Shown one piece after another: positions 1 through 64,000 of a stretch of DNA of 64,000 nt (the stretch's first letter is position 1; each line of letters starts with the position of its first letter). Origin of the DNA: Enorma massiliensis phI. GTDB lineage: Bacteria > Actinomycetota > Coriobacteriia > Coriobacteriales > Coriobacteriaceae. Made by a program: the position numbers and the translations under genes. The notes under the pieces are model-generated. The model did no database searches. It was given only the letters and a program-made list of their open reading frames with translations, and was not told where the DNA came from. Where the stretch lies: NCBI RefSeq assembly GCF_000311845.1, contig NZ_HE978575.1, positions 502,091-566,090 on the forward strand, written 5' to 3'.

Positions 1-2
1 GT

Positions 3-248
3 TCGCGCGGCGGCTTCGGCGGGCGCGGCGGAGATCGCGGCGGACGCGGTGGCTTCGGTGGAGACCGTGGGGGCCGTGGCGGCTTTGGTGGCCGTGACGA
101 CCGCGGCGGACGCGGTGGCTTCGGCGGCGGGCGCGGCGGAGATCGCGGTGGCCGTGGCGGCTTCGGCGGCGGACGCGGCGGCTTTGGTGGCCGTGACGAC
201 CGCGGCGGCCGTGGTGGCTTCGGCGGACGCGGCGGTTACCGCGGGTAA
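3..248 (+). CDS. C-terminal RGG-rich tail of an RNA-binding protein (5' partial)
   Basis: The only frame that makes sense runs from base 3 to a TAA at 246-248 and encodes about 80 residues of Gly/Arg/Asp/Phe repeats (GGFGGRGG and GGRDDRGG units) ending GGYRG. Such tails bind RNA. In high-GC Gram-positives they usually end DEAD-box RNA helicases, less often RRM or cold-shock proteins; the catalytic part lies upstream of the window, so the identity is inferred. The alternative frame starting at 49 is an Ala/Val-rich shadow. A strong terminator follows 36 bases later. Confidence 0.75.
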   Translation, partial: SRGGFGGRGGDRGGRGGFGGDRGGRGGFGGRDDRGGRGGFGGGRGGDRGGRGGFGGGRGGFGGRDDRGGRGGFGGRGGYRG

Positions 249-283
249 GTTCTGCACGGTATCCAAGCTTGCGCAGCACGATG

Positions 284-314
284 GGGAGGCGTCCAACTGG
301 ATGCCTCCCTTTTT
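284..314 (+). terminator. Rho-independent terminator of the RGG-protein gene
   Basis: The stem GGGAGGC-n-TCC pairs with GGA-n-GCCTCCC around an AACT loop and is followed directly by TTTTT (310-314). It lies 36 bases after the stop of the RGG-tail gene, in the correct orientation. Confidence 0.85.
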
Positions 315-420
315 CGTACACGGTGCGCGCTAGGCTTCCATGCTCTCAGGGAAGATGCTATGGACAACTGGGGGATTGCTCGCTCGATTGCATAGATTTC
401 GCAGTGATAGATCACTCGTG

Positions 421-547
421 ACGGTTATCAACGGTTATTTCTCGACTCATTGAGTAGACGATAAGTCCGCAAGCTCTTGACCTGCATCTTTTATAGTACA
501 TTCCTCGTGTCTACTCGGTGTGTCCAAATATAACCGTTGATATCCGT
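421..547. repeat. Long inverted-repeat intergenic element (E1)
   Basis: Bases 421-438 (ACGGTTATCAACGGTTAT) return in inverted orientation at 530-547 with one mismatch. Inside them GAGTAGAC (451-458) pairs with GTCTACTC (509-516). The arms can be aligned, with mismatches, over about 40 bases. The element lies between two convergent genes whose own terminators are outside it, so it is not simply a terminator. No target-site duplication was seen. It could be a MITE-like relic or the source of a structured RNA. Confidence 0.6.
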
Positions 548-582
548 TGCGAATGGCGTTACAAGGGTCTTTGAACCAAAAT

Positions 583-610
583 GAGGGGCCGTTCTTTCGA
601 GCGACCCCTC
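583..610 (-). terminator. Rho-independent terminator of the rubrerythrin gene
   Basis: Read on the minus strand, GAGGGG-n-CG closes with CG-n-CCCCTC and is followed by ATTTT. It begins 28 bases after the rubrerythrin stop codon (638-640). Confidence 0.75.
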
Positions 611-637
611 AAAACAACTAAGCTGTTTTCGTACGGT

Positions 638-1198
638 TTAGCCGAAGTAGCGCTTCAGCAGGCCGGCGAACGCCTTGCCGTGACGAGCCTCATCGCGGGC
701 CATCTCATGCACGGTGTCGTGGATGGCATCGAGGCCGGCGGCCTTGGCGCGCTTGGCGAGGTCGAACTTGCCGGCGGTGGCGCCGTTCTCGGCCTCAACG
801 CGCATCTCGAGGTTCTTCTTGGTGGAGTCGGTCACGACCTCGCCCAGGAGCTCGGCGAACTTAGCGGCGTGCTCGGCCTCCTCGTAGGCAGCCTTCTCCC
901 AGTACAGGCCGATCTCGGGATAGCCCTCGCGATGGGCAACGCGGGCCATGGCCAGGTACATGCCCACCTCGGAGCACTCGCCCTCGAAGTTGGCGCGGAG
1001 GTCGTTCACGATATCCTCGGAGACCTCGGGGAGCTTGCCAACGCCCACGATGTGCTCGGCGGCCCAGGTCATCTCGGTCTCGGACTGCTTGATGAAACGG
1101 TCGCCAGAGACGCCGCACTGCGGGCACTTGAAATCAGCGGGCAGCTCCTCGCCGTCGAACTCCTCAACATAACCGCAAACGGGGCAAACGAACTTCAT
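638..1198 (-). CDS. rbr: Reverse rubrerythrin (rubredoxin domain first)
   Basis: The 186-aa protein begins [10 protein letters not shown]. Two CxxC knuckles (C5/C8 and C25/C28) form an N-terminal rubredoxin iron site. A four-helix rubrerythrin diiron domain follows, with repeated E...EHAAKF and E...DEARHGK helices. Rubrerythrins are cytoplasmic peroxidases that reduce H2O2 using rubredoxin-type electron transfer in anaerobes; the rubredoxin-first order marks the 'reverse' class. The start at 1198 was chosen because AAGGAG lies 8 bases upstream; the frame stays open further upstream but without a ribosome site. It is a monocistronic unit with its own terminator and a Fur/PerR-like palindrome upstream, which fits peroxide or iron control. 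Confidence 0.92.
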
Positions 1199-1307
1199 GG
1201 TGTACTCCTTCTTTTGCAGGCGATGCGCGTCGACCCAAGTTTCCCCTCTGTGGGACGGTGCGCGGTACATCTCGATTATGACAAAATGTTGCTTGGATTG
1301 CTTCATA

Positions 1308-1324
1308 TTGAGATTGATTCTCAA
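1308..1324 (-). promoter_or_regulatory. Fur/PerR-family operator candidate upstream of rubrerythrin
   Basis: TTGAGATTGATTCTCAA is a perfect 6-5-6 palindrome about 110 bases upstream of the rubrerythrin start. Its A/T-rich TGAGAAT-type half sites resemble the 7-1-7 boxes of Fur and PerR. A possible -10 (CATAAT, minus strand, near 1280) lies between it and the gene. Which regulator binds is inference. Confidence 0.5.
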
Positions 1325-1504
1325 AAGTACGCATGACCTCCACAGTAAGTTTAATGCGGAGAACTCGGATGCGTCGTGCGTGTTGGCTATCGCGTGTTGG
1401 CGTCTCACACGCTCGCAGGTGACTAACAGCCTTCTTCAGTTCGGTACAAGTTGATACGCTCTATGATGAACGAGCTGTATTACAGTACGGGTAGGGGGTG
1501 GGGA

Positions 1505-1792
1505 ATGATTCCGGACTTCGATAACGATGGCAGAATCGAGCAATGGGAGGGCACTGCTGCCGATGCATGGCAAAAGCATGCGCGGGGACGGTTGCGGGGC
1601 GATGGGTCCAACGTGCCGACTGTCTCCGCAACCTCGAATGGGGGCAGCTTCTCCAGTCGTAGGGGCGAGGCTCGCAGTTCAAGTGCTTCAGGATGTGGAT
1701 GCGACAATGTTGTGCTTGGGTGTGGGCTTATTATTGGCGTGCTGCTCGCGCTGGCGATCGTAATCGTTGTTTTCGTCAATGCATTTATATAG
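1505..1792 (+). CDS. Small C-terminally anchored membrane protein with an EF-hand-like loop
   Basis: The 95-aa protein starts MIPDFDNDGRIEQWEG. Residues D4, D6, D8, G9, I11 and E15 match a canonical 12-residue calcium loop (DxDxDG-x-I-xx-E). A polar Ser/Gly-rich linker follows, then a short SGCGCDNVVLGCG stretch, then one strongly hydrophobic C-terminal helix (about residues 72-93). This predicts a cytoplasmic or surface metal-binding head anchored by its C-terminus. The ATG at 1505 follows a G-rich ribosome site; an in-frame ATG at 1463 has none. The role is unknown. Confidence 0.6.
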   Translation: MIPDFDNDGRIEQWEGTAADAWQKHARGRLRGDGSNVPTVSATSNGGSFSSRRGEARSSSASGCGCDNVVLGCGLIIGVLLALAIVIVVFVNAFI

Positions 1793-1856
1793 GGTGGCTC
1801 ACATAGGAGTAGCCCACGTGTCCTTTTATGAGCGGTGGTTTGAAGATCCGTTGCGT

Positions 1857-1891
1857 GGGCGGTGCAGACGCTCTGTGTCTTCGCACCGCCC
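1857..1891. terminator. Hairpin between convergent genes
   Basis: GGGCGGTGC (1857-1865) pairs perfectly with GCACCGCCC (1883-1891). It lies between the + strand EF-hand gene and the - strand SDR gene. There is no U-tract on either side, so termination is likely but not textbook. Confidence 0.45.
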
Positions 1892-1911
1892 GCTGTGAAA
1901 AAACGATTCCC

Positions 1912-2652
1912 CTAGACCGTCATGCCGCCATCAACAGGCAAGACCGCGCCGGTAATATATGAAGCGAGGTCACTTGCAAGGAAGACGAAGGCGTTCGCCA
2001 CGTCCTCGGGCTGTCCTACGCGCCTTATGGGGATGGCGTCTGCGATGGGCTTAATCATCTCTTCAGGTAGCGCCGCAACCATGTCGGTGGCAGTCACTCC
2101 AGGAGCTACGGCGTTTACTCGGATGCCGAGCGGCCCAAGCTCGCGGGCGAGGGAAACGGTAATTCCGTTCACTGCAAACTTGCTCATGGGGTAACCTACG
2201 CCCGAGGGCTGCCCATTCTTGCTCACCATTGAGCTGGTATTTAGGATTACGCCACCTTCACCGAGTGTGCGAGCCGCGGCTTGGCATCCATTGAGTACGC
2301 CTTTCACATTGGTATCGATGACGCGATCGAATTCTTCTGGCGTGTAGTCACCGAGAGGCGTGGATTGTGAGATACCAGCGTTGTTCACTATGATGTCGAG
2401 ACTGCCAAAGTGCCTGGCAACCTCTCGAAACGCTGCCTCAAGTTCGGATTCGTTGGTGATGTCAGGGGAAATGCCCATCACGGGCGCGTTGGGAATCTTG
2501 GCGAGAATGGCCTCAACCCCTTTCTGAGCGGTTTCGGGCCGACTTCCGCAAAGCGCGACATTTGCTCCTTCTTCCAGGAATCGCTTCACGATGGCCAGGC
2601 CGATGCCTCTTGATCCCCCTGTGACAACGGCGGTTTTGCCTTGAAGCAGCAT
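1912..2652 (-). CDS. Short-chain dehydrogenase/reductase (FabG-like)
   Basis: The 246-aa protein has the classical SDR layout: TGGSRGIG nucleotide-binding motif at about residues 11-18, NNAG, a catalytic Ser in NTSSMVSK, YPMSK as the YxxxK pair, and the PGV-T and ITG-VDGG C-terminal signatures. It should be a cytoplasmic NAD(P)(H)-dependent oxidoreductase close to 3-oxoacyl-ACP reductase; the substrate is not decidable. The start at 2652 has AAAGGAG 7 bases upstream. The frame remains open to 2934, but that stretch has no SDR similarity and overlaps the promoter region of the divergent restriction-modification operon. It stands alone, so a fatty-acid role is not supported by context. Confidence 0.88.
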   Translation of the reverse strand: MLLQGKTAVVTGGSRGIGLAIVKRFLEEGANVALCGSRPETAQKGVEAILAKIPNAPVMGISPDITNESELEAAFREVARHFGSLDIIVNNAGISQSTPLGDYTPEEFDRVIDTNVKGVLNGCQAAARTLGEGGVILNTSSMVSKNGQPSGVGYPMSKFAVNGITVSLARELGPLGIRVNAVAPGVTATDMVAALPEEMIKPIADAIPIRRVGQPEDVANAFVFLASDLASYITGAVLPVDGGMTV

Positions 2653-2885
2653 AGTTGCTCCTTTCATGTTCCCGGGCGATTCGCTGGTGCTGCGCGGCGA
2701 GTTTCTATATCGCCTTTCGTGGCCCGGAAGATTGCCTGCAAAGACGGCGTACCCCGGAGGGGAGATTTGATACTGCGAGTTCGTTCGAGTTCGACGTGTG
2801 GCGACACGTGATTCGGTGGAGCGATGGGAGACTGGCTTGTTTGGGCAGCCCTGCCGCTTGGCCTTGTCTGCTGGAGCACGGGCTT

Positions 2886-2944
2886 GATCCACAGAGAGCA
2901 TATGAGCGATCGATACAATCATCGGATCGAACAAATGTTTGATC
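2886..2944. promoter_or_regulatory. Four GATC sites and a palindrome in the leader of the restriction-modification operon
   Basis: GATC occurs at 2886, 2908, 2925 and 2941, four times in 59 bases. The last two bound an imperfect 20-bp palindrome (2925-2944, GATC-n-AACA..TGTT-n-GATC) placed just before the ribosome site GGAG of the gene starting at 2957. TACAAT at 2914-2919 is a possible -10. Because Sau3AI-type enzymes act on GATC, methylation-sensitive autoregulation is possible; both the recognition site and the regulation are inferred. Confidence 0.4.
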
Positions 2945-2956
2945 TTGGAGCAAACT

Positions 2957-5625
2957 ATGCATGTTGAGCAGACTACCTACGATGCTTCATCAGTTGAATC
3001 AATCTTGCGGTACGCACGCCAGCTTGAGGGTACGACGTTGCGTGATGCATGCGAGATTGACGAGGTCGCCAATCCCAGGAAGCGTCGCGGCAGCTTCGGC
3101 AATGCGCTCGAGAAGTATTTCTTTCACTACGATATCAACAACAGTCCTGACGCGGATTTCAGGGAAGCAGAAACAGAGCTCAAGTCCACACCGCTTCGCA
3201 AAAAGAAAAATGGCGAGTTTTCGGCGAAGGAACGTCTCGTTATCAGCAAAATCAACTATATGACCGTGGTCGACGAGACATGGGAAACGAGCTCGTTGCA
3301 GAAGAAGCTCCATAAGATACTTCTCGTGGCGTATGAATACGATCCGGAAACGAATCCCGTCGATTACCTAATTAAGGTCGTTGATTTGTGGGGTATTCCC
3401 GCGTCGGATGTTCCGGTATTCAAGCATGACTGGGATACGGTGGTGGAAAAGGTTCGCCACGGAAGGGCACATGAGTTATCTGGCTCGGATACGCTGTATC
3501 TAGAGGCGGCGACAAAGGGCGCTACGGGAAGAGACCGCACCAAGCAGCCATATTCGGCAATTCCGGCGAAGCCGCGGTCATGGGCGATCAAGCCCTCATA
3601 CATGACAGTAACCCTTAATGGCCTGCTTGATATGCAGAGTATTCGCCGAAATCAGGCTGAGCGAGAAACTGACTTGCTCGCATTGATTCAGAAGCGCTTC
3701 GAGCCGTATATCGGCATGACCGAGGACGAGCTTGCTGAGGCATGTGGCTATGACGTCGTGGGCAGACGCAAGCCGAAAAGCCTTTGCGCGCTCATCACGA
3801 AGCAGTTATTGGGCATAGATGTGCGCTACAAGATCGCGGAGTTCGAGAAAGCCGGCATCAAGACGAAAACGATGCGCCTGCAGCGAAATGGCGTGCCCAG
3901 GGAGTCGGTCTCATTCCCAACGTTCAGCTATTTCGATGTTTCCGAGCAGCCGTTTGAAGAGAGTGATTTCTACGGCTGCCTGCGCCAAAAGTACCTCTTT
4001 GTTATCTATCGAGAGGAAACGGAGGAGCGGGGCGTGTTCCGGCTTGCTCAAGTGCTGTTCTGGCAAATGCCGGATCGAGACTTGCTTGAGGCCAAGCGGT
4101 GCTACGAGGAAATGCAGCGGCGAATCAACGCGGGGCATGCCGAGCGATCGGTTACATCGAGGGAGAATCGTTGCTGCCATGTGCGCCCGCATGGGCGTAA
4201 CAAGGCCGATACGCTTCCCACGCCGTATGGAACGCAGGAAACGAAAAAGTGTTTTTGGATCAATGCTCGCTATATCGGCGAAGAGATCGATAGAGTAGAG
4301 CGGGAATTAACGGAGGCGACCGCGCGGGCGGTGCGCGAGAGGATCGATCGGAGCAACGTGGCGGGGCAGGTAATACGAATCGCAGAACTGTTCGCGGGAG
4401 TCGGCGGATTCCGACTCGGGCTGGAGGGCTACGATGACCCGCGGTACCCGGAATTCGCGCTGCCCGCCGCCGGACCGTTCGTCACGGTGTGGGCGAACCA
4501 ATGGGAGCCTCAAGGTTCGCCGCGCCGTCAGTTCGCGGCGCGCTGCTATGAGGAGCGCTTCGGCAAGGGTTCCGTGGTGAACGAGGACATTGCCCGTGTG
4601 CTCGACGAGTATGAGGCTGGACGCATCGACATTCCCGATGTCGATATGGTGGTTGGCGGATTTCCGTGCCAGGATTACTCTGTGGCGCGCCCGTTGTCTC
4701 AGGCGAGCGGCATCGAAGGAAAGAAGGGCGTCCTATGGTGGGAGATCTATCGATTCCTGCAGCTCAAGGGACGTCCGCGCTATGTGCTACTGGAGAACGT
4801 CGATCGTCTGCTCAAAAGCCCCGCGTCGCAGCGCGGCCGTGACTTCGCTATCATTCTTTCCTGTTTGTCGACGCTCGGCTATGCCGTGGAGTGGCGCGTT
4901 GTGAGCGGTGCGGATTACGGGTTCCCGCAGAAGCGCCGCCGTGTGTATATCTACGCCGAGCAGACGAATGAGGCATGGGACCTTGAGGAGCGCCTGAGCA
5001 ACGGCGTGATGGCAGAGGCGTTCCCGATGGAGCTCGTTGGTGCAACTAGGGAGTTCGAGCTGCTCGGCGACCCATATGAGAACTCCGAGCACTTCGGTGC
5101 AGGGCTCAAAGTATCGCCGTTCGAACTCGCCGGCGTTATGCAGGGTGGGCATGTCGCGACCGTCAAGGTAGCGGCCGCATATTCTGGCGAGCGAACGGTT
5201 TTGGGCGACGTGCTCGTGCCCAACGAGGAGGTTCCCGAGTCGTATTACGTTGAGGACGACAAACTCGAGGCCTGGCGTTACCTCAAGGGCCGCAAAAGCG
5301 AGCCGCGTGTGAACAAGAAGACCGGCTTCGAGTATCGGTACTCTGAGGGAGCGATGGCATTTCCGGATGCGCTTGATGCGCCGGCCCGCACCATTCTTAC
5401 AAACGAGGGGGGGGGTCGGCCTCACGGACCAAGCATATCATCCAGACATCCGATGGTCGCTACCGCCGCTTGGTGCCCGACGAGCTGGACCAGCTACAGG
5501 GCTTCCCAAAGGGCTGGACGGATACCGGCATGACCGACGGCCACCGCGCCTTCTGCATGGGCAATGCGCTCATCGTCGGCATCCCGCACCGTATCGGTGA
5601 GGTGATCGCGCGGAGGTTGGGGTAG
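2957..5625 (+). CDS. Fused MutH/Sau3AI-type endonuclease and C5-cytosine DNA methyltransferase, out of frame at a G9 tract
   Basis: Residues 1-210 form a MutH/Sau3AI nuclease domain: D67, E74 and K76 reproduce the MutH DX6EXK active site, followed by SAKERLV. Residues about 210-460 match the second, effector-like half of Sau3AI. From about 474 a complete C5 methyltransferase begins: motif I ELFAGVGGF (477-485), catalytic C571 in GGFPCQDYS, motif VI E613-N-V, and motif VIII QKRRRVY. As read, the frame leaves the family after E817 in a run of nine G (5407-5415) and stops at 5533. With 10 or 7 G it continues through RRLVPDELDQLQGFP and motif X (GNALIVGIPHRIGEVIA) to a stop at 5625, giving about 889 aa. 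One chain would thus carry both activities, probably at GATC-like sites (inferred). The ATG at 2957 has GGAG 7 bases upstream. Confidence 0.85.
5407..5415 (+). repeat. Poly-G tract (G9) interrupting the methyltransferase
   Basis: Nine consecutive G. The intact C-terminus, including motif X, requires 10 or 7 G in the run. Homopolymers of this length are typical slipped-strand phase-variation tracts; a sequencing indel is the alternative. Confidence 0.85.
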
Positions 5626-5766
5626 GCAACGGCGGGGTTGCCGTCCACTCCATTCGCGCCGCCGGGGTGCTCCTCGTTGCAAGCTGCGTATTCTCTGCTA
5701 CCGAATGCTTGGGATCGTATAAGATCTGATCCATATCGATTATTCGTTATGGTATCGAGGTTGGCA

Positions 5767-7679
5767 ATGCAGGAGATATACGAGCGTCTGCGACGAGAAA
5801 CCGGTCTTCGCATAGGTATTCTCGATGCGGACCTCGTCGATCATGGAACAAGACATCCCAACCTCGCGTTATTAAAAATCGCTTCGTTTTGCAAGGCGCA
5901 TGGACACCACGTTGACCTCTTGTTAGATTACCTGCATCTGGAGCAATACGATGCCGTCTTTCTTTCCTGCGTCTTTTCGTTCACCACGATAGAGCGGGGC
6001 GTTCTCGACCTTTCGAATGTGTACTGTGGCGGTACGGGAATTTTTCCCGATGGTGGAGAAGATTTGCCGTATGACGTCGAGCATGCGCATCCCGACTATA
6101 CGTTGTATGAGCCGTATGTTGAACGGGAGCTTGCCCGTGGTAGAAGGCGGAGCGCTCTTGCGGATTACCTCGATTACTCTATTGGATTTACCACGCGCGG
6201 GTGCTTTAGGAAGTGTAGTTTTTGCGTCAATAAAAAGTACGCTCGTGTGTTTGCCCATGCTCCGGTAGAAGAGTTCCTTGATTCGGAACGTCCCTATATT
6301 TACCTGTGGGATGACAACTTTCTGGGATTCAGCGGGTGGCGTGAAATCCTTGGTCAGCTCAATGCGACGGGCAAGCCGTTTCAGTTTCGCCAAGGTCTCG
6401 ATATCAGGCTCATGACAGACGAGAAGGCGCTTGTCCTTTCTCGCTCTCGCTACCACGGTGATTTCATCTTTGCCTTTGACCATATCGAGGACCGAGAAAT
6501 CATTGAAAAGAAGCTTCGAGTTTGGCGTACGTGGACAGACCGAGGCACGAGGCTCTATGTGCTGAGCGCATACGATTCGCAGGACGAGCACGATATCGAG
6601 TCCATCTTTATGCGCATCTCCATCCTCATGAAATACGATTGCCTGCCGTATATCATGCGTTATGAGAGCTACAAACAGAGCAAGTGGCACTCGTTGTATG
6701 TCAACATCGCGCGATGGTGCAATCAGCCTCAGTTTTTCAAAAAGAAATCGTTCCGAGAGTTTTGCGAGGCCAACCAGGCATATCACAAGACCAAGAACAC
6801 GATGTGCTCCGCGTATCAAGCTATGACAGTTTTTGAACGTGAGTTCCCGCGTATTGCAGAGCGGTTTTTCGATTTGCGGTTTGAAGAGGAAAGCATGTTG
6901 AAGCGATTCGGACGTCCGTTCTTTACGAAGCCCTCTCATGAGGTTCTGGAGGAGCAGCGTGCGTACTGGGGTCGGTTTGTTCGCGGCGATATGAGCGAGC
7001 TCGAGACGCTTTCGGCGTATTTCGCAAAGAAGCTCGACATCATGTGCGTAGAACATTTCAAAGAAGCAGAACAATCGGGGGGGGGTACTTCGAAAAGCTC
7101 TTTGCGCTTTTTCGGGGTGCCTCGCTTGAAGAGATCTTTACCTCGGTGCTCGAATATCCCGATACAGAGCTGGTAACTACGGCGAATGTGCCTCAGTTTA
7201 GCAGTCTTGATTCGGCATTGCGCGTCCCCGAGATTTTGGAGGCAATCGGAGAGGCTCAATCTTTTGACCAGCTAGGCGTCTATTTAGATGATGGCGTTGG
7301 TAAAAAGACGACCGCTAACAAGAAGTATGGCGAGAACCATGCGAAGCTGGCGACACTTCTTGATCTGTCGGACATCGTATCCGGGTCTCCTATGAGCGTG
7401 CGCACCAGCCCGTTTAGCGCCTTGTTCTGCTCGTTGTCTTGCAAAGACCAGAGGGCGATGGCGGCGCGGCTTATGTTCCGCATCCCTGTTGTGCGGCAGA
7501 TTCTTGTTGATGCGAAGACGGATGTTGTAAACCCGGCTTCATATCTCAAGCCGTTTTCCGAAAGCACGAAACGACGTCGACTTCCGAATCTCCGTACCTT
7601 GTTTTCCCTACTTGAAGAGCAGGCGACGGGGAGCGATTGCTCTTTGCAAGATGCGCTGCACAACGTGAGGTTCTCATGA
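5767..7679 (+). CDS. Radical SAM enzyme in the defence operon, out of frame at a second G9 tract
   Basis: The N-terminus (about residues 10-75) looks like a Rossmann, B12-binding-like domain without the DxHxxG ligand. C146-x3-C150-x2-C153 is the [4Fe-4S]/SAM motif, and the YLWDDNF and RQGLDIR stretches fit a radical SAM barrel. A large lysine/aromatic-rich C-terminal region follows. The first frame ends at 7176. A run of nine G at 7077-7085, just after S437, shifts the frame; with 10 or 7 G the protein continues as GGYFEKLFALFRG to a TGA at 7677-7679, about 637 aa. That stop overlaps the next gene's ATG, which proves the downstream frame belongs to this gene. The ATG at 5767 has AGG 7 bases upstream; 5749 is an alternative. 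The substrate is unknown; DNA modification is a reasonable guess from context. Confidence 0.78.
7077..7085 (+). repeat. Poly-G tract (G9) interrupting the radical SAM gene
   Basis: Nine consecutive G, the same length as the tract at 5407-5415 and needing the same change (+1 or -2) to restore the frame. Confidence 0.85.
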
Positions 7680-9790
7680 GCTTGAAGGATTTGGAGATAC
7701 AACCGTCCTACGAAACGCTTGAGGGCACTGATCCGGTCAATGGCTTCTATGTCCCCGCTCTGGCAGAGTCCGTCGAATATGATCGAAGCGTTGGCTTTTT
7801 CTCTTCTGCGAGTCTTGCGCTGGCGGCGCGCGGCGTTGCTGGCCTTATTCACAATCGGGGGAAGATGAGGCTTGTGGTAAGCCCTCATCTTTCAGAGCGT
7901 GACGTTGCGATCATCAGGCAGGCGGAGAGCAACCCGGAATCTGTGATTGAGTCCATCATGAGCGAGGTTTTGATGGATGTCGACGCCCTTGCTGACGAAA
8001 TCGAACACGACCATGTTCGTGCTTTAGGATGGATGCTGGCAAAGGGATACCTTGAGCTCCGTATCGCATGTGTCATAGATGAGAACGGCGATATTCTTCA
8101 GGATCAACTCTTTCATCAGAAGGTTGGTATTCTGCGTGATGCCGAGGGATACGCCCTTTCCTTTAGCGGGTCAATTAACGAAACGGCATCGGGTTGGCTC
8201 TTCAATTCAGAGGAATTCAAAGTATTTAAGAGCTGGGACGAGGGCCAAAGAGGCTTCTTTGAATCCGATGAACGTAAGTTTTCGGAGCTTTGGAATAATC
8301 AGCGCGAACGGGTGATGACGTTTGAGCCCAAAGGTTCGTTGAGCAGCTTGCTCGTTGCTGAGGGAAAAGACTTTGATATCGAGTGCAGCTCGCTTGCGAA
8401 GACGCGTGCCGCAAGGAACATGAAGCGCATTTCGCTGTTCCCATACCAACGGGAAGCATTTAAAACGTGGCGTTGTCATGAGGGACAGCTGCTGTTCGAG
8501 ATGGCGACAGGTACCGGTAAGACGCGGACGGCCCTTGCCTGCGTACAGGATCTGCTCATTGCTAAGCCGAAGCTGGTGTGCGTTATCGCTACACCTCAAA
8601 GCACGCTTTCGCGGCAATGGGAACGGGAGGTTTCAGCGCTTGGCCTGAAGTTCGATACCAGTATATTTGCTGATTCTTCGGCCGGGACCAGTGCTTCTTG
8701 GGCATCGAGCATCCGGGCCGCTCTTGGACGGATTGCCATCGGAATTGATGAGAGCCTCATAGTCTATACAACTCACGCGAGTGCTGCGAACGAACTCTTT
8801 ATCAAGGCTATCGAGGGGGCTGATCCATCGCTTGCCGTGTGCTTGGTCGGCGACGAGGTTCATGGAATGGGGTCGCGCGAGCAGCGAAAGGCTCTTCTTG
8901 AGCGCTATACCTATCGGATTGGCCTCTCAGCGACGCCGTCGAGATGGTTCGATGAAGAAGGCTCGGCACTGTTGCGGTCATATTTCGGTGGCCAGTCGTT
9001 TGAGTTTACGATAAAGGATGCCCAGGAGACGGTAAATCCACTTGCCGGCGAGACGTTTCTCTGCCCATACCAATACCATCTCGAGACCGTAGAGTTGTCA
9101 GATGATGAGGCGGAAAAGTTTGATAGGCTGACCAAGCAGATAGCAAAGCTTTCTCATCAAGATGACGATGCGGCTCGTGAGCGTCTCGATCAGCTCCTGA
9201 GAAAGCGCGCCCTGATTAAGAAGAATGCCGTGGCCAAGCTCGACGGCTTAGATGCCCTGCTAGACCATATTGAGCACGAAGACCTTCTTGTCTTTACCTC
9301 TCCGCAGCGCATTGACGAGGTGGAGTCCATACTGGGAAGGCACGGTGTTGCTGCGCACCGATTTACGCAGCAGCAGGGAACGCGTCCCAAGCGTGAGTTC
9401 GGTGGCCTGAGCGAGCGGGACTACCTTATCAAGATGTTCAAAGAGGGCGTTCTCCAGGCGCTTGTTGCAATAAAGTGCCTGGATGAGGGGATTGATATTC
9501 CTCAGGCCAAGAGCGCCATTTTGCTATCTAGCAGCACAAATCCTAGAGAATACGTTCAGCGCGTGGGACGCGTTATTCGGCGAAGTCCCGGAAAGAACCT
9601 TGCTCACATCTACGATTTCGTGGTTGTTCCAGATTGGAGCAGGCTCGAGCTCTATGGAGACATCGAATCCGAGCGCAGGCTCTTCAACCAAGAGCTTGTC
9701 CGTATCGAAGACATGAGAAAAAACGCAGTTAACAGCACAGATGTGCTGATTAAAATGCGGGGCCTGTTGGGGAGGGCTTATGGCGATTAA
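7676..9790 (+). CDS. PLD-like / SSL2-type DEAD/DEAH helicase
   Basis: The 704-aa protein has an N-terminal phospholipase-D-like segment (about residues 20-200: SVGFFSSAS, then HQKVGIL and SGSINET). A superfamily 2 helicase core follows: ATGTGKT with K282, GDEVH with D393, GLSATPSR, and a C-terminal RecA domain with YVQRVGRVIRR. Such PLD-SSL2 proteins are common in restriction and DNA-modification islands, where they are thought to translocate on and cut DNA. Its ATG overlaps the TGA of the radical SAM gene (ATGA), so translation is probably coupled to the in-frame state of that gene. Its stop lies inside the next small gene. Confidence 0.88.
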   Translation: MSLKDLEIQPSYETLEGTDPVNGFYVPALAESVEYDRSVGFFSSASLALAARGVAGLIHNRGKMRLVVSPHLSERDVAIIRQAESNPESVIESIMSEVLMDVDALADEIEHDHVRALGWMLAKGYLELRIACVIDENGDILQDQLFHQKVGILRDAEGYALSFSGSINETASGWLFNSEEFKVFKSWDEGQRGFFESDERKFSELWNNQRERVMTFEPKGSLSSLLVAEGKDFDIECSSLAKTRAARNMKRISLFPYQREAFKTWRCHEGQLLFEMATGTGKTRTALACVQDLLIAKPKLVCVIATPQSTLSRQWEREVSALGLKFDTSIFADSSAGTSASWASSIRAALGRIAIGIDESLIVYTTHASAANELFIKAIEGADPSLAVCLVGDEVHGMGSREQRKALLERYTYRIGLSATPSRWFDEEGSALLRSYFGGQSFEFTIKDAQETVNPLAGETFLCPYQYHLETVELSDDEAEKFDRLTKQIAKLSHQDDDAARERLDQLLRKRALIKKNAVAKLDGLDALLDHIEHEDLLVFTSPQRIDEVESILGRHGVAAHRFTQQQGTRPKREFGGLSERDYLIKMFKEGVLQALVAIKCLDEGIDIPQAKSAILLSSSTNPREYVQRVGRVIRRSPGKNLAHIYDFVVVPDWSRLELYGDIESERRLFNQELVRIEDMRKNAVNSTDVLIKMRGLLGRAYGD

Positions 9791-9953
9791 TAAACGGATC
9801 ATGGAAAAGATTCGCGAGCGAGCGGAGGGAGATGAGCGAACCCTTTCGTTTTTGCGCGATCTCATCGTTTTCGAAACGGATGGGCCGGGGCAATACGTCA
9901 AAGAATACGAGAAGATTCTGCGTAAGTACTCGCTGCAGGAGGTGAAGAAATGA
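9780..9953 (+). CDS. 57-aa protein between helicase and DndD-like ATPase
   Basis: This short gene starts ATG at 9780, 11 bases inside the helicase end, and stops at TGA 9951-9953, overlapping the ATG of the next gene. The protein begins MAINKRIMEKIRERA and ends LQEVKK. It is charged and predicted helical, with no transmembrane segment and no cysteine. Overlap on both sides argues strongly that it is real and translated with its neighbours. I recall small proteins of this size annotated near DndD-like genes as 'DNA modification system-associated small protein', but cannot verify the match. Confidence 0.75.
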   Translation: MAINKRIMEKIRERAEGDERTLSFLRDLIVFETDGPGQYVKEYEKILRKYSLQEVKK

Positions 9954-11965
9954 GGTTCCGCTCCATCGTTATCGAGAATTATCGACAGTACCGCGACCTC
10001 AAGCTTCAATTTGAACCGGGCGAGCATGACCTTCAAATCATCGTTGCAGACAATGGCGTCGGTAAGACCAATCTGCTCAATGCCTTTACATGGTGTCTTT
10101 ATGGCGAAGAGCCTCATCTTGGCAGCTCGGGGAAGAAACAGGACACCAGGCAGCGCACCGAGCCAAAGCTCAACAAAGAGATTATCGAGGAGTGCGTTGA
10201 GCGAGGCGGCGGCGTAGCCACCGTTCGCGTTGTTGTTGATATCGAATATGGGGGAGAGCAGGGGCGGACCGTGCTTCGTGCAACTCGATCTGTGCCCTTT
10301 TCGGTCAAGGTTGACGGAAGCTATTTCGAGATGGTGTATGACAGCCGTTTCTCGGTCACATGGGTCGAAGGTAAAAATCGACTGCCTTTGTCTGGCGAGC
10401 AGGCGCAGGAGTTTCTCAACAAGTTACTCCCCGAGTCGATACGAGAATATTTCTTCTTTGACGGTGAACAGCTCGATTCTTATTTCAAGGCAACGGGCGG
10501 CGAGCGCATCAAAGAGGCGGTATATTCGATTTCGCAAATCGATTTGTTCCGCACCATGATTAACCGTCTTGATAACGTAATCAAACAGCAACGTCGCAAA
10601 GCGTCTTCTCAGTCCATTGACACGAATGACTATGAGCAGAAACTTTCTGATCAGGAGAGGCTTGCCAAGGGATGCGAAGCGTTCATCAAGGAAAAAGAGG
10701 CAGAAATCGAGAAGCTTGAGCAGCAGTTGGCAGAGGTTGACGGACAGCTTCGCGGCGTTGATGATGTGAGGGATATCGAGAAGCGTCGCGATGCTGCGCA
10801 ATGCAAAGCTGATGAGGCCCGTGCTCAGCTTACGCAGAAGCGCAATGAATACTACGCTTTTGTGCGTGATAGCATCGTTGATTTTTACCTTTATCCCGCA
10901 GCATCGGGTGCGCTGAACAGCATTCGGTCGCTTGAGAATGAGGGCCAGCTTCCTCCGGCAATCGATCCGTTGAAGCTATCGGAATCGCTCCACAAGGGAA
11001 GGTGCGTCGTATGCCAGCACGAGTTGAGCGATGATGAGCGAAAACACATTGAAGAATTGCTTGAGCAATATCGTGTCGGCAGCGAGACATCAAACATTCT
11101 GTCGTCAATGCGAAGCGAGCTGAGGAGAACCGTTTCAACGATTGAGCACTATCCTGCCGCGCGTAATCGCGTTATTCGCGATATTAAGCATGCTGCCAAA
11201 GTTCTTGATGCGGCAGAAACAGAGCTTCGAGACCTCGATAAGCTTGCGGGTAAGTATGCTGAGACCAGCGGGAGCATTAAAAAGCTCTACGAAGATCGTG
11301 AGGCGTACCAAAAACAGCTTGGCGAATGTCACGAGCAGATAGGAACGAGAAGAAATAATCTCAAACGCGCGCAAAGCGCGATAACTAAGTACAAGAAATT
11401 GCTCAATGTTGCTCTGCATCGTAACTCCGAAGCTTCAGAGCTAAAGCGTATCGTCGACTTTGGTGAGAAAGCTCTCAAGGTGCTTAAGGATGCAGAGGCG
11501 GCTGTAATCCAAGAGACAAAAAAGAACATGGAGCAGCGGACCGAGGAGCTTTTCAAGGGGCTCGTATGGAAAGAGTCGAAGTGCGACCACATCGAGCTAT
11601 CTCAAAATTACACGCCCGCCCTGTACGATAAGGCCGGCTTTTCTTGTGCGGGTACCTGTTCAGCTGCCGAGCGATCACTTCTTGCGCTCTCGTTCACCTT
11701 GGCTATGCATGAGGTATCGGGATTCGATTCGCCTCTCTTTATTGATACGCCCATTGCGCGTGCCTCGGGTGAAAACCGGGAAAACTTCGCACGTACGCTT
11801 GTTGAGGTGAGTAGGCGTAAGCAGTTGATTCTCGCCTTTACACCCGATGAGTATTCGGAATCGATTTCAAATGAATTTGATTCTGCTGCGGCAACATTTA
11901 TTAGGTTGCGGCTTGATGCAAGTGAGTCCCATGTCATGGATCCGGAGGTTGTTGTTCATGGCTAG
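9950..11965 (+). CDS. DndD-like SMC/Rad50-type ATPase
   Basis: The 671-aa protein opens with MRFRSIVIENYRQYRDL and a Walker A loop NGVGKTN (K39). Two coiled-coil arms (about 215-280 and 370-480) flank a zinc-hook-like C352-V-V-C355. The C-terminal head has CSAAERSLLALSF (signature loop) and SPLFIDTPIA (Walker B). This is the architecture of DndD and other RecF/Rad50-like ATPases that act with DNA-modification or nuclease partners. There is no dndC or dndE next to it, so it is not a standard phosphorothioation cluster. ATGA overlap with the upstream gene and an 8-bp overlap with the downstream gene indicate coupling. Confidence 0.85.
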   Translation: MRFRSIVIENYRQYRDLKLQFEPGEHDLQIIVADNGVGKTNLLNAFTWCLYGEEPHLGSSGKKQDTRQRTEPKLNKEIIEECVERGGGVATVRVVVDIEYGGEQGRTVLRATRSVPFSVKVDGSYFEMVYDSRFSVTWVEGKNRLPLSGEQAQEFLNKLLPESIREYFFFDGEQLDSYFKATGGERIKEAVYSISQIDLFRTMINRLDNVIKQQRRKASSQSIDTNDYEQKLSDQERLAKGCEAFIKEKEAEIEKLEQQLAEVDGQLRGVDDVRDIEKRRDAAQCKADEARAQLTQKRNEYYAFVRDSIVDFYLYPAASGALNSIRSLENEGQLPPAIDPLKLSESLHKGRCVVCQHELSDDERKHIEELLEQYRVGSETSNILSSMRSELRRTVSTIEHYPAARNRVIRDIKHAAKVLDAAETELRDLDKLAGKYAETSGSIKKLYEDREAYQKQLGECHEQIGTRRNNLKRAQSAITKYKKLLNVALHRNSEASELKRIVDFGEKALKVLKDAEAAVIQETKKNMEQRTEELFKGLVWKESKCDHIELSQNYTPALYDKAGFSCAGTCSAAERSLLALSFTLAMHEVSGFDSPLFIDTPIARASGENRENFARTLVEVSRRKQLILAFTPDEYSESISNEFDSAAATFIRLRLDASESHVMDPEVVVHG

Positions 11966-12434
11966 TGAAGAATTGAGGCCTGCGCAGTCGACTTTGGGTG
12001 TTGACAGTCATGTCGATAGCTCCGTGCTCCCTAGAATGAGTGACCTTTCATTCTTTTCGAAGAGCGCCGATGGTGGCAGGGTTGAGAACAAAGACGTGTT
12101 TATGTTTGCATACGCCGTCGGTGTGCACCATGATATGGCGATTGCACCCTCCTCAAAGGTTTCTGGCGGGTACCTGCGTACGACATATTTTTCTGACAAG
12201 CAGAATGTCTTGATGCGTGCGGTCCATTACGGCCAGTCGGACTTCACGGACTCTGACTCTCTGCGCGACCAGCATGCGACGTATGAACTTGCAGAGCAAT
12301 ACGCAAACGGCGGTTTTCAGATTATCGAGGGCGACCTTGACCAGAATATGGAATCTGAAGAACTCGCAAACTCCTACATCCAGGAAATGGACAAGCTCTA
12401 CGAGCAGTACACAGGGAAGGCGATTGACGCGTAG
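11958..12434 (+). CDS. 158-aa unknown protein closing the defence operon
   Basis: The protein starts MASEELRPAQSTLGVDSHVDS from an ATG that overlaps the ATPase stop by 8 bases. It is acidic and soluble, has no cysteines and no motif I recognise. The middle (VFMFAYAVGVHHDM, YLRTTYFSDK) looks like a compact alpha/beta fold and the end is an acidic helix. The position suggests it is a subunit of the ATPase/helicase complex. Confidence 0.7.
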   Translation: MASEELRPAQSTLGVDSHVDSSVLPRMSDLSFFSKSADGGRVENKDVFMFAYAVGVHHDMAIAPSSKVSGGYLRTTYFSDKQNVLMRAVHYGQSDFTDSDSLRDQHATYELAEQYANGGFQIIEGDLDQNMESEELANSYIQEMDKLYEQYTGKAIDA

Positions 12435-12551
12435 CGGTGCATATTTCGCGCTCCGTGCGGAGAGATGACAAAGCTCCAGGTGAGCAATCGATGTGATGTC
12501 GCGCTGCATTTTTTGTCCGCACGAGGTTGTACCTTGATGCCATGGGAAATT

Positions 12552-12574
12552 CGCCGCCCGGGAGACGGGCGGCG
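12552..12574 (+). other. GC-rich perfect hairpin before the HIRAN gene
   Basis: CGCCGCCCG (12552-12560) pairs perfectly with CGGGCGGCG (12566-12574) around GGAGA. It has no U-tract and ends 21 bases before the ATG of the HIRAN gene. It may terminate readthrough from the defence operon or modulate the next gene. Confidence 0.4.
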
Positions 12575-12595
12575 ACGCGGCTTGAGGAGGCAGCC

Positions 12596-12922
12596 ATGTA
12601 CGAACCTTCGCGAAATATTATGACCTTTCATATCGCTGGATTTCAGTTTTGGGACGGTGCGCTTGTGCTCGATCAGCTAAAGGCCGGCAGGCAGCTGCGG
12701 TTGGTGCCCGAGTTCGACAACCCGCACGATCCGCATGCGGTTGCCATCTATCTCGACAAAGCTAAGCTCGGATTCGTACCGTCGGAGCTGAACGAGCTCG
12801 TGTCGCAGCTGCTGTTTTATGGTCATGGCGACGTGCTTGAATGTCGCGTGTTGCAGATTGCTCCCGAGCGCAGTCCGTGGCATCAGGTTCGTGCAGGGGT
12901 CTATCTGGCAGACGCGCGATAG
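12596..12922 (+). CDS. HIRAN-domain protein
   Basis: The 108-aa protein is essentially one HIRAN domain: FHIAGFQFWDGALVL at the start, then LVPEFDNPHDPHAVAIYL and LGFVPSELNELVSQLL. HIRAN domains bind single-stranded 3' ends or damaged DNA and occur alone or fused to nucleases and helicases in mobile regions. The start was chosen because GAGGAGG lies 5-8 bases upstream of 12596. It lies directly downstream of the defence operon on the same strand. Confidence 0.85.
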   Translation: MYEPSRNIMTFHIAGFQFWDGALVLDQLKAGRQLRLVPEFDNPHDPHAVAIYLDKAKLGFVPSELNELVSQLLFYGHGDVLECRVLQIAPERSPWHQVRAGVYLADAR

Positions 12923-13060
12923 CCGAAAGCAGGCGGGCGATTCGGTGACAACTGTTCGGGGGCACCGTTACCCAACAATTCGTTGTCCTGGGCCGCGTTG
13001 TAGGGTAGCGCGATGGGCGGGCTTAACAGATTTTATTATTAGGAAGGTCGTTTCGCTTCC

Positions 13061-13120
13061 AATTGTGGAGCGATTTAGGAAGCGAAGGCAGGCTCGCTTC
13101 CTAAACGAATACCGCTCCAA
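13061..13120. repeat. Strong hairpin with competing arms
   Basis: TTTAGGAAGCGA (13074-13085) pairs perfectly with TCGCTTCCTAAA (13094-13105) over an 8-base loop. GGAGCG (13067-13072) and CGCTCC (13113-13118) extend the stem. A third arm, TTTCGCTTCC at 13051-13060, can also pair with GGAAGCGAA, so two mutually exclusive structures are possible. It lies between the HIRAN gene and the toxin-antitoxin promoter. It could be a terminator-like or regulatory RNA, or a mobile-element relic. Confidence 0.5.
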
Positions 13121-13173
13121 TCATTCGGCGGGGCGCCATGGCAAGCTCCGCTGCTCCCTGGAATTCTCGGATA

Positions 13174-13205
13174 GGTAGCTACAATCTCTAATATGTGGCT
13201 ATAAT
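13174..13205 (+). promoter_or_regulatory. Promoter/operator of the Phd-PIN operon
   Basis: A perfect -10 TATAAT lies at 13200-13205, 29 bases before the antitoxin ATG; no good -35 is visible. GTAGCTACAAT (13175-13185) and GTGGCTATAAT (13195-13205) form a near-direct repeat, and GTAGCTAC is itself a palindrome. Autorepression by the antitoxin through these sites is likely but inferred. Confidence 0.5.
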
Positions 13206-13233
13206 AAGAGTGAGACAGCTAGGAGGCGATGTT

Positions 13234-13524
13234 ATGGAACCGGTTATGGCCCCTGTGGGCGTGCGCGACGCGAAGAACAGGTTTAGCGAGCTGACGCTTG
13301 CCGTGAATGAGACGGGTAAACCGTTGATAGTCTTGAAGAACAACAAGCCGTGGGTGACCATTCAGCCGGCAGATTCTGCGTTGGCGCGGCGAAGAGAGCG
13401 GCTTGAGCGGTTCAGGGAACTCACGCGGCAAATTGAATCAGAGATTGTGGAGGAGCCCGTATGGGACAAATCGGTTTCTGACCGAGAGCTGCTCAACGAA
13501 GAGCGGGTGAGGCGTTTTGGCTAG
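13234..13524 (+). CDS. Phd/YefM-family antitoxin
   Basis: The 96-aa protein begins MEPVMAPVGVRDAKNRFSEL, the standard Phd/YefM DNA-binding fold, with LIVLKNNKPWVTIQP completing the sheet. The Arg/Glu-rich C-terminus would wrap the toxin. AGGAGG lies 7 bases before the ATG. Its TAG overlaps the start of the PIN toxin, the usual antitoxin-first order. Confidence 0.88.
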   Translation: MEPVMAPVGVRDAKNRFSELTLAVNETGKPLIVLKNNKPWVTIQPADSALARRRERLERFRELTRQIESEIVEEPVWDKSVSDRELLNEERVRRFG

Positions 13525-13957
13525 CGTCATCCTCGATACCAACATCATCATCGATTACTTGTCACCAACACGCGCCTTTCACTCGGATGCCGTTGATGTT
13601 CTTGAGGTGCTGTTGAGCTCTCCAGACAAGGAGCCGGTGGTTCTTGCAGCATGTCTTAAGGATGTGTATTACATCCTTTGCCGGCAGTATCACCATGAAT
13701 CTGCTGTTCGTGATCGGCTTAACGGTTTCAGGCAGGTCGTGTCTGTCGCAGAACTAACAAACGAAGTGCTTGATCGTGCGTTCGGCTCGGACGAGCCGGA
13801 TGTAGAAGATGGCATTGTTCGGGCAACAGCGGAACTGATGAGTGCGGAAGCAATCATTACTCGCGATGATGCTGCATATAAGACTTCGAGAGTTCCAAGT
13901 ATGACGGCGCGAGAATACTGCATGTTGATGGACAAGGATAGCGAAGCGGTTACCTAG
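13517..13957 (+). CDS. PIN-domain toxin (VapC-like ribonuclease)
   Basis: The 146-aa protein starts from TTG overlapping the antitoxin stop by 8 bases. SVILDTNIIIDYL supplies the first catalytic Asp; DVEDGIVRATAELMSAEAIITRDD supplies the distal acidic residues and the ITRD signature. PIN toxins are Mg2+-dependent ribonucleases cutting tRNA or rRNA. The rare TTG start and overlap should keep its level below that of the antitoxin. Confidence 0.88.
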   Translation: MASVILDTNIIIDYLSPTRAFHSDAVDVLEVLLSSPDKEPVVLAACLKDVYYILCRQYHHESAVRDRLNGFRQVVSVAELTNEVLDRAFGSDEPDVEDGIVRATAELMSAEAIITRDDAAYKTSRVPSMTAREYCMLMDKDSEAVT

Positions 13958-14040
13958 AGCGCGCGTCTGGGTACGGTGTGGTGGGTCTTTGGTGCGCTTG
14001 CGAAACGTACTCGAGCTTGTAAGGTTTGGTGGTGAAGCGG

Positions 14041-14322
14041 ATGGATATCGTTTCTGCAAAAGTGGCGGCGGATAAGGCTATGGAGTACGTGAGAGAACTC
14101 GCTCCAGAGGCGAAGTGCATTGCGCTCGAAGGCATCGAGCTCAGCTCAAACAAAGACGTGTGGGAGGTCATCGTTGGCTATGCGCTGGCGAGTGATATTC
14201 CACAAATGGCGCTCGTAGCTGCAAACGTTGACATGCGGTCACGGAGAACGCATAAACGGCTTTTCATAGATGCGGAGACTCTCGAGTTGCGCAAGATGGA
14301 ACCCTATGAAATCGCGGCATAG
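14041..14322 (+). CDS. Small unknown protein, probable antitoxin-side partner of a decayed PIN gene
   Basis: The 93-aa protein starts MDIVSAKVAADKAMEYVREL and contains KDVWEVIVGYALASD and RRTHKRLFIDAETLELRKM. It has an alpha/beta composition without transmembrane segments or a known motif. An in-frame GTG at 14026 is the alternative start. It overlaps the following PIN-like remnant by 17 bases, which is how these pairs are usually arranged, so an antitoxin-like role is inferred from context only. Confidence 0.6.
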   Translation: MDIVSAKVAADKAMEYVRELAPEAKCIALEGIELSSNKDVWEVIVGYALASDIPQMALVAANVDMRSRRTHKRLFIDAETLELRKMEPYEIAA

Positions 14323-14624
14323 CATTGCGCTTGACAACAACGTTCTCGCGCTGTTGATCGTCGGCATATTCGACCGCAGGCGCATAGCGGGGAATTGGAG
14401 CCTCGAGGCAGCGACTCGAGCTCCTGCTGTTTGGAGGAAGAGCTGCTTCCATCCCGCCTGGTAGTCGAAGAACCGTCTCATGGACGGCCTGGGTTGACGG
14501 ATACGTCATTTGTGAACTTGCTCAGCGGGGAATTCCCGTCGTTACGGCGGATGTGAGGCTTTACGCCCGCTTGGTTGAGTTTAACCAGTACTGTGTGGAT
14601 TTCGATACCTATGCACTGAGCTGA
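14306..14624 (+). pseudogene. Decayed PIN-like toxin gene
   Basis: The first frame encodes MKSRHSIALDNNVLALLIVGIFDRRR, a PIN-type start with its catalytic Asp, and then breaks into meaningless sequence ending at a TAG (14462-14464). The typical C-terminal part reappears in another frame as WVDGYVICELAQRGIPVVTADVRLYARLVEF and ends at 14624. At least one frameshift plus an internal deletion separate the two. Confidence 0.65.
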
Positions 14625-14653
14625 CAAAAGCGAGCGGCGCGTCTTGCGCGAGT

Positions 14654-14687
14654 GCCCATGCTGCGCAGCTGTCTGTGCAGCATGGGC
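14654..14687. terminator. Hairpin between convergent genes
   Basis: GCCCATGCTGC (14654-14664) pairs perfectly with GCAGCATGGGC (14677-14687). It sits between the toxin remnant and the end of the minus-strand helicase. No U-tract follows on either strand. Confidence 0.5.
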
Positions 14688-14719
14688 GCCGACATAACAC
14701 TCCCCAAGCAAACGTCTTC

Positions 14720-17512
14720 CTACCCTTGCTCCAGCAACTCCTCAATAAACCCGACGCGGTAGTTCTTGAACACGGCTTCGCTCTCTTCCTGCGTGGCGTC
14801 GAGGTCAACGTCGGCCATGATGCCGAAGTCGTGGTCGCCATCGCTGTCGTGGAAGATCTGGTGCACGTGCCACACGTGGCCGCCCTCGGCTGCGGGCTTA
14901 AGCTCGTCGGACTCGTCGATGGCGAAGAACGCCGTCGAGCGCGCATCGCCATCCACCAGCAGCTCCTCGTGCGCTTCGAAGAATGCATCAAGTGCGCGGC
15001 GCCAGCGAAGCTCGCCCATGCCCCACGCTTCGTCCAGCTCTCCCAGCTCGTCGGCGCGCTCGCGCGCGGCCAGGCTCACACGGCGGAACAGGGCATTGCG
15101 CACCAAAAGCGTCATGCCGCGGCGGTCCGCCACCACCACGTCCGCATCGCTCGGCGGCGCGGCGTCGAAGGCAGCCTCCTCGCCCGCAGCGGCCCACTCG
15201 TCCACCAGGCTCGAATCGACGCTCCGCACCACGAAGCCCAGCCACGAGATGATGTCGTTCAGCTGGTCGTTGCGCTTCTCCAGCGGTACGGTGCGGTCGA
15301 GCGAGCGGAACGCCTCGGCAAGGTAGCGCAGCAAGATGCCCTCAGATCGCGCGATGCCGAGCTTCTGGATGTAGCCCTTGAAGTCCGCCGCGCTCTCCAG
15401 CATGTCGCGCAGCACGCTCTTGGGGGAGAGCTCGTAGTCCGCTGCCCACGGCACCTTGGTGCAGTATTGGGCAAATGCGGCATCGAGCAAGTCCTCAAGC
15501 GGCTTGGGGTAGGTAATGTCCTGCAGTCGCTCGAGCCGCTCCTCGTATTCCACGCCGTCGGCCTTCATGGCCGCCATCGCGGCATCGCGTGCCTGGCGCT
15601 CCTGCGCGCGCAGCACTTGCTTGGGGTCCTCGAGCGTTGCCTCCACCATGGAGATGAGGTCGAAGGTGTAGGTCTCGCTCTCCGGATCGAGCAGTTCCAA
15701 GGCGGCAAGCAAAAACGGCGAGAGCGGCTGGTCGAGGGCGAAGTCCTCGGGCAGGTCTACCGTGAGGGAGTATTCCACCCGCGGCGCTGCGTCCGTGGGG
15801 GCGCTCGTGTCGCCTGGTGCATCCGCGCCGTCGGGCGCGTCCACGCCGCTGGATGTACTAGCGTCGCTGGGGGTGTCCGTGTCGCTTGGTGCATCCACGC
15901 CGCCGGGGACCTCGTTGCGCACCACCACCCCGGTGTCGATGAGCGTGGCGAAGATCTCGCTCGCTCGCGCCTCGAGCTTGAGTTTCTCCTCCGGCGTCTG
16001 CAGACTCGCCTCAATGAGTTCGCTCACGCGGGCGCGCGCGTCGCCGCCGCGCTCCACCATGGAAAGTACCATCGAATTGGTGATGCGCAGTCGCGGTTTG
16101 AGCGTCTCGGGCACCGCCTCGCAGAGGCGCTCGAAGGTTTGCTTGTTCCAGGTTACGAAGCCCTCAGGCGGTTTTTTCTTCTTGAGCTTGCGCAGCTTCT
16201 TGGGATCGTCGCCCGCCTTTGCAATAAGCTTGGCGTTCTCGATCTCGTATTCGGGCGCCTCGGCGATGACCATGCCCTCGGTGTCGAAGCCCGCGCGCCC
16301 GGCGCGCCCGGCGATCTGGTGGAACTCGCGCGCGCGGAGGCGGCGCATCTTGTAGCCGTCGAATTTGGTGAGCGCCGTGAGCACCACGGTGTGGATGGGC
16401 ACGTTGATGCCAACGCCGAGCGTGTCGGTGCCGCAGATGACCGGCAGGAGCCCCTGCTGCGCCAGCCGTTCTACCAAGAGGCGGTAGCGCGGCAGCATGC
16501 CGGCGTGGTGCACGCCCACGCCGTTGGAGATGAGGCGCTTCAGGATCTTGCCGAACGCCGTGGTGAAGCGCGTGCCCTTGGCGGCTTCCTTCACGGCCTC
16601 GCGCTGCTCTTTGGTGGCGATGCCGAAGTTCGCGAGCGACTGCGCTGTAGCAAGCGCGGCGTCCTGCGAGAAGTGCACGATGTAGAGCGGGGCTTCGTCG
16701 CGGCGCAGCGCAAGCTCGACCGTGCCCTCGAGCGCGGTGTCAACGTAGTCGTAGGCGAGCGGCACGGGTCGCGGCGCGTCGGTCACGCGGTCGACGATGC
16801 GTCCGGTGCGCTCTTCCAGCGTGTCGGCGATCTGTGTGACGTCGCCGAGCGTGGCGCTCATGAGCATGAACTGCGTGTGCGGAAGCGTGAGTAGCGGCAC
16901 CTGCCATGCCCAGCCGCGGTCGGGATCGGCGAAGTAATGGAACTCGTCCATGGCGACCACGCCCACGTCCGTGTCCTCGCCCTCGCGGAGCGCCTGGTTG
17001 GCGAGGATCTCCGCCGTGCAGCAGATGACGGGCGCCTGCGTGTTGATGTGCGTATCGCCGGTGATCATGCCCACATTGTCGCGACCGAGCACCTCGACCA
17101 GATCGAAGAACTTCTCCGAGACGAGTGCCTTGATGGGGGCGGTGTAGTACGCGCGGCGTCCCTGTGCCATGCCGAGGAAAAGCATGCCGAGCGCCACGAG
17201 CGATTTGCCGGAGCCGGTTGGCGTGCCCAGGATCACATGGTCGCCGGCGGCGAGGTCCATGAGGGCTTCCTCCTGGTGCTCCCAGAGCTCGATGCCGCGC
17301 GCCTCGCACCATGCGAGGAAGCGCTCGAAGGCCTCGTCCGCGGTGCACCAGGGTTCGGGTTCCTCGCCTTCTGCCGGTTCCCACCAGCTTGGCGAAAGCG
17401 CGCCGAGCGAGCCGTGCTCGCCGGTGCCGCCGGTGCCGGCGGCAAACGAGCTGGCAGAAGACCCGGCGGTGGGCGCGGCGGATGCGTTTGCAGTGTCTGC
17501 TGTGTTGGCCAT
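14720..17512 (-). CDS. Ski2-like DEAD/DEAH RNA helicase (DUF3516 type)
   Basis: The 930-aa protein has helicase motifs GTPTGSGKS (about residue 85), AMDEFHYF, LMSATLGD, and HQIAGRAGRAGFD, followed by the long C-terminal region found in actinobacterial DUF3516 helicases. It is cytoplasmic and probably acts on RNA. Two low-complexity insertions stand out: an Ala/Ser/Thr N-terminus and a Val-Asp-Ala-Pro minisatellite of about 45 residues (DNA 15790-15910) inside the C-terminal half. The start at 17512 (MANTADTANAS) fits the family better than the upstream in-frame ATGs, although its ribosome site is weak. A long + strand frame (14675-16894) is its antisense shadow. Confidence 0.88.
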   Translation of the reverse strand: MANTADTANASAAPTAGSSASSFAAGTGGTGEHGSLGALSPSWWEPAEGEEPEPWCTADEAFERFLAWCEARGIELWEHQEEALMDLAAGDHVILGTPTGSGKSLVALGMLFLGMAQGRRAYYTAPIKALVSEKFFDLVEVLGRDNVGMITGDTHINTQAPVICCTAEILANQALREGEDTDVGVVAMDEFHYFADPDRGWAWQVPLLTLPHTQFMLMSATLGDVTQIADTLEERTGRIVDRVTDAPRPVPLAYDYVDTALEGTVELALRRDEAPLYIVHFSQDAALATAQSLANFGIATKEQREAVKEAAKGTRFTTAFGKILKRLISNGVGVHHAGMLPRYRLLVERLAQQGLLPVICGTDTLGVGINVPIHTVVLTALTKFDGYKMRRLRAREFHQIAGRAGRAGFDTEGMVIAEAPEYEIENAKLIAKAGDDPKKLRKLKKKKPPEGFVTWNKQTFERLCEAVPETLKPRLRITNSMVLSMVERGGDARARVSELIEASLQTPEEKLKLEARASEIFATLIDTGVVVRNEVPGGVDAPSDTDTPSDASTSSGVDAPDGADAPGDTSAPTDAAPRVEYSLTVDLPEDFALDQPLSPFLLAALELLDPESETYTFDLISMVEATLEDPKQVLRAQERQARDAAMAAMKADGVEYEERLERLQDITYPKPLEDLLDAAFAQYCTKVPWAADYELSPKSVLRDMLESAADFKGYIQKLGIARSEGILLRYLAEAFRSLDRTVPLEKRNDQLNDIISWLGFVVRSVDSSLVDEWAAAGEEAAFDAAPPSDADVVVADRRGMTLLVRNALFRRVSLAARERADELGELDEAWGMGELRWRRALDAFFEAHEELLVDGDARSTAFFAIDESDELKPAAEGGHVWHVHQIFHDSDGDHDFGIMADVDLDATQEESEAVFKNYRVGFIEELLEQG

Positions 17513-17714
17513 GGAAATGATGCCCTTCGGTTTCGCGTTAGGTGCGTCGTGCGTGGGGTGCTGCATCAATTATGGCAGATGGTGGGCGGAACGCCATGGG
17601 GCGGCCCCAGTGGGGAGGTGGCGTTTGAGCGATTTGTCCCGAGCTGGCGGTCCGAGGCCCGTTTATTCATCAATTGCGCGCCCTCATGGCAGCCGAGTCG
17701 GCGCGGTCAAGCTA

Positions 17715-17852
17715 TTCGTTCCACTTTTGGGAATATCTATTTTGCTTTTCGCCCGCTATCGCGTAATTGCATTACTCAATCCTGCGGTTTTGTTGAGACT
17801 GGACGGGCTTGCCGCTATGGTCTCGAAAAGATATTCCCAAAAGTGGAACGAA
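17715..17852. repeat. Long inverted-repeat intergenic element (E2)
   Basis: The 24-base arm 17715-17738 (starting TTCGTTCCACTTTTGGGA) returns as a perfect inverted copy at 17829-17852; the interior is 90 bases. It lies in the 390-base gap between trmB and the downstream helicase, both on the minus strand, which otherwise holds no convincing gene. The core CACTTTTGGG/CCCAAAAGTG is shared with the elements at 45845 and 59951. Confidence 0.75.
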
Positions 17853-17901
17853 CTTCCTGGGGCTTGGCGCGGCGTGCCTGCCCAGGGCCCGCTTTGCATG
17901 T

Positions 17902-18795
17902 CTAGTGGTTATGCGCCCGTTCGTTTCGCTGGCGATTGCGCAGGTTGAGAACTGCGCCTTCCATACCAAGGGGGATGTACCCGATGGAATCGAGGTTTCG
18001 GGGAAGGTATGCGACGAGGCTCTGCTCAGCGTTGCGGCCGGTCTGAATTTGCTCCGGCGTCGGTTCTGGCCCCGGAATGGCGCAGACGCCGTATACGGCG
18101 GCCCCCTGTTCAGCAAGACGACGCTCGTATTCCGTTTCCGGATGCTCGGGATGCTCCGCGCGCGTGTCGATCGATGCCCAAAGCACCCGGTAGCCAGCTG
18201 CGTCGAGTTGCGTAAGCGTAAAGTCGTGCAGCGGTTGGCTGTCGGTCCTGAGCGTGACGGCGGCGCCCGGCGCGAGCACGCGCCGGTAGCTTAGCAGGTG
18301 GTCGACGCTGGTAAGGCGTTTGCGCGCGAACTTGCGCTTGGGGAACGGCGTGGGGAAGTTGAGCGTGATTCCAGCGAGCTCGCCCGGGCCAAAAAGGCGT
18401 TCGATTGAGTCCGCGCTGCGCGGCAGCACGATTGCGTTGGAAAGGCCCGTTTCAACGATGTTTTGTGCAGCGTAGGCGATGCAGATGGGTTCGGTGTCCA
18501 TGCCGATGAAGAGCGCGCTCGGCTCGCGTTGGGCTCGGGCGACGAGATAGGCGCCCTTGCCGCAGCCGAGATCGAGGTGGACCCGGCCAAAGCAGGGCGT
18601 GTCGCCGCGAGGTGCACTGCTGCAGGGCGTGTCGCGGCAGGTAGCGCCGCCGCGGGCCGCGTCGCCGCAGGGTGAACAGGCTTCTCCCCAGTGCCCGCGA
18701 TAGATTTCCGGGCGCTGCTCGATGGCAGCGGCGTACCGCTCAAGGCGATCTTCGAGTACGAAGTTCTTCGGTGTGCGAATGTGCGTGAGTCCCAT
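17902..18795 (-). CDS. trmB: tRNA (guanine-N7)-methyltransferase
   Basis: The 297-aa protein has the TrmB layout: RTPKNFVLEDRLERY at the start, DLGCGKGAYL (75-84) as the SAM-binding loop, FIGMDTEP, and LNFPTPFPKRKFARKRLT, the TrmB-specific catalytic loop. It would make m7G46 in tRNA using SAM in the cytoplasm. Residues about 40-69 are a Cys/Gly/Arg/Asp-rich repetitive insertion not expected in the family (DNA repeats of GGCGTGTCGC type). The start at 18795 is supported by the conserved N-terminus. Confidence 0.9.
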   Translation of the reverse strand: MGLTHIRTPKNFVLEDRLERYAAAIEQRPEIYRGHWGEACSPCGDAARGGATCRDTPCSSAPRGDTPCFGRVHLDLGCGKGAYLVARAQREPSALFIGMDTEPICIAYAAQNIVETGLSNAIVLPRSADSIERLFGPGELAGITLNFPTPFPKRKFARKRLTSVDHLLSYRRVLAPGAAVTLRTDSQPLHDFTLTQLDAAGYRVLWASIDTRAEHPEHPETEYERRLAEQGAAVYGVCAIPGPEPTPEQIQTGRNAEQSLVAYLPRNLDSIGYIPLGMEGAVLNLRNRQRNERAHNH

Positions 18796-19021
18796 GGTCG
18801 CTCTCTTGCCTGCGGACGAAGTCCATTGCCGTGCGCGGATGCTGCTTCGCGCGCCGAATCCGGTCCATTGTAGAGCAGCGCGGCTGCTTTCTGTGGATAT
18901 GCATTCATCGTCCTGAAAATGACAGGTATATGCAATTCCAAGGAAACCGCCGCCATGCAGTTATTTGATACCTGTGGTTACATATGGGAATCTCGCATGG
19001 AGGGGGCGGACCGGGGAGGCG

Positions 19022-19843
19022 TTATGCCCCTCGCGCAAGAACGAGATATCGGTTGAGCACGCCGCTCTTGCCATCTGCAGAGAAGCGCGCGATTTCGTGC
19101 ACGCCCTGTGCTTCGGCAATCTGCGCCAGCTCATCAAGCTCAGACTCTTCAAAGCTGTGGCAGTAGCGGTACCCACCGGAAGCATGTTGCCAACCAAGCA
19201 GGTAATCTTCGTTTTCAAGTTGGGCTGCATCAAAACCGGGAAACGGGGGGCGCACCTTCGCGCTCGCAGTTGCGTCCCGTGCTTTCGCGGCCAAGCGTTC
19301 ATCGTGCATGAATTGCCAGAACGAGATGGCGGCGATGCCCCCTGGGCGCGTCGACTGGCAAAGCCGCTCCACGAGCGCCGCCCTAAGTTCGAAGCTGGGA
19401 ACATGGTGCAGAAAGCCAAAGCAGCAGACCAAGTCATGCGCGCGGTCCGTATCTGGCGATGGCGGTGCGGGATGTTCTCCCAACAGGGGCTCCAGCACAT
19501 CACGGGCGATGAAATGCGCATCGAGGTTGTCCAGCTCTTTGAACAGGTCACAGGAATGGCCGGCGAGGTCTTCGCTTGCATCGATGCCGGTGTAGTCGAT
19601 ACGGGTGTGGGGGAACGCCTGTGCTAGAAACGGGGCGAGGCGCATGTTTCCGCAGGCGAGGTCCAGCACTCGAAGCCGGTGGGAACCGTCAAGCGCTCTT
19701 GCCGGAAGCACCGCTCGCGCCTCCTTGGCAACGTGCTCCCATCCGGCCCACGGTGCCTGGCGCGTGGCCGAGAAGGACGACGCGTTCTCGCGGTAGAACC
19801 GGTTGTTGAGCTCGATGAGCTGTCGTGCGAATGCGCGGTTCAC
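19022..19843 (-). CDS. Class I SAM methyltransferase, Trm9-like (putative tRNA cm5U methyltransferase)
   Basis: The 273-aa protein starts with GTG after GGGAGG and reads VNRAFARQLIELNNRFY. Motif I LDLACGNMRLAPFL, the acidic loop YTGIDASEDL, GFLHHVPS and the C-terminal YCHSFEESELDEL..GVHEIARFSADGKSG resemble the Trm9/ALKBH8 family, which methylates cm5U34 in tRNA. It is divergently transcribed from elp3, 67 bases away, and Elp3 makes cm5U. The pairing strengthens the assignment, but the reaction is inferred. Confidence 0.75.
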   Translation of the reverse strand: MNRAFARQLIELNNRFYRENASSFSATRQAPWAGWEHVAKEARAVLPARALDGSHRLRVLDLACGNMRLAPFLAQAFPHTRIDYTGIDASEDLAGHSCDLFKELDNLDAHFIARDVLEPLLGEHPAPPSPDTDRAHDLVCCFGFLHHVPSFELRAALVERLCQSTRPGGIAAISFWQFMHDERLAAKARDATASAKVRPPFPGFDAAQLENEDYLLGWQHASGGYRYCHSFEESELDELAQIAEAQGVHEIARFSADGKSGVLNRYLVLARGA

Positions 19844-19910
19844 ATTCCTCCCGTTTCGATGAGAACCAGTCCTGCTGCATCTTATCATCCATAGGATAGA
19901 ATGCTGTTTT

Positions 19911-21884
19911 ATGGAAGAGATCATTTTGCAGATACTCGACGCCCTGCGTCGCGGCGAGACGGTGGATGACCGTGCGCTCGTCAAGCTCGTGCATGTGCAA
20001 GCTCGGCGTGCGGGAGGCGACAAGCGCGCCTTCGCCAAGCGCCGGTTGCTGCCGTTTTACCAGCGGGTTAAGCGCGAAGATCCCGAACGTTGGGCTCGCT
20101 GGGGCATCACGCCCGAGCTCGAGGAGGGTCTCATCAAGGTGCTTCGCATGAAGCCGCGCCGCTCTGCCTCGGGTGTGGCGACCATCACCGTCATCACGAA
20201 GCCATGGCCGTGCTCGGGTTCATGCATCTTCTGCCCGAGCGATGTGCGCATGCCCAAGAGCTATCTGGCCGACGAGCCCGCCTGCGCCCGCGCCGAGCAG
20301 GCCTGCTTTGACCCGTATCTACAGGTCTCGGCGCGGTTGACGGCGCTTTCGCAGATGGGGCATGCCACGGACAAGATCGAGCTCATCGTGCTTGGCGGCA
20401 CGTGGAGCGACTATCCGGCTGAGTACCAGATATGGTTCATGCGCGAGCTGTTCCGTGCGCTCAACGACGACGCGACGGTGGGCGAATCGGGCTCTTCTGC
20501 GCGCGTCGGTTCCAGCGATGAATCCGGCGCTGCTTTTGCACCGTCCGGCTCCAGCGCTGCCCCTGCCTCGTTCGGTCCCGTCGCTGCTTCTGTGTCGCCC
20601 GGCTCCAGCGCTGCCTCCGCCTCGTTCGACCCCGCCGCCCCCGCGCCGCTTGACCCTGTTGCTACCGAAGCTGTTCAGCGCGAGGTTACGGACGGTCGCC
20701 TCTCTTACAACCAGGCCATTGTCCAGCTCTACGGCACAAGCACTGCCTGGCAGGAGGCCGCCCGCGTGCAGTGCGCGACTATGGATGAGCTCGAACGTGA
20801 GCAGCGCCGCAACGAGACCGCGCGCCACCGTGTGGTGGGCCTCGTCATCGAGACCAGGCCGGACGCCATCACGCCCGAGGCGCTCATGAACATCCGCCGC
20901 ATGGGCGCCACGAAAATCCAGATGGGCGTGCAGAGCGTGGACCAGCGCGTGCTCGACGCAAATGGCCGCGGCATTCGGGTTGCACAGATTGAGCGCGCCT
21001 TCTCGCTGCTGCGGCTCTTCGGCTTCAAGATCCACGCTCACTTCATGGTGAATCTCCTCGGCTCCACGCCGGAAGCCGATCGTCTCGACTACCAGCGCTT
21101 TGTCGCCGAGCTGGCGTTCCAGCCGGACGAGGTCAAGCTCTACCCCTGCGCGCTTATTGAAAGCTCGCGGCTGCGCGGCCGCTATGAAGCCGGGGAGTGG
21201 AGGCCGTATACCGAGGACGAGCTCGTGGGCGTGCTCATCGACGACGTGCTTGTAACGCCTGCATATTGCCGCGTCTCGCGCATGATTCGCGATTTCTCGT
21301 CCGGCGACATCATGGCGGGCAACAAGAAGCCCAACCTGCGGCAGATGGTGGAGAGCCGTCTGCGTGCGCGGAGTGAGCAGACCGGGGAGCGCGTGCAGGA
21401 GATCCGGTTTCGCGAGATCGCGACATCGGAGGTGGACGTGCGGGCGCTCCGGCTCGAGGTGGTGCCGTACGAGACGCCTGCCACCAGCGAACGATTCTTG
21501 CAGTGGGTGACGCCGGAGGGACGCATCGCGGGATTCCTGCGGCTTTCACTGCCGAAGGCCGCGGCTGTGGAGGTGCTTGCGAGCGAGTTGCGCGCGGCGG
21601 GATGCGAGCCTCCGGTGCAGCCGGGCGAGGCCATGATCCGCGAGGTGCACGTCTACGGCATGGCGGCGCGCGTGGGCGAAGAGGGCGGTGCGGCGCAGCA
21701 TCACGGGCTTGGGAGCAAGCTCGTTGAGCGGGCGTGCGAGCTCGCGTGCGAAGCGGGCTACGAGCGCATCAACGTGATCAGCGCGGTGGGCACGCGGGAG
21801 TACTACCGGCACCTAGGCTTCTACGACCACGGCCTCTACCAGCAATGCAAATTCAGGACAGAGGGAATGTTGCATCATGGGTAA
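19911..21884 (+). CDS. elp3: Elp3 tRNA U34 carboxymethyltransferase (radical SAM/GNAT)
   Basis: The 657-aa protein has the Elp3 N-terminus, then KPWPCSGSCIFCPSDVRMP with the C101-x3-C105-x2-C108 cluster, ELIVLGGTWSDYP, RPDAITPEALMNIRRMGATKIQMGVQS, and a C-terminal GNAT domain with HHGLGSKLVERACELACEAGY. It transfers a carboxymethyl group from acetyl-CoA to tRNA uridine 34 using SAM radical chemistry. About 60 residues around 185-245 are an Ser/Ala/Pro minisatellite insertion (DNA 20490-20650) with a repeated SGSSAA unit, unusual inside a catalytic domain. The ATG at 19911 suits the family start. Its stop overlaps the next gene. Confidence 0.93.
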   Translation: MEEIILQILDALRRGETVDDRALVKLVHVQARRAGGDKRAFAKRRLLPFYQRVKREDPERWARWGITPELEEGLIKVLRMKPRRSASGVATITVITKPWPCSGSCIFCPSDVRMPKSYLADEPACARAEQACFDPYLQVSARLTALSQMGHATDKIELIVLGGTWSDYPAEYQIWFMRELFRALNDDATVGESGSSARVGSSDESGAAFAPSGSSAAPASFGPVAASVSPGSSAASASFDPAAPAPLDPVATEAVQREVTDGRLSYNQAIVQLYGTSTAWQEAARVQCATMDELEREQRRNETARHRVVGLVIETRPDAITPEALMNIRRMGATKIQMGVQSVDQRVLDANGRGIRVAQIERAFSLLRLFGFKIHAHFMVNLLGSTPEADRLDYQRFVAELAFQPDEVKLYPCALIESSRLRGRYEAGEWRPYTEDELVGVLIDDVLVTPAYCRVSRMIRDFSSGDIMAGNKKPNLRQMVESRLRARSEQTGERVQEIRFREIATSEVDVRALRLEVVPYETPATSERFLQWVTPEGRIAGFLRLSLPKAAAVEVLASELRAAGCEPPVQPGEAMIREVHVYGMAARVGEEGGAAQHHGLGSKLVERACELACEAGYERINVISAVGTREYYRHLGFYDHGLYQQCKFRTEGMLHHG

Positions 21885-23058
21885 TGGTGGCATTTCGCCG
21901 TATTCGGGCGGCTCCGGTGGTGCAGGCGGCCCGGGCGGCTCCGGTGGCCGCAGCCCCCTCGAGGCGATGTATACGATTATCGCCGTTGCGATCGTGCTCG
22001 TCTTCGCGCTCATCGTCGAGCTGTGGAAATTCCCTTGTCAGGTCTGGGCTTTTTTCGCGGGCATCGGCATTCTTGGCTACCTTTGCATGCGGTTTTGGCC
22101 GCATATGGTGAAGACCGCCCAAGGCCGTGCGTTCATCTACACGGTGCTGGTGGAAGGCAGACTCGTGCGCGTTCTGCGGCTGGGCGGGGTGTACCAGTCG
22201 GCTACGAATCTGGGGCTCCATTGGGCAGAGCCGGTGTTCGCGTATCACCGCGCGTTCGATGCGGTCTTTGAGGCGGATCGCGAGCTGGCGGCACGGACCG
22301 GCCACGGCGTGCGGCGGGTGCTCGCGCTCGGTGGAGGAGGGTTTGCCTGGCCCAAGCATGCACTGCTTGCTCGCCCTGATCTGATCATGGGCGTGGTCGA
22401 GATCGATCCCAAGGTGATTGAGTGCGCCGAAGGATGGTTCTATGTTGAGCGCCTCAAGAAGGTCGCGGGCAAGCGCCTGCATATTATCGAGGGCGATGGG
22501 CGGGCGTATCTTGAGGAGCGGGCGGAGCGCATCGCGCAGGCCGAGCGCGTGCTGCCAGGAGAGATTCCGGGCGAGCTGCCTTCGGCCGTGGGGTCTTCGG
22601 TCGAGGAGCCCTCGGCCGTGTCATCCGTCGGCTCAGGCGGCGCGCCGCCTGCGATCGAGAGCTCGAAGGAGCGGAAGCCCAGCCCCCGTGCCCACCGCTT
22701 CGACGCCATCGTGAACGATACCTTCACCGGCAAGAAGCCGGTCCGCGCGCTCGCCACCGTGGAGGCCGCGCGCGCCGTGCAGAGCTGCCTGACTCCTGGC
22801 GGCGTCTACGCCATGAACGTGGTCTCGTGCGATGACGGCCGGGACCTCACCTTCCTCCGCGATGAGGTTGCGACCCTCAAGCAGGTGTTCACATACGTGT
22901 ACGTGCTTCCTGTCGATGAGCCGGTTTGGGCAGGCGAGGACAACTACATCGTGCTCGCCACCGACGGCATGGCGTTCTTTGATGGCACGATTCCCTACGA
23001 CGACGACTTCTTGGGCACGCCGCTTTGCGACGCCGATGGGGCGGCGGTGTCGGGCTAG
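21877..23058 (+). CDS. Spermidine-synthase-like protein with N-terminal membrane segments
   Basis: The 393-aa protein starts inside the elp3 stop (8-bp overlap). After a Gly/Ser-rich head it has two hydrophobic helices (about 30-55 and 58-75), then an aminopropyltransferase-like Rossmann domain: RVLALGGGGFAWPKH, MGVVEIDPKVIECA, IEGDGRAYL, FDAIVNDTFTGKKP and NYIVLAT. Polyamine synthesis is possible, but many such membrane-fused homologues have unknown substrates. An acidic/Ser-rich low-complexity insert (SAVGSSVEEPSAVSSVGSGG) occurs around residues 225-260. Confidence 0.78.
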   Translation: MGNGGISPYSGGSGGAGGPGGSGGRSPLEAMYTIIAVAIVLVFALIVELWKFPCQVWAFFAGIGILGYLCMRFWPHMVKTAQGRAFIYTVLVEGRLVRVLRLGGVYQSATNLGLHWAEPVFAYHRAFDAVFEADRELAARTGHGVRRVLALGGGGFAWPKHALLARPDLIMGVVEIDPKVIECAEGWFYVERLKKVAGKRLHIIEGDGRAYLEERAERIAQAERVLPGEIPGELPSAVGSSVEEPSAVSSVGSGGAPPAIESSKERKPSPRAHRFDAIVNDTFTGKKPVRALATVEAARAVQSCLTPGGVYAMNVVSCDDGRDLTFLRDEVATLKQVFTYVYVLPVDEPVWAGEDNYIVLATDGMAFFDGTIPYDDDFLGTPLCDADGAAVSG

Positions 23059-23104
23059 GGTGCCCCATTTTTCAGCATAGGCTGCTTTGCTGCACGGCGG
23101 GTTG

Positions 23105-23635
23105 TTACGCCTCGTCTCGCTCGGCAAGCTCCGCGAGCAACTCGAGCCCCTCCTCCGTGGTGATGCAAAGATCTTCTGCGTGTTTGAGCAATGCTGCATC
23201 ATGGGTAACCAAAGCGTCGGCATCAATCGATTCTGCCGTAGCAAGCATGAGGTCGTCCTCAAGGTCATCGTGAAGATGTCGGAGCGTGAAGGCTCCGAGA
23301 ACCTCGGCGTTTCCAACGGAGGCAACGAGCGCTTTTCCAAGTACGTCGCGAACACACGCCCATGAAACCTCGCGCGCCGCAGCCGCGACTTCGGGCGTTA
23401 TCGGCTCTTCGGCATCGCGAGCATCTTTCTTCATCAAGTTGGCAAGCTGATAGGCAAGGTCTTTCAGCGAGAGTGAAGCGGTATATAAAACAATGTCTTC
23501 ACGGTGGATTGCGCCAGCGATGAACGTATTTACAGAGGTATGGCGTGTGCTCCGGGATAGAAAGTAGTCGAGCCAGACGTTCGTGTCTACGAGCAGTTTG
23601 ATAGGGTGGTCTTTAGAGAAGACGGACGAGCTCAT
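23105..23635 (-). CDS. PIN-domain toxin (second TA pair)
   Basis: The 176-aa protein starts MSSSVFSKDHPIKLLVDTNVWLDYFLS; the first catalytic Asp is in LLVDTNVW, and DDLEDDLMLATAESIDADALVTHD supplies the remaining acidic residues. It is a VapC-like ribonuclease. Its ATG overlaps the TGA of the antitoxin (ATGA), so the pair is translationally coupled. Confidence 0.85.
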   Translation of the reverse strand: MSSSVFSKDHPIKLLVDTNVWLDYFLSRSTRHTSVNTFIAGAIHREDIVLYTASLSLKDLAYQLANLMKKDARDAEEPITPEVAAAAREVSWACVRDVLGKALVASVGNAEVLGAFTLRHLHDDLEDDLMLATAESIDADALVTHDAALLKHAEDLCITTEEGLELLAELAERDEA

Positions 23636-23982
23636 GAGAGCCCCCAAGAAGTGAGCTGCTCGTCCGCCGCCATCTCCCGAAGCTCGGCGTAGTCCACGGG
23701 GGTGCTTGACGGCTCGTCTATACCTAGGCGCCGATAAAACGAAGAAACGATTTCAGCGCCGCTCGTCGATTCCATCTCGGTGGGGTCTTCCTGGCGAGAC
23801 GGCATGTCGCCGTTCGAATTGAGCGCCCGTACAAGCGCCGGAGGTAGAGCGCCTTGTACCGTAATAACCTCCCACAGGGCTCGAACAGCCTGCGAGGGCG
23901 TGTAGCCGAGGCGTGCAAGCGCCGCGTTGCCCGATTCTTTGAGAGCAGCATCCATTCTGATGTTCATCTGCGTCGCAGCCAT
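23632..23982 (-). CDS. RelB/DinJ-family antitoxin
   Basis: The 116-aa protein has a ribbon-helix-helix N-terminus (MNIRMDAALKESGNAALARLGYTPSQAVRALW) typical of RelB/DinJ, then an acidic toxin-binding tail. GGAGGAG lies just before the ATG at 23982. Upstream A/T-rich sequence with TATAC(T) on the minus strand near 24020 may hold the promoter. Confidence 0.85.
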   Translation of the reverse strand: MAATQMNIRMDAALKESGNAALARLGYTPSQAVRALWEVITVQGALPPALVRALNSNGDMPSRQEDPTEMESTSGAEIVSSFYRRLGIDEPSSTPVDYAELREMAADEQLTSWGLS

Positions 23983-24126
23983 GTCTCCTCCATGTGCTAT
24001 ACGCAAGTTCACTTTAAGTATAGCCAAATATAGGGAGCGCGGTAGTAAGTTAATGCGGCATGTTCAGATGTTCTTCAATCTGTATTTTCCGAGCGGCTCA
24101 ACCGCAAGATACGCGGGCGGGCCCGC

Positions 24127-24249
24127 GTGGTCGGCACTTTCCCTGACGGGAACTCCGCCCTCACGCCCGGGACTGCAAGGATGAAGTGCGTCGCTGGGAA
24201 CGAATGGGGCTTCCGCCGCTACTTGGACGTGGCGCTGCTGGACGAGTGA
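24127..24249 (+). CDS. Possible 40-aa remnant or small protein
   Basis: A short frame, VVGTFPDGNSALTPGTARMKCVAGNEWGFRRYLDVALLDE in part, has coding-like composition but no clear start (GTG at 24127 is a guess) or ribosome site. It may be the end of a decayed gene preceding the SHOCT-like peptide. Low confidence. Confidence 0.25.
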   Translation: MVGTFPDGNSALTPGTARMKCVAGNEWGFRRYLDVALLDE

Positions 24250-24266
24250 CCGCAAGGGGCAGGCCC

Positions 24267-24440
24267 ATGGGGCTGTCGGAAAGTGCGAAAGAATCTCGAC
24301 GGTACCTAGACGCTGGGGGATCGCTCGTTGGCTATCTTGAGCACCTTTCCGAGCTCCACAGTAGGGGCGTGCTCAATGAGGAGGGCTTCGCCGCGGCGAA
24401 GCACAAGCTGCTCGCCGATGTCGAAAAACCTCTGGGGTAA
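24267..24440 (+). CDS. SHOCT-like short C-terminal-type domain protein
   Basis: The 57-aa protein ends LSELHSRGVLNEEGFAAAKHKLLADV, the SHOCT-type helix pair (leader - GxLxEEEFxxxKxKLL). Such pieces usually end longer oligomerising membrane or secreted proteins; here it is nearly the whole product, so it may be a truncated gene. Start at ATG 24267 after an AGGGGC ribosome-like site. Confidence 0.5.
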   Translation: MGLSESAKESRRYLDAGGSLVGYLEHLSELHSRGVLNEEGFAAAKHKLLADVEKPLG

Positions 24441-24510
24441 TTTGACATGGGGGATGGATTGAAGCGAGCCCGTCTCCCGTCAGCCAGGATGCCCAAAGCT
24501 TCGGAGTAAG

Positions 24511-26940
24511 TTACCTCACCCACTCCCGCACGCGCTCGCGCATGCCCTCGATGTCCAGCACGCCCTCGGCGAAGCCCTTGCGCACGAGCTCCTTGGGCAG
24601 CAGCTCGTCGTACTTGTCGAAGTACGGCACCTCGCTCGGATAGACGAGCTCGATGGGATTGAAATCCTTCTCCGCTTCATCGGCCACAACCTGGAAGAAC
24701 GTCTCCTCGTCTGCCTTCATCCTGAACTGCATGTAGTATGGCCGCGCGGGATCGAGCCCCTTGAGCCCGAGCTCCGCGGCGCACTTGATCTTGAGCAGGC
24801 GCTCCAGCGCCAGAAACGCGTAGCTCCCCAGCCACGGGAAGAGCGCCCATGTGTCGCCCCCAAGGTTGATGAGCGGCTGCGTCGCCGCGCCGGAGAGCTC
24901 CGCCGTGCGCCGCGCCTGCATCAGGCGCGCTCGCGCGTTGCCGAGCAGGTACGGATACACCTCGTGCTCGCGCAGCACGCGTCGCATGCGCTCCAAGATA
25001 TGCGTGTTGATATCGCCCGCGCAATCGCCAAAATACGCCGGCACGCGCCCCTTCACCTTGGTGCAATACACAAGCCGCCGCTTCCAATCGACCTCCTCCA
25101 CGAGCCAGCATGCGCCAGCGATGGCAATGCGCTCGCCGGGCGGCGGCGGATTCACGATCGTGCCGAGCTCCGCGCTCTCGCACCGCACCGTGAACTCCTC
25201 GTTTTCCTGGAACACCGCATAGAACTTGAACGAGTTGGTGAGCCGCTCGCCCGCGAGGCCCACGATGAGGCCGCCGCCCTCGGTGGCCTGGATCTGGTCG
25301 GTCTCCAGCAGGTGCCTAAGCAGCACGCGGAAATCGTCTGCGCTCACGCGGTGGAAGTAGGAGAGGGTGAGCACGCGCTGGGCGAGTTCTGCCGGCGAGA
25401 GCTCGCCTGTGCTTGCGAGCGTGGCCATGGTCTGGTGATAGAGCAGGCTGTAGGGCAGGCGGTCGAGCGCGGGAGGCTCCACCCAGCGCTCCTCGTGGTA
25501 GAGCTGGACGAGCGCGATGCCCTGCAGCAGCTTCCAGGGAATGGTTTCCGGCATGGTCGTGCGCGGTTCGGGCTGCTCCTCGCGCATGACGAAGTGCATC
25601 TCGGGCGGCAAATCGCGCCGGCCTGTGCGGCCCATGCGCTGCAGGAAGCTCGAGACGGTAAACGGCGCGTCAATCTGAAACGCGCGCTCGAGGCGGCCGA
25701 TGTCGATGCCGAGCTCCAGCGTCGCGGTGGTCACGGTCGTGTCGAGCCGCTCGTCGTCGCGCATGATGTCCTCGGCGCTCTCGCGGATGCTCGCCGAGAG
25801 GTTGCCGTGGTGGATGAGGAATCGGTCCGGCTCGTGGTTGGCCTCGCAATAGCTGCGAAGCATCGTGCACACGGCCTCGGCCTCCTCGCGCGAGTTGGCG
25901 AAGACGAGGCACTTGCGCCCGCGCGTGCGCTCGAAGATGTAGCCGATGCCGGGGTCGGCGTTCTCGGGCGCGCGGTCGGTGGGTGCGAGGAGCTCGGTTT
26001 CTGTGTGCGCCCCCTCAGTATCCATGCGAGTCGCTCTCGCTGCCGCCCATTTATCTTCGGGCGTGCTTTGCGCATGTTCGTCTTCAGAAGCGTTCAAATG
26101 TGCGTACGAAGCGCTCGAGCGTGCCAAGGCGAGGTCCGACGAAGATGACTCGACGGAAAGCACCTCGGCCTCGATCGAGCCATCGGCGCGCACGATGCCC
26201 GTACCTGCACCCTCTGCCGCGCGTTCGGCGGCTTGCGGGCCCGTGATGTAGAAGTGCTCCATCGAGAGCCGCCACACCCGGCGTGGCTCCTCGAAGCGCG
26301 GGATGATGCAGCCGCGCCCCGTGCCGCTGGCGAGAAAGGCTCCGGTGCGCTCCGGATCGCCGATGGTGGCGGAAAGGCCGATGCGCCGGGGGTTCACGCC
26401 CGCTATGCGAGAGAGTCTCTCGATAAGGCAGAGCGTTTGCCCGCCGCGGTCGCCGCGCAGGAGCGAGTGAACCTCGTCGATGACGACAAAGCGCAGGTCA
26501 TGGAATAGGCGTGGCACGGCCATGTGCTTATGCATGAGGAGCGCCTCGAGCGATTCCGGCGTAATCTGCAGGATGCCGCTCGGATGCTCCAGGAGCTTGC
26601 GCTTATGCGAGGCGGCCACATCGCCATGCCAGTGCCAGACGGGAATCTCGGCCTCCTCGCACAGGTCGTTTAGGCGAAGGAATTGGTCGTTGATGAGCGC
26701 CTTCAGTGGGCCCACGTAGATCGCGCCGATGCTCGTGGGCGGATCTTCCCAGAAGAGCGAGAGGATGGGGAAGAACGCCGCCTCGGTCTTGCCCGATGCA
26801 GTTGAGGCCGTGAGCAGCACGTTCTCGTCGGTGTTGAAGATGGCGTCGCCTGCGGCCACCTGGATGGAGCGAAGGTTCTCCCATTGGTGGTCGTAGATGA
26901 AATCCTGCACGAACGGTGCGTATCGGTCGAAGATGCTCAT
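24511..26940 (-). CDS. Lhr-like helicase (BrxHI-like)
   Basis: The 809-aa protein has a superfamily 2 core: LLTASTASGKTEAAFF, PLKALINDQ, VVIDEVHSLLRGDRG, RIGLSATIGDPE, ATLELGIDIG and QRMGRTGRRD. A long C-terminal region of the Lhr type follows. BrxHI of type 2 BREX is a helicase of this class. AAGGAGG precedes the ATG at 26940. It is the last gene of a TerB / BrxD / helicase operon, 85 bases after BrxD. A Ser/Ala/Glu-rich insertion of about 80 residues (DNA 25980-26230) lies between the two RecA domains. Confidence 0.85.
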   Translation of the reverse strand: MSIFDRYAPFVQDFIYDHQWENLRSIQVAAGDAIFNTDENVLLTASTASGKTEAAFFPILSLFWEDPPTSIGAIYVGPLKALINDQFLRLNDLCEEAEIPVWHWHGDVAASHKRKLLEHPSGILQITPESLEALLMHKHMAVPRLFHDLRFVVIDEVHSLLRGDRGGQTLCLIERLSRIAGVNPRRIGLSATIGDPERTGAFLASGTGRGCIIPRFEEPRRVWRLSMEHFYITGPQAAERAAEGAGTGIVRADGSIEAEVLSVESSSSDLALARSSASYAHLNASEDEHAQSTPEDKWAAARATRMDTEGAHTETELLAPTDRAPENADPGIGYIFERTRGRKCLVFANSREEAEAVCTMLRSYCEANHEPDRFLIHHGNLSASIRESAEDIMRDDERLDTTVTTATLELGIDIGRLERAFQIDAPFTVSSFLQRMGRTGRRDLPPEMHFVMREEQPEPRTTMPETIPWKLLQGIALVQLYHEERWVEPPALDRLPYSLLYHQTMATLASTGELSPAELAQRVLTLSYFHRVSADDFRVLLRHLLETDQIQATEGGGLIVGLAGERLTNSFKFYAVFQENEEFTVRCESAELGTIVNPPPPGERIAIAGACWLVEEVDWKRRLVYCTKVKGRVPAYFGDCAGDINTHILERMRRVLREHEVYPYLLGNARARLMQARRTAELSGAATQPLINLGGDTWALFPWLGSYAFLALERLLKIKCAAELGLKGLDPARPYYMQFRMKADEETFFQVVADEAEKDFNPIELVYPSEVPYFDKYDELLPKELVRKGFAEGVLDIEGMRERVREWVR

Positions 26941-27025
26941 GGCCCTCCTTTCGGGCTCGATTGCTGGCGGACGCCCTGCCTCATCCCTTGCGGCCGGGTT
27001 TTCCCCTTTCGCAGCACATTACAGG

Positions 27026-28495
27026 CTATATCTTGAACTCTGCGAATTCTGATGCATCGCGCTGGCCCGCTGCGGCGGTAACCGAAAGCGAGCTTTGCTG
27101 CGCGCCGCCACCCTCGCCTTCGCCTCCGCTTTCGTTTCCACCAACGCCGCTTAGGATGCTTGCCACGGGCGTGCTGGGGTTTTGGTAGGCGATATCGAGC
27201 AGTTCGATGAAGTCGCGGATGACCTCGCGGGGTGTAAGGTGCGTGTCAGCCCCCACGCGTCCGAACTCGATTTGCAGGAACTGCACCAGGTCTTCCTCGT
27301 TCAGGCGCGCCTCATACCCAAAGTAACCGGCGTGGATCTGCTGCAGCTTTTCGATGAGAACGAGCAGCTCTTCATAGGTGAGCGGGTGCAGATGGATGAT
27401 GGGCGCCAGCATATCGCGCGTGCCCTCTGCGGCGAAGCGGCCCTGCGTGAGCCGCGAGCGTAGCGCCTCGTAGCTAAAGACGCCGCGCCTGCGGTCCTCG
27501 ATGCTCTGTGGCGTTCCTCCCATAATGATGCCCAGGTGATGCGCTTTGCCCTGCAGGGTGTCGTTATACATCGTGAGGATCTTCTCGTAGTTATATTGGC
27601 GGGTGACCGAGTTGGGAATCTTGTAGAGGTTTACCAGCTCGTCGATGAGCACGAGCATGCCCTGGTAACCAGCGCCTTTTAGGAACTGCGCGAAGAGCTT
27701 GACGTAGTCGTACCAATCGTCGTCGCCGATGATGATCGAAACTCCAAGCTCTTGCCGTGCTTCCGTTTTGGTGCGGTACTCGCCGCGGAACCACCGGGCA
27801 ACGTTGCCTTTGAGCTCATCGTTGCCGTCAACAACGGCGCGGTAGTAGAGGGTGAGGAGCCGGGCGAAATCGAAGCCGTGGACCATCTCCTCGAGTGATG
27901 CGACCTGCTCGCGGATGCGCGCCTCGACCGCTTGGTTGAGCGCAGGGTCGTTGGGGGTGACGCCGGGGGCAGCGGCACCGTTGGATACCGGAGCGCCGCC
28001 GGTGGCAGTGGCGCCGCCGGGGGCATCGGTACCTGTGCCCAATTCACCTGCGACCTGCATCTGCAAGTTCGAGATCCATCGGTCGAGAATGAGCATGAGC
28101 GCGCCGCCCTCGGGACGGGTCTTGGTAGAGAGGTTGCGCATGAGCTCGCGGTAGGTGGCGAGGCCTTGGCCTTGGCCGCCCTGGAGCCGGCGTTCGGGCG
28201 AAAGATCGGCATCGGCTACGACGAAGCCTTCGCCCATGGCGTGCGTGCGGATGGTCTGCAAGAGGAAGCTCTTGCCGCTGCCGTAACGGCCTACAAGGAA
28301 CCGGAAGGAGGCGCCGCCATCGGCGATGAGCGAGAGGTCGGTAAGGAGCGCGCGAATCTCGGCCTCGCGCCCGACCGTGATGTACGGCAGGCCGATGCGC
28401 GGCACCACGCCGCCCTTGAGCGAGTTGATGATTACCGCGGCGACGCGCTTGGGCACGCGCGGCGCGGCTTCGGCTGCTTTCACGTTGTCTGTCAT
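27026..28495 (-). CDS. brxD: BrxD-like ATP-binding protein (DUF2791)
   Basis: The 489-aa protein has NSLKGGVVPRIGLPYITVGREAEI and FLVGRYGSGKSFLLQTIR (Walker A) near the N-terminus, VLIDELVNLYKI as Walker B, and GGTPQSIEDRRRGVFSYEALRSRL, all signatures of BREX-type BrxD / DUF2791 ATPases. An Ala/Gly/Pro/Thr minisatellite (about 35 residues, DNA 27945-28050) interrupts the ATPase. Its ATG overlaps the TerB-like stop (ATGA), with GAGGAG upstream. PglX, PglZ and BrxC are absent nearby. Confidence 0.88.
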   Translation of the reverse strand: MTDNVKAAEAAPRVPKRVAAVIINSLKGGVVPRIGLPYITVGREAEIRALLTDLSLIADGGASFRFLVGRYGSGKSFLLQTIRTHAMGEGFVVADADLSPERRLQGGQGQGLATYRELMRNLSTKTRPEGGALMLILDRWISNLQMQVAGELGTGTDAPGGATATGGAPVSNGAAAPGVTPNDPALNQAVEARIREQVASLEEMVHGFDFARLLTLYYRAVVDGNDELKGNVARWFRGEYRTKTEARQELGVSIIIGDDDWYDYVKLFAQFLKGAGYQGMLVLIDELVNLYKIPNSVTRQYNYEKILTMYNDTLQGKAHHLGIIMGGTPQSIEDRRRGVFSYEALRSRLTQGRFAAEGTRDMLAPIIHLHPLTYEELLVLIEKLQQIHAGYFGYEARLNEEDLVQFLQIEFGRVGADTHLTPREVIRDFIELLDIAYQNPSTPVASILSGVGGNESGGEGEGGGAQQSSLSVTAAAGQRDASEFAEFKI

Positions 28496-30372
28496 GCGAG
28501 TACTCCTCTGACGTCGTCCTCGTAGTCCTCAATTACCTGCGGTCCCGTGGAACCGAATTCGATAGCTGTGTCTCCAAGCAGGTCAAATAGCGCTTCGTTG
28601 ATGGCGTCGACCAGCATGTCCTCGCTTATTCCCGCATGGTGAACCGCTTTCGTCTTGGCATCTTCGTCTTCGGTGAGAAGCGCCTGCAGGTATGCGGCCT
28701 GAGCAGGGGAGAGCGGGCTGTCGCTGGGGCTCTCATTCCGCGGCGGGACATTTCCGGCGGGGGCGGTAGCGGCGGCGAGGACAGTCGAGGGTGCCGGTGC
28801 GCCAGCGTGCTCAGGCTGCTTAGCCTCGGGGTTTCTTGCGGCAGACCGTTTTGCCTCGTCGCCAAGCTCGGCCTCGGAACTCGGCCAGTTCGGGGGCTGT
28901 GTATTTTCCTCGGCACGTATCGTGTCGTCTTGAGTCGGCGTCTTTTCAACCGTTTCCACGGTGGTGCCCTGATCGCGCTCCTCGTCCGTTAACAGCGCCT
29001 CGCGCGTGACGGCGGCGGCGGATCGGATACCAGCGAGCTGAGAGAGGTCGATTTCCACCTTGCGCGGCGCATGCGCTTGCTTCCAGGTGAGCCATGCCTC
29101 GATCTCGCGGTCGATTGCCTGCTCTAGGTACTTTGGCATTTCCTTGACCTTGAGCGGATGTGGGTACTCGAGCGCCTCGCGCACCTTGCGATCGACGCCG
29201 CGCATGATGCTGCCCAGCTTGGGGCTCTTGTCACGCGCTCCAAAGACGCGCGTGCACGTCCATAGCCCGTTGCGGCACCGGTAGCGATGGATGCGGTCGA
29301 GCTCGATATCTGCGGGCCCGTGCCGCTCGCTTTCAAAGAATACAGCGGAGGCGAACATGGTGTAGGGCATGTCTACCAAATCGCCGAAGAGCGATTCGAT
29401 GAGCCCGCTCTTCCGGTGCTTGCGATAATACTCGAGCATGCGGACAAAAACGGAACAGGCGATATGCCGCAGGTCGTCGGGGTGGTCGCTGTAGAGGCGC
29501 GACAGCCGAATTCGGTAGGAGGAAAGCGCGTCGATAGCGGCAAGCAGCCGATCTTCGCGCTCGGCGTTCGGCGGGAGTGGCAAAGCGGATTGCTTTCCCT
29601 TGCGTGCGCGCGTTCGCGCCTGAAGGGCCCTGCGCCCGGTGGCACCGCCGGGCGCAGGCGCAATCCCGGGGTCCGCCGTGGGGCTCTCCGGTTCATCTAG
29701 GAGCAGGAGCGAGGCATCCGGATCGTATGGCGTACTTGCGTCGACAAGGTCGATGAGCGCGTGGTCAAAGGAGAGGGACCGGCTGTCGTGTAAAAGAGAT
29801 GGTTCGAGCCCGTGGTAGACCACATAGTCGCGCAACCACACGCGAACGTACCGATCGATTTCGGGGGCAAAGGCGCGGTACGCTTCCCAAAATGTCTTTA
29901 GCTGCGTGAAGCCATCGAGCGGGTTGGCCACGCCGATGCCATTGATGAGCTCGTATAAGTAGGTGTAGGCAAAAGATAACGAGGTTTCTTGGATGTCGCC
30001 TCGCCGGACCGCCGTGCGCCAGGTAAAGTACCCACGCAGCTGCCGGTCGCTCATATCGGCATAGGTGGGAAAATATGCCTTGAACGTGCCGTGATACGGG
30101 CAGCCGTCTTCAAAGTCTGCCATGAACATGCCCTGGCGCCAGAAGAGTTCGGCTTCGGTAATCCAGCGACCATGAGGCTCTCCCTCCTGCCAGCGAGATA
30201 TGGCGCGCATTTCGCGGTACCGATCTGGCAGGTAGGTTGCCATCTGGCGCCCGGTGGTAAGAATGGGTTCGGCGCGGTAAACCGCATCGGAGAAGTGCGA
30301 GCTCGTGCGCATCCGCTCGCTTGAGGTGATTCGTTCGATGAGCGCGCGAACATCTTCCGTCTTGTCTCCCAT
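28492..30372 (-). CDS. TerB N/C-domain protein
   Basis: The 626-aa protein has a TerB_N domain (YHGTFKAYFPTYADMSDRQLRGYFTWRTAVRRGD followed by SFAYTYLYELINGIGV, about residues 95-155) and a C-terminal TerB_C-type helical region. TerB-like domains are associated with stress and phage-defence complexes at the membrane, although no transmembrane helix is visible here. It is the first gene of the operon; AGGTGA precedes the ATG. Ala/Pro/Glu-rich linkers separate the domains. Confidence 0.8.
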   Translation of the reverse strand: MGDKTEDVRALIERITSSERMRTSSHFSDAVYRAEPILTTGRQMATYLPDRYREMRAISRWQEGEPHGRWITEAELFWRQGMFMADFEDGCPYHGTFKAYFPTYADMSDRQLRGYFTWRTAVRRGDIQETSLSFAYTYLYELINGIGVANPLDGFTQLKTFWEAYRAFAPEIDRYVRVWLRDYVVYHGLEPSLLHDSRSLSFDHALIDLVDASTPYDPDASLLLLDEPESPTADPGIAPAPGGATGRRALQARTRARKGKQSALPLPPNAEREDRLLAAIDALSSYRIRLSRLYSDHPDDLRHIACSVFVRMLEYYRKHRKSGLIESLFGDLVDMPYTMFASAVFFESERHGPADIELDRIHRYRCRNGLWTCTRVFGARDKSPKLGSIMRGVDRKVREALEYPHPLKVKEMPKYLEQAIDREIEAWLTWKQAHAPRKVEIDLSQLAGIRSAAAVTREALLTDEERDQGTTVETVEKTPTQDDTIRAEENTQPPNWPSSEAELGDEAKRSAARNPEAKQPEHAGAPAPSTVLAAATAPAGNVPPRNESPSDSPLSPAQAAYLQALLTEDEDAKTKAVHHAGISEDMLVDAINEALFDLLGDTAIEFGSTGPQVIEDYEDDVRGVLA

Positions 30373-30910
30373 GCTTCACCTCGTTCCGCTTGCCTCACAC
30401 TGGGGAATGCCTAGTCGTAACCCTACATTTTACTATAGAAACAAACATCTGTTCGAGAAAGAACGCGCCTCCTATTACCAGCACAAAGCGATGGATGTCA
30501 TTTCTGGTGCCTGCAGGTTGTTTCGCCTGCTGCCCGCCGTCCGTCCCTTCCTGCTATCTGCTGTTTGCAGTGCGTGCCGAGTGCAGCCCGGAGTTTGCGC
30601 GCGGCGTTTTCCTATTGTGATTCCTCAGCTGGCCATTTTTCGTCAATATGCGTTCTAGGGATGCGAGAAAGGGCGCCTTGCTTATACTGAGCGGAGCATG
30701 GAAACGAGAAATACGCAGGAAAGCGCTGAGTGATGGACCTGCGAGAACGACTCGCGCGGCGGAAGGGCGGCAAAACCGTCTCACAGAGCCCGCAAAAAGA
30801 CGAAAACTAGCCATTATTAGCCGTTGGGTGCTGCGGGCGATTACTTGGATCGGCCTAGACGGCCAGCCCGGCTCGCTCCCCGTGCCCAAGGCGTGAAACG
30901 CGGTGCAGAA
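30373..30910. other. Intergenic region without a supported gene
   Basis: This 538-base gap precedes the TerB operon. The part next to it is A/T-rich and has TATAGT (minus strand, about 30433-30438), a possible -10. Short frames on both strands (for example 30648-30896 +) have no ribosome site or recognisable content. The stretch around 30750-30830 is Arg/Lys-codon rich but not convincingly coding. Confidence 0.5.
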
Positions 30911-31627
30911 TTACACGAACGCCAGCACGACCGCGAACACCACGGCTGGAAGCATGTTGGCCGTCTTGAACGTTTTCTCCCAGATGAGGTTCACGCCCAC
31001 GCAGAAGATAAGAATCGAGCCCACGAGCGAGAGGTTTGCGAGGGCCTCGGCAGTCATGAGGGGCTGGATGAGCCGAGCGAGCAAGGTAATGGATCCCTGG
31101 AACACACCCACGGGCAGAGCGGAAAAGATGCATCCGCGACCCATCGATGCGGTCATGACGCAGACGATGAGTGAGTCGAGTGCGCCCTTGAGCGCGAGGG
31201 TGGACCAATCACCGGTAAGGCCGTCTTGAATGGATCCAACGATGGCCATCGCCCCGATGCATACGGTGAGCGAGGCGGTTACGAAGGCGTTCACGAACGC
31301 GGGGTCTCCGGCGTTGCCCGTGCGCTCTTTGAGCCAAATTCCGAGCCGCTCGAATTTACCGTCGAGGTCGACGAGCTCTCCAACGAGCGCGCCCGCTGCA
31401 AACGAACCAACGATCAACATGGAGCCACCACTCACGAGTGCGCCGTCCTGGCCAAGCGAAAGCATGCCGGCGAGCGCGCCCGAGAGACCCACGAAGAGCA
31501 CGCTCAGCCCTGTGGCCTTCATGAGGGTTTCCTGTACGTGCGGGGTGAAAAGCCTGCCGCCAACGGTGCCCACCAAACCGCCGGCAAGAATCAAAGCCAC
31601 GTTGATGATTGTGCCCAGTCCGATCAC
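30911..31627 (-). CDS. DUF554 family membrane protein
   Basis: The 238-aa protein starts from GTG (IGLGTIINVALILAGGLVG) after GGAAGG and has six to seven hydrophobic helices with conserved GQDGALVSGGSMLIVGSFAAGALVGELVDLDGKFE and FVNAFVTASLTVCIGAMAIVGSIQDGLTGD, typical of DUF554/YdfK-like transporters. The substrate is unknown. The frame is open further upstream, but the added part is Pro/Arg-rich shadow. Confidence 0.88.
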   Translation of the reverse strand: MIGLGTIINVALILAGGLVGTVGGRLFTPHVQETLMKATGLSVLFVGLSGALAGMLSLGQDGALVSGGSMLIVGSFAAGALVGELVDLDGKFERLGIWLKERTGNAGDPAFVNAFVTASLTVCIGAMAIVGSIQDGLTGDWSTLALKGALDSLIVCVMTASMGRGCIFSALPVGVFQGSITLLARLIQPLMTAEALANLSLVGSILIFCVGVNLIWEKTFKTANMLPAVVFAVVLAFV

Positions 31628-31759
31628 GCCGTCCCCGCCTTCCTGCATAGTGCAGCCGGTTCCGCAGAGCAGCAGGCGAATGAAGCCGATACATGGAGCG
31701 GCCCTGTGGAGCGGATAGTATGGTTGCGGAAGATAATGTAGCCGCCCTTGGGCTCGCGC

Positions 31760-31838
31760 GCAAGCTCGGGGCATGCGGCTTCGACTGGGTGCTTTCGGGG
31801 AAGCTGGTGGCGTGGCAAGCTCGGGGCATGCGGCTTCG
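31760..31838. repeat. Two 24-bp direct repeats
   Basis: The 24 bases beginning GCAAGCTCGGGGCATGCGGC occur identically at 31760-31783 and 31815-31838 in the 290-base gap between the DUF554 gene and the adhesin. No gene is supported here. The copies are 55 bases apart, like a small tandem minisatellite. Confidence 0.6.
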
Positions 31839-31919
31839 TCATGCGTCACCCCGCCCCGGCGCGCGGCCGAGACGGGGTGTTCTACGGGCGATGGCTTACG
31901 AGGCGCGGCGGGGCCTGGT

Positions 31920-34900
31920 TTAGCGTTGGTCAGCCGCGTCGCGGTGGCGCAAGATCCACCAGCCGGTTCCCGCTGCGAGCGCAATGGCCGCAAAGATCCC
32001 GGCGGCGGAGACAGCTCCCGTTCGGGCGAGCGGCGTGGGGCCGGGGGAGTCGGCGGGAGGGGCGTCATCTTGGGAGGGAGTCTCGACAGGCGCCTGTTCG
32101 ACGCGGTCGGAATCGTGGTCCTCGAGGCCCTCGCCTTCGGTGGTGTTGCCGCCGTTCCGGTAGAGGTCAACGCGTGCGCTGTTCACGAGCTCCGTGTCGT
32201 CGCGGTACCTATCGGTCACCCTCATGTGGAGCACGAGCGGGGCTCGTTCCGCACCTTCAAGCTCATCTCCCTCGTGGGTTGGCGCGACGTTATCGACGTC
32301 GTCGCGCTCGTGCTTGAGGTCGTCGCGTCCCCACTCGTCGGTGCGCGAGGAGAAGCCCTCCTCAACGCGGCCGTACTCGAGGCGCACGGCGATCACCCTC
32401 TCGCCCTCCTCAAGGCCGAGGTCAGCCACGCTGAGCTCGGTGGCTTCGGTGGCGCTTACGTCCTGAGCCCACAGGCGCCAACCGGTGTAATCGATGGCTC
32501 GACTGTCGTCGCCAAGGGCTTCTTCGGTCGTCTCATGATCAAGCCAGGGGTTGGCGTGCCCATCGGAGCGTGTGGCGTTGGCGTCGCTCGGGTCGATGTA
32601 ATCAGCTGACGTGGTGCTCGTGCGGTACCAGACGTTGAGCAGGCCGTCGTAGTCTTCGCCCGCGACGGGCGTCACGATGCCCGTGAGCTCGGCGAGGCCG
32701 TCCGATGCAGCGGAAAACTCGTCTGTCACGGTAAACTCGTCGACCCACGTGCTGCTTTCGTTCCGGAAGTCGACGGAATAGTCGTACGAGCCGTCATCGG
32801 ATTCGGAGACCTCGGCACGCGCGGAGCCCGTGTCGGCATCGGTGTGGGGGTGGGTGGGGTCGGCGACCTCCTGGCGCTTGTCGATGGAGCCCTCGACGGT
32901 GATGGGTTCGTCGTACATGACCACGCGCTGTACCTCGCCGGTGGGCTCCACGGTGAAGTCGACCGCGGTCGTCTCATCGTAGCCGTGCGGAGCCATGAGC
33001 TCCACGAGCTTGTATGGGCCCGGCTCGAGTGCGTCGATGCGATGGTCGGTGCCATCGGAGGTCCAGCTTTCCACAACACCCCCGTCGGGGCGGATTACGG
33101 CCAGCTTGGCTCCCGTTACCTCGTCCTCGTTGGTGATATCGCGTTTGGAGAGGTCGATCTTGGTGTAGTCGTCCTCGATCTCGAGCGGGAAGCTCTCGAG
33201 CCCCTCGGTGAGACCGTCGTCGGCCACGGAGAAGTAGCGCACCCCTCCGTCCACGAGGAAGCCGTCCGGGGCGTCCGTCTCCTCGAGGCGGTAACTGCCG
33301 GGCGAAAGGTGGCGGATGGTGGCGGTTCCGTCATCGTCCGTCACGACCTCGATGTGTTCCTCGTCCGGTTTGAGCAGGTGGCTCGCGATGGTGAGCTTGC
33401 CGTCCGCATAGGAGCCGAAGAAGGTCTTTCCGGCGGTAAGCTCGACCCTGCCGGCGCCCTCGCCGCCGATCTCGAGCTCGTAGGCGCCGGCGGGGACGTC
33501 GGTGGCGATGAGTGCCCCGGCCCCCTCATCGAGCCTGAGCTCGTAGCTTTCCCTCTCAATCCGGCTGCGCGAGATATCGAGCCCGCCGAAGAAGAGGAAG
33601 GGCTCGGACCAGGAGACCTTGACGGCCTCGCCGGCCTCCACCTCGAGCTTCGATTCGCCGCCCATGTCGACCGCTTCGCCCTCGGCGTCCGTGAGGGCGA
33701 TCTCGTAGGCGCCGGGGTCCACGGCGATGGAGCCCTCGACGTCGGCGGAGTAGCCGTCGCGGGAGACGGTCAGCCTGTATCCCTCGGGTACATCGGCCTC
33801 GATCGCGGCGTTGTCCACGGCCTCGGTGAGCGTGGCCGCGCCCTCGCCCTCTGTGCGCACGGCGGCCGCAGCCATGCCGTCATCGGGCTCGACATCGATC
33901 TCCTGGCCGGCCTCCCATGCCTGGAACGCGGCGCCAGCGAGTGGGTGGCCGGTCCCCATGATGTTCTTGTCGATCGTGACCTCGGTGTAGGCGTCGGCCA
34001 CCTCGACCTCGACCTCCACGAGCGCCGTATCGTCGTCGGCGTAGGAGAGTGTGAACTCATGCGGCGTGGCGTCGAGCACGTGGCCCTTAGGCGCCTTGGT
34101 CTCGATAAACGCGTAGGCGGCGGAGCCGTCGCCCAGGTAGAGCTCACCGGTGGTGGCGGTGCCGTCCTCGCCGGTGGCCACGTGGTCGACGACCTCGCCC
34201 TCGGTGGCGCGCACGGTGCCGTCGGGGCTCACGACGTCCTCCATGGCGACGACGTCGAACTCCGCGCCCGCGAGCTCGCCCGCGCAGCCCTCGTCATGCA
34301 CGTGGCCCTCATCGGAGCCGTCGGGGGCGCTGCAGAGCTTGGCCACGGTGGCGCGGCCCTTCGCCTGCGCGTCCGAGTAGGCGATGACCGCGGTGGGGAC
34401 CGCGTTCTCATGGTCTCCGGACACGGTGAGCGCGATGTCCTCGCCGCCCGTGAGGTACGGCGCTGCCGCCGCGACCTCGTGCACGGAGTACTCGCCCGGC
34501 TCGAGGGTCTCCGGCAGCGTCACGCAGCCGCTCTCGTCGGTGGTGAACTCGGTGAGCTCGACGGGGTTGGGGTAGCTGTCCGTCATGGAGACGGGGTCGC
34601 CGTTCGCATCGAGGATCTGGAAGGTGAAGCCGGCGAGCGGCACGGCCTGCCCGGTCTCGGCGTCCTGCTTCACGATCTGGATGCGGGTGCTGATCGCCTG
34701 GTCGTTCAGGATGTAGCGCAGCTTCGCGCCGTCCGCCATCTGCTCGGCTGAGATGGTCCAGTCGCTCACCTTGTCGAAGCCGTCGGGCACGGTCTCGTCG
34801 ACCTCGCGGACGGTGTAGCCGGCGGCGTCGTAGGGGAGGGCGCCGGAGACGCCCTCGGGGCGCTCGCCCTCGCCGAACCACAGCCCGTCCGTCTCGGCGA

Positions 34901-36479
34901 AGCCGTCCTCGCCGGTGGTGATGGAGCCCACCGCTTTGCCGGTGGTGTTGGAGACGATCTCGAAGCGGACGCCGGCAGCCGGCTCCTCATGCCCGTCGCC
35001 CTCATCCCAGGACTCATCGGCGCCCTTGAACTTGGCGACCTCGATGTCGAACGCGATCACGCTCTCCTTGAAGTCGTCCTCGGGTTCGAGCTCAACGATG
35101 CCAGACGCGGTCATTTGCTCTGAGCTCACGGTATACGTGCGAACGGTCGAATCGAGCTTGTATCCGGTTGGCGCTTTGGTTTCCACGACCGTGCAGGTGC
35201 CGAACGGGATGTCTTGGAAGACGAGCAGCCCGTCTTCGTTCGTCACTGCGGTCTGGATATGGCCGTTCGCATCGGCCAGCCGGTACTCAGCCCCTTCGAG
35301 CGTAGCCCCGGGCTGCGCCGCATCGAGCGTGGCGGAATCCTTCTTCTGGATAGTGAGCCGGACCGCACCCGGGCTATCCGCAAGCTCCTCGCTAGAATTG
35401 TTGCTTCCGGTGGTGAAGTAGTGGCGCTCGGTGTTGAGTTTGAACCCCTGCGGCGCTTTGGTCTCAACGGCGTAGTAGCGCTTGTCCTGCTGCAGCTGAT
35501 AGCTCGCTTGTCCGCTCTCATCTGTCGTGATGGTGGCTATCTTCTGGTCGGTCGAGGCATCGTAGATGTCGTAGGTTGCACCAGCATACGCGTACTCGTC
35601 GTTGCCGGCGGTGAATTCGGCATCGGCGGAGACCTTGGTGAAGGTGACGGTGACGTCCGGCTTGACGGGGATGATGACGAAGATATTCTGCGCGGACCCG
35701 TCTGTTAGGTTCCGCCGCAGCCAGAGCGCGTCGTCCCACCAGCCGGATTGGCCGGCGTGCGCGCGGGCGTCCGCCACGAGGCGTTGGATCTTTGCGAGCT
35801 CCGCGGCGTTGGCGACGCGGCCGGTCGTGCTCCCGTCGTTGGTGGAGCGGTAGATGTTCGTATAGGTGCCGCCGTTGTACATGAGGGACTCACCCTCCAC
35901 GGAGGCGCCCATGAGGAGGTGCTTGGTCACCTCCCATGCGGCGACGAGCTGGTCGCTTCGCCCGGAAAAGCCGTATGTCGCCTGGCCGAGTGCTGAGGTG
36001 GGCGCGTAGGCGGCGGCGTAGGCCATCGCGTGCGGGTCGAAGCTCGAGGAGCCCGTGACCCACGGGGCGGATGCGACGGGGCCGGAGTCGTGGGTGTCGT
36101 CGTAGGTGAACTGGCTCACCGGCACGGCGGGACCGTAGACATCGCCGGTGTCGGGGGTGCCATGGAACGGCTCTCCGCAGACGACCCATGTCCCGTCGGA
36201 TAGATACCAGTTCGAGATGGGGGAGCGGTTGCTCGCTCCGATATCGCGGCGGGTGACGGTCACGTTCTGGTTGAACGAGGCCGGGATGTCCGCGAGTGCT
36301 TGTGCCGTCGACGGTGCGAGTGCCGCGACAACGGACAGCGCGACGAGGGCCACGGCGATCAAGGCGGCGGCAACCCCGTTCCAGCCGCCTCCCGCAGAGG
36401 CTGCAATTCGTCTTATCAGCTGCATTGCGATGCGCGGGCCTCCTCGCTTGAAGCCTCCTCGGCGCTTGCTGCTATGCAT
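31920..36479 (-). CDS. Giant thioester / Cna-B (SpaA-type) adhesin with LARTG anchor
   Basis: The 1519-aa surface protein begins with a basic segment and hydrophobic signal (about 36-63). An N-terminal thioester domain follows: C101 in WVVCGEP and Q177 in SDQLVAAW are the likely bond-forming pair, which can attach covalently to host surfaces. About eight Cna-B/SpaA repeats then run from about 290 to 1290, recognisable by YxxVETKAPxGF/Y (for example YYAVETKAPQGFKL) and internal Lys/Asn/Glu isopeptide residues. A different domain spans about 1290-1460. The end is PTPLARTG, a hydrophobic helix and RHRD, a sortase sorting signal of LARTG instead of LPXTG. AGGAGG precedes the ATG. The long + strand frame inside it is a shadow. 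Confidence 0.92.
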   Translation of the reverse strand: MHSSKRRGGFKRGGPRIAMQLIRRIAASAGGGWNGVAAALIAVALVALSVVAALAPSTAQALADIPASFNQNVTVTRRDIGASNRSPISNWYLSDGTWVVCGEPFHGTPDTGDVYGPAVPVSQFTYDDTHDSGPVASAPWVTGSSSFDPHAMAYAAAYAPTSALGQATYGFSGRSDQLVAAWEVTKHLLMGASVEGESLMYNGGTYTNIYRSTNDGSTTGRVANAAELAKIQRLVADARAHAGQSGWWDDALWLRRNLTDGSAQNIFVIIPVKPDVTVTFTKVSADAEFTAGNDEYAYAGATYDIYDASTDQKIATITTDESGQASYQLQQDKRYYAVETKAPQGFKLNTERHYFTTGSNNSSEELADSPGAVRLTIQKKDSATLDAAQPGATLEGAEYRLADANGHIQTAVTNEDGLLVFQDIPFGTCTVVETKAPTGYKLDSTVRTYTVSSEQMTASGIVELEPEDDFKESVIAFDIEVAKFKGADESWDEGDGHEEPAAGVRFEIVSNTTGKAVGSITTGEDGFAETDGLWFGEGERPEGVSGALPYDAAGYTVREVDETVPDGFDKVSDWTISAEQMADGAKLRYILNDQAISTRIQIVKQDAETGQAVPLAGFTFQILDANGDPVSMTDSYPNPVELTEFTTDESGCVTLPETLEPGEYSVHEVAAAAPYLTGGEDIALTVSGDHENAVPTAVIAYSDAQAKGRATVAKLCSAPDGSDEGHVHDEGCAGELAGAEFDVVAMEDVVSPDGTVRATEGEVVDHVATGEDGTATTGELYLGDGSAAYAFIETKAPKGHVLDATPHEFTLSYADDDTALVEVEVEVADAYTEVTIDKNIMGTGHPLAGAAFQAWEAGQEIDVEPDDGMAAAAVRTEGEGAATLTEAVDNAAIEADVPEGYRLTVSRDGYSADVEGSIAVDPGAYEIALTDAEGEAVDMGGESKLEVEAGEAVKVSWSEPFLFFGGLDISRSRIERESYELRLDEGAGALIATDVPAGAYELEIGGEGAGRVELTAGKTFFGSYADGKLTIASHLLKPDEEHIEVVTDDDGTATIRHLSPGSYRLEETDAPDGFLVDGGVRYFSVADDGLTEGLESFPLEIEDDYTKIDLSKRDITNEDEVTGAKLAVIRPDGGVVESWTSDGTDHRIDALEPGPYKLVELMAPHGYDETTAVDFTVEPTGEVQRVVMYDEPITVEGSIDKRQEVADPTHPHTDADTGSARAEVSESDDGSYDYSVDFRNESSTWVDEFTVTDEFSAASDGLAELTGIVTPVAGEDYDGLLNVWYRTSTTSADYIDPSDANATRSDGHANPWLDHETTEEALGDDSRAIDYTGWRLWAQDVSATEATELSVADLGLEEGERVIAVRLEYGRVEEGFSSRTDEWGRDDLKHERDDVDNVAPTHEGDELEGAERAPLVLHMRVTDRYRDDTELVNSARVDLYRNGGNTTEGEGLEDHDSDRVEQAPVETPSQDDAPPADSPGPTPLARTGAVSAAGIFAAIALAAGTGWWILRHRDAADQR

Positions 36480-36617
36480 GGATACCTCCTATCGGTCTGT
36501 CGTTTCCTCCTAGCGGCTTCGCCCTGGAATCGTTGCGCTTGGGGCCGCTCCGCTTGGGATTCGTTTTGCCTTGGGCCGTTTCGTCCTGGGCTGTTTCGCT
36601 TTGGCGCTTTTGCGCGC

Positions 36618-36962
36618 CTATACCGCCACGCGGGCGATTGCCGACCCTTGGGTGAGGTCGAGCCCTGTGTTGATGAGGTCCAGCAGCTGCTTGCGCTCGC
36701 GTTTGGATGCTGTGCGCGGCGTGGAGGTCGACGTTCCCGCTGACTGGTCGTGTGTATCGGATGCGGCGTGCGCGTCGGGCTTGTTCGCCGCCATGCGCGC
36801 GATTCGCTTGACGGTGCGGTCGCGTGCCGCCGGACTCCGCAGGTCGGCGCTGGTGATGGGCACGATAGTGAAATCCGGAAAGGCGCTGAGGTCTGCGGGT
36901 AGGCTCGTTGGGTCGTCCACGATTTCAACGGCGATTTTCGCTGAGGGTAGATACACTGCCAT
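36618..36962 (-). CDS. Small unknown protein upstream of the adhesin
   Basis: The 114-aa protein starts MAVYLPSAKIAVEIVDDPTS after GGAGGAG and continues FPDFTIVPITSADLRSP. The AVEIVDD...FTIVPIT pattern faintly recalls the core strands of small nuclease-like folds, but catalytic residues are not clear. The C-terminus is polar and low-complexity. It is transcribed toward the adhesin, 138 bases away. Function unknown. Confidence 0.55.
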   Translation of the reverse strand: MAVYLPSAKIAVEIVDDPTSLPADLSAFPDFTIVPITSADLRSPAARDRTVKRIARMAANKPDAHAASDTHDQSAGTSTSTPRTASKRERKQLLDLINTGLDLTQGSAIARVAV

Positions 36963-37278
36963 GGCTCCTCCAATCACGCCGCCCGGCCGGTCCGGGCTCG
37001 CTGGCATGAACGCTAGGAGGTAGAACTGAACGATGTCCCAATGAATCTAAACAAAGTCTGAACCGCGCAGCTCAGAGGGGATGAAAATCGAAGTATGGAG
37101 GTTTTGCGCGCGGCGGCCACGCGCATTGTCGCGTCTCATGTTACTAATGAGCGACGCGGGCGAGGTCCGGCCATGCGGCAGCGCCGGTCCCGATAAAATT
37201 TCTAGCACGTGTCTCTATGCGTTCGCGGCGGCTGCTGCGAACGTGTTTGCCAGCCAGCATCGAGAAAGGGGGCGGGCC

Positions 37279-39120
37279 GTGGCTGCAACCTCGTTTGGTC
37301 CGACACCCACCATTCCGGCCATCATCAAGTTCTCGAGCGAATACGACGAGTACCGCGGCGATGAGTCGCGGAGCAGGGGGACGGCTGAGTCCCTATCGTT
37401 CCCACGGACCGAGGACGAGGTCCGCGCCATCGTACGCTCACTCAGCTCGGCGCGTACGCCTATCACGGTGCAAGGCGCGCGCACGGGCCTTGCAGCGGGC
37501 GCCGTGCCTCAAGGCGGGCATGTGCTCAACCTCTCGCACATGAACCGCCCGCTCGGCTTGCGCGAGGGGAACGGGCGTTTCTACCTGCGCGTTCAACCTG
37601 GTCTCGTTCTTTCCGAACTTCGAAAGTACCTTGCAGCAAAGGCATTTCCTACCGAGGATTGGGACGAGGCGTCGCTTACCGCCGCGCAGCGTCTTGCCGA
37701 GGCTCCGGAGCAGATGTTCCCCACCGATCCCACCGAGACCTCTGCTTGCCTGGGCGGTATGGCCGCATGCAACGCCTCGGGCGCACGGAGCTTTCGTTAC
37801 GGTGCCATGCGCGGCCACGTGACGGCGCTACGGCTCGTGCTCGCAAACGGCGACGTGGTCGCGTTGCGCCGGGACGAGGTTCGCGCTCGCGGCCGGCATC
37901 TCATGCTCAAGACCGAGGGCGGCTCGACCATCGAAGCGGACCTCCCCACTTATCAGATGCCGCGCGCCAAAAACGCCTCCGGCTACTATGTTGAGGACGA
38001 CATGGACGCCCTCGACCTTATCATCGGCTCGGACGGTACCCTCGGTATCATCACCGAGCTCGAGCTCGCCCTCATGCCGGCGCCTGCGGTGGTTTGGGCG
38101 GCGAGTTGCTTCTTTGCGACCGAGGACCAGGCGGTCGAGGCAACCATAGCTGCCCGCGCAGACCTCAAGCATGCGGCAGCGCTTGAGTACTTCGACCCAG
38201 CCGCCCTTGACGTGCTGCGCCGCGCCCGTGCCCAGGGCTCGGCCTTCGCGGCGCTCCCGTTGCTTCCCGAGCGCTTCGGCTGCTGCCTTTATGTGGAGCT
38301 CCAAGCACCTGTGGAAGATGAGGCCATGGCGGACCTCGAGCGTCTCGGCGCCATCGTGCGCGCGGCGGGCGGAAGCGAGAGGGACTCTTGGGTGGCCCGT
38401 ACCGCCGTTGACCGCGAGACGCTCCGGTTCTTCCGCCATGCCGTTCCCGAGAGCGTGAACATGCTCATCGACGAGCGCCGCCGAGAAGAGCCTTCGATCA
38501 CCAAGCTCGGCAGCGACATGTCCGTTCCCGACGACCGTCTGCGCGATGTCATCTCCCTCTACCGCTCGACGCTGGCCGAGGAGGGGCTCGAGTCGGCCGC
38601 ATGGGGGCATATCGGCAACAACCACCTGCATGTAAATGTCCTGCCGCGCAATGCCGAGGAATACGCGAGGGGCAAGGCGCTCTTTGCGCGCTGGGCCAAA
38701 GATGTCGCGGCTATGGGCGGCGCGGTTTCGGCCGAGCACGGCGTGGGCAAGCTCAAGCGCGATTTCCTCACGACCATGTACGGCTCAGAGCATGTGCGCG
38801 AGATGGCGCGTCTCAAGCTTGCGTTCGACCCGGCGTGCCAGCTGGGGCGTGGCAACCTGTTCGATGCGGCGCTGCTCGATGAGGTTCGCAGGGAGGGCGC
38901 GGCGGTGCCCGAGGGCGCTGATGCCGCAGATGCTGGACCGGATGCCGCAGATGCCGGCCCCGATGCTTCGGGCACCGGACCGGATGCTGCAGACGCCGGC
39001 CCCGATACTTCGAGCGCCGACCTCGATGCTGCTGCCAGCCCCGATGCCGCGCCTGTTCCGTCGGCGGCTGCACCGGCAGATGCGTTAGCTAAAGCTATGA
39101 ACACCGGGGAGGTGTCCTGA
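37279..39120 (+). CDS. FAD-linked lactate/glycolate dehydrogenase subunit (GlcD/LctD-like)
   Basis: The 613-aa protein starts with GTG after AAGGGGGCGGG. It has the FAD-binding type 4 fold: FPRTEDEVRAIVRSL, TDPTETSACLGGMAACNASGARSFRYGAMRGHV, IIGSDGTLGIITELEL, and C-terminal WGHIGNNHLHVNVLP and GGAVSAEHGVGKLKRDF. It oxidises a 2-hydroxyacid, probably lactate. Its TGA overlaps the etfB ATG, and etfA follows, as in electron-bifurcating LDH. The last 60 residues are an Ala/Asp/Gly/Pro repeat (DAADAGPDA units) beyond the family end. The frame remains open upstream to 37081, but that part has no similarity. Confidence 0.9.
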   Translation: MAATSFGPTPTIPAIIKFSSEYDEYRGDESRSRGTAESLSFPRTEDEVRAIVRSLSSARTPITVQGARTGLAAGAVPQGGHVLNLSHMNRPLGLREGNGRFYLRVQPGLVLSELRKYLAAKAFPTEDWDEASLTAAQRLAEAPEQMFPTDPTETSACLGGMAACNASGARSFRYGAMRGHVTALRLVLANGDVVALRRDEVRARGRHLMLKTEGGSTIEADLPTYQMPRAKNASGYYVEDDMDALDLIIGSDGTLGIITELELALMPAPAVVWAASCFFATEDQAVEATIAARADLKHAAALEYFDPAALDVLRRARAQGSAFAALPLLPERFGCCLYVELQAPVEDEAMADLERLGAIVRAAGGSERDSWVARTAVDRETLRFFRHAVPESVNMLIDERRREEPSITKLGSDMSVPDDRLRDVISLYRSTLAEEGLESAAWGHIGNNHLHVNVLPRNAEEYARGKALFARWAKDVAAMGGAVSAEHGVGKLKRDFLTTMYGSEHVREMARLKLAFDPACQLGRGNLFDAALLDEVRREGAAVPEGADAADAGPDAADAGPDASGTGPDAADAGPDTSSADLDAAASPDAAPVPSAAAPADALAKAMNTGEVS

Positions 39121-39986
39121 TGCATATCGTGGTCTGTGTGAAGGCGGTTCCGAGCTCGACCGAGGTCAAGATGGATCCCGTCACTCATACCATCGTGCGC
39201 GACGGCCGCGAGTCGGTGGTGAACCCCTTCGATGCCGCCGCACTCGAGGTGGCGCTGGCTATCAAGGATGAGCGTGCTGCTACGGGCGAGGGCTGTAGGG
39301 TGAGCGTGCTTTCCATGGGCATTCCGGCTACGGAGGCGCTTTTGCGCGACGGCATCGCTCGCGGCGCAAGCGATGCGCTCCTTCTTTCTGATCGTGCGTT
39401 TGCCGGTGCAGATACGCTTGCCACGAGTTATGCCCTGTCATGCGGTATACGCGAGCTTGGCTCGGCGAGCATGAGCGACGTCGCCGCGTCCGGTGCTCCG
39501 GAGCACGAAGAAGCCACCCCCGGCCCCTCTCTTCCAGACCTCATCCTCTGCGGCAAGATGGCGGTCGATGGCGACACGGCGCAGATCGGGCCGGAGCTCG
39601 CAGGGCTCTTCGATATGCCCTGCGTCACGGACATGCGCGAACTGGTTGCGATTGAGCGGGGCCGCGTTACCGTGCGCCATGCGACCGATGCGGGCATCGA
39701 GCTCGTCGAGGTTCCGCTGCCGGCGGTGCTTACCGTGGCCAAAGACATCGCACAGCCTCGCATGCCGAGCATCGCGGGGGTACGCGCGGCCGCGGGCGCG
39801 CCCGTGGCGGTGCTCAGTGCAGCGCGCGTGCAGGCCGACCCCGCGCGATCGGGCCTTGCCGGTTCTCCGACGCAGGTCGTGCGGTCGTTTGTGCCCGAGC
39901 GTTCTGACGCGTGCGAGGTCTTGGAGGGAAGCGTGCCCCAGCAGGCGGCGCGCATCATCGCGTTAGCTGAGGAGGCGGGGCTATGA
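39120..39986 (+). CDS. etfB: Electron transfer flavoprotein beta subunit
   Basis: The 288-aa protein starts MHIVVCVKAVPSSTEVKMDP, with NPFDAAALEVALAIKD and DLILCGKMAVDGDTAQIGPELAGLFDMP, the EtfB/FixA core. It binds the second (bifurcating) FAD with EtfA. It lies between the dehydrogenase and EtfA with overlaps on both sides (TGATG and ATGA). Confidence 0.93.
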   Translation: MHIVVCVKAVPSSTEVKMDPVTHTIVRDGRESVVNPFDAAALEVALAIKDERAATGEGCRVSVLSMGIPATEALLRDGIARGASDALLLSDRAFAGADTLATSYALSCGIRELGSASMSDVAASGAPEHEEATPGPSLPDLILCGKMAVDGDTAQIGPELAGLFDMPCVTDMRELVAIERGRVTVRHATDAGIELVEVPLPAVLTVAKDIAQPRMPSIAGVRAAAGAPVAVLSAARVQADPARSGLAGSPTQVVRSFVPERSDACEVLEGSVPQQAARIIALAEEAGL

Positions 39987-41203
39987 GCGGGCTTATGGTG
40001 GATGCCGCACGCTGCGTGGGTTGTAAGCGCTGCGAGCGCGCGTGCGCGTTCGGCGGCATCGTGGTCGAGGGCCGCCTGGCACGCCCGACCGACGCCTGTA
40101 CGCTCTGCGGCGGGTGCGTGGAGGCGTGTCCGGTGGATGCGATTTCGATTGAGCGCGACGAGGCCGGAGAGGGGTCTGGGCGCGATCTCTCCGCTTATCG
40201 TGACATCTGGGTGATTGCCCAGGTTGATGCGGAGGGCGCGCTGCTACCGGTGGTCTTCGAGCTGGTCGGCAAGGCGCTCGAGCTCGCCGAAGCGCGCGGC
40301 TGCCAGGTGGTGGCGGTGCTTGGTGAGGCGGGACGAGCTCCTCGCCAGGCGGAGCGTCTTGCCGCGACCGGTGTTGCCGAGGTGATCCACACCGTGGATG
40401 AGCGCCTCGCGTATGCAGACGCCGAGGTGTTCGCGCAATGGATTTGCGCGCTTGCCGAAGAGCGCCGCCCCGAGGCGATGCTGTTCGGAGCGACGGCGTT
40501 CGGCCGCGAGCTTGCCCCGCGCGTGGCGGTGCGCCTGCAGACGGGCCTTACCGCCGATTGCACCGCGCTCGACATCGACCCCAAGACCGGAGCTCTGCTG
40601 CAAACGCGCCCTGCGTTCGGCGGCAACCTCATGGCTACGATCGAGTGCCCCGCGCATCGTCCTCAGATGGCGACGGTGCGGCCGGGCGTATTTGCGGCGC
40701 CTGAGCGCGTGACGGCCGGGGCGGGTACGGGCGCTGATCTTGCGGTAGGCATCATCACCCAAGCCCCCTTGGCTCCCGAGGTTGCGCCGCGCGTTGCCGT
40801 GCTTGGCATCGAGCCTGTTACCGGCGGGTCGATCGCGCAGGCAGAGCGGCTCGTGGTCGTGGGCAGGGGCATCGGGTCCAAGAAGAACCTCCCGCTCATG
40901 GAGCGCCTGGCAGAGCTGCTCCATGCTGAGCTCGGTTGCACGCGTCCGCTCGTGGAGGCCGGCTGGCTCGACTATGCCCACCAGGTGGGTCAAACGGGTG
41001 CGGCCGTCGCGCCGAAGCTCTTGGTGAGCATTGGCGTTTCGGGTGCTATCCAGCATTTGGCGGGAATCGGCGGTGCCGAGACGGTTGTTGCCATCAACGA
41101 GGATGCTGCAGCGCCCATCTTCGGCGTGGCAGACTATGCGGTCGTGGGCGATGCCATCGAGGTCGTGACCGAGCTCATCGCCCAGCTCGAAGCCCGCGAC
41201 TGA
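39983..41203 (+). CDS. etfA: Electron transfer flavoprotein alpha subunit with ferredoxin domain
   Basis: The 406-aa protein begins with a two-cluster [4Fe-4S] domain (CVGCKRCERAC and CTLCGGCVEACP, residues about 11-51), followed by EtfA: LFGATAFGRELAPRVAVRLQTGLTADC, and the C-terminal FAD motif RLVVVGRGIGSKKN...HQVGQTGAAVAPKLLVSIGVSGAIQHLAG. The fused ferredoxin is the hallmark of the LctC/EtfA subunit in electron-bifurcating lactate dehydrogenases. Confidence 0.93.
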   Translation: MSGLMVDAARCVGCKRCERACAFGGIVVEGRLARPTDACTLCGGCVEACPVDAISIERDEAGEGSGRDLSAYRDIWVIAQVDAEGALLPVVFELVGKALELAEARGCQVVAVLGEAGRAPRQAERLAATGVAEVIHTVDERLAYADAEVFAQWICALAEERRPEAMLFGATAFGRELAPRVAVRLQTGLTADCTALDIDPKTGALLQTRPAFGGNLMATIECPAHRPQMATVRPGVFAAPERVTAGAGTGADLAVGIITQAPLAPEVAPRVAVLGIEPVTGGSIAQAERLVVVGRGIGSKKNLPLMERLAELLHAELGCTRPLVEAGWLDYAHQVGQTGAAVAPKLLVSIGVSGAIQHLAGIGGAETVVAINEDAAAPIFGVADYAVVGDAIEVVTELIAQLEARD

Positions 41204-41247
41204 GATGCGGAGCCGCGCGGCCACGACGGTCGCGTTGTTTGGCTCGG

Positions 41248-41577
41248 TTACACGAACACGAGGTTCACGAGCACCATATAGAGCGCGGTGCTTGCAAAGA
41301 TGGCGACGAGCATGTTCTTCCGCCAAAGGTAGAGCCCGCCGGCAACGAGAATACCGAGCGCTTCGGGTATGCCATGCGAGCCGGTGAGCACGTCCACACT
41401 GCGCAGGCAGTAAACCACGAGCAGGCCGAAAGTCGCTCCAGGGAGCGCATTGCCCAGGTAGCGGATGTAGCGCGGCGCTGGACGGTCTGCGGGGAAAGCG
41501 AAGAACGGCAGGGCCCGGGTGAGCACCGTTGCAGCCGCGGCGGCGAGGATCGTAAGGATGATCTGCGTGGACGTCAT
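41248..41577 (-). CDS. azlD: AzlD-family branched-chain amino-acid exporter subunit
   Basis: The 109-aa protein has four hydrophobic helices with LTRALPFFAFP and YLGNALPGATFGLLVVYCLRSVDV, the AzlD signatures. Its ATG overlaps the azlC stop (ATGA). It forms an exporter with AzlC in the cytoplasmic membrane. Confidence 0.9.
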   Translation of the reverse strand: MTSTQIILTILAAAAATVLTRALPFFAFPADRPAPRYIRYLGNALPGATFGLLVVYCLRSVDVLTGSHGIPEALGILVAGGLYLWRKNMLVAIFASTALYMVLVNLVFV

Positions 41578-42425
41578 CGCGCATCGCCCCCATGGTGCGC
41601 ACCTGCGGCATCCGGCGTAGAGGCCACGGGCTCGTTCTCGCAGGTATCCGATGCAGGGGCCACGGGCCCGCTCTTGCAGGTATCCGATGCAGAAGTCATG
41701 GACTCGCTCCCGCACGCATCGTAGACCGGTTCGAGGTGGCTTCGCAGAACCGTAATCGCGGCAAGGATGAGTGCGAGCGCGGGGATCATGAATCCGTCAG
41801 GCCCAAAGAGCGCGAGTGCGACGAGCGAAGCCAGAATGCCCACCACGGCGCTCGCGTGGCTTGGATCTTTGGTCCATTGGTCGAGGAAGATTACCACTAA
41901 CAGCGCCGTCATGGCGAAGTCGACGCCCGCCACGTTGAGCGCTGCCACGCTGCCCAGCACGCCGCCGAGCGTGCAGCCAACCACCCAGTACAGCTGGTTG
42001 AGCAGGCTCACGAAAAACATGAACCATCCTTCGTCCACGCCGGCCGGCGGGTGCGTCGAATAGTTGATGGAGAACGTTTCATCGCATTGCGCGAAGATGA
42101 GATACGGGCGTTTGCGCCCGAGGCCGCGGAACCGCTCGAGCATCGAGAGGCCGTAGAACAGGTGCCGCGCGTTAACGATGAAGACGGTGACGAACGCCTG
42201 AAGCGGCGCGAACGGTCCCACGAGCATCGAGGCCACGACGAACTCGGCAGAGCCCGCGAAGATAAGGCAGGCCATGAGCGTGGGCGTCCACCACGGCAGT
42301 CCGAGTGAGACGCTATATATGCCGCAGGTGATACCGAGGAAGACGAAGCCGGCGAGGATGGGAAGCGTCGGTGGTATGGCGGCGCGAAGCGCAGGCGAGA
42401 TGGCACGAGGTCTATTGGTGTGCAT
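41574..42425 (-). CDS. azlC: AzlC-family branched-chain amino-acid exporter
   Basis: The 283-aa membrane protein has the AzlC core: GITCGIYSVSLGLPWWTPTLMACLIFAGSAEFVVASML, FIVNARHLFYGLSMLERF and FAQCDETFSI. The C-terminal 45 residues are a repeated, Ser/Asp/Cys-rich tail (two ASDTC units) not expected in AzlC, encoded by a DNA minisatellite around 41640-41700. ATG 42425 was preferred; a GTG at 42467 is possible. Neither has a clear ribosome site. Confidence 0.88.
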   Translation of the reverse strand: MHTNRPRAISPALRAAIPPTLPILAGFVFLGITCGIYSVSLGLPWWTPTLMACLIFAGSAEFVVASMLVGPFAPLQAFVTVFIVNARHLFYGLSMLERFRGLGRKRPYLIFAQCDETFSINYSTHPPAGVDEGWFMFFVSLLNQLYWVVGCTLGGVLGSVAALNVAGVDFAMTALLVVIFLDQWTKDPSHASAVVGILASLVALALFGPDGFMIPALALILAAITVLRSHLEPVYDACGSESMTSASDTCKSGPVAPASDTCENEPVASTPDAAGAHHGGDAR

Positions 42426-42660
42426 CGCGCCGCTTGATGGAGCTGGGTGCAGTGGTTGATGGGGCACGGGGCGTTGCTCGCGTTTCTATTCAGTGCATAG
42501 TCAATGTCCCGTATCGTACACCATTTATTGCAGGGAGATACTGAATGAAGGGCCGCGGGGCAATCTGCTGCAGACGATCTATGCGCGGGCCAAGATTGAG
42601 AAGACTATGCTCCGTAAGTTTTTCGTAGCGCCGTGTGCTGCAGACACAATATTCCGAGGT

Positions 42661-42860
42661 CTTGGTCAAAAACACCATTTCGGTGGTACTTTCAAACATA
42701 AGAGGCACCCATTTTTACCTGTGGGTAGGCCTTTACGCGTTCAAAATTCGCTCACATCGACGAAATCAACGGAACGAGATGGCCTTTCAGCTTTCATGCG
42801 GCTATGCAATCGCTCTATTTTGGTGCGCGGCATACCACCGAAACGATATTTTTGACCAAG
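42661..42860. repeat. Long inverted-repeat intergenic element (E4)
   Basis: The 28-base arm 42661-42688 (CTTGGTCAAAAACACC...) returns inverted at 42833-42860 with three mismatches. It occupies most of the 470-base gap between the cyclase gene and azlC; no gene is supported there. Confidence 0.65.
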
Positions 42861-42896
42861 CGTACGAAAAGTTAGCGCATTGGGGGCGCGGGAAGT

Positions 42897-43646
42897 TTAG
42901 AACACCGCTGCCACGCGGGCGGGGAGGCCGGTGGCGCCTTCGATGTGCGGCCAGCTCACAAACACGATGGCACCCGTCGCAGGCACCTTGTCGAGGTTCG
43001 CCATGACTTCTACCTGCAGGTGGCCATGGTCGAGCACGTAGCGCTCGCAGGCAAGATCGTCGGCTTCCGCCGCCAGGAACGAGGCATCCGTGTCGAAGGT
43101 CTCATGCCCGTTCATCTGGATATCTCGTTCCTCATAGAGGAAGCGGAGCGCCTCCATCGACCAGCCGGGGCAGTGCTCGCCTCCGTCCTCGTCGAAGTTG
43201 TTGAGCGCGTCGTTATCGGGCCAGCGCTGGTACCAGTCGGTGCGTAGCGCCACGAAGGCGCCGGCGGGAATGCGCCCATGCTCAGCTTCCCAGGCTTCGA
43301 TGTCTGCCACGGTTACGGCGGTGTCGGGGCCCTCGGCGGCGACCTTGCCGGTGAGGTCGATCACGCAGAGCGGCATGGCCATCTGCTCCACGCCGTAGGC
43401 CTCGGAGCCAACCTTGCCCGGTGTGAAGTGGCTCGGAAAGTCTACGTGCGTGCCGAACTGCCCGGGGAACTTGTAGGTGTGAATGCGGCAAGAGAGCATC
43501 TCTTCGTCGTAGTCGAAGACGGTCTTGCACAGTTCCACGGAGCCCTCGGGGATGCCCGCCCAGTACGGGCTGTCGTTCGTAAGCGGGTGAGTGAGGTCTA
43601 CCCAGGTTCCTTGTTGCAGCTTCTTGAGTTCTGGCCAGAGGCTCAT
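42897..43646 (-). CDS. Cyclase family protein (kynurenine-formamidase-like metal hydrolase)
   Basis: The 249-aa protein starts MSLWPELKKLQQGTWVDLTHPL after AAGGAG. FGTHVDFPSHF carries the HxxxxD/H metal site of the cyclase family (PF04199), and DLTGKV and RTDWYQRW are also typical. Members hydrolyse N-formylkynurenine, isatin or unknown amides. The next gene upstream is a TrpB-like locus, so a tryptophan-related substrate is conceivable. Inverted-repeat elements flank it on both sides. Confidence 0.85.
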   Translation of the reverse strand: MSLWPELKKLQQGTWVDLTHPLTNDSPYWAGIPEGSVELCKTVFDYDEEMLSCRIHTYKFPGQFGTHVDFPSHFTPGKVGSEAYGVEQMAMPLCVIDLTGKVAAEGPDTAVTVADIEAWEAEHGRIPAGAFVALRTDWYQRWPDNDALNNFDEDGGEHCPGWSMEALRFLYEERDIQMNGHETFDTDASFLAAEADDLACERYVLDHGHLQVEVMANLDKVPATGAIVFVSWPHIEGATGLPARVAAVF

Positions 43647-43794
43647 CTTGGTCTCCTTTCGACGGGGCGGGTGAGGGGCATGCGTACACGGCGTGTCGCA
43701 TGCGGGGCGCTGCACCGCAAACGCATGCGATGCGACCGCGCATTTCCTCCATAGTACCTGTCATCGGCGCGTGAATACGCCGGTCCAGCCAAGT

Positions 43795-43930
43795 TCGAGG
43801 CTCGAGTCGGAAGGTTTTAACGAAGGTGCCGAGTAGACTCAGGCTTTGGACAACAAAACACCAGTTGGCATTAGTGCGAAACGGCGGCTTACTCGGCGAT
43901 GTTCGAAAAACCTTCCGACTCGAGCCTCGA
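43795..43930. repeat. Long inverted-repeat intergenic element (E3)
   Basis: The 24-base arm 43795-43818 (TCGAGGCTCGAGTCGG...TTTT) returns as a perfect inverted copy at 43907-43930. Internally CCGAGTA (43829-43835) pairs with TACTCGG (43890-43896); the internal GAGTAGAC is shared with element E1. It lies between the end of the trpB-like gene and the cyclase start; the 340-base gap holds no gene. Confidence 0.75.
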
Positions 43931-43987
43931 GTTGTCAAAGAGCTGGAACATGCCGGAGCCCATCAGGTGGGTTCGAGCATATTCCCG

Positions 43988-45379
43988 TTATTGGATGCCC
44001 GGAATGGAGGGGATCGTCGCGAGCCCGCGCTCGAGCTCCTCGTCGGTGGGGATGTGGTCCTCCAGCTCGCCGCGGTTGAACTTGTCGTAGGCGACCATGT
44101 CGAAGTATCCGGTTCCGGTGAGCCCGAAGAGGATCGTCTTCGCCTCGCCGGTCTCGCGGCACCGCTCCGCCTCGCGCATGGCCACAAGGATTGCGTGCGC
44201 GCTTTCGGGCGCGGGCAGGATGGTTTCCAGCTTGGCGAAGCGCTCGGCCGCCGCGAAGACGTCGGTTTGGCGCACGGCGACAGCATCAAGGTAGCCGTCG
44301 TGCTTGAGCTTGGAGACGATAGGGCTCATGCCGTGGTAGCGCAGGCCGCCCGCGTGGTCGGGGCTTGGAATGAAGCCGTTGCCGAGCGTATACATCTTGC
44401 AGAGCGGGCAGGTCTGGCCCGTGTCGGCGAAGTCGTAGGCATAGCGGCCCCGGGTGAGCGACGGGCAGCTCGCGGGCTCTACCGCGATGAAGCGCGTGGC
44501 CGGCCGTGCGCCTGTGAGCTTGTCGCGCATGAACGGGGCGATGAGCCCGCCCAAGTTCGAGCCGCCGCCCGCGCACCCGATGACCACATCGGGATATTCG
44601 CCCAGCTCGCGAAGGGCCTCGTAGCTTTCTAGCCCGATGATGCTCTGATGCAGCACCACTTGGTTAAGGACGCTGCCCAGCTGGTAGCGCCCGCGGTTCT
44701 CGGGCACATGCAGCGCGCGCTCCACCGCCTCCGATATCGCGGTGCCAAGCGAGCCGGACGAGCCCGGATCTTAGGCGAGAATGCGCCGGCCGACCTCGGT
44801 GGTGTCGGAGGGAGAGGGCGTTGCCCGCGCGTCGAAGGTCTCCATGATGTTGCGACGGTACGGTTTCTGCTCGTAGGAGCATTTCACCATGAAGATATCG
44901 AGGTCGAGCCCATAGTGAGCGGCTGCCTCGGCCAGTGCCGTGCCCCACTGCCCGGCGCCCGTCTCGGTCGTGATGTTGGTAATGCCCTGGGCATAGGCGT
45001 AGTAAGCTTGGGCGATGGCGGAGTTGAGCTTGTGAGAACCGCTCGTGTTGTTGCCTTCGAATTTATAGAAGATCTTGGCTGGCGTATCGAGCGCGCGCTC
45101 AAGGTTGTAGGCACGGCAGAGCGGGCTCGGCCGGTAGACCTTGTACATCTCTAGGACGGGTTCGGGGATGTCGAAGTACGGGGTGCCGTCGTCGAGCTCT
45201 TGGTCGATGAGTGCGTCGGCGAAAACGGGCGCAATATCTGGCTTGGTGGCGACAGCTCCGTTCGGCAGGCGCATGGGTTCGGGTTTTTCGGGCATATCGG
45301 CACGCAGGTTGTACCAGGCTTTGGGGATCTGGTCTTCGGTGAGGTAGAGACGGTAGGGATCGTGCTTGGATGCGGTCAT
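43988..45379 (-). pseudogene. trpB: TrpB-like (TrpB2) tryptophan synthase beta homologue split by an in-frame TAA
   Basis: One frame covers 464 codons. The N-terminal half (MTASKHDPYRLYLTEDQIP to GRRILA) includes the PLP lysine in TSGSHKLNSA and ETGAGQWG. After a single TAA at 44771-44773 the same frame continues DPGSSGSLGTAISEAVERAL, then GCAGGGSNLGG (phosphate loop) and LTGTGYFD. Homologues usually have an acidic residue at the stop position, so a GAA-to-TAA (G to T) change is the simplest cause. It would condense indole with serine. A trp attenuator lies upstream. Either a true nonsense mutation or a base-call error. Confidence 0.88.
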
Positions 45380-45534
45380 GATGCGTCCTTTCTCATCCGG
45401 GGGCGCTGCCCGCCGGCAGTCGCTCCAAGCTCAGAATGCTCCCGCGTGCGCTGCGGCGATCGAAGAGGCTTGCTTTTCGCCTCGGCACACGTTGCCTGTT
45501 GCGCGCTATCAGGCGACATGCGTCGTTCGCCGGC

Positions 45535-45568
45535 AAAAAAGAAGGCCCCCGGATTACCGGAGGCCTTC
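45535..45568 (-). terminator. trp attenuator terminator
   Basis: On the minus strand GAAGGCC-n-CCGG closes with CCGG-n-GGCCTTC over TAAT (45541-45568) and is followed by six U (45540-45535). It lies 30 bases after the leader peptide and 156 bases before the trpB-like gene, as expected for transcription attenuation. Confidence 0.9.
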
Positions 45569-45598
45569 CATGGTGTAGCGCGTTGGTAGGGGAGCCTG

Positions 45599-45694
45599 CT
45601 AATCCGAGAGAGACGGTATGCGCTTGTTCCACCACCAGGCAGCGGCCTGCTGCATCAGGTGCAGCGTATTGGCGTTGTTGACGATGGCGGTCAT
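45599..45694 (-). CDS. trpL: trp operon leader peptide (three tandem Trp codons)
   Basis: A 31-codon frame encodes MTAIVNNANTLHLMQQAAA then WWW (TGG TGG TGG) and NKRIPSLSD. AAGG lies 9 bases upstream of the ATG. Ribosome stalling at the Trp codons when Trp-tRNA is scarce would favour an antiterminator over the terminator at 45535-45568. Such leaders are too small for normal gene calling. It shows that the downstream trpB-like gene is, or was, controlled by tryptophan supply. Confidence 0.9.
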   Translation of the reverse strand: MTAIVNNANTLHLMQQAAAWWWNKRIPSLSD

Positions 45695-45732
45695 AGCGGA
45701 GCCTTTCTGTAGTCTCCATCGGATTGCGGACA

Positions 45733-45748
45733 CTTTATCACGATAAAG
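45733..45748 (-). promoter_or_regulatory. Palindrome at the trp leader promoter
   Basis: CTTTATC-AC-GATAAAG is a perfect 7-2-7 palindrome 38 bases upstream of the leader-peptide start, where the promoter should be (TTGCCG about 20 bases further upstream could be a -35). It may be a repressor operator; the regulator is unknown. Confidence 0.4.
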
Positions 45749-45844
45749 CTGCGATGCAGCCGGCAACTAGAAATGTATCTCGAGCGTTTCCACCATCGAT
45801 TGGCTCAGCGAGAAACGCAAAAGCCCGTCAAACAGGACGCGGAC

Positions 45845-45984
45845 GCAACTTTTGAACACTCCACGGCGTGTGCCCTGAGTACAACCGCGATAGCTCATGA
45901 GTTATTAGCCCTCTGAGCTGCGCAATCTCTTGCTGCCCATCTGCCTTTACTCGTTCACTGTGCCCTGGAGTGCCCAAAAGTTGC
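45845..45984. repeat. Long inverted-repeat intergenic element (E7)
   Basis: GCAACTTTTGAACACTCCA (45845-45863) returns inverted at 45966-45984 with two mismatches. The right arm contains GCCCAAAAGT, the core also found in the element near 60062. It fills the gap between the HD hydrolase end and the trp leader promoter. Confidence 0.6.
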
Positions 45985-46029
45985 ACTCAGCGACGTTCCG
46001 GGTGCCTCAACGACACAAATGCTCGGCGG

Positions 46030-46962
46030 TTAGCTGAGCTGCTCGTCGATCCAAGCGCGCAGGTGCCCGTCCATGCGGCCGATGAGCGCGCGAGTGGCAC
46101 GGTTGGTGTACGGGCGCGCTATGCCAAAAGGCGTGCTCAGCAGTTCGAACAGATATCCTTGATCGGCCATGATTTCGAGGCTTGCGGGGTAGACCAGTTC
46201 AAAGGCAAAGCAGGCGAGCCCCACCACGTGGTCCACGGCGGTCGATTGGTCGCTATAGCGGACGGTCTGGTGCGCGAAGAACGCATCCTCGGCAGCGGGC
46301 GAAATGTCGCCTGCGAGCAGCTCGTCTTCGGTTGCTCCCACGACGGTCTCGACGGTATCGGTGCACGAAACGCGCAGGATATCGATTTTGTCGGCATCGC
46401 GCACAAGATTGCAGAGCGCGCGCGAGCGAAGGTCGAGGTCGTCAGGAAGGCGAAAGTCGCTGTGGTGGCCTACTGCTGCACGGATGATCTCGTCGACCGA
46501 GGGCTCTTCGATAAAAGTGCGAACGCTGCCAGCGGTGCGCGCGTGGGCCAAGAACTCATCATCATGGGAGAGGGCTTCCGGTAGTGTGGCGTTCACACGG
46601 GCGAGCGAGCCGTCAAACAGGTGCCGCCCGTCCTCGAAAAGCACGTCGACGCCGATAGCCGCATGGCTGGCGGACATGCTGTCTTTGAAGGTGCCCCAAC
46701 GGCGAAGCTGCTCGAATCGGCCGATGTCGTGCAGGAGTCCGCAGAGCCAGGCGAGGTCCGCGCCCGCCTGCGTGAAGCCCGATGCGCGAGCGATGTGGTC
46801 GCAAAGGTCGGCGACACGATAGGTGTGCTCCGCTTTGAGCGCGATGCGCGGGTTCTCCCGGTCGTAGGGGGCGAGGTATGCTTCGAACGCCGTTCGCGCC
46901 CGCTCGCGATCGATGGAGACCGTTGCCTCGTCGCTCAAGCTGCTGGCTTTATCGTTTGTCAT
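46030..46962 (-). CDS. HD-domain phosphohydrolase
   Basis: The 310-aa protein has EHTYRVADLCDHIA, then CGLLHDIGRFEQL (the HD pair), and a later VGHHSDF and LVRDADKIDIL, completing the metal site of HD hydrolases. The substrate (nucleotide or cyclic nucleotide) cannot be inferred. It starts 5 bases after the DUF4143 ATPase stop, so the two are co-transcribed. Confidence 0.85.
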   Translation of the reverse strand: MTNDKASSLSDEATVSIDRERARTAFEAYLAPYDRENPRIALKAEHTYRVADLCDHIARASGFTQAGADLAWLCGLLHDIGRFEQLRRWGTFKDSMSASHAAIGVDVLFEDGRHLFDGSLARVNATLPEALSHDDEFLAHARTAGSVRTFIEEPSVDEIIRAAVGHHSDFRLPDDLDLRSRALCNLVRDADKIDILRVSCTDTVETVVGATEDELLAGDISPAAEDAFFAHQTVRYSDQSTAVDHVVGLACFAFELVYPASLEIMADQGYLFELLSTPFGIARPYTNRATRALIGRMDGHLRAWIDEQLS

Positions 46963-46967
46963 ATTGG

Positions 46968-48338
46968 TTACATCCCCGTTTCGCTGTCATCAAGCAACCA
47001 TTTCCATGCGGAAGCTTGCACAATGCGCCGTCCGTTGTTCTCGTAAATCGTCTCATGTCCGCTCCCGACCAGAAGAAGCCCCTCTTCAAGGCCCGTTTCG
47101 TCGAGTGCTTCCCACAATGCTCTGAGTTCCCGCTGTGCCGTCTTTTCGTCTTCCATTGATTCGGTGACCTGGATCAGTCGAAATGCTTCCTGCTCGAGCG
47201 CATCGCCAACCACGAAGTCTATTTCATAACCATGTTGCTTCGTGTGAAGCATTGAGATGCCGCCATCGCGCATAGAGGGATGGCGTCGTCTGAGTTCAAG
47301 GTATACGGCGTCCTCGAGCCGCTGCCCGCGTTCGCACGCTCCTGCTCGGCTGCTTGCTAGGGCAATGCCTGGGTCAGCAGCGTAGATTTTTGGTCGCGTC
47401 GTACTCTTTTCTGAGAGGCTCAGCGAGAACTCTTTGACTTGGAAGACGAGATAGGCTTCTTCAAAATATGCGAGCAAGTCGGCAAGGTATGCACGACCGG
47501 TCGCAATTCCCGCCGAGCGCAAATCGTTCTCGATTTTTCGTAGCGAGATCTGCTTGCCGTTGAGCCCCATGAGCCTGCGAGCGAGCGCTGCCGCGACGCG
47601 TGGTCGCGCGATGTCATGACGTTCGACTACATCGCATGTGACGACGCGCTGAACATATGACTGAAGCAAAGCGATTGCTTGGGATGTCGGGAGGCCCTGC
47701 GCCGCAGGGAATCCTCCACGCGTGAGGTATTCGTCAAACATCGCCTGCATACGCGCGCCCAAGCGCGGAGAGAAATGCGGGCCTTTCAGCAATTCAGCGC
47801 CATCGGGTGTCATGGTAAGTCGCTCGCGAAACGAAAACGGTAAAAGCTCGAAGTCGATGGCGCGACCACGAAACTCGGTTGAGATTTCCGTTGAGAGCAT
47901 TTTCGATGAGGAGCCACTGATGTAGATGGTAGCTTTAGTGGTATCAACGATGCGGCGAAGCCAGCTACCCCATTGCTTCATCTCCTGAAGCTCGTCAAAA
48001 AAGAGGTAGATGCCGTCGAGGTTAGCGCCTGCTTGTTGGGCGAGGTATCGAAACGCCTCGAGAACGGCGTCTCCCGTTTGTGGCGTGGCAGGGCTGATGC
48101 GATTATCCTCGAAGTTGAAGTAGCAGATAGCTTCAGCGGGAACTCCTGCTTCGAGCAGTGCATCCATTTCTTGGAAAAGGCGATATGATTTACCTGATCG
48201 GCGCATACCGGTTACAACCTTGACGAGATTTCCCGCCCGTGGCGGCAGCGCGTTACCTAGGTTGAGAGAGCGTGGAACAATGGGACGGTATGTATCAAGA
48301 TCAAACTCTTGCAATATGCCGAGCACGGTTTGGTTCAT
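46968..48338 (-). CDS. AAA-family ATPase with DUF4143 domain
   Basis: The 456-aa protein has VVTGMRRSGKSYRLFQEM (Walker A, about residue 45), IYLFFDELQEMKQWGSWLRR (Walker B region), ISGSSSKMLSTE, and LLPFSFRERL, then the C-terminal DUF4143 nuclease-like region ending VGDALEQEAFRLIQVTESM. These proteins are widespread, often mobile, and of uncertain role; links to defence or toxin-like behaviour are suspected. Its promoter overlaps two operators. Confidence 0.9.
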   Translation of the reverse strand: MNQTVLGILQEFDLDTYRPIVPRSLNLGNALPPRAGNLVKVVTGMRRSGKSYRLFQEMDALLEAGVPAEAICYFNFEDNRISPATPQTGDAVLEAFRYLAQQAGANLDGIYLFFDELQEMKQWGSWLRRIVDTTKATIYISGSSSKMLSTEISTEFRGRAIDFELLPFSFRERLTMTPDGAELLKGPHFSPRLGARMQAMFDEYLTRGGFPAAQGLPTSQAIALLQSYVQRVVTCDVVERHDIARPRVAAALARRLMGLNGKQISLRKIENDLRSAGIATGRAYLADLLAYFEEAYLVFQVKEFSLSLSEKSTTRPKIYAADPGIALASSRAGACERGQRLEDAVYLELRRRHPSMRDGGISMLHTKQHGYEIDFVVGDALEQEAFRLIQVTESMEDEKTAQRELRALWEALDETGLEEGLLLVGSGHETIYENNGRRIVQASAWKWLLDDSETGM

Positions 48339-48353
48339 AGCTACCTCCGCATA

Positions 48354-48408
48354 ATTGGTAATAATATCTTACCAATTTCAGTATAACTGGTAAGTTCAAA
48401 TTACCAAT
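48354..48408 (-). promoter_or_regulatory. Promoter with two tandem GGTAA-n7-TTACC operators
   Basis: ATTGGTAA-n7-TTACCAAT (48354-48376) and ACTGGTAA-n7-TTACCAAT (48386-48408) are two 8-7-8 palindromes whose centres are 32 bases apart, about three helical turns. On the minus strand TTGGTA and TATACT (16-base spacer) form a promoter that overlaps both. This predicts cooperative repression of the DUF4143/HD operon, possibly by one of its products. Confidence 0.7.
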
Positions 48409-48572
48409 TAACAAGGTTTTAGCCGGGTGTTCTCTTGAGGGCTCGGATTACTTCGCTTCTGCAACGGGACATTCTAGGCAAACAACCGGTGTTTTTCTTA
48501 GGTTCACGCCCGTTCCAGCACTAAACACCCTGCAGTTAGCCCATATCGCCAGCTTCACTAGCATGATGCGCA

Positions 48573-48669
48573 GGGTCCCCCGCCCATGCTCCTGCGCAGT
48601 TTCGCAGAAAGGCCCAGCAGTGCTGGGCCTTTCGAGAATGTCTGAGCAAGGAGCATAGGCGGGGGACCC
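48573..48669 (-). terminator. Large hairpin terminator region after purL (E6)
   Basis: A perfect palindrome AAAGGCCCAGCA-n-TGCTGGGCCTTT (48608-48632) is nested in a second inverted repeat whose arms, 48573-48599 and 48642-48669, match apart from a few mismatches (starting GGGTCCCCCGCC). It begins 15 bases after the purL stop and should end that transcript. The double nesting is more than a simple terminator needs. Confidence 0.7.
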
Positions 48670-48683
48670 GCCGGGAGCACGTG

Positions 48684-51600
48684 CTATGCGAAGTACCCAA
48701 CACCGCTCTCGAAGATCGGCATGAACTTCTCGCCCGGGACGTTGCGATACAGGTTTTCGCCACGGCGCTCGACATGCCCCATCTTGCCGAAGACACGGCC
48801 GTCCGGGCTGGTGATGCCTTCGATGGCAAGCACGGAGCCGTTCGGGTTCACCGAAAGGTCCATGCTCGGCATGCCTGTCTCGTCAACGTACTGGGTAGCG
48901 ATCTGCCCGCCCGCGATGAGCTCGCGCTGGACGGCCTCGCTCGCCACGAAGCGGCCCTCGCCATGGGAGATGGCCACGGTGTAGGCCTCTCCGGGCTTGC
49001 AAGCGGAGAGCCAGGGCGAGAGGTCGCTGGCCACGCGGGTGCGTACCAGGCGGCTCTGGTGCCGGCCGATGGTGTTGAAGGTGAGGGTCGGTGCCTCGGG
49101 CGTGGCGTCCACGATGTCACCGTACGGAACGAGGCCCAGCTTCACGAGCGCCTGGAAGCCGTTGCAGATGCCGAGCATGAGGCCATCGCGTGCCTGCAGG
49201 AGGTCGCGCACGGCCTCGGTGACCTCGGGCGCGCGGAAGAACGCCGTGATGAACTTGGCAGAGCCGTCGGGCTCGTCGCCGCCGGAGAAACCGCCCGGGA
49301 TCATGACGATCTGGCTCTCGCGGATGCGGCGCGCAAGCTCGTGCGTGCTTTCGGCCACGGCCTCGGGCGAGAGGTTGTTGATCACGAAGACGTCGGCCTC
49401 GGCGCCGGCGGCGCGGAAGGCGCGGGCGCTATCGTACTCGCAGTTGTTGCCGGGGAAGACCGGGATGATCACGCGCGGGCGCGCGAATTTCTCGCCTGCA
49501 TAGGCCGGTGCGATGCGGCCCGTGTCGCTGCAGGTGAAGGTAAGCTGCTCCACATCGTCGAGCTTCTTGGCTTCCTCGGCCGGGGTGCGGTAGGGGAAGA
49601 CGCCCTCGATGCCGCTTTCCCATGCTTCCTGCAGCTCGGCAAGGTCGATCTGCTCGGTTGCGGTTTCGAGCACGTAACCTTCGACCGTGGTGCCCAAGGG
49701 CTCGATCACGAAGGAATCTGCAGCGAGTGCATCGAGCGCCGCCGCATCCTCAACCTCAACGATGAAGCTGCCGTACATCGGCTCGAAAAGGCTCTCGATG
49801 TCGACGTCGTCGGCAAGCTCGAAGCCGATCTGGTTGCCCACGCACATCTTGAAGAGGGCTTCAGCGCTGCCGCCGTAGCCGGGGGTTGCCAGCGCCAGGG
49901 CGCTTCCATCTTGGGTGAGACACTCGATGGCATCGAAGACGGCGAGGAGCTGCGAGGGGTCGGGGCGATGGTCGTCGCCATACGAAGCGGGGGCGATGCG
50001 GAAGACCGGGTGCCCCGCGCCCTTGAATTCAGGGGAGACCGCATGGTCGGCACGGCCCGTGCTTACGGCGAAGCTCACGAGGGTGGGCGGCACGTCGAGG
50101 TCCTCGAACGAGCCCGACATGGAGTCCTTGCCGCCGATGGCGCCAACACCAAGGTCCACCTGCGCCATGAGCGCGCCGAGTACGGCTGCTGCCGGCTTGC
50201 CCCAGCGCTCCGGCACGTCGCGCAGGCGCTCGAAGTACTCCTGGAAGGAGAGGTAGGCGCGCTTGCGGGAGAAGCCCGCGGCCACGAGGCGGCTCACGCT
50301 CTCAACGACTGAGAGGTAGGCCCCCGCGAACTGGTCGGCTTCCATGAGATAGGGGTTGAAGCCCCATGCCATGGAGCTCGCGGTCGAGGTCTCGCCGTCG
50401 ACGGGGAACTTCGCCACCATGGCCTGCGCAGGGGTGAGCTGGGTGCGTCCGCCAAAGGGCATGAGCACCGTGGCAGCGCCGATGGTCGAGTCGAAGCGTT
50501 CGGAGAGGCCCTTGTTCGAGCAGACGTTGAGGTCGGTTACGAGCGCGCGCATGCGCTCGGCGAGCGTGGCGCCCTCCCAAGCCGGCTGCCACACCTGGCG
50601 CGCCGTCACATGCACGCTCTGGTGCTTGGGTGCGCCGTTACTGGCCAAGAAGGCGCGGGAAAGGTCCACGATCACGTCGCCGTTCCATGCCATGCGCACG
50701 CGCTTCTCGTGCGTGACCTCGGCGATGACGGTGGCCTCGAGATTCTCCTCGGTGGCATACGCCATGAACTCGTCCACGTCGTCCTCGGCCACGGCCACAG
50801 CCATGCGCTCCTGGCTCTCGGAGATGGCGAGCTCGGTGCCGTCGAGGCCCTCGTACTTCTTCGTGACCTGGTCGAGGTCGATGTAGAGGCCATCGGCGAG
50901 CTCGCCCACGGCAACGCTCACGCCGCCCGCGCCGAAGTCGTTGCAGCGCTTGATGAGGCGGCAGGCATCGCCGCGGCGGAAGAGGCGCTGGAGCTTCCGC
51001 TCCATGGGGGCGTTGCCCTTCTGCACCTCGGCACCGTCCTTCTCGATGGACTCGACGTTATGCGCCTTGGAGCTGCCCGTAGCGCCGCCGATGCCGTCAC
51101 GGCCGGTGCGGCCACCGAGCAAGATGATCTTGTCGCCGGGCGCGGGCTCCTCGCGGCGCACGTGGCTTGCCGGGGTGGCACCCACCACAGCACCCACCTC
51201 CATGCGCTTGGCAACGTAGCCGGGGTGGTAGAGCTCGGAGACCTGGCCGGTGGCGAGGCCGATCTGGTTGCCGTAGCTGGCGTATCCGGCGGCAGCGGTG
51301 GTCACGAGCTTGCGCTGCGGGAGCTTGCCCTCGAGCGTCTCCGCGACGGGGACGGTGGGGTCGGCCGCGCCGGTCACGCGCATGGCCTGGTACACATAGC
51401 TACGGCCGGAGAGCGGGTCGCGGATGGCGCCGCCGATGCAAGTGGCCGCGCCGCCGAAGGGCTCGATCTCGGTCGGGTGGTTGTGGGTCTCGTTCTTGAA
51501 GAGGAAGAGCCAGTCCTGGTCTTCGCCATCAACATCTACCGTGACCTTCACGGTGCAGGCGTTGATCTCTTCCGACTCGTCAAGGCCGGTGAGCTGGCCC

Positions 51601-52439
51601 GTGTGCTTGAGCCACTTGGCGCCGAGCGTGCCCATGTCCATGAGGCAGACGGGCTTCTCGTCGCGGCCCAGCTCATGGCGCATCTCCATGTAGCGGTCGA
51701 AGGCCTCCTGCACCACAGCGTCGTCGATCTTGACCTCGTCGAGCACGGTGCCAAAGGTGGTGTGACGGCAGTGGTCCGACCAGTAGGTATCGATCACGCG
51801 AATCTCGGTAATCGAGGGGTCGCGGCCCTCCTCGGTGAAGTATTCCTGGCAGAAGCGGATGTCGGCCGCATCCATGGCCAGCCCGCGCTCGGCGATGAAG
51901 GCCGCAAGGCCGGCTTCATCGAGTTCGCGGAAGCCATCGAGCACCTCGACGGGCTCGGGGTCGGGGGTCTCGGCTACCAAGGTTTCGGGCTTCTCGAGCG
52001 ATGCGAGACGCGCCTCCACGGGGTTTACGACATAGTGCTTGATGGCGTCGATGTCGGCCTCCGAGAGCGCGCCCTCGAGGATATAGACCTTGGCGGAGCG
52101 CACCGTGGGGCGCTCTCCCTGGCTGATGAGCTGGATGCACTCGCTGGCGGAGTCGGCGCGCTGGTCGAACTGGCCGGGCAGGTATTCCACCGCGAAGACG
52201 GCTGCTGCGTCGGGGCTCGACGGCAGCTCGTCGTATGCGTGGTCCACCTGCGGCTCGCTGAACACCGTGGGGATGCACGAGCGGAAGAGCTCTTCGCTTG
52301 CTCCCTCCACATCGTAGCGGTTGATGAGGCGAAGGCCGGTGAGGCCCGTCACGCCAAGGATTTCCGTAAGCTCGCTCTTGAGTTGCTGCGCCTCGACGTT
52401 GAAGCCCGCCCTCTTTTCCACATAGATGCGAGAGACCAT
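48684..52439 (-). CDS. purL: Phosphoribosylformylglycinamidine synthase, single large chain
   Basis: The 1251-aa protein combines synthetase and glutaminase parts. The N-terminal half has YWSDHCRHTTF, LFKNETHNHPTEIEPFGGAATCIGGAIRDPLSGRSY, and two AIR-synthase-like ATP folds. The C-terminal GATase has PGNNCEYDSARAF, MIPGGFSGGDEPDGSAKF, GICNGFQALVKLG (nucleophile Cys) and SHGEGRF. It converts FGAR, glutamine and ATP to FGAM in purine synthesis. It appears to be monocistronic, with a repeat-rich upstream gap. The + strand frames at 48681-50312 and 50610-52505 are its antisense shadows. Confidence 0.95.
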   Translation of the reverse strand: MVSRIYVEKRAGFNVEAQQLKSELTEILGVTGLTGLRLINRYDVEGASEELFRSCIPTVFSEPQVDHAYDELPSSPDAAAVFAVEYLPGQFDQRADSASECIQLISQGERPTVRSAKVYILEGALSEADIDAIKHYVVNPVEARLASLEKPETLVAETPDPEPVEVLDGFRELDEAGLAAFIAERGLAMDAADIRFCQEYFTEEGRDPSITEIRVIDTYWSDHCRHTTFGTVLDEVKIDDAVVQEAFDRYMEMRHELGRDEKPVCLMDMGTLGAKWLKHTGQLTGLDESEEINACTVKVTVDVDGEDQDWLFLFKNETHNHPTEIEPFGGAATCIGGAIRDPLSGRSYVYQAMRVTGAADPTVPVAETLEGKLPQRKLVTTAAAGYASYGNQIGLATGQVSELYHPGYVAKRMEVGAVVGATPASHVRREEPAPGDKIILLGGRTGRDGIGGATGSSKAHNVESIEKDGAEVQKGNAPMERKLQRLFRRGDACRLIKRCNDFGAGGVSVAVGELADGLYIDLDQVTKKYEGLDGTELAISESQERMAVAVAEDDVDEFMAYATEENLEATVIAEVTHEKRVRMAWNGDVIVDLSRAFLASNGAPKHQSVHVTARQVWQPAWEGATLAERMRALVTDLNVCSNKGLSERFDSTIGAATVLMPFGGRTQLTPAQAMVAKFPVDGETSTASSMAWGFNPYLMEADQFAGAYLSVVESVSRLVAAGFSRKRAYLSFQEYFERLRDVPERWGKPAAAVLGALMAQVDLGVGAIGGKDSMSGSFEDLDVPPTLVSFAVSTGRADHAVSPEFKGAGHPVFRIAPASYGDDHRPDPSQLLAVFDAIECLTQDGSALALATPGYGGSAEALFKMCVGNQIGFELADDVDIESLFEPMYGSFIVEVEDAAALDALAADSFVIEPLGTTVEGYVLETATEQIDLAELQEAWESGIEGVFPYRTPAEEAKKLDDVEQLTFTCSDTGRIAPAYAGEKFARPRVIIPVFPGNNCEYDSARAFRAAGAEADVFVINNLSPEAVAESTHELARRIRESQIVMIPGGFSGGDEPDGSAKFITAFFRAPEVTEAVRDLLQARDGLMLGICNGFQALVKLGLVPYGDIVDATPEAPTLTFNTIGRHQSRLVRTRVASDLSPWLSACKPGEAYTVAISHGEGRFVASEAVQRELIAGGQIATQYVDETGMPSMDLSVNPNGSVLAIEGITSPDGRVFGKMGHVERRGENLYRNVPGEKFMPIFESGVGYFA

Positions 52440-52599
52440 GAACCCTGCCCTTCGAATCCTGCTCGCGGAACCGTTCCCCCGAGCGGCTGCATACCGTCTC
52501 TATGATACGGCAGGTTGCCATGCATCCAGTTGGCGAAGTTGTCTGCTACAAATAACCCGCTGCTACGAGCGCGTTGCCGGGAGGTTGCTGTTTTCCCGC

Positions 52600-52990
52600 C
52601 GCCAAGTGCAGCACACGCGGAGTTGCGGGCGCCGATCCCCCCTCCCGAGCGCAGCAAATCTGGAGTTACCATCGGCGAGCGCAGCAGATCAGGAGCTAAG
52701 GCCACCTGCAGAGGCCGATAACTCCATATTTGCAGCGCTGGATGCGGATAACTCCATATTTGCAGCGCTGAGCGAGGGAGCTGCCTAAGAGAGCGAGGGG
52801 GATGACGTGTCGGGCCCGACCCGGGCGTGACTTCGCGGGGCAGTCCTAAAGGGCGAGGAGACGGCCTAAAGAGAGGAGGCGGCCCAGGACGGACTCGGTA
52901 GATGAGGGGTAGCTCTGGGCAGCTCAATCCCCGGCCGCGGGCAGGCGCCGGCAATTCCAGCCGGAGCAGCTCAATCTCCGGCCGCGGACC
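52600..52990. repeat. Repeat-rich gap upstream of purL
   Basis: About 22-24-base units of type GCGCAGCA-n-ATC-n-GGAGTTA occur five times: degenerate at 52605, at 52648 and 52677 in forward orientation, and at 52716 and 52746 inverted (GATAACTCCATATTTGCAGC, two identical copies). Further on, three degenerate CCTAAaGaG-type units (52785-52890) and two copies of GCAGCTCAATC-n-CCGGCCGCGG (52919 and 52966) follow. No gene is supported in the 578 bases between purL and hom. Confidence 0.65.
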
Positions 52991-53017
52991 GGCCCCCGCC
53001 TCGACCCCCGGTCCCGC

Positions 53018-54355
53018 CTACTCGTTCTCCTCTGCGCCCTCGCTCCACGCGTCTACGTCTTCGATGCGGATCACGCTGGCAACGCTTGCGACCTCATCAA
53101 GCGCCTCGAGCGCAGAGCACACGCGCCGTACGTCGCGCTCGCGGGCCGTGTGCGTAAGGAAGACGACCGAGCAGGTGGTGCCGTCTCCGTCGCGCAGCTG
53201 GTTGATGGCGGAGATGGAAACGCCCGCGTCCGCGAAGGCCGCCACAACCGGAGCGAGCGTGCCCACGCGGTCGACGACGGAAAGGCGGATGTAATAGCGC
53301 GTCTCGAGCTCCTCGATGGAGCGAATCGGCGCGGTGCGGGGGAAGGGCTCGGGCTCGGGGCCCAAGTCGATCCCGCTGGCGATGCCGTTCGCGAGCTCAA
53401 GCACGTCGCCAACCACGGCGCTCGCGGTGGGGAAGGAGCCTGCGCCCGCGCCGTAGAACATGGTTTCGCCCACCGCGTCGCCCACGGCGAACACGGCGTT
53501 CATGGCTCCCGAGACGCCGGCGAGCATGTGGTCGGCGGGAATCATGGTGGGGTGCACGCGCGCGTCGATGCCCTCGGCCGTCTTGCGGGCGATGCCGAGC
53601 AGCTTGATGCAGTAGCCCATCTCGCGCGCCTGCTCGATGTCAGCGGCGGAGACGTTGCGAATGCCCTGCATGTACACATCGTCGGTGGTCACGCGGGTGT
53701 GGAAGGCGATGGAGGAGAGGATGGCCACCTTGCTCGCGGCATCGAAGCCGTCGACGTCGGCCGTGGGATCGGCCTCGGCGTAGCCCAAGCGCTGGGCGTC
53801 GGCGAGCACATCGTCGAAGTCGAGCCCCTCGGAAGCCATGCGCGAAAGGATGTAGTTGGTGGTACCGTTCAGGATGCCCGCGATGGTGAGCATGCCGTTT
53901 GCCACGAGCGCGTGCTCGAGCGCGTTCACGATGGGGATGCCGCCGCCCGCGGCCGCTTCGCAGCGAATCTGCACGCCGGCCTGTGCGGCAAGGCTTCCCA
54001 GGTAGTCGATGCGGCGGCCCAGAAGCGCCTTGTTGGCGGAGACCACGTGCTTGCCGGCAGCGATGGCGCTCTCGAAGATCTCGGTCGCAGGGTGATCGCC
54101 GCCGATGAGCTCGATCACGATGTCGATTTCCGGGTCGGCTACGACGTCGTGCCAGTCGGTGGTGAAGGCTTCGGGCGCGATGCCCAGCTCTGCCGCGCGC
54201 TCAGGTTCCAGGGCGCTGGCCATCTTGAGGCGCAGGTCGATGCCATAGGCGGAAAGGTATTCGTCGTGGTGGCGCGCGATGACGCGGGCGACGCCGCCGC
54301 CCACGGTTCCGAGCCCGATGAGTCCTACGTTGACGGTGCGGGTGGTGCTTGGCAT
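53018..54355 (-). CDS. hom: Homoserine dehydrogenase with ACT domain
   Basis: The 445-aa protein has the NAD(P) motif GLIGLGTVGGG, SANKALLGR, CEAAAGGGIPIVNALEHAL, GILNGTTNYILSRM, and YAEADPTADVDGFDAASKVAILSS, with a C-terminal ACT domain (RLSVVDRVGTLAPVVAAFADAGVSI) for feedback by threonine. It makes homoserine for Thr and Met synthesis. AAAGGAG lies 6 bases before the ATG at 54355. Confidence 0.95.
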   Translation of the reverse strand: MPSTTRTVNVGLIGLGTVGGGVARVIARHHDEYLSAYGIDLRLKMASALEPERAAELGIAPEAFTTDWHDVVADPEIDIVIELIGGDHPATEIFESAIAAGKHVVSANKALLGRRIDYLGSLAAQAGVQIRCEAAAGGGIPIVNALEHALVANGMLTIAGILNGTTNYILSRMASEGLDFDDVLADAQRLGYAEADPTADVDGFDAASKVAILSSIAFHTRVTTDDVYMQGIRNVSAADIEQAREMGYCIKLLGIARKTAEGIDARVHPTMIPADHMLAGVSGAMNAVFAVGDAVGETMFYGAGAGSFPTASAVVGDVLELANGIASGIDLGPEPEPFPRTAPIRSIEELETRYYIRLSVVDRVGTLAPVVAAFADAGVSISAINQLRDGDGTTCSVVFLTHTARERDVRRVCSALEALDEVASVASVIRIEDVDAWSEGAEENE

Positions 54356-54791
54356 TGCGTCTCCTTTGCATTCGAGGCTGCGTACGGGCTGGTCATCTGG
54401 CCGCGAGGGTGCCACCGGTGCCGCACCCGCAGGAGCTGGGTCCCGGCAGCGCGGGTTTTCATCGCGAAGGCTCCTCGACCATATCTGCCTAGTATTCTAC
54501 CGAGGAATGGGGCATGCATGCGAAACACAGATGTAACACGTCTCATGATGTTTCAGGCCGATAAAAACTGCAGGTAGAAACCTTGGGCGAAGAATGCAAT
54601 ACCGGCTCTCCGCTGCTCGAAGCCCTCAAAATGGTTCGGCTGCCTTACCTTTTGCATAAAATCGGAGTATTCTAGCACGAACCACCTGATTGCACAGCGT
54701 GTTCGGGCGGGGACCTGCGAGGCATCGCGACCTCGGAGGAATGGAAGGGTAAGCCGGGCAGGCGCTCGGCGCGTCACGAGAGGAGCATCGC

Positions 54792-56066
54792 ATGTCTATA
54801 CTCGAGAACATGCAGAACGTTTCCATCAACCGCAGGAGCCTCGTCGCGGGTGCGGCGGGCCTTGGCCTTGCCGGTGTTCTCGCTGGCTGCTCCAACGAGG
54901 GTGACGGCTCTGGGGCCGGTTCCGCTTCCGGTTCCGCCTCGGGCAGCGCCTTCATGATCGGTGGCATCGGGCCTACCACGGGCGACGCCGCCATCTATGG
55001 CAACGGCGTGCGCATCGGCGCCCAGATCGCTATCGATGAGATCAACGCCGAGGGCGGCGACATCCAGTTCGATTACAACTTCCAGGACGACGAGAACGAC
55101 GCCGAGCGCTCCGTCAACGCCTACAACAACCTCAAGGACTGGGGCATGCAGATCCTCATGGGCACCGTCACCACCGCTCCGTGCGTAGCCGTGTCCGCCG
55201 AGACCAACGCCGACAACATGTTCCAGATCACTCCTTCCGGCTCGTCGACCGACGTGATCGGCGGCCAGCCCGACGCGGACGGCAACATCGCCACGCCGCG
55301 CAAGGAGAACGTCTTCCAGATGTGCTTCACCGACCCCAACCAGGGCGCCGCGTCCGCTCAGTACATCTCCGAGCAGGGCTTGGGCACGAAGATCGCCATC
55401 ATCTACAACAACTCCGACACCTATTCCACGGGCATCTATCAGAGCTTCATGTCCGAGGCTTCCGAGCTCGGTCTCGAGGTCGTGTCCGAGCAGGCGTTCA
55501 CCAACGACTCCGCCACCGACTTCTCCGTACAGCTCAACGCCGCGCGTGACGCCGAGGCCGACCTGGTCTTCCTGCCCATCTACTACACGCCCATCTCGCT
55601 CATCCTCACCCAGGCGAACAGCATGGGCTATGCGCCCAAGTGGTTCGGCGTGGACGGCATGGACGGCCTGCTGACCGTCAAGGGCTTCGACACCTCGCTC
55701 GCCGAGGGCGCCATGCTCCTGACCCCGTTCGTCGCCACGGCCGAGGATGAGGCCACCAAGAGTTTCGTCGAGAAGTACCAGAGCGCCGATTACGGCGACG
55801 GCGAGACCCCGAACCAGTTCGCCGCCGACGCCTACGACTGCATCTACGCGCTGCGTGCCGCCATCGAGCAGTCCGGCGTGACCGCCGATATGGACTACTC
55901 CGACATCTGCGACGCGCTCGTCGAGACCTTCACGTCCGAGGACTTCTCCTTCACCGGTCTCACCACCGCTGGTGAGTCGGCTACCTGGTCCGATACGGGC
56001 GAGATTTCCAAGCAGCCCATGGGCATGGTCATTCAGGACGGCGTCTACATGCCGCTCGACGCGTAA
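54792..56066 (+). CDS. livJ: Branched-chain amino-acid ABC transporter substrate-binding lipoprotein
   Basis: The 424-aa protein has INRRSLVAGAAGLGLAGVLAGC, a signal with twin-Arg-like start and a lipobox LAGC, then a Ser/Gly spacer and a periplasmic-binding type I fold (GPTTGDAAIYGNGVRIGAQIAIDEIN). It captures Leu/Ile/Val or related ligands at the membrane surface. GAGAGGAG precedes the ATG. It is first in livJHMGF, separated from livH by a hairpin, so it can be made in excess. A 1254-aa antisense frame over this operon is a shadow. Confidence 0.93.
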   Translation: MSILENMQNVSINRRSLVAGAAGLGLAGVLAGCSNEGDGSGAGSASGSASGSAFMIGGIGPTTGDAAIYGNGVRIGAQIAIDEINAEGGDIQFDYNFQDDENDAERSVNAYNNLKDWGMQILMGTVTTAPCVAVSAETNADNMFQITPSGSSTDVIGGQPDADGNIATPRKENVFQMCFTDPNQGAASAQYISEQGLGTKIAIIYNNSDTYSTGIYQSFMSEASELGLEVVSEQAFTNDSATDFSVQLNAARDAEADLVFLPIYYTPISLILTQANSMGYAPKWFGVDGMDGLLTVKGFDTSLAEGAMLLTPFVATAEDEATKSFVEKYQSADYGDGETPNQFAADAYDCIYALRAAIEQSGVTADMDYSDICDALVETFTSEDFSFTGLTTAGESATWSDTGEISKQPMGMVIQDGVYMPLDA

Positions 56067-56104
56067 GGGACCTTGCCCGAATCTCATTCGCAAGTCTGTT
56101 CTTG

Positions 56105-56141
56105 AGCGGAGATCGCCCGCCTTGCGGCGGTCTCCGCTTTT
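56105..56141 (+). terminator. Partial terminator between livJ and livH
   Basis: AGCGGAGA (56105-56112) pairs with TCTCCGCT (56131-56138), with further inner GC pairs, followed by a short TTTT. It probably lowers readthrough so that the binding protein exceeds the permeases. Confidence 0.7.
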
Positions 56142-56159
56142 CACATGAAAGGAGGGGAC

Positions 56160-57041
56160 ATGGAGTTCCTCGCCAACCTCATCAACGGCATGAGCTTGGG
56201 CAGCGTCTACGCGATCATCGCACTCGGTTACACCATGGTCTACGGTATCGCCAAGATGCTCAACTTCGCGCACGGCGACATCATCATGGTGGGTGCCTAC
56301 ATCTGCTTCTGCGCCGTGAGCTACCTGGGGCTTCCCGTGATTGCGGGTATCCTGCTCTCCGTCGTGGGCTGCACAGTGCTCGGTATCGTGATCGAGCGGC
56401 TCGCCTACAAGCCCTTGCGCAGTGCCCCGTCGCTGAACGTGCTCATCACCGCTATCGGCGTGAGCTACTTCCTTCAGAATGCGGCGCTGCTCATCATGGG
56501 CTCCGATCCCAAGTCGTTCTCGATGATCCTGAGCCTGCCGGCGCTCCATCTCTTTGACGGGCGCCTCACCATCAGCGCCACGGCGGTGATCACCATCCTC
56601 GCCTGCGTTGCCATCATGGTGGCCCTCACCATGTTCACCGGCAGGACCAAGATGGGCAAGGCCATGCGCGCTTGCTCGGAGGACCGTGACGCCGCGCAGC
56701 TCATGGGCATCAACGTCAACTCGACCATCTCGATGGTCTTCGCCATCGGCTCGGGGCTCGCGGCCATCGCGGGCGTGCTCATGTGCGCCGCCTATCCCAC
56801 GCTCATGCCCACGACCGGATCTATGCCCGGCATCAAGGCCTTCACCGCGGCGGTGCTCGGCGGCATCGGCTCCATCCCGGGCGCGGCGCTCGGCGGCGTG
56901 CTGCTCGGCATCATCGAGATCTTCGCGCGCGCCTACATCGGCACGCAGCTCGCCGATGCGGTGGTCTTTGCCGTGCTCATCGTGATGCTGCTCATCCGTC
57001 CGGCCGGCTTGCTCGGCAAGCCCGTGAACGAGAAGGTGTAG
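56160..57041 (+). CDS. livH: Branched-chain amino-acid ABC permease
   Basis: The 293-aa membrane protein shows LGYTMVYGIAKMLNFAHGDIIMVGAY and VLGGIGSIPGAALGGVLLGIIE, the LivH signatures. The ATG at 56160 is preceded by AAAGGAGGGG; an ATG 15 bases earlier contains that ribosome site and is unlikely to be used. Confidence 0.94.
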   Translation: MEFLANLINGMSLGSVYAIIALGYTMVYGIAKMLNFAHGDIIMVGAYICFCAVSYLGLPVIAGILLSVVGCTVLGIVIERLAYKPLRSAPSLNVLITAIGVSYFLQNAALLIMGSDPKSFSMILSLPALHLFDGRLTISATAVITILACVAIMVALTMFTGRTKMGKAMRACSEDRDAAQLMGINVNSTISMVFAIGSGLAAIAGVLMCAAYPTLMPTTGSMPGIKAFTAAVLGGIGSIPGAALGGVLLGIIEIFARAYIGTQLADAVVFAVLIVMLLIRPAGLLGKPVNEKV

Positions 57042-57050
57042 GTGATTCAC

Positions 57051-58133
57051 ATGGGTTTCATGCATCTCAAGCCGCAGACGCACTCGACCGTTATCACCTA
57101 TGCGATCGTGGTCGTCGCGTTCATCGTGGTAACGCTCCTCGACGGGATGGGGCTCATCTCCAACTCCCTCTCCGGCCAGCTCGTGCCCATCTGCGCCTAC
57201 GTGTCGCTCGCCGTATCCCTCAACCTCGTGGTGGGCGTCTCGGGCGAACTCTCGCTCGGGCATGCGGGATTCATGAGCGTGGGCGCCTTCACCGGCGTGA
57301 TCGTGGCGGGGTGCTTGGCGCGCATGGGCGTCGAGTCCGAGCTTTTGCTCTTCGCGGGGTCTGCCGTCGTCGGTGCCGTCGTTGCGGGCATCATCGGCTT
57401 TTTGGTGGGCATCCCGGTCATGCGCCTGCGCGGTGACTACCTGGCAATCGTGACGCTTGCGTTCGGCGAGATCATCAAGAATCTGCTGAACAACTTCTAT
57501 ATCGGCGTGGACGATGCCGGTCTGCACTTCTCTATGACGGACAGCTCGTCGCTCGGCATGAGTCAGGGCACGATTCTCATCAACGGGCCCAAGGGCGCCG
57601 TGGGAATCGATAAGATCTCGACCTTTGTCTTGGGTGTCGTGGTGGTGCTCATCACGGTTGCCGTGGTCTTGAACCTCATGCACAGCCGCGACGGCCGCGC
57701 CATCATGGCTGTGCGCGACAACCGCATCGCCGCGGAGAGCGTGGGTATCAACACCACGAAGTACCGCCTCATCGCCTTCACCGTGGCGTCGGCCCTGGCA
57801 GGCATGGCGGGCGTTCTCTACGCCATGAACTATTCCACGGTCATCCCCTCGCAGTTCGATTTCAATCAGTCCATCCTCATCCTCGTCTACGTGGTGCTTG
57901 GCGGCATGGGCAACATTTCCGGTTCGATCATCTCGGCTGCGTTCCTCACCGTGCTTCCTGAGGTCCTTCGCCCCATCAACAACTACCGCATGCTTATCTA
58001 CGCCGTGGTGCTCATCCTCGTGATGGTCGTGCCGCATACCAAGGTGTACCAGCGCGCGGCCGATGCGCTCCGCGAGCGGTTCCATAAGGCGGCGCCCAAG
58101 CCTGCTGCGGAAGGAGGCGAGGCCGATGAGTAA
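57051..58133 (+). CDS. livM: Branched-chain amino-acid ABC permease
   Basis: The 360-aa membrane protein has GELSLGHAGFMSVGAF, RLRGDYLAIVTLAFGEI and YVVLGGMGNISGSIISAAFLTVLPEVLR, typical of LivM. ATG 57051 follows TAGGTGA; a GTG directly after the livH stop is the alternative. Its end overlaps livG by 8 bases. Confidence 0.93.
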   Translation: MGFMHLKPQTHSTVITYAIVVVAFIVVTLLDGMGLISNSLSGQLVPICAYVSLAVSLNLVVGVSGELSLGHAGFMSVGAFTGVIVAGCLARMGVESELLLFAGSAVVGAVVAGIIGFLVGIPVMRLRGDYLAIVTLAFGEIIKNLLNNFYIGVDDAGLHFSMTDSSSLGMSQGTILINGPKGAVGIDKISTFVLGVVVVLITVAVVLNLMHSRDGRAIMAVRDNRIAAESVGINTTKYRLIAFTVASALAGMAGVLYAMNYSTVIPSQFDFNQSILILVYVVLGGMGNISGSIISAAFLTVLPEVLRPINNYRMLIYAVVLILVMVVPHTKVYQRAADALRERFHKAAPKPAAEGGEADE

Positions 58134-59001
58134 GCTCACCGATTTTGGCAAGCAGCGCCGTGAGACCACCAAGATGGTGCCGGTGCCGAGCGTCTCGATC
58201 ATGCCCGAGCGCGACCTCGGGTCTGCGCCCGCTCTCGAGTGCCTGCACCTGGGCATTGAGTTCGGCGGCCTCAAGGCGGTCGACGACTTCAACATCACCG
58301 TCGGCCGTACCGAGATCTGCGGCCTCATTGGCCCCAACGGCGCCGGCAAGACCACGGTTTTCAACCTGCTCACCAAGGTGTACCAACCCACGCGCGGCAC
58401 GATCATGGTCGACGGCAAGGACACCGCCGGCATGAACCCGGCCAAGGTGAACCAGCTGGGCGTGGCCCGAACCTTCCAGAACATCCGTCTCTTCAACACG
58501 ATGACGGTCGAGGAGAACGTGATGGTGGGCCTGCACAACCAGCGTCACTGCGGCCTTGCCACGAGCGTCCTGCGCCTGCCGCATCATTGGAAGAGCGAGC
58601 GCTGGTACCAAGAGCGTGCCCTTGAGCTGCTCGACATCTTCGACATGACGGGGCTCGCCACCCATGAGGCCGGCTCGCTGCCCTACGGTGCCCAGCGCCG
58701 CCTGGAGATTGTGCGCGCGCTTGCCACGAATCCCAAGCTGCTGCTGCTCGACGAGCCCGCGGCGGGCATGAACCCGTCCGAGACGGCGGACCTCATGGAG
58801 AACATCGTCAAGATTCGCGATACCTTCCAGATCGCCATCATGCTCATCGAGCACGATATGAACCTCGTCATGAATATCTGCGAGGGCCTGTGCGTGCTCA
58901 ACTTCGGAAAGATCATCGCGAAGGGCACACCGGAGGAGATCCAGCAGAACGAGGCGGTTATCGAGGCGTATCTCGGCAAGCAGAAAGGGGGCGAGGCGTA
59001 G
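58126..59001 (+). CDS. livG: Branched-chain amino-acid ABC ATPase
   Basis: The 291-aa protein has GPNGAGKTTVFNLLTKVYQPTRG (Walker A), LPYGAQRRLEIVRALATNPKLLLLDEPAAGMNPSE (signature and Walker B) and LIEHDMNLVM. It carries about 40 extra N-terminal residues. AGGAGG precedes the ATG at 58126. Confidence 0.94.
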   Translation: MSKLTDFGKQRRETTKMVPVPSVSIMPERDLGSAPALECLHLGIEFGGLKAVDDFNITVGRTEICGLIGPNGAGKTTVFNLLTKVYQPTRGTIMVDGKDTAGMNPAKVNQLGVARTFQNIRLFNTMTVEENVMVGLHNQRHCGLATSVLRLPHHWKSERWYQERALELLDIFDMTGLATHEAGSLPYGAQRRLEIVRALATNPKLLLLDEPAAGMNPSETADLMENIVKIRDTFQIAIMLIEHDMNLVMNICEGLCVLNFGKIIAKGTPEEIQQNEAVIEAYLGKQKGGEA

Positions 59002-59703
59002 ATGCTCAGCGTGTACAACATCAACGTCTGGTACGGGGCGATCCATGCCATCAAGAACGTCTCCTTCGAGGTGAACGACGGCGAGACCGTGGCGCTCATC
59101 GGCGCGAACGGCGCTGGAAAGTCCACGACCCTAAAGACGCTCTCGGGCCTGCTGCGCTCCCGCTCCGGCTCCATCAAGTTCATGGGCGAGGACCTCATGC
59201 ATATGCCTGCCGAGAAGATCGTGCAGAACGGCCTCGTGCACGTGCCCGAGGGGCGGCGCATCTTCCAGCAGATGACGGTCGAAGAGAACCTCGACATGGG
59301 CGCCTATACCCAGCCCAAGGAGAGTATCGCCGAGAACCTGGAGCGCGTGTATGCCCAGTTCCCGCGCCTGAAGGAGCGCCGCCGCCAGGTTGCCGGCACG
59401 CTCTCGGGCGGCGAACAGCAGATGCTCGCCATGGGCCGCGGCCTTATGGCGAACCCCAAGCTCCTCATGCTCGATGAGCCTTCGATGGGTCTCGCGCCCA
59501 TTCTCGTGGAGCAGATCTTCGAGATCATCGAGTCGCTTCACGATGCAGGTACCACGATTTTGCTGGTCGAGCAGAACGCGCAGATGGCCCTTTCGGTGGC
59601 AACGCGCGGTTACGTGCTCGAAACGGGCAGGATCACGCTTTCTGGCACCGGCCAGGAGCTGCTGCATAATGACGATGTGAGGAAGGCATACCTGGGCGGG
59701 TAG
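59002..59703 (+). CDS. livF: Branched-chain amino-acid ABC ATPase
   Basis: The 233-aa protein has GANGAGKSTTLKTLSGLLRSRSG, VPEGRRIFQQMTVEENLDMGAY, LSGGEQQMLAMGRGLMANPKLLMLDEPSMGLAP and LVEQNAQMAL. The ATG directly follows the livG stop. Confidence 0.95.
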   Translation: MLSVYNINVWYGAIHAIKNVSFEVNDGETVALIGANGAGKSTTLKTLSGLLRSRSGSIKFMGEDLMHMPAEKIVQNGLVHVPEGRRIFQQMTVEENLDMGAYTQPKESIAENLERVYAQFPRLKERRRQVAGTLSGGEQQMLAMGRGLMANPKLLMLDEPSMGLAPILVEQIFEIIESLHDAGTTILLVEQNAQMALSVATRGYVLETGRITLSGTGQELLHNDDVRKAYLGG

Positions 59704-59712
59704 ACTCCCTAC

Positions 59713-59800
59713 GGAAGCCCCGGTCCTCTTCTGAGCTGGTCCTCGGAACTCGGCTATGCCGAGTTCCTGCGGAATCGTTCAGAAGGGGACCGGGGCTTCC
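59713..59800 (+). terminator. Large compound hairpin after livF (E5)
   Basis: A 22-base arm (59713-59734, GGAAGCCCCGGTCC...) pairs with 59779-59800 with one mismatch. Between them GGAACTCGG (59745-59753) pairs with CCGAGTTCC (59759-59767). No U-tract follows, but the strength and position 9 bases after the livF stop suggest a 3' end or stability element. Confidence 0.6.
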
Positions 59801-59950
59801 TGCGTTACCGCCAAGTCTGCGTGGGTTGGATGACGCTGGCTCGCTTGGAATCGAAAACCGAGTTCCTGCGTTGCCGCCCGGATTGCGGCTCAAATCATGC
59901 TGAATCGACGCGGACGTGGCGCGCGCGGACGTGGCGCGATGGCGCTTTCA

Positions 59951-60071
59951 ACTTTTGGGCCTTTAAAGCGCACCGGCAAGTATCCCGGAAATGGGTGATT
60001 AATCTACCTGCGGATTTATGAGCCGCTGCAAGCCCTGTACTTAACCTTCCCTGTGTGGAGTGCCCAAAAGT
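59951..60071. repeat. Inverted-repeat intergenic element (E8)
   Basis: ACTTTTGGGC (59951-59960) returns inverted at 60062-60071. The right side, GGAGTGCCCAAAAGT-n-GCA, nearly repeats the right arm of the element at 45966. It lies in the 540-base livF-cutC gap together with the hairpin at 59713 and two copies of TTCCTGCGTT-n-CCGCC (59797 and 59864). No gene is supported there. Confidence 0.5.
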
Positions 60072-60240
60072 AGCAAATACGTTGGAGAGCAGCTTCCCGT
60101 TCGGCGCGCGTTCCATATGAAGCGCGCAACGCGCCTGAGGTACGGGGTGTGCCGGCTTGCAGCGCTGAGGAGGCGCGACCCCGTTTCCGTTCCGTGGTAC
60201 TCTGAGGGCATGGATCCATTGCGATTAAGGAGCCTGCCCT

Positions 60241-60960
60241 ATGTCTCTTAGCTTGCTGCGCGAGTTCTGCGCCGAGAACTTCACCGATGTTCCTGCCGCC
60301 ATTGAAGCCGGTGCGGACCGGATCGAGCTCTGCGACAATCTGGCGGTGGGCGGTACCACGCCTTCTGCTGGCGTGATCGGCGCCGCGACGGTTTACGCGC
60401 ATGAGCACGGCGCGCGCGTCATGACCATGATTCGCCCCCGCGGGGGAGACTTCGTGTACGGGCCCGCTGAGCTCCAGATGATGCAATCGGATATCGAGAC
60501 GGCTTGCCGGCTGGGCACCGACGGCATCGTTTTCGGCTGCCTTGAGCGTCGGGAGCACGGTTTCTGGCTCGATCTTTCCGCTATTGAGGCGCTCGTTGCC
60601 CGCGTTCGCTGGATGCAGGACCAGCGCGACTGGAGCGGTGTTCCGCGTGAGTTTGATCGCGAGGACCAGCGCATCGATATCACGTTTCATATGGCGTTCG
60701 ATGAACTCGCTCCCGAGGACCAGTTCGAGGCCATCGACGTGCTCGTAAAGATGGGTGTAACACGCATCCTCACGCATGGAGGTCCCGCAGGCACTCCCAT
60801 CGATGGCAACCTGCCTAGGTTGCGGGAACTCATCGCATACGCAAACGGGCGCCTGACCATTCTTCCCGGTGCCGGCATCACCTATGAGAACGCTACGCGC
60901 ATTGCTGGCGAGCTCGGCGTGGACGAGGTCCATGGGACCAAGATCGTGCGCCTCGCATAG
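60241..60960 (+). CDS. cutC: CutC family protein
   Basis: The 239-aa protein has REFCAENFTDVPAAIEAGADRIELCDNLAVGGTTPSAGV, MIRPRGGDFVY and ILTHGGPAGTPIDGNLPRL, the full CutC TIM-barrel signature. The family is named for copper homeostasis, although its biochemical role is unsettled. GGAG lies 9 bases before the ATG. Confidence 0.93.
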   Translation: MSLSLLREFCAENFTDVPAAIEAGADRIELCDNLAVGGTTPSAGVIGAATVYAHEHGARVMTMIRPRGGDFVYGPAELQMMQSDIETACRLGTDGIVFGCLERREHGFWLDLSAIEALVARVRWMQDQRDWSGVPREFDREDQRIDITFHMAFDELAPEDQFEAIDVLVKMGVTRILTHGGPAGTPIDGNLPRLRELIAYANGRLTILPGAGITYENATRIAGELGVDEVHGTKIVRLA

Positions 60961-61049
60961 CGATTGCCGTGCGGCTGCCGCTCCGTCTGCCCGCGTATTT
61001 CGCGTCTGCTTATACCCCAGCGTCCGTCCGCCCTTTAGTGCCTGTCTGT

Positions 61050-61077
61050 GCATCAGCGCTTGTCAGCGCGCTGATGC
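61050..61077 (+). terminator. Hairpin after cutC
   Basis: GCATCAGCGC (61050-61059) pairs perfectly with GCGCTGATGC (61068-61077). It is followed by a weak T-containing stretch. Probable terminator between cutC and the MerR-type promoter. Confidence 0.5.
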
Positions 61078-61116
61078 TTGCTGACGAGTACATTGCTACA
61101 TTCTGATCTCAATTGC

Positions 61117-61147
61117 TGGACTTGGACCCTACTCCAAGGTGTATGGT
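61117..61147 (+). promoter_or_regulatory. MerR-family type promoter/operator
   Basis: TGGACT (-35, 61117-61122) and TATGGT (-10, 61142-61147) are 19 bases apart. The spacer holds the dyad CTTGGA-n6-TCCAAG (61121-61138). The overlong 19-base spacer with a central palindrome is the hallmark of MerR-family activation; the sequence is close to AdhR/NmlR sites. The regulator gene is not in the window. Confidence 0.75.
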
Positions 61148-61179
61148 CGCGCTAAGGCATACACCTAAGGAGGCGCAGC

Positions 61180-62178
61180 ATGGAGAACAAACAGGTCACA
61201 GCGGCAACGAACGGCAATGTCTACATCCCCATGAGCGAGCGCGATGGAGCGGAATCGGTCGTGTACTTCACGCGCGACCTTTCCGCCGAGGGCTTGCGTC
61301 GCATGTATGAGCGTGTTTCTGGCGGAATGACGGGCAAGGTGGGCATCAAGCTGCATACGGGTGAGGAACACGGTCCCAATATCATCCCGCGTCCGTGGGT
61401 TCGCGAACTTGTTGAGCGTGACCTGCCCGACGCCACGATCGTCGAGACCAACACCTATTATGCGGGCGACCGCGACACCACCGAGAAGCATCGCCATACG
61501 CTCGAGGTGAACGGCTGGACGTTCTGCCCTGTCGACATCATGGACGAAGATGGCGCGACGACGTTCCCGGTTTCGGGCGGCAAGTGGTTCAGCGAGATGC
61601 ATGTGGGCAAAAACCTCGCGCACTACGACTCGCTTTTCGTGCTCACTCATTTCAAGGGTCACGCGATGGGAGGCTTCGGCGGTTCCGCAAAGAACATCGG
61701 CATCGGTTGCGCGGACGGAAAGATCGGTAAGAAAGAGATCCATGCGCATACCGGCGAGGGCCAATGGAGCATCGCGCAGGAAGAGCTCATGGAGCGTATG
61801 GTTGAGAGCGCAAAGGCCACGGTCGATCATTTTGGCGAGCACATTACCTTCGTGAACGTGCTGCGTAACATGAGCGTGTCCTGCGACTGCGAGGGTACAG
61901 CAGCTGCCCCCGTCGTTACCCCGAATATCGGCATCGTCGCGTCAACGGATATCTGTGCGGTCGACGCCGCATCGGTCGACCTGGTCTATGCCCTTAAGCC
62001 CGAGGAGCGCCACGACCTTGTGGAGCGTATGGAGAGCCGGCACGGCCTGCGCCAGATTTCCTACATGCATGAGCTCGGCATGGGCAACTGGCGCTATCGC
62101 CTTGTAGACATCGATCACGGCGACGCTGAGATTCAGCTTGCCGATGCCGTTGCAGGCGTCGTGCCCTTCGAGAGCTAA
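61180..62178 (+). CDS. DUF362-domain protein
   Basis: The 332-aa protein has VGIKLHTGEEHGPNIIPRPWVRELV, FKGHAMGGFGGSAKNIGIGCADGKIGKKEIH, and NVLRNMSVSCDCEG, the DUF362 core often seen in iron-sulfur proteins. Here only scattered cysteines occur, with no CxxCxxC ferredoxin. The function is unknown; the MerR-type promoter hints at response to a metal, aldehyde or thiol stress. AAGGAGG precedes the ATG. Confidence 0.88.
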   Translation: MENKQVTAATNGNVYIPMSERDGAESVVYFTRDLSAEGLRRMYERVSGGMTGKVGIKLHTGEEHGPNIIPRPWVRELVERDLPDATIVETNTYYAGDRDTTEKHRHTLEVNGWTFCPVDIMDEDGATTFPVSGGKWFSEMHVGKNLAHYDSLFVLTHFKGHAMGGFGGSAKNIGIGCADGKIGKKEIHAHTGEGQWSIAQEELMERMVESAKATVDHFGEHITFVNVLRNMSVSCDCEGTAAAPVVTPNIGIVASTDICAVDAASVDLVYALKPEERHDLVERMESRHGLRQISYMHELGMGNWRYRLVDIDHGDAEIQLADAVAGVVPFES

Positions 62179-62209
62179 CCGAGCGACGAAAGAACCGTCC
62201 TGAGCGAAA

Positions 62210-62247
62210 GTCGGTCGGACCAGATGAGAGCGTCTGGTCCGGCTGAC
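62210..62247 (+). terminator. Terminator hairpin after the DUF362 gene
   Basis: GTCGG-n-CGGACCAGA (62210-62224) pairs with TCTGGTCCG-n-CTGAC (62233-62247). It starts 32 bases after the stop codon; only a weak T stretch follows. Confidence 0.65.
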
Positions 62248-62372
62248 TTATGTACATCTGGGGCGGCGGGGTAGTGCTGCCCTAGAAAAGTTGCCCTTGG
62301 CTATCTTATATGGCACAATCGTTGCATCATTTATGAGGGCGCAGATGCGCCGACGACGCCGAGGGAGGTTCC

Positions 62373-62597
62373 GTGGCAGCTCAGGTTCGCCTATGCAAGA
62401 AATGCTCTGGTATCAAGGCCAAAGACCTTAAAGGCGCCGTGGGTAAGGAAGATGTCCGCTGCGGCTGCTTCGGGGCGTGCAGAAAGAAGCACCCTGAACT
62501 TAAGGGCCGCGTGTACGTGCGGGTGAGGGGCGGCATCGTGTCGGCGGGCTCGAAGAAGAAGCTGCGCCGTTCCGTGGCGGAGGCGCTCGCCGAGTGA
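62373..62597 (+). CDS. Small Cys-rich protein
   Basis: The 74-aa protein starts from GTG after GGGAGG and reads MAAQVRLCKKCSGIKAKDL. Cysteines C8-x2-C11 and CGCFGAC (30-36) suggest a small zinc or [2Fe-2S] site of the thioredoxin-like ferredoxin kind. The C-terminus is basic. The role is unknown. Confidence 0.7.
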   Translation: MAAQVRLCKKCSGIKAKDLKGAVGKEDVRCGCFGACRKKHPELKGRVYVRVRGGIVSAGSKKKLRRSVAEALAE

Positions 62598-62753
62598 TGG
62601 AGCTGCCGATGGGTGCCGCTGCGTGGCGAGGAGGAAGTGCGGGCCAGGTGATGAGAAGGCGGTGCCGTGCCATGGTGGAGGCGTCATCCGATCGATGAGG
62701 TCTGGCGGCGAGGAGCGCGCCTGGGCCTGTGGCGGCAGGGCCGCCCTACGCTG

Positions 62754-62783
62754 TTTCGGCCGAGGGCCCCAGCATGCTAGTAT
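62754..62783 (+). promoter_or_regulatory. Candidate brnQ promoter
   Basis: TTTCGG (62754-62759) and TAGTAT (62778-62783) are separated by 18 bases, 95 bases before the brnQ ATG. The flanking 280-base gap holds no gene. Confidence 0.35.
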
Positions 62784-62877
62784 GGCAGGTGCTCAATGCA
62801 GGCACGCGGGGACGCTGCGGCATGCGGCGACCGAGCCTCATGCAAAAGATGCGTCCGGGAAAGGATGGGGCTTGGCG

Positions 62878-64000
62878 ATGCGGCAACCCAATCAACCAGA
62901 CCAGACGTCGTCGTGCGAGGTCTTGGCGCCACGCCAGATGGTCTCGGTGGGCGTTGCGCTCTTCTCTATGTTCTTCGGGGCGGGCAACCTGATCTTGCCG
63001 CCGCTTCTTGGCGTGCAGGCGGGGCAAGATGCGCTGCCCGCGCTCATCGGATTTTTCGTCGCGGGAGTAGGCCTGCCTGTGCTGGGCATCGTTGCCGTTG
63101 CCCTCGCGGGCACGGTGCGCGACCTCGCCACCCGCGTCCATCCGGTGTTCTCACGCGCCTTCGTCGCGGTGGTCTACCTTGCCATCGGTCCCTGCCTTGC
63201 CATACCGCGCACCTCTTCAACGGCGTATGAGATGCTTCTGCCGCTCCTTCCCACATCCGTGGACCCCGGCTTGATGCGCCTGGCGTTCTCGGTGGCGTTC
63301 TTCGTTCTCGCCTATGCGCTCGCCATGCACCCGGGACGCATCACGCGGCTTCTGGGTAAGATCACCGGCCCCCTGCTCATCGTGCTCATCATCGCGGTCG
63401 TGGGCTCTGCGCTCTTTTCCGAGGGCGAGCCGCTCGCGCCCGCCAGTGCCCCGTACGACGCAAACCCAGCCGTGCAGGGCTTTCTTACGGGCTACCAGAC
63501 CATGGACCTGCTCGCGTCGCTCACCTTTGGTCTGGTGATCGCGACGAGCATCCGCGGCATGGGCGTGACCGAGCCCGCTGGCGTGACGCGCGAGGTCTGT
63601 CGCGCGGGCCTCATCGCCGGCGTGCTCATGATGCTCATTTACGGCGGTCTTGCCGTGGTGGGGGTTCGGTTGAGTGAATCGCTCGCGGGTGCTACGAACG
63701 GTGCCACGGTGCTCACGGCTTCTGCGACATTGCATTTCGGAACGGTGGGAACGGCGGTGGTCGCTGCCATATTCCTGCTGGCATGCCTGAACGTCTGCAT
63801 CGGGCTCATCGGTTGCTGCGGTACCTACTTCTCGCAGGAGGTGCCGCGTATTCCGTATCGTGGATGGGCGCTTGCGTTCGCTCTCTTCTCGTGCATCGCC
63901 TCGAATGCGGGCCTCGACGCCATCTTGGCGTTCTCGGTTCCGCTGCTGAGCGCCCTGTACCCGGTGGCGATCGCGCTCGTGATCATGGGCATGTGCCATT
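62878..64000 (+). CDS. brnQ: Branched-chain amino-acid carrier BrnQ (3' partial)
   Basis: The frame from ATG 62878 is open to the window end (374 codons). QMVSVGVALFSMFFGAGNLILPPLLGVQAG is the BrnQ N-terminal signature, and YLAIGPCLAIPRTSSTAYEM, FLTGYQTMDLLASLTFGLVI and CLNVCIGLIGCCGTYF follow in family order. About ten hydrophobic helices are visible. It imports Leu/Ile/Val with a cation. Its presence near livJHMGF and azlCD shows heavy investment in these amino acids. Confidence 0.92.
   Translation, partial: MRQPNQPDQTSSCEVLAPRQMVSVGVALFSMFFGAGNLILPPLLGVQAGQDALPALIGFFVAGVGLPVLGIVAVALAGTVRDLATRVHPVFSRAFVAVVYLAIGPCLAIPRTSSTAYEMLLPLLPTSVDPGLMRLAFSVAFFVLAYALAMHPGRITRLLGKITGPLLIVLIIAVVGSALFSEGEPLAPASAPYDANPAVQGFLTGYQTMDLLASLTFGLVIATSIRGMGVTEPAGVTREVCRAGLIAGVLMMLIYGGLAVVGVRLSESLAGATNGATVLTASATLHFGTVGTAVVAAIFLLACLNVCIGLIGCCGTYFSQEVPRIPYRGWALAFALFSCIASNAGLDAILAFSVPLLSALYPVAIALVIMGMCH

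Follow-up and report, generated by a model that had tools for sequence, protein, structure and literature searches.

A stand-alone Elp3 and a Trm9-like methyltransferase encoded by neighboring genes of Enorma massiliensis phI are likely to constitute a two-step wobble-uridine pathway to mcm5U34, which would take the place of MnmE/MnmG and would apparently operate without the activator Trm112. In the predicted chemistry, Elp3 would use acetyl-CoA and radical SAM chemistry to form 5-carboxymethyluridine (cm5U) at U34, and the Trm9-like enzyme would then methylate the carboxylate of its putative substrate, cm5U34, with SAM as the methyl donor, giving mcm5U34 as the predicted product. The MnmA of the same genome would thiolate some of the tRNAs, so that the end product there would be mcm5s2U34. 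Several features of the pair were established by computation, 1) both genes are intact, 2) the catalytic residues are kept, 3) the co-occurrence of the two genes is nearly perfect, 4) the genes are linked and 5) the methyltransferase is homologous to Trm9.

The two genes lie in the 64,000-nucleotide stretch that was analyzed, called the window below. The original prediction described Elp3 and the methyltransferase as head-to-head genes 67 bases apart, and the coordinates proved to be exact, the GTG start codon of the methyltransferase being at 19843 and Elp3 beginning at 19911 (Table 1). A ribosome-binding site, GGGAGG on the minus strand, is located directly upstream of the GTG codon, and the region between the start codons presumably carries both promoters.

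Table 1. Positions of the Elp3 and Trm9-like genes and associated features in the window.
Feature	Positions	Strand	Description
Trm9-like class I SAM-dependent methyltransferase	19022..19843	-	273 aa; predicted cm5U34 carboxyl methyltransferase
Intergenic region between both start codons	19844..19910	.	67 bases
Elp3, radical SAM + GNAT (KAT)	19911..21884	+	657 aa; predicted tRNA U34 C5-carboxymethylation enzyme
Portion of Elp3 with the Coriobacteriia-type insert	20466..20792	+	approximately residues 186-294; canonical Elp3 has 7 residues here

Other genes flank the pair. The methyltransferase gene adjoins a gene (17902-18795) for a TrmB-like (m7G46) tRNA methyltransferase, which scored slightly under the NCBIfam curated cut-offs and which keeps this position throughout the Coriobacteriaceae. 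A spermidine-synthase-like gene (21877-23058) shares 8 bases with the stop codon end of Elp3, an overlap that suggests an operon. Two small overlapping genes at 23105-24027 resemble, by eye only, a PIN-domain toxin and a RelB-like antitoxin.

The Elp3 encoded in the window scored above the curated cut-off of TIGR01211 (388 vs 350 bits), with a full-length match to the radical SAM and GNAT regions. Ten residues, C101, C105, C108, K155, K373, R577, E578, H580, Y631 and Y632, were invariant in the 41 Elp3 sequences, so that the Fe-S cysteines (C101/C105/C108), the acetyl-CoA and active-site residues and the tyrosines of the REYY motif were all kept. K155 corresponds to K77 and E578/H580 to E386/H388 of Dmc Elp3, whose residue roles were taken from work on Dehalococcoides (PMC6367351), where bacterial Elp3 is known as an isolated enzyme. 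The Coriobacteriia Elp3 is nevertheless divergent. The radical SAM region carries an insert of about 60-120 residues, 66-130 residues occupying the interval in which canonical Elp3 has 7, and a YNQA-like segment in it is fairly well conserved. The zinc cysteines found in archaeal-type Elp3 are missing.

As a single query, the methyltransferase of the window matched only generic class I models in Pfam and NCBIfam and a search of the PDB did not return Trm9, so a family profile was needed to test the resemblance. Profile A1 was made from 41 Coriobacteriia methyltransferases and profile A2 from six found in other Actinomycetota. Against 177,635 PDB sequences, the top match of A1 was Yarrowia Trm9 (5cm2; E 2.1e-8, the next match being at 8.4e-5), while A2 matched 5cm2 over nearly its full length at E 1.9e-20, with the FIPW and RYxH segments included. 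The A1 profile gave 76-95 bits with the A2 members, 74 bits with a Trm9-like protein of the haloarchaeon Natronorubrum, which was retrieved with A2-type and yeast Trm9 queries and has the key motifs, and at most 18 bits with paralogues from the same genome. The scores were 48 bits for human ALKBH8, 41 for yeast Trm9 and 23 for E. coli CmoA. Viral relatives were generic methyltransferases only, none of which had the Trm9 motifs.

The R29A, H115A, R241A, Y243A and N271A substitutions in ScTrm9 impair tRNA binding and turnover (PMC5372719). In the yeast sequence used for the comparison R29 and H115 had their published numbers and the C-terminus was off by one; after a one-residue shift, RYYH and N coincided with the published positions 241-244 and 271. 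Residues were mapped with MAFFT, hmmalign having aligned the distant rows only in part. Four of the five ScTrm9 residues, R29, H115, R241 and N271, correspond to R28, H146, R226 and N264, which are invariant in the 41 sequences. The counterpart of Y243 is C228, an invariant cysteine in the 41 Coriobacteriia sequences. In the sister family A2 this position is occupied by C, Y, F or V, which indicates that a change is tolerated there, and Y243, one of five residues important in yeast, is not known as a family-defining residue. The similarity to Trm9 that had been noticed in motif I and the C-terminal segment was confirmed; the N-terminal FSxTRxxPW-like block, the HH motif and the C-terminal RYxH...N blocks match Trm9 and ALKBH8.

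In a maximum-likelihood tree, the Coriobacteriia methyltransferases, A2 and the archaeal and eukaryotic Trm9 sequences were separated from CmoA and the paralogues with support of 85/92, the Coriobacteriia sequences forming a long branch. The grouping was weak in a first tree that contained two more long paralogues, and a single clade had an AU p of 0.47, so that it was not rejected. For the rebuilt tree these two sequences, L211_0, which had fallen inside the group, and L210_7, were removed and an archaeal member was added. The methyltransferase sided with Trm9 and not with non-tRNA families; a place among the latter would have spoken against the original prediction. The AlphaFold model of the methyltransferase had a pLDDT of 93.6, and 5CM2 ranked fourth in the Foldseek search and was not among the best 50 VIA-align matches listed. 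The fold was that of a generic class I methyltransferase, equally near to small-molecule and protein methyltransferases.

A survey of the co-occurrence of the two genes, suggested along with the original prediction, gave a nearly perfect correspondence in the class and in the phylum. Elp3 (E 1e-60 or better) was present in 50 of the 119 Coriobacteriia genomes and 49 of these also had the methyltransferase, in one case as a fragment. Elsewhere among the 119 genomes no convincing methyltransferase was found; two weak extra matches (G103 and G113, E about 1e-4) covered the SAM-binding core only. Among 396 Actinomycetota genomes, the methyltransferase and Elp3 each occurred in 31 and the two sets were identical, 25 of the 31 genomes also belonging to the Coriobacteriia sample. 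The probability of such identity by chance is about 1 in 10^46 on the assumption of independent genomes, which they are not. Both genes were present in three genomes of genus g14 and neither in one, so that gain or loss of the two genes is coupled within groups.

The genes were close together in all 114 stretches that contained both, divergent in 110 and on the same strand in four. Intervening genes, a few at most, occurred in the Collinsella aerofaciens group and in G108. Adjacency, mostly divergent, was found in nearly all genomes with the pair, and the other neighbors varied. TrmB, helicases and the spermidine-synthase-like gene were near the pair almost solely in the Coriobacteriaceae. TrmB and the spermidine-synthase-like gene were considered as the true context and rejected, since they are mostly confined to this family whereas the Elp3 pair is found throughout the class. 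Co-occurrence and adjacency across class and phylum place the linkage far beyond chance, and the pairing is not accidental. The carriers named in a profile search of contigs were Collinsella, Enorma, Olsenella, Atopobium, Adlercreutzia, Slackia and many MAGs. In G094, Elp3 was found without a detectable methyltransferase (L068), and G039 (L052) had only a C-terminal methyltransferase fragment, a 65-aa frame, beside a partial Elp3; both may represent decay of the pathway. Some Trm9-like copies have no Elp3 nearby, among them a second copy in G058 (L058 5271-6095) and those at L110 and L148; the unlinked copies include those of Slackia isoflavoniconvertens and an Eggerthella MAG.

The pair also occurs in a second actinobacterial lineage. 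Six of the 31 Actinomycetota genomes lie outside the Coriobacteriia (families f39, f48 and f77) and have an archaeal-type Elp3, scoring about 600 bits vs about 390 for the Elp3 of the window, together with a methyltransferase that is closer to Trm9, the A2 family of 234-242 aa. The two genes are direct divergent neighbors in G150, G186 and G362 and are separated by one ORF in G174, while in G323 and G352 they are on separate contigs, so that the arrangement could not be read.

Among the other genes of wobble-uridine modification, MnmG was absent from 118 of the 119 Coriobacteriia genomes; the sole exception, an isolated strong match (G071:C8:4785-6713), is possibly due to transfer or contamination. 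Nothing above the cut-off for MnmE was found in the genome of the window. The usual route of U34 C5 modification is thus missing. MnmA was present in 117 of the 119 genomes, including that of the window, so that 2-thiolation is available. Eukaryotic Trm9 requires Trm112 (PMC5372719). The Trm112 family (PF03966) had no match in the genome of the window, and elsewhere in the Coriobacteriia the matches were few, scattered and weak, mostly within long frames; independence of Trm112 is predicted from this result.

One alternative is that the methyltransferase acts on the Elp3 product or the same tRNAs and yields a product other than mcm5U, the methyl group being placed elsewhere on the wobble nucleoside or another derivative being formed. 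Such an outcome would be compatible with the long branch in the tree, the invariant cysteine in place of Y243, the failure to find Trm112 in the genome of the window and the insert in the Coriobacteriia Elp3 itself. However, R29, H115, R241 and N271, for which a role in positioning cm5U34 has been proposed in Trm9, are all invariant and the Y243 position is tolerant, with C, Y, F and V in the sister family, so a product of this kind is considered unlikely.

It is also conceivable that the methyltransferase is a generic SAM-dependent enzyme, acts on something other than tRNA and shares the divergent promoter region with Elp3 by chance, as the generic class I matches of the single-sequence searches and the equal nearness of the fold to small-molecule and protein methyltransferases might suggest. 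Chance sharing is difficult to reconcile with the co-occurrence (49 of 50 genomes and two identical sets of 31), with a linkage that persists despite changes in orientation and in all other neighbors, with the recurrence of the pair in a second lineage having a different Elp3, or with the tree placement and active-site residues, and this explanation is very improbable. Finally, the role of the methyltransferase would differ if Elp3 did not make cm5U and, for example, only bound or acetylated something. The insert within the radical SAM domain could be taken in this sense, as could the missing zinc cysteines, but eukaryotic Elp3 likewise lacks the zinc cysteines (PMC6367351), all 41 sequences retain the tested residues for Fe-S and acetyl-CoA binding and for the active site, and the protein is above the TIGR01211 cut-off, which leaves this possibility hardly any weight.

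The favored reading, synthesis of mcm5U34 by Elp3 and the Trm9-like enzyme, has counterparts in other organisms. Yeast Trm9 (Trm9-Trm112) and the methyltransferase domain of ALKBH8 share with the bacterial protein the class I fold, the FSxTRxxPW-type N-terminal block, the CGN motif I, the HH, W and RYxH motifs and the C-terminal N, as well as four of the five residues important in ScTrm9 and a functional link to Elp3. They differ in that the enzyme described here is bacterial, has Cys for Y243 and comes from a genome in which Trm112 was not found, and in that the eukaryotic partner is the six-subunit Elongator, whereas here it is a divergently paired, stand-alone Elp3. Elp3 and Trm9 are known in eukaryotes and predicted in some archaea, with the genes clustered in Sulfolobus solfataricus (PMC2584109, PMC5372719). 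The predicted archaeal pair (Sulfolobus, Haloferax) likewise consists of a stand-alone Elp3 and a Trm9-like enzyme, but these archaea have Trm112 and Tuc1/NcsA thiolation, in contrast to MnmA and a Trm112 that was not found here. The MnmE/MnmG/MnmC (mnm5U, cmnm5U) and MnmL/MnmM systems also modify C5 of U34 in bacteria and serve split codon boxes, although by different chemistry. CmoA/CmoB (cmo5U34) resemble the present enzymes in SAM-dependent chemistry at C5 of U34 and in the class I fold, but CmoA, at 23 bits with the A1 profile, lacks the Trm9 motif residues.

A 2008 survey listed mcm5U as typical of eukaryotes (PMC2584109), and a 2017 review stated that bacterial relatives of the Trm112-dependent methyltransferases were not detectable (PMC5372719). 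A limited literature search, with subscription journals largely outside its reach, turned up no description of a bacterial Trm9 or of mcm5U in bacteria, and a bacterial version of the eukaryotic and archaeal Elp3-Trm9 pathway appears to be unreported in the literature searched. The suggestion that the linkage points to bacterial synthesis of mcm5U gained support from the co-occurrence, the tree and the conserved residues; the view of the modification as purely eukaryotic did not hold, the pathway being predicted in some archaea as well.

On the basis of the sequences, gut bacteria of the Collinsella group probably make mcm5U. For the Coriobacteriia more broadly, meaning Collinsella, the Atopobiaceae and part of the Eggerthellaceae, we are inclined to think, with somewhat less assurance, that a Trm112-independent mcm5U/mcm5s2U pathway of Elp3, the Trm9-like enzyme and MnmA replaces MnmE/MnmG, and that the same pair occurs, with an archaeal-type Elp3, in the second actinobacterial lineage. 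If so, the mcm5U pathway would be present in all three domains of life, by way of common human gut bacteria, and the modification of U34 in these bacteria, which lack MnmE/MnmG, would be explained. A Trm9 that is possibly free of Trm112 would become available for biochemistry, and lone bacterial Elp3 proteins would gain a defined downstream step.
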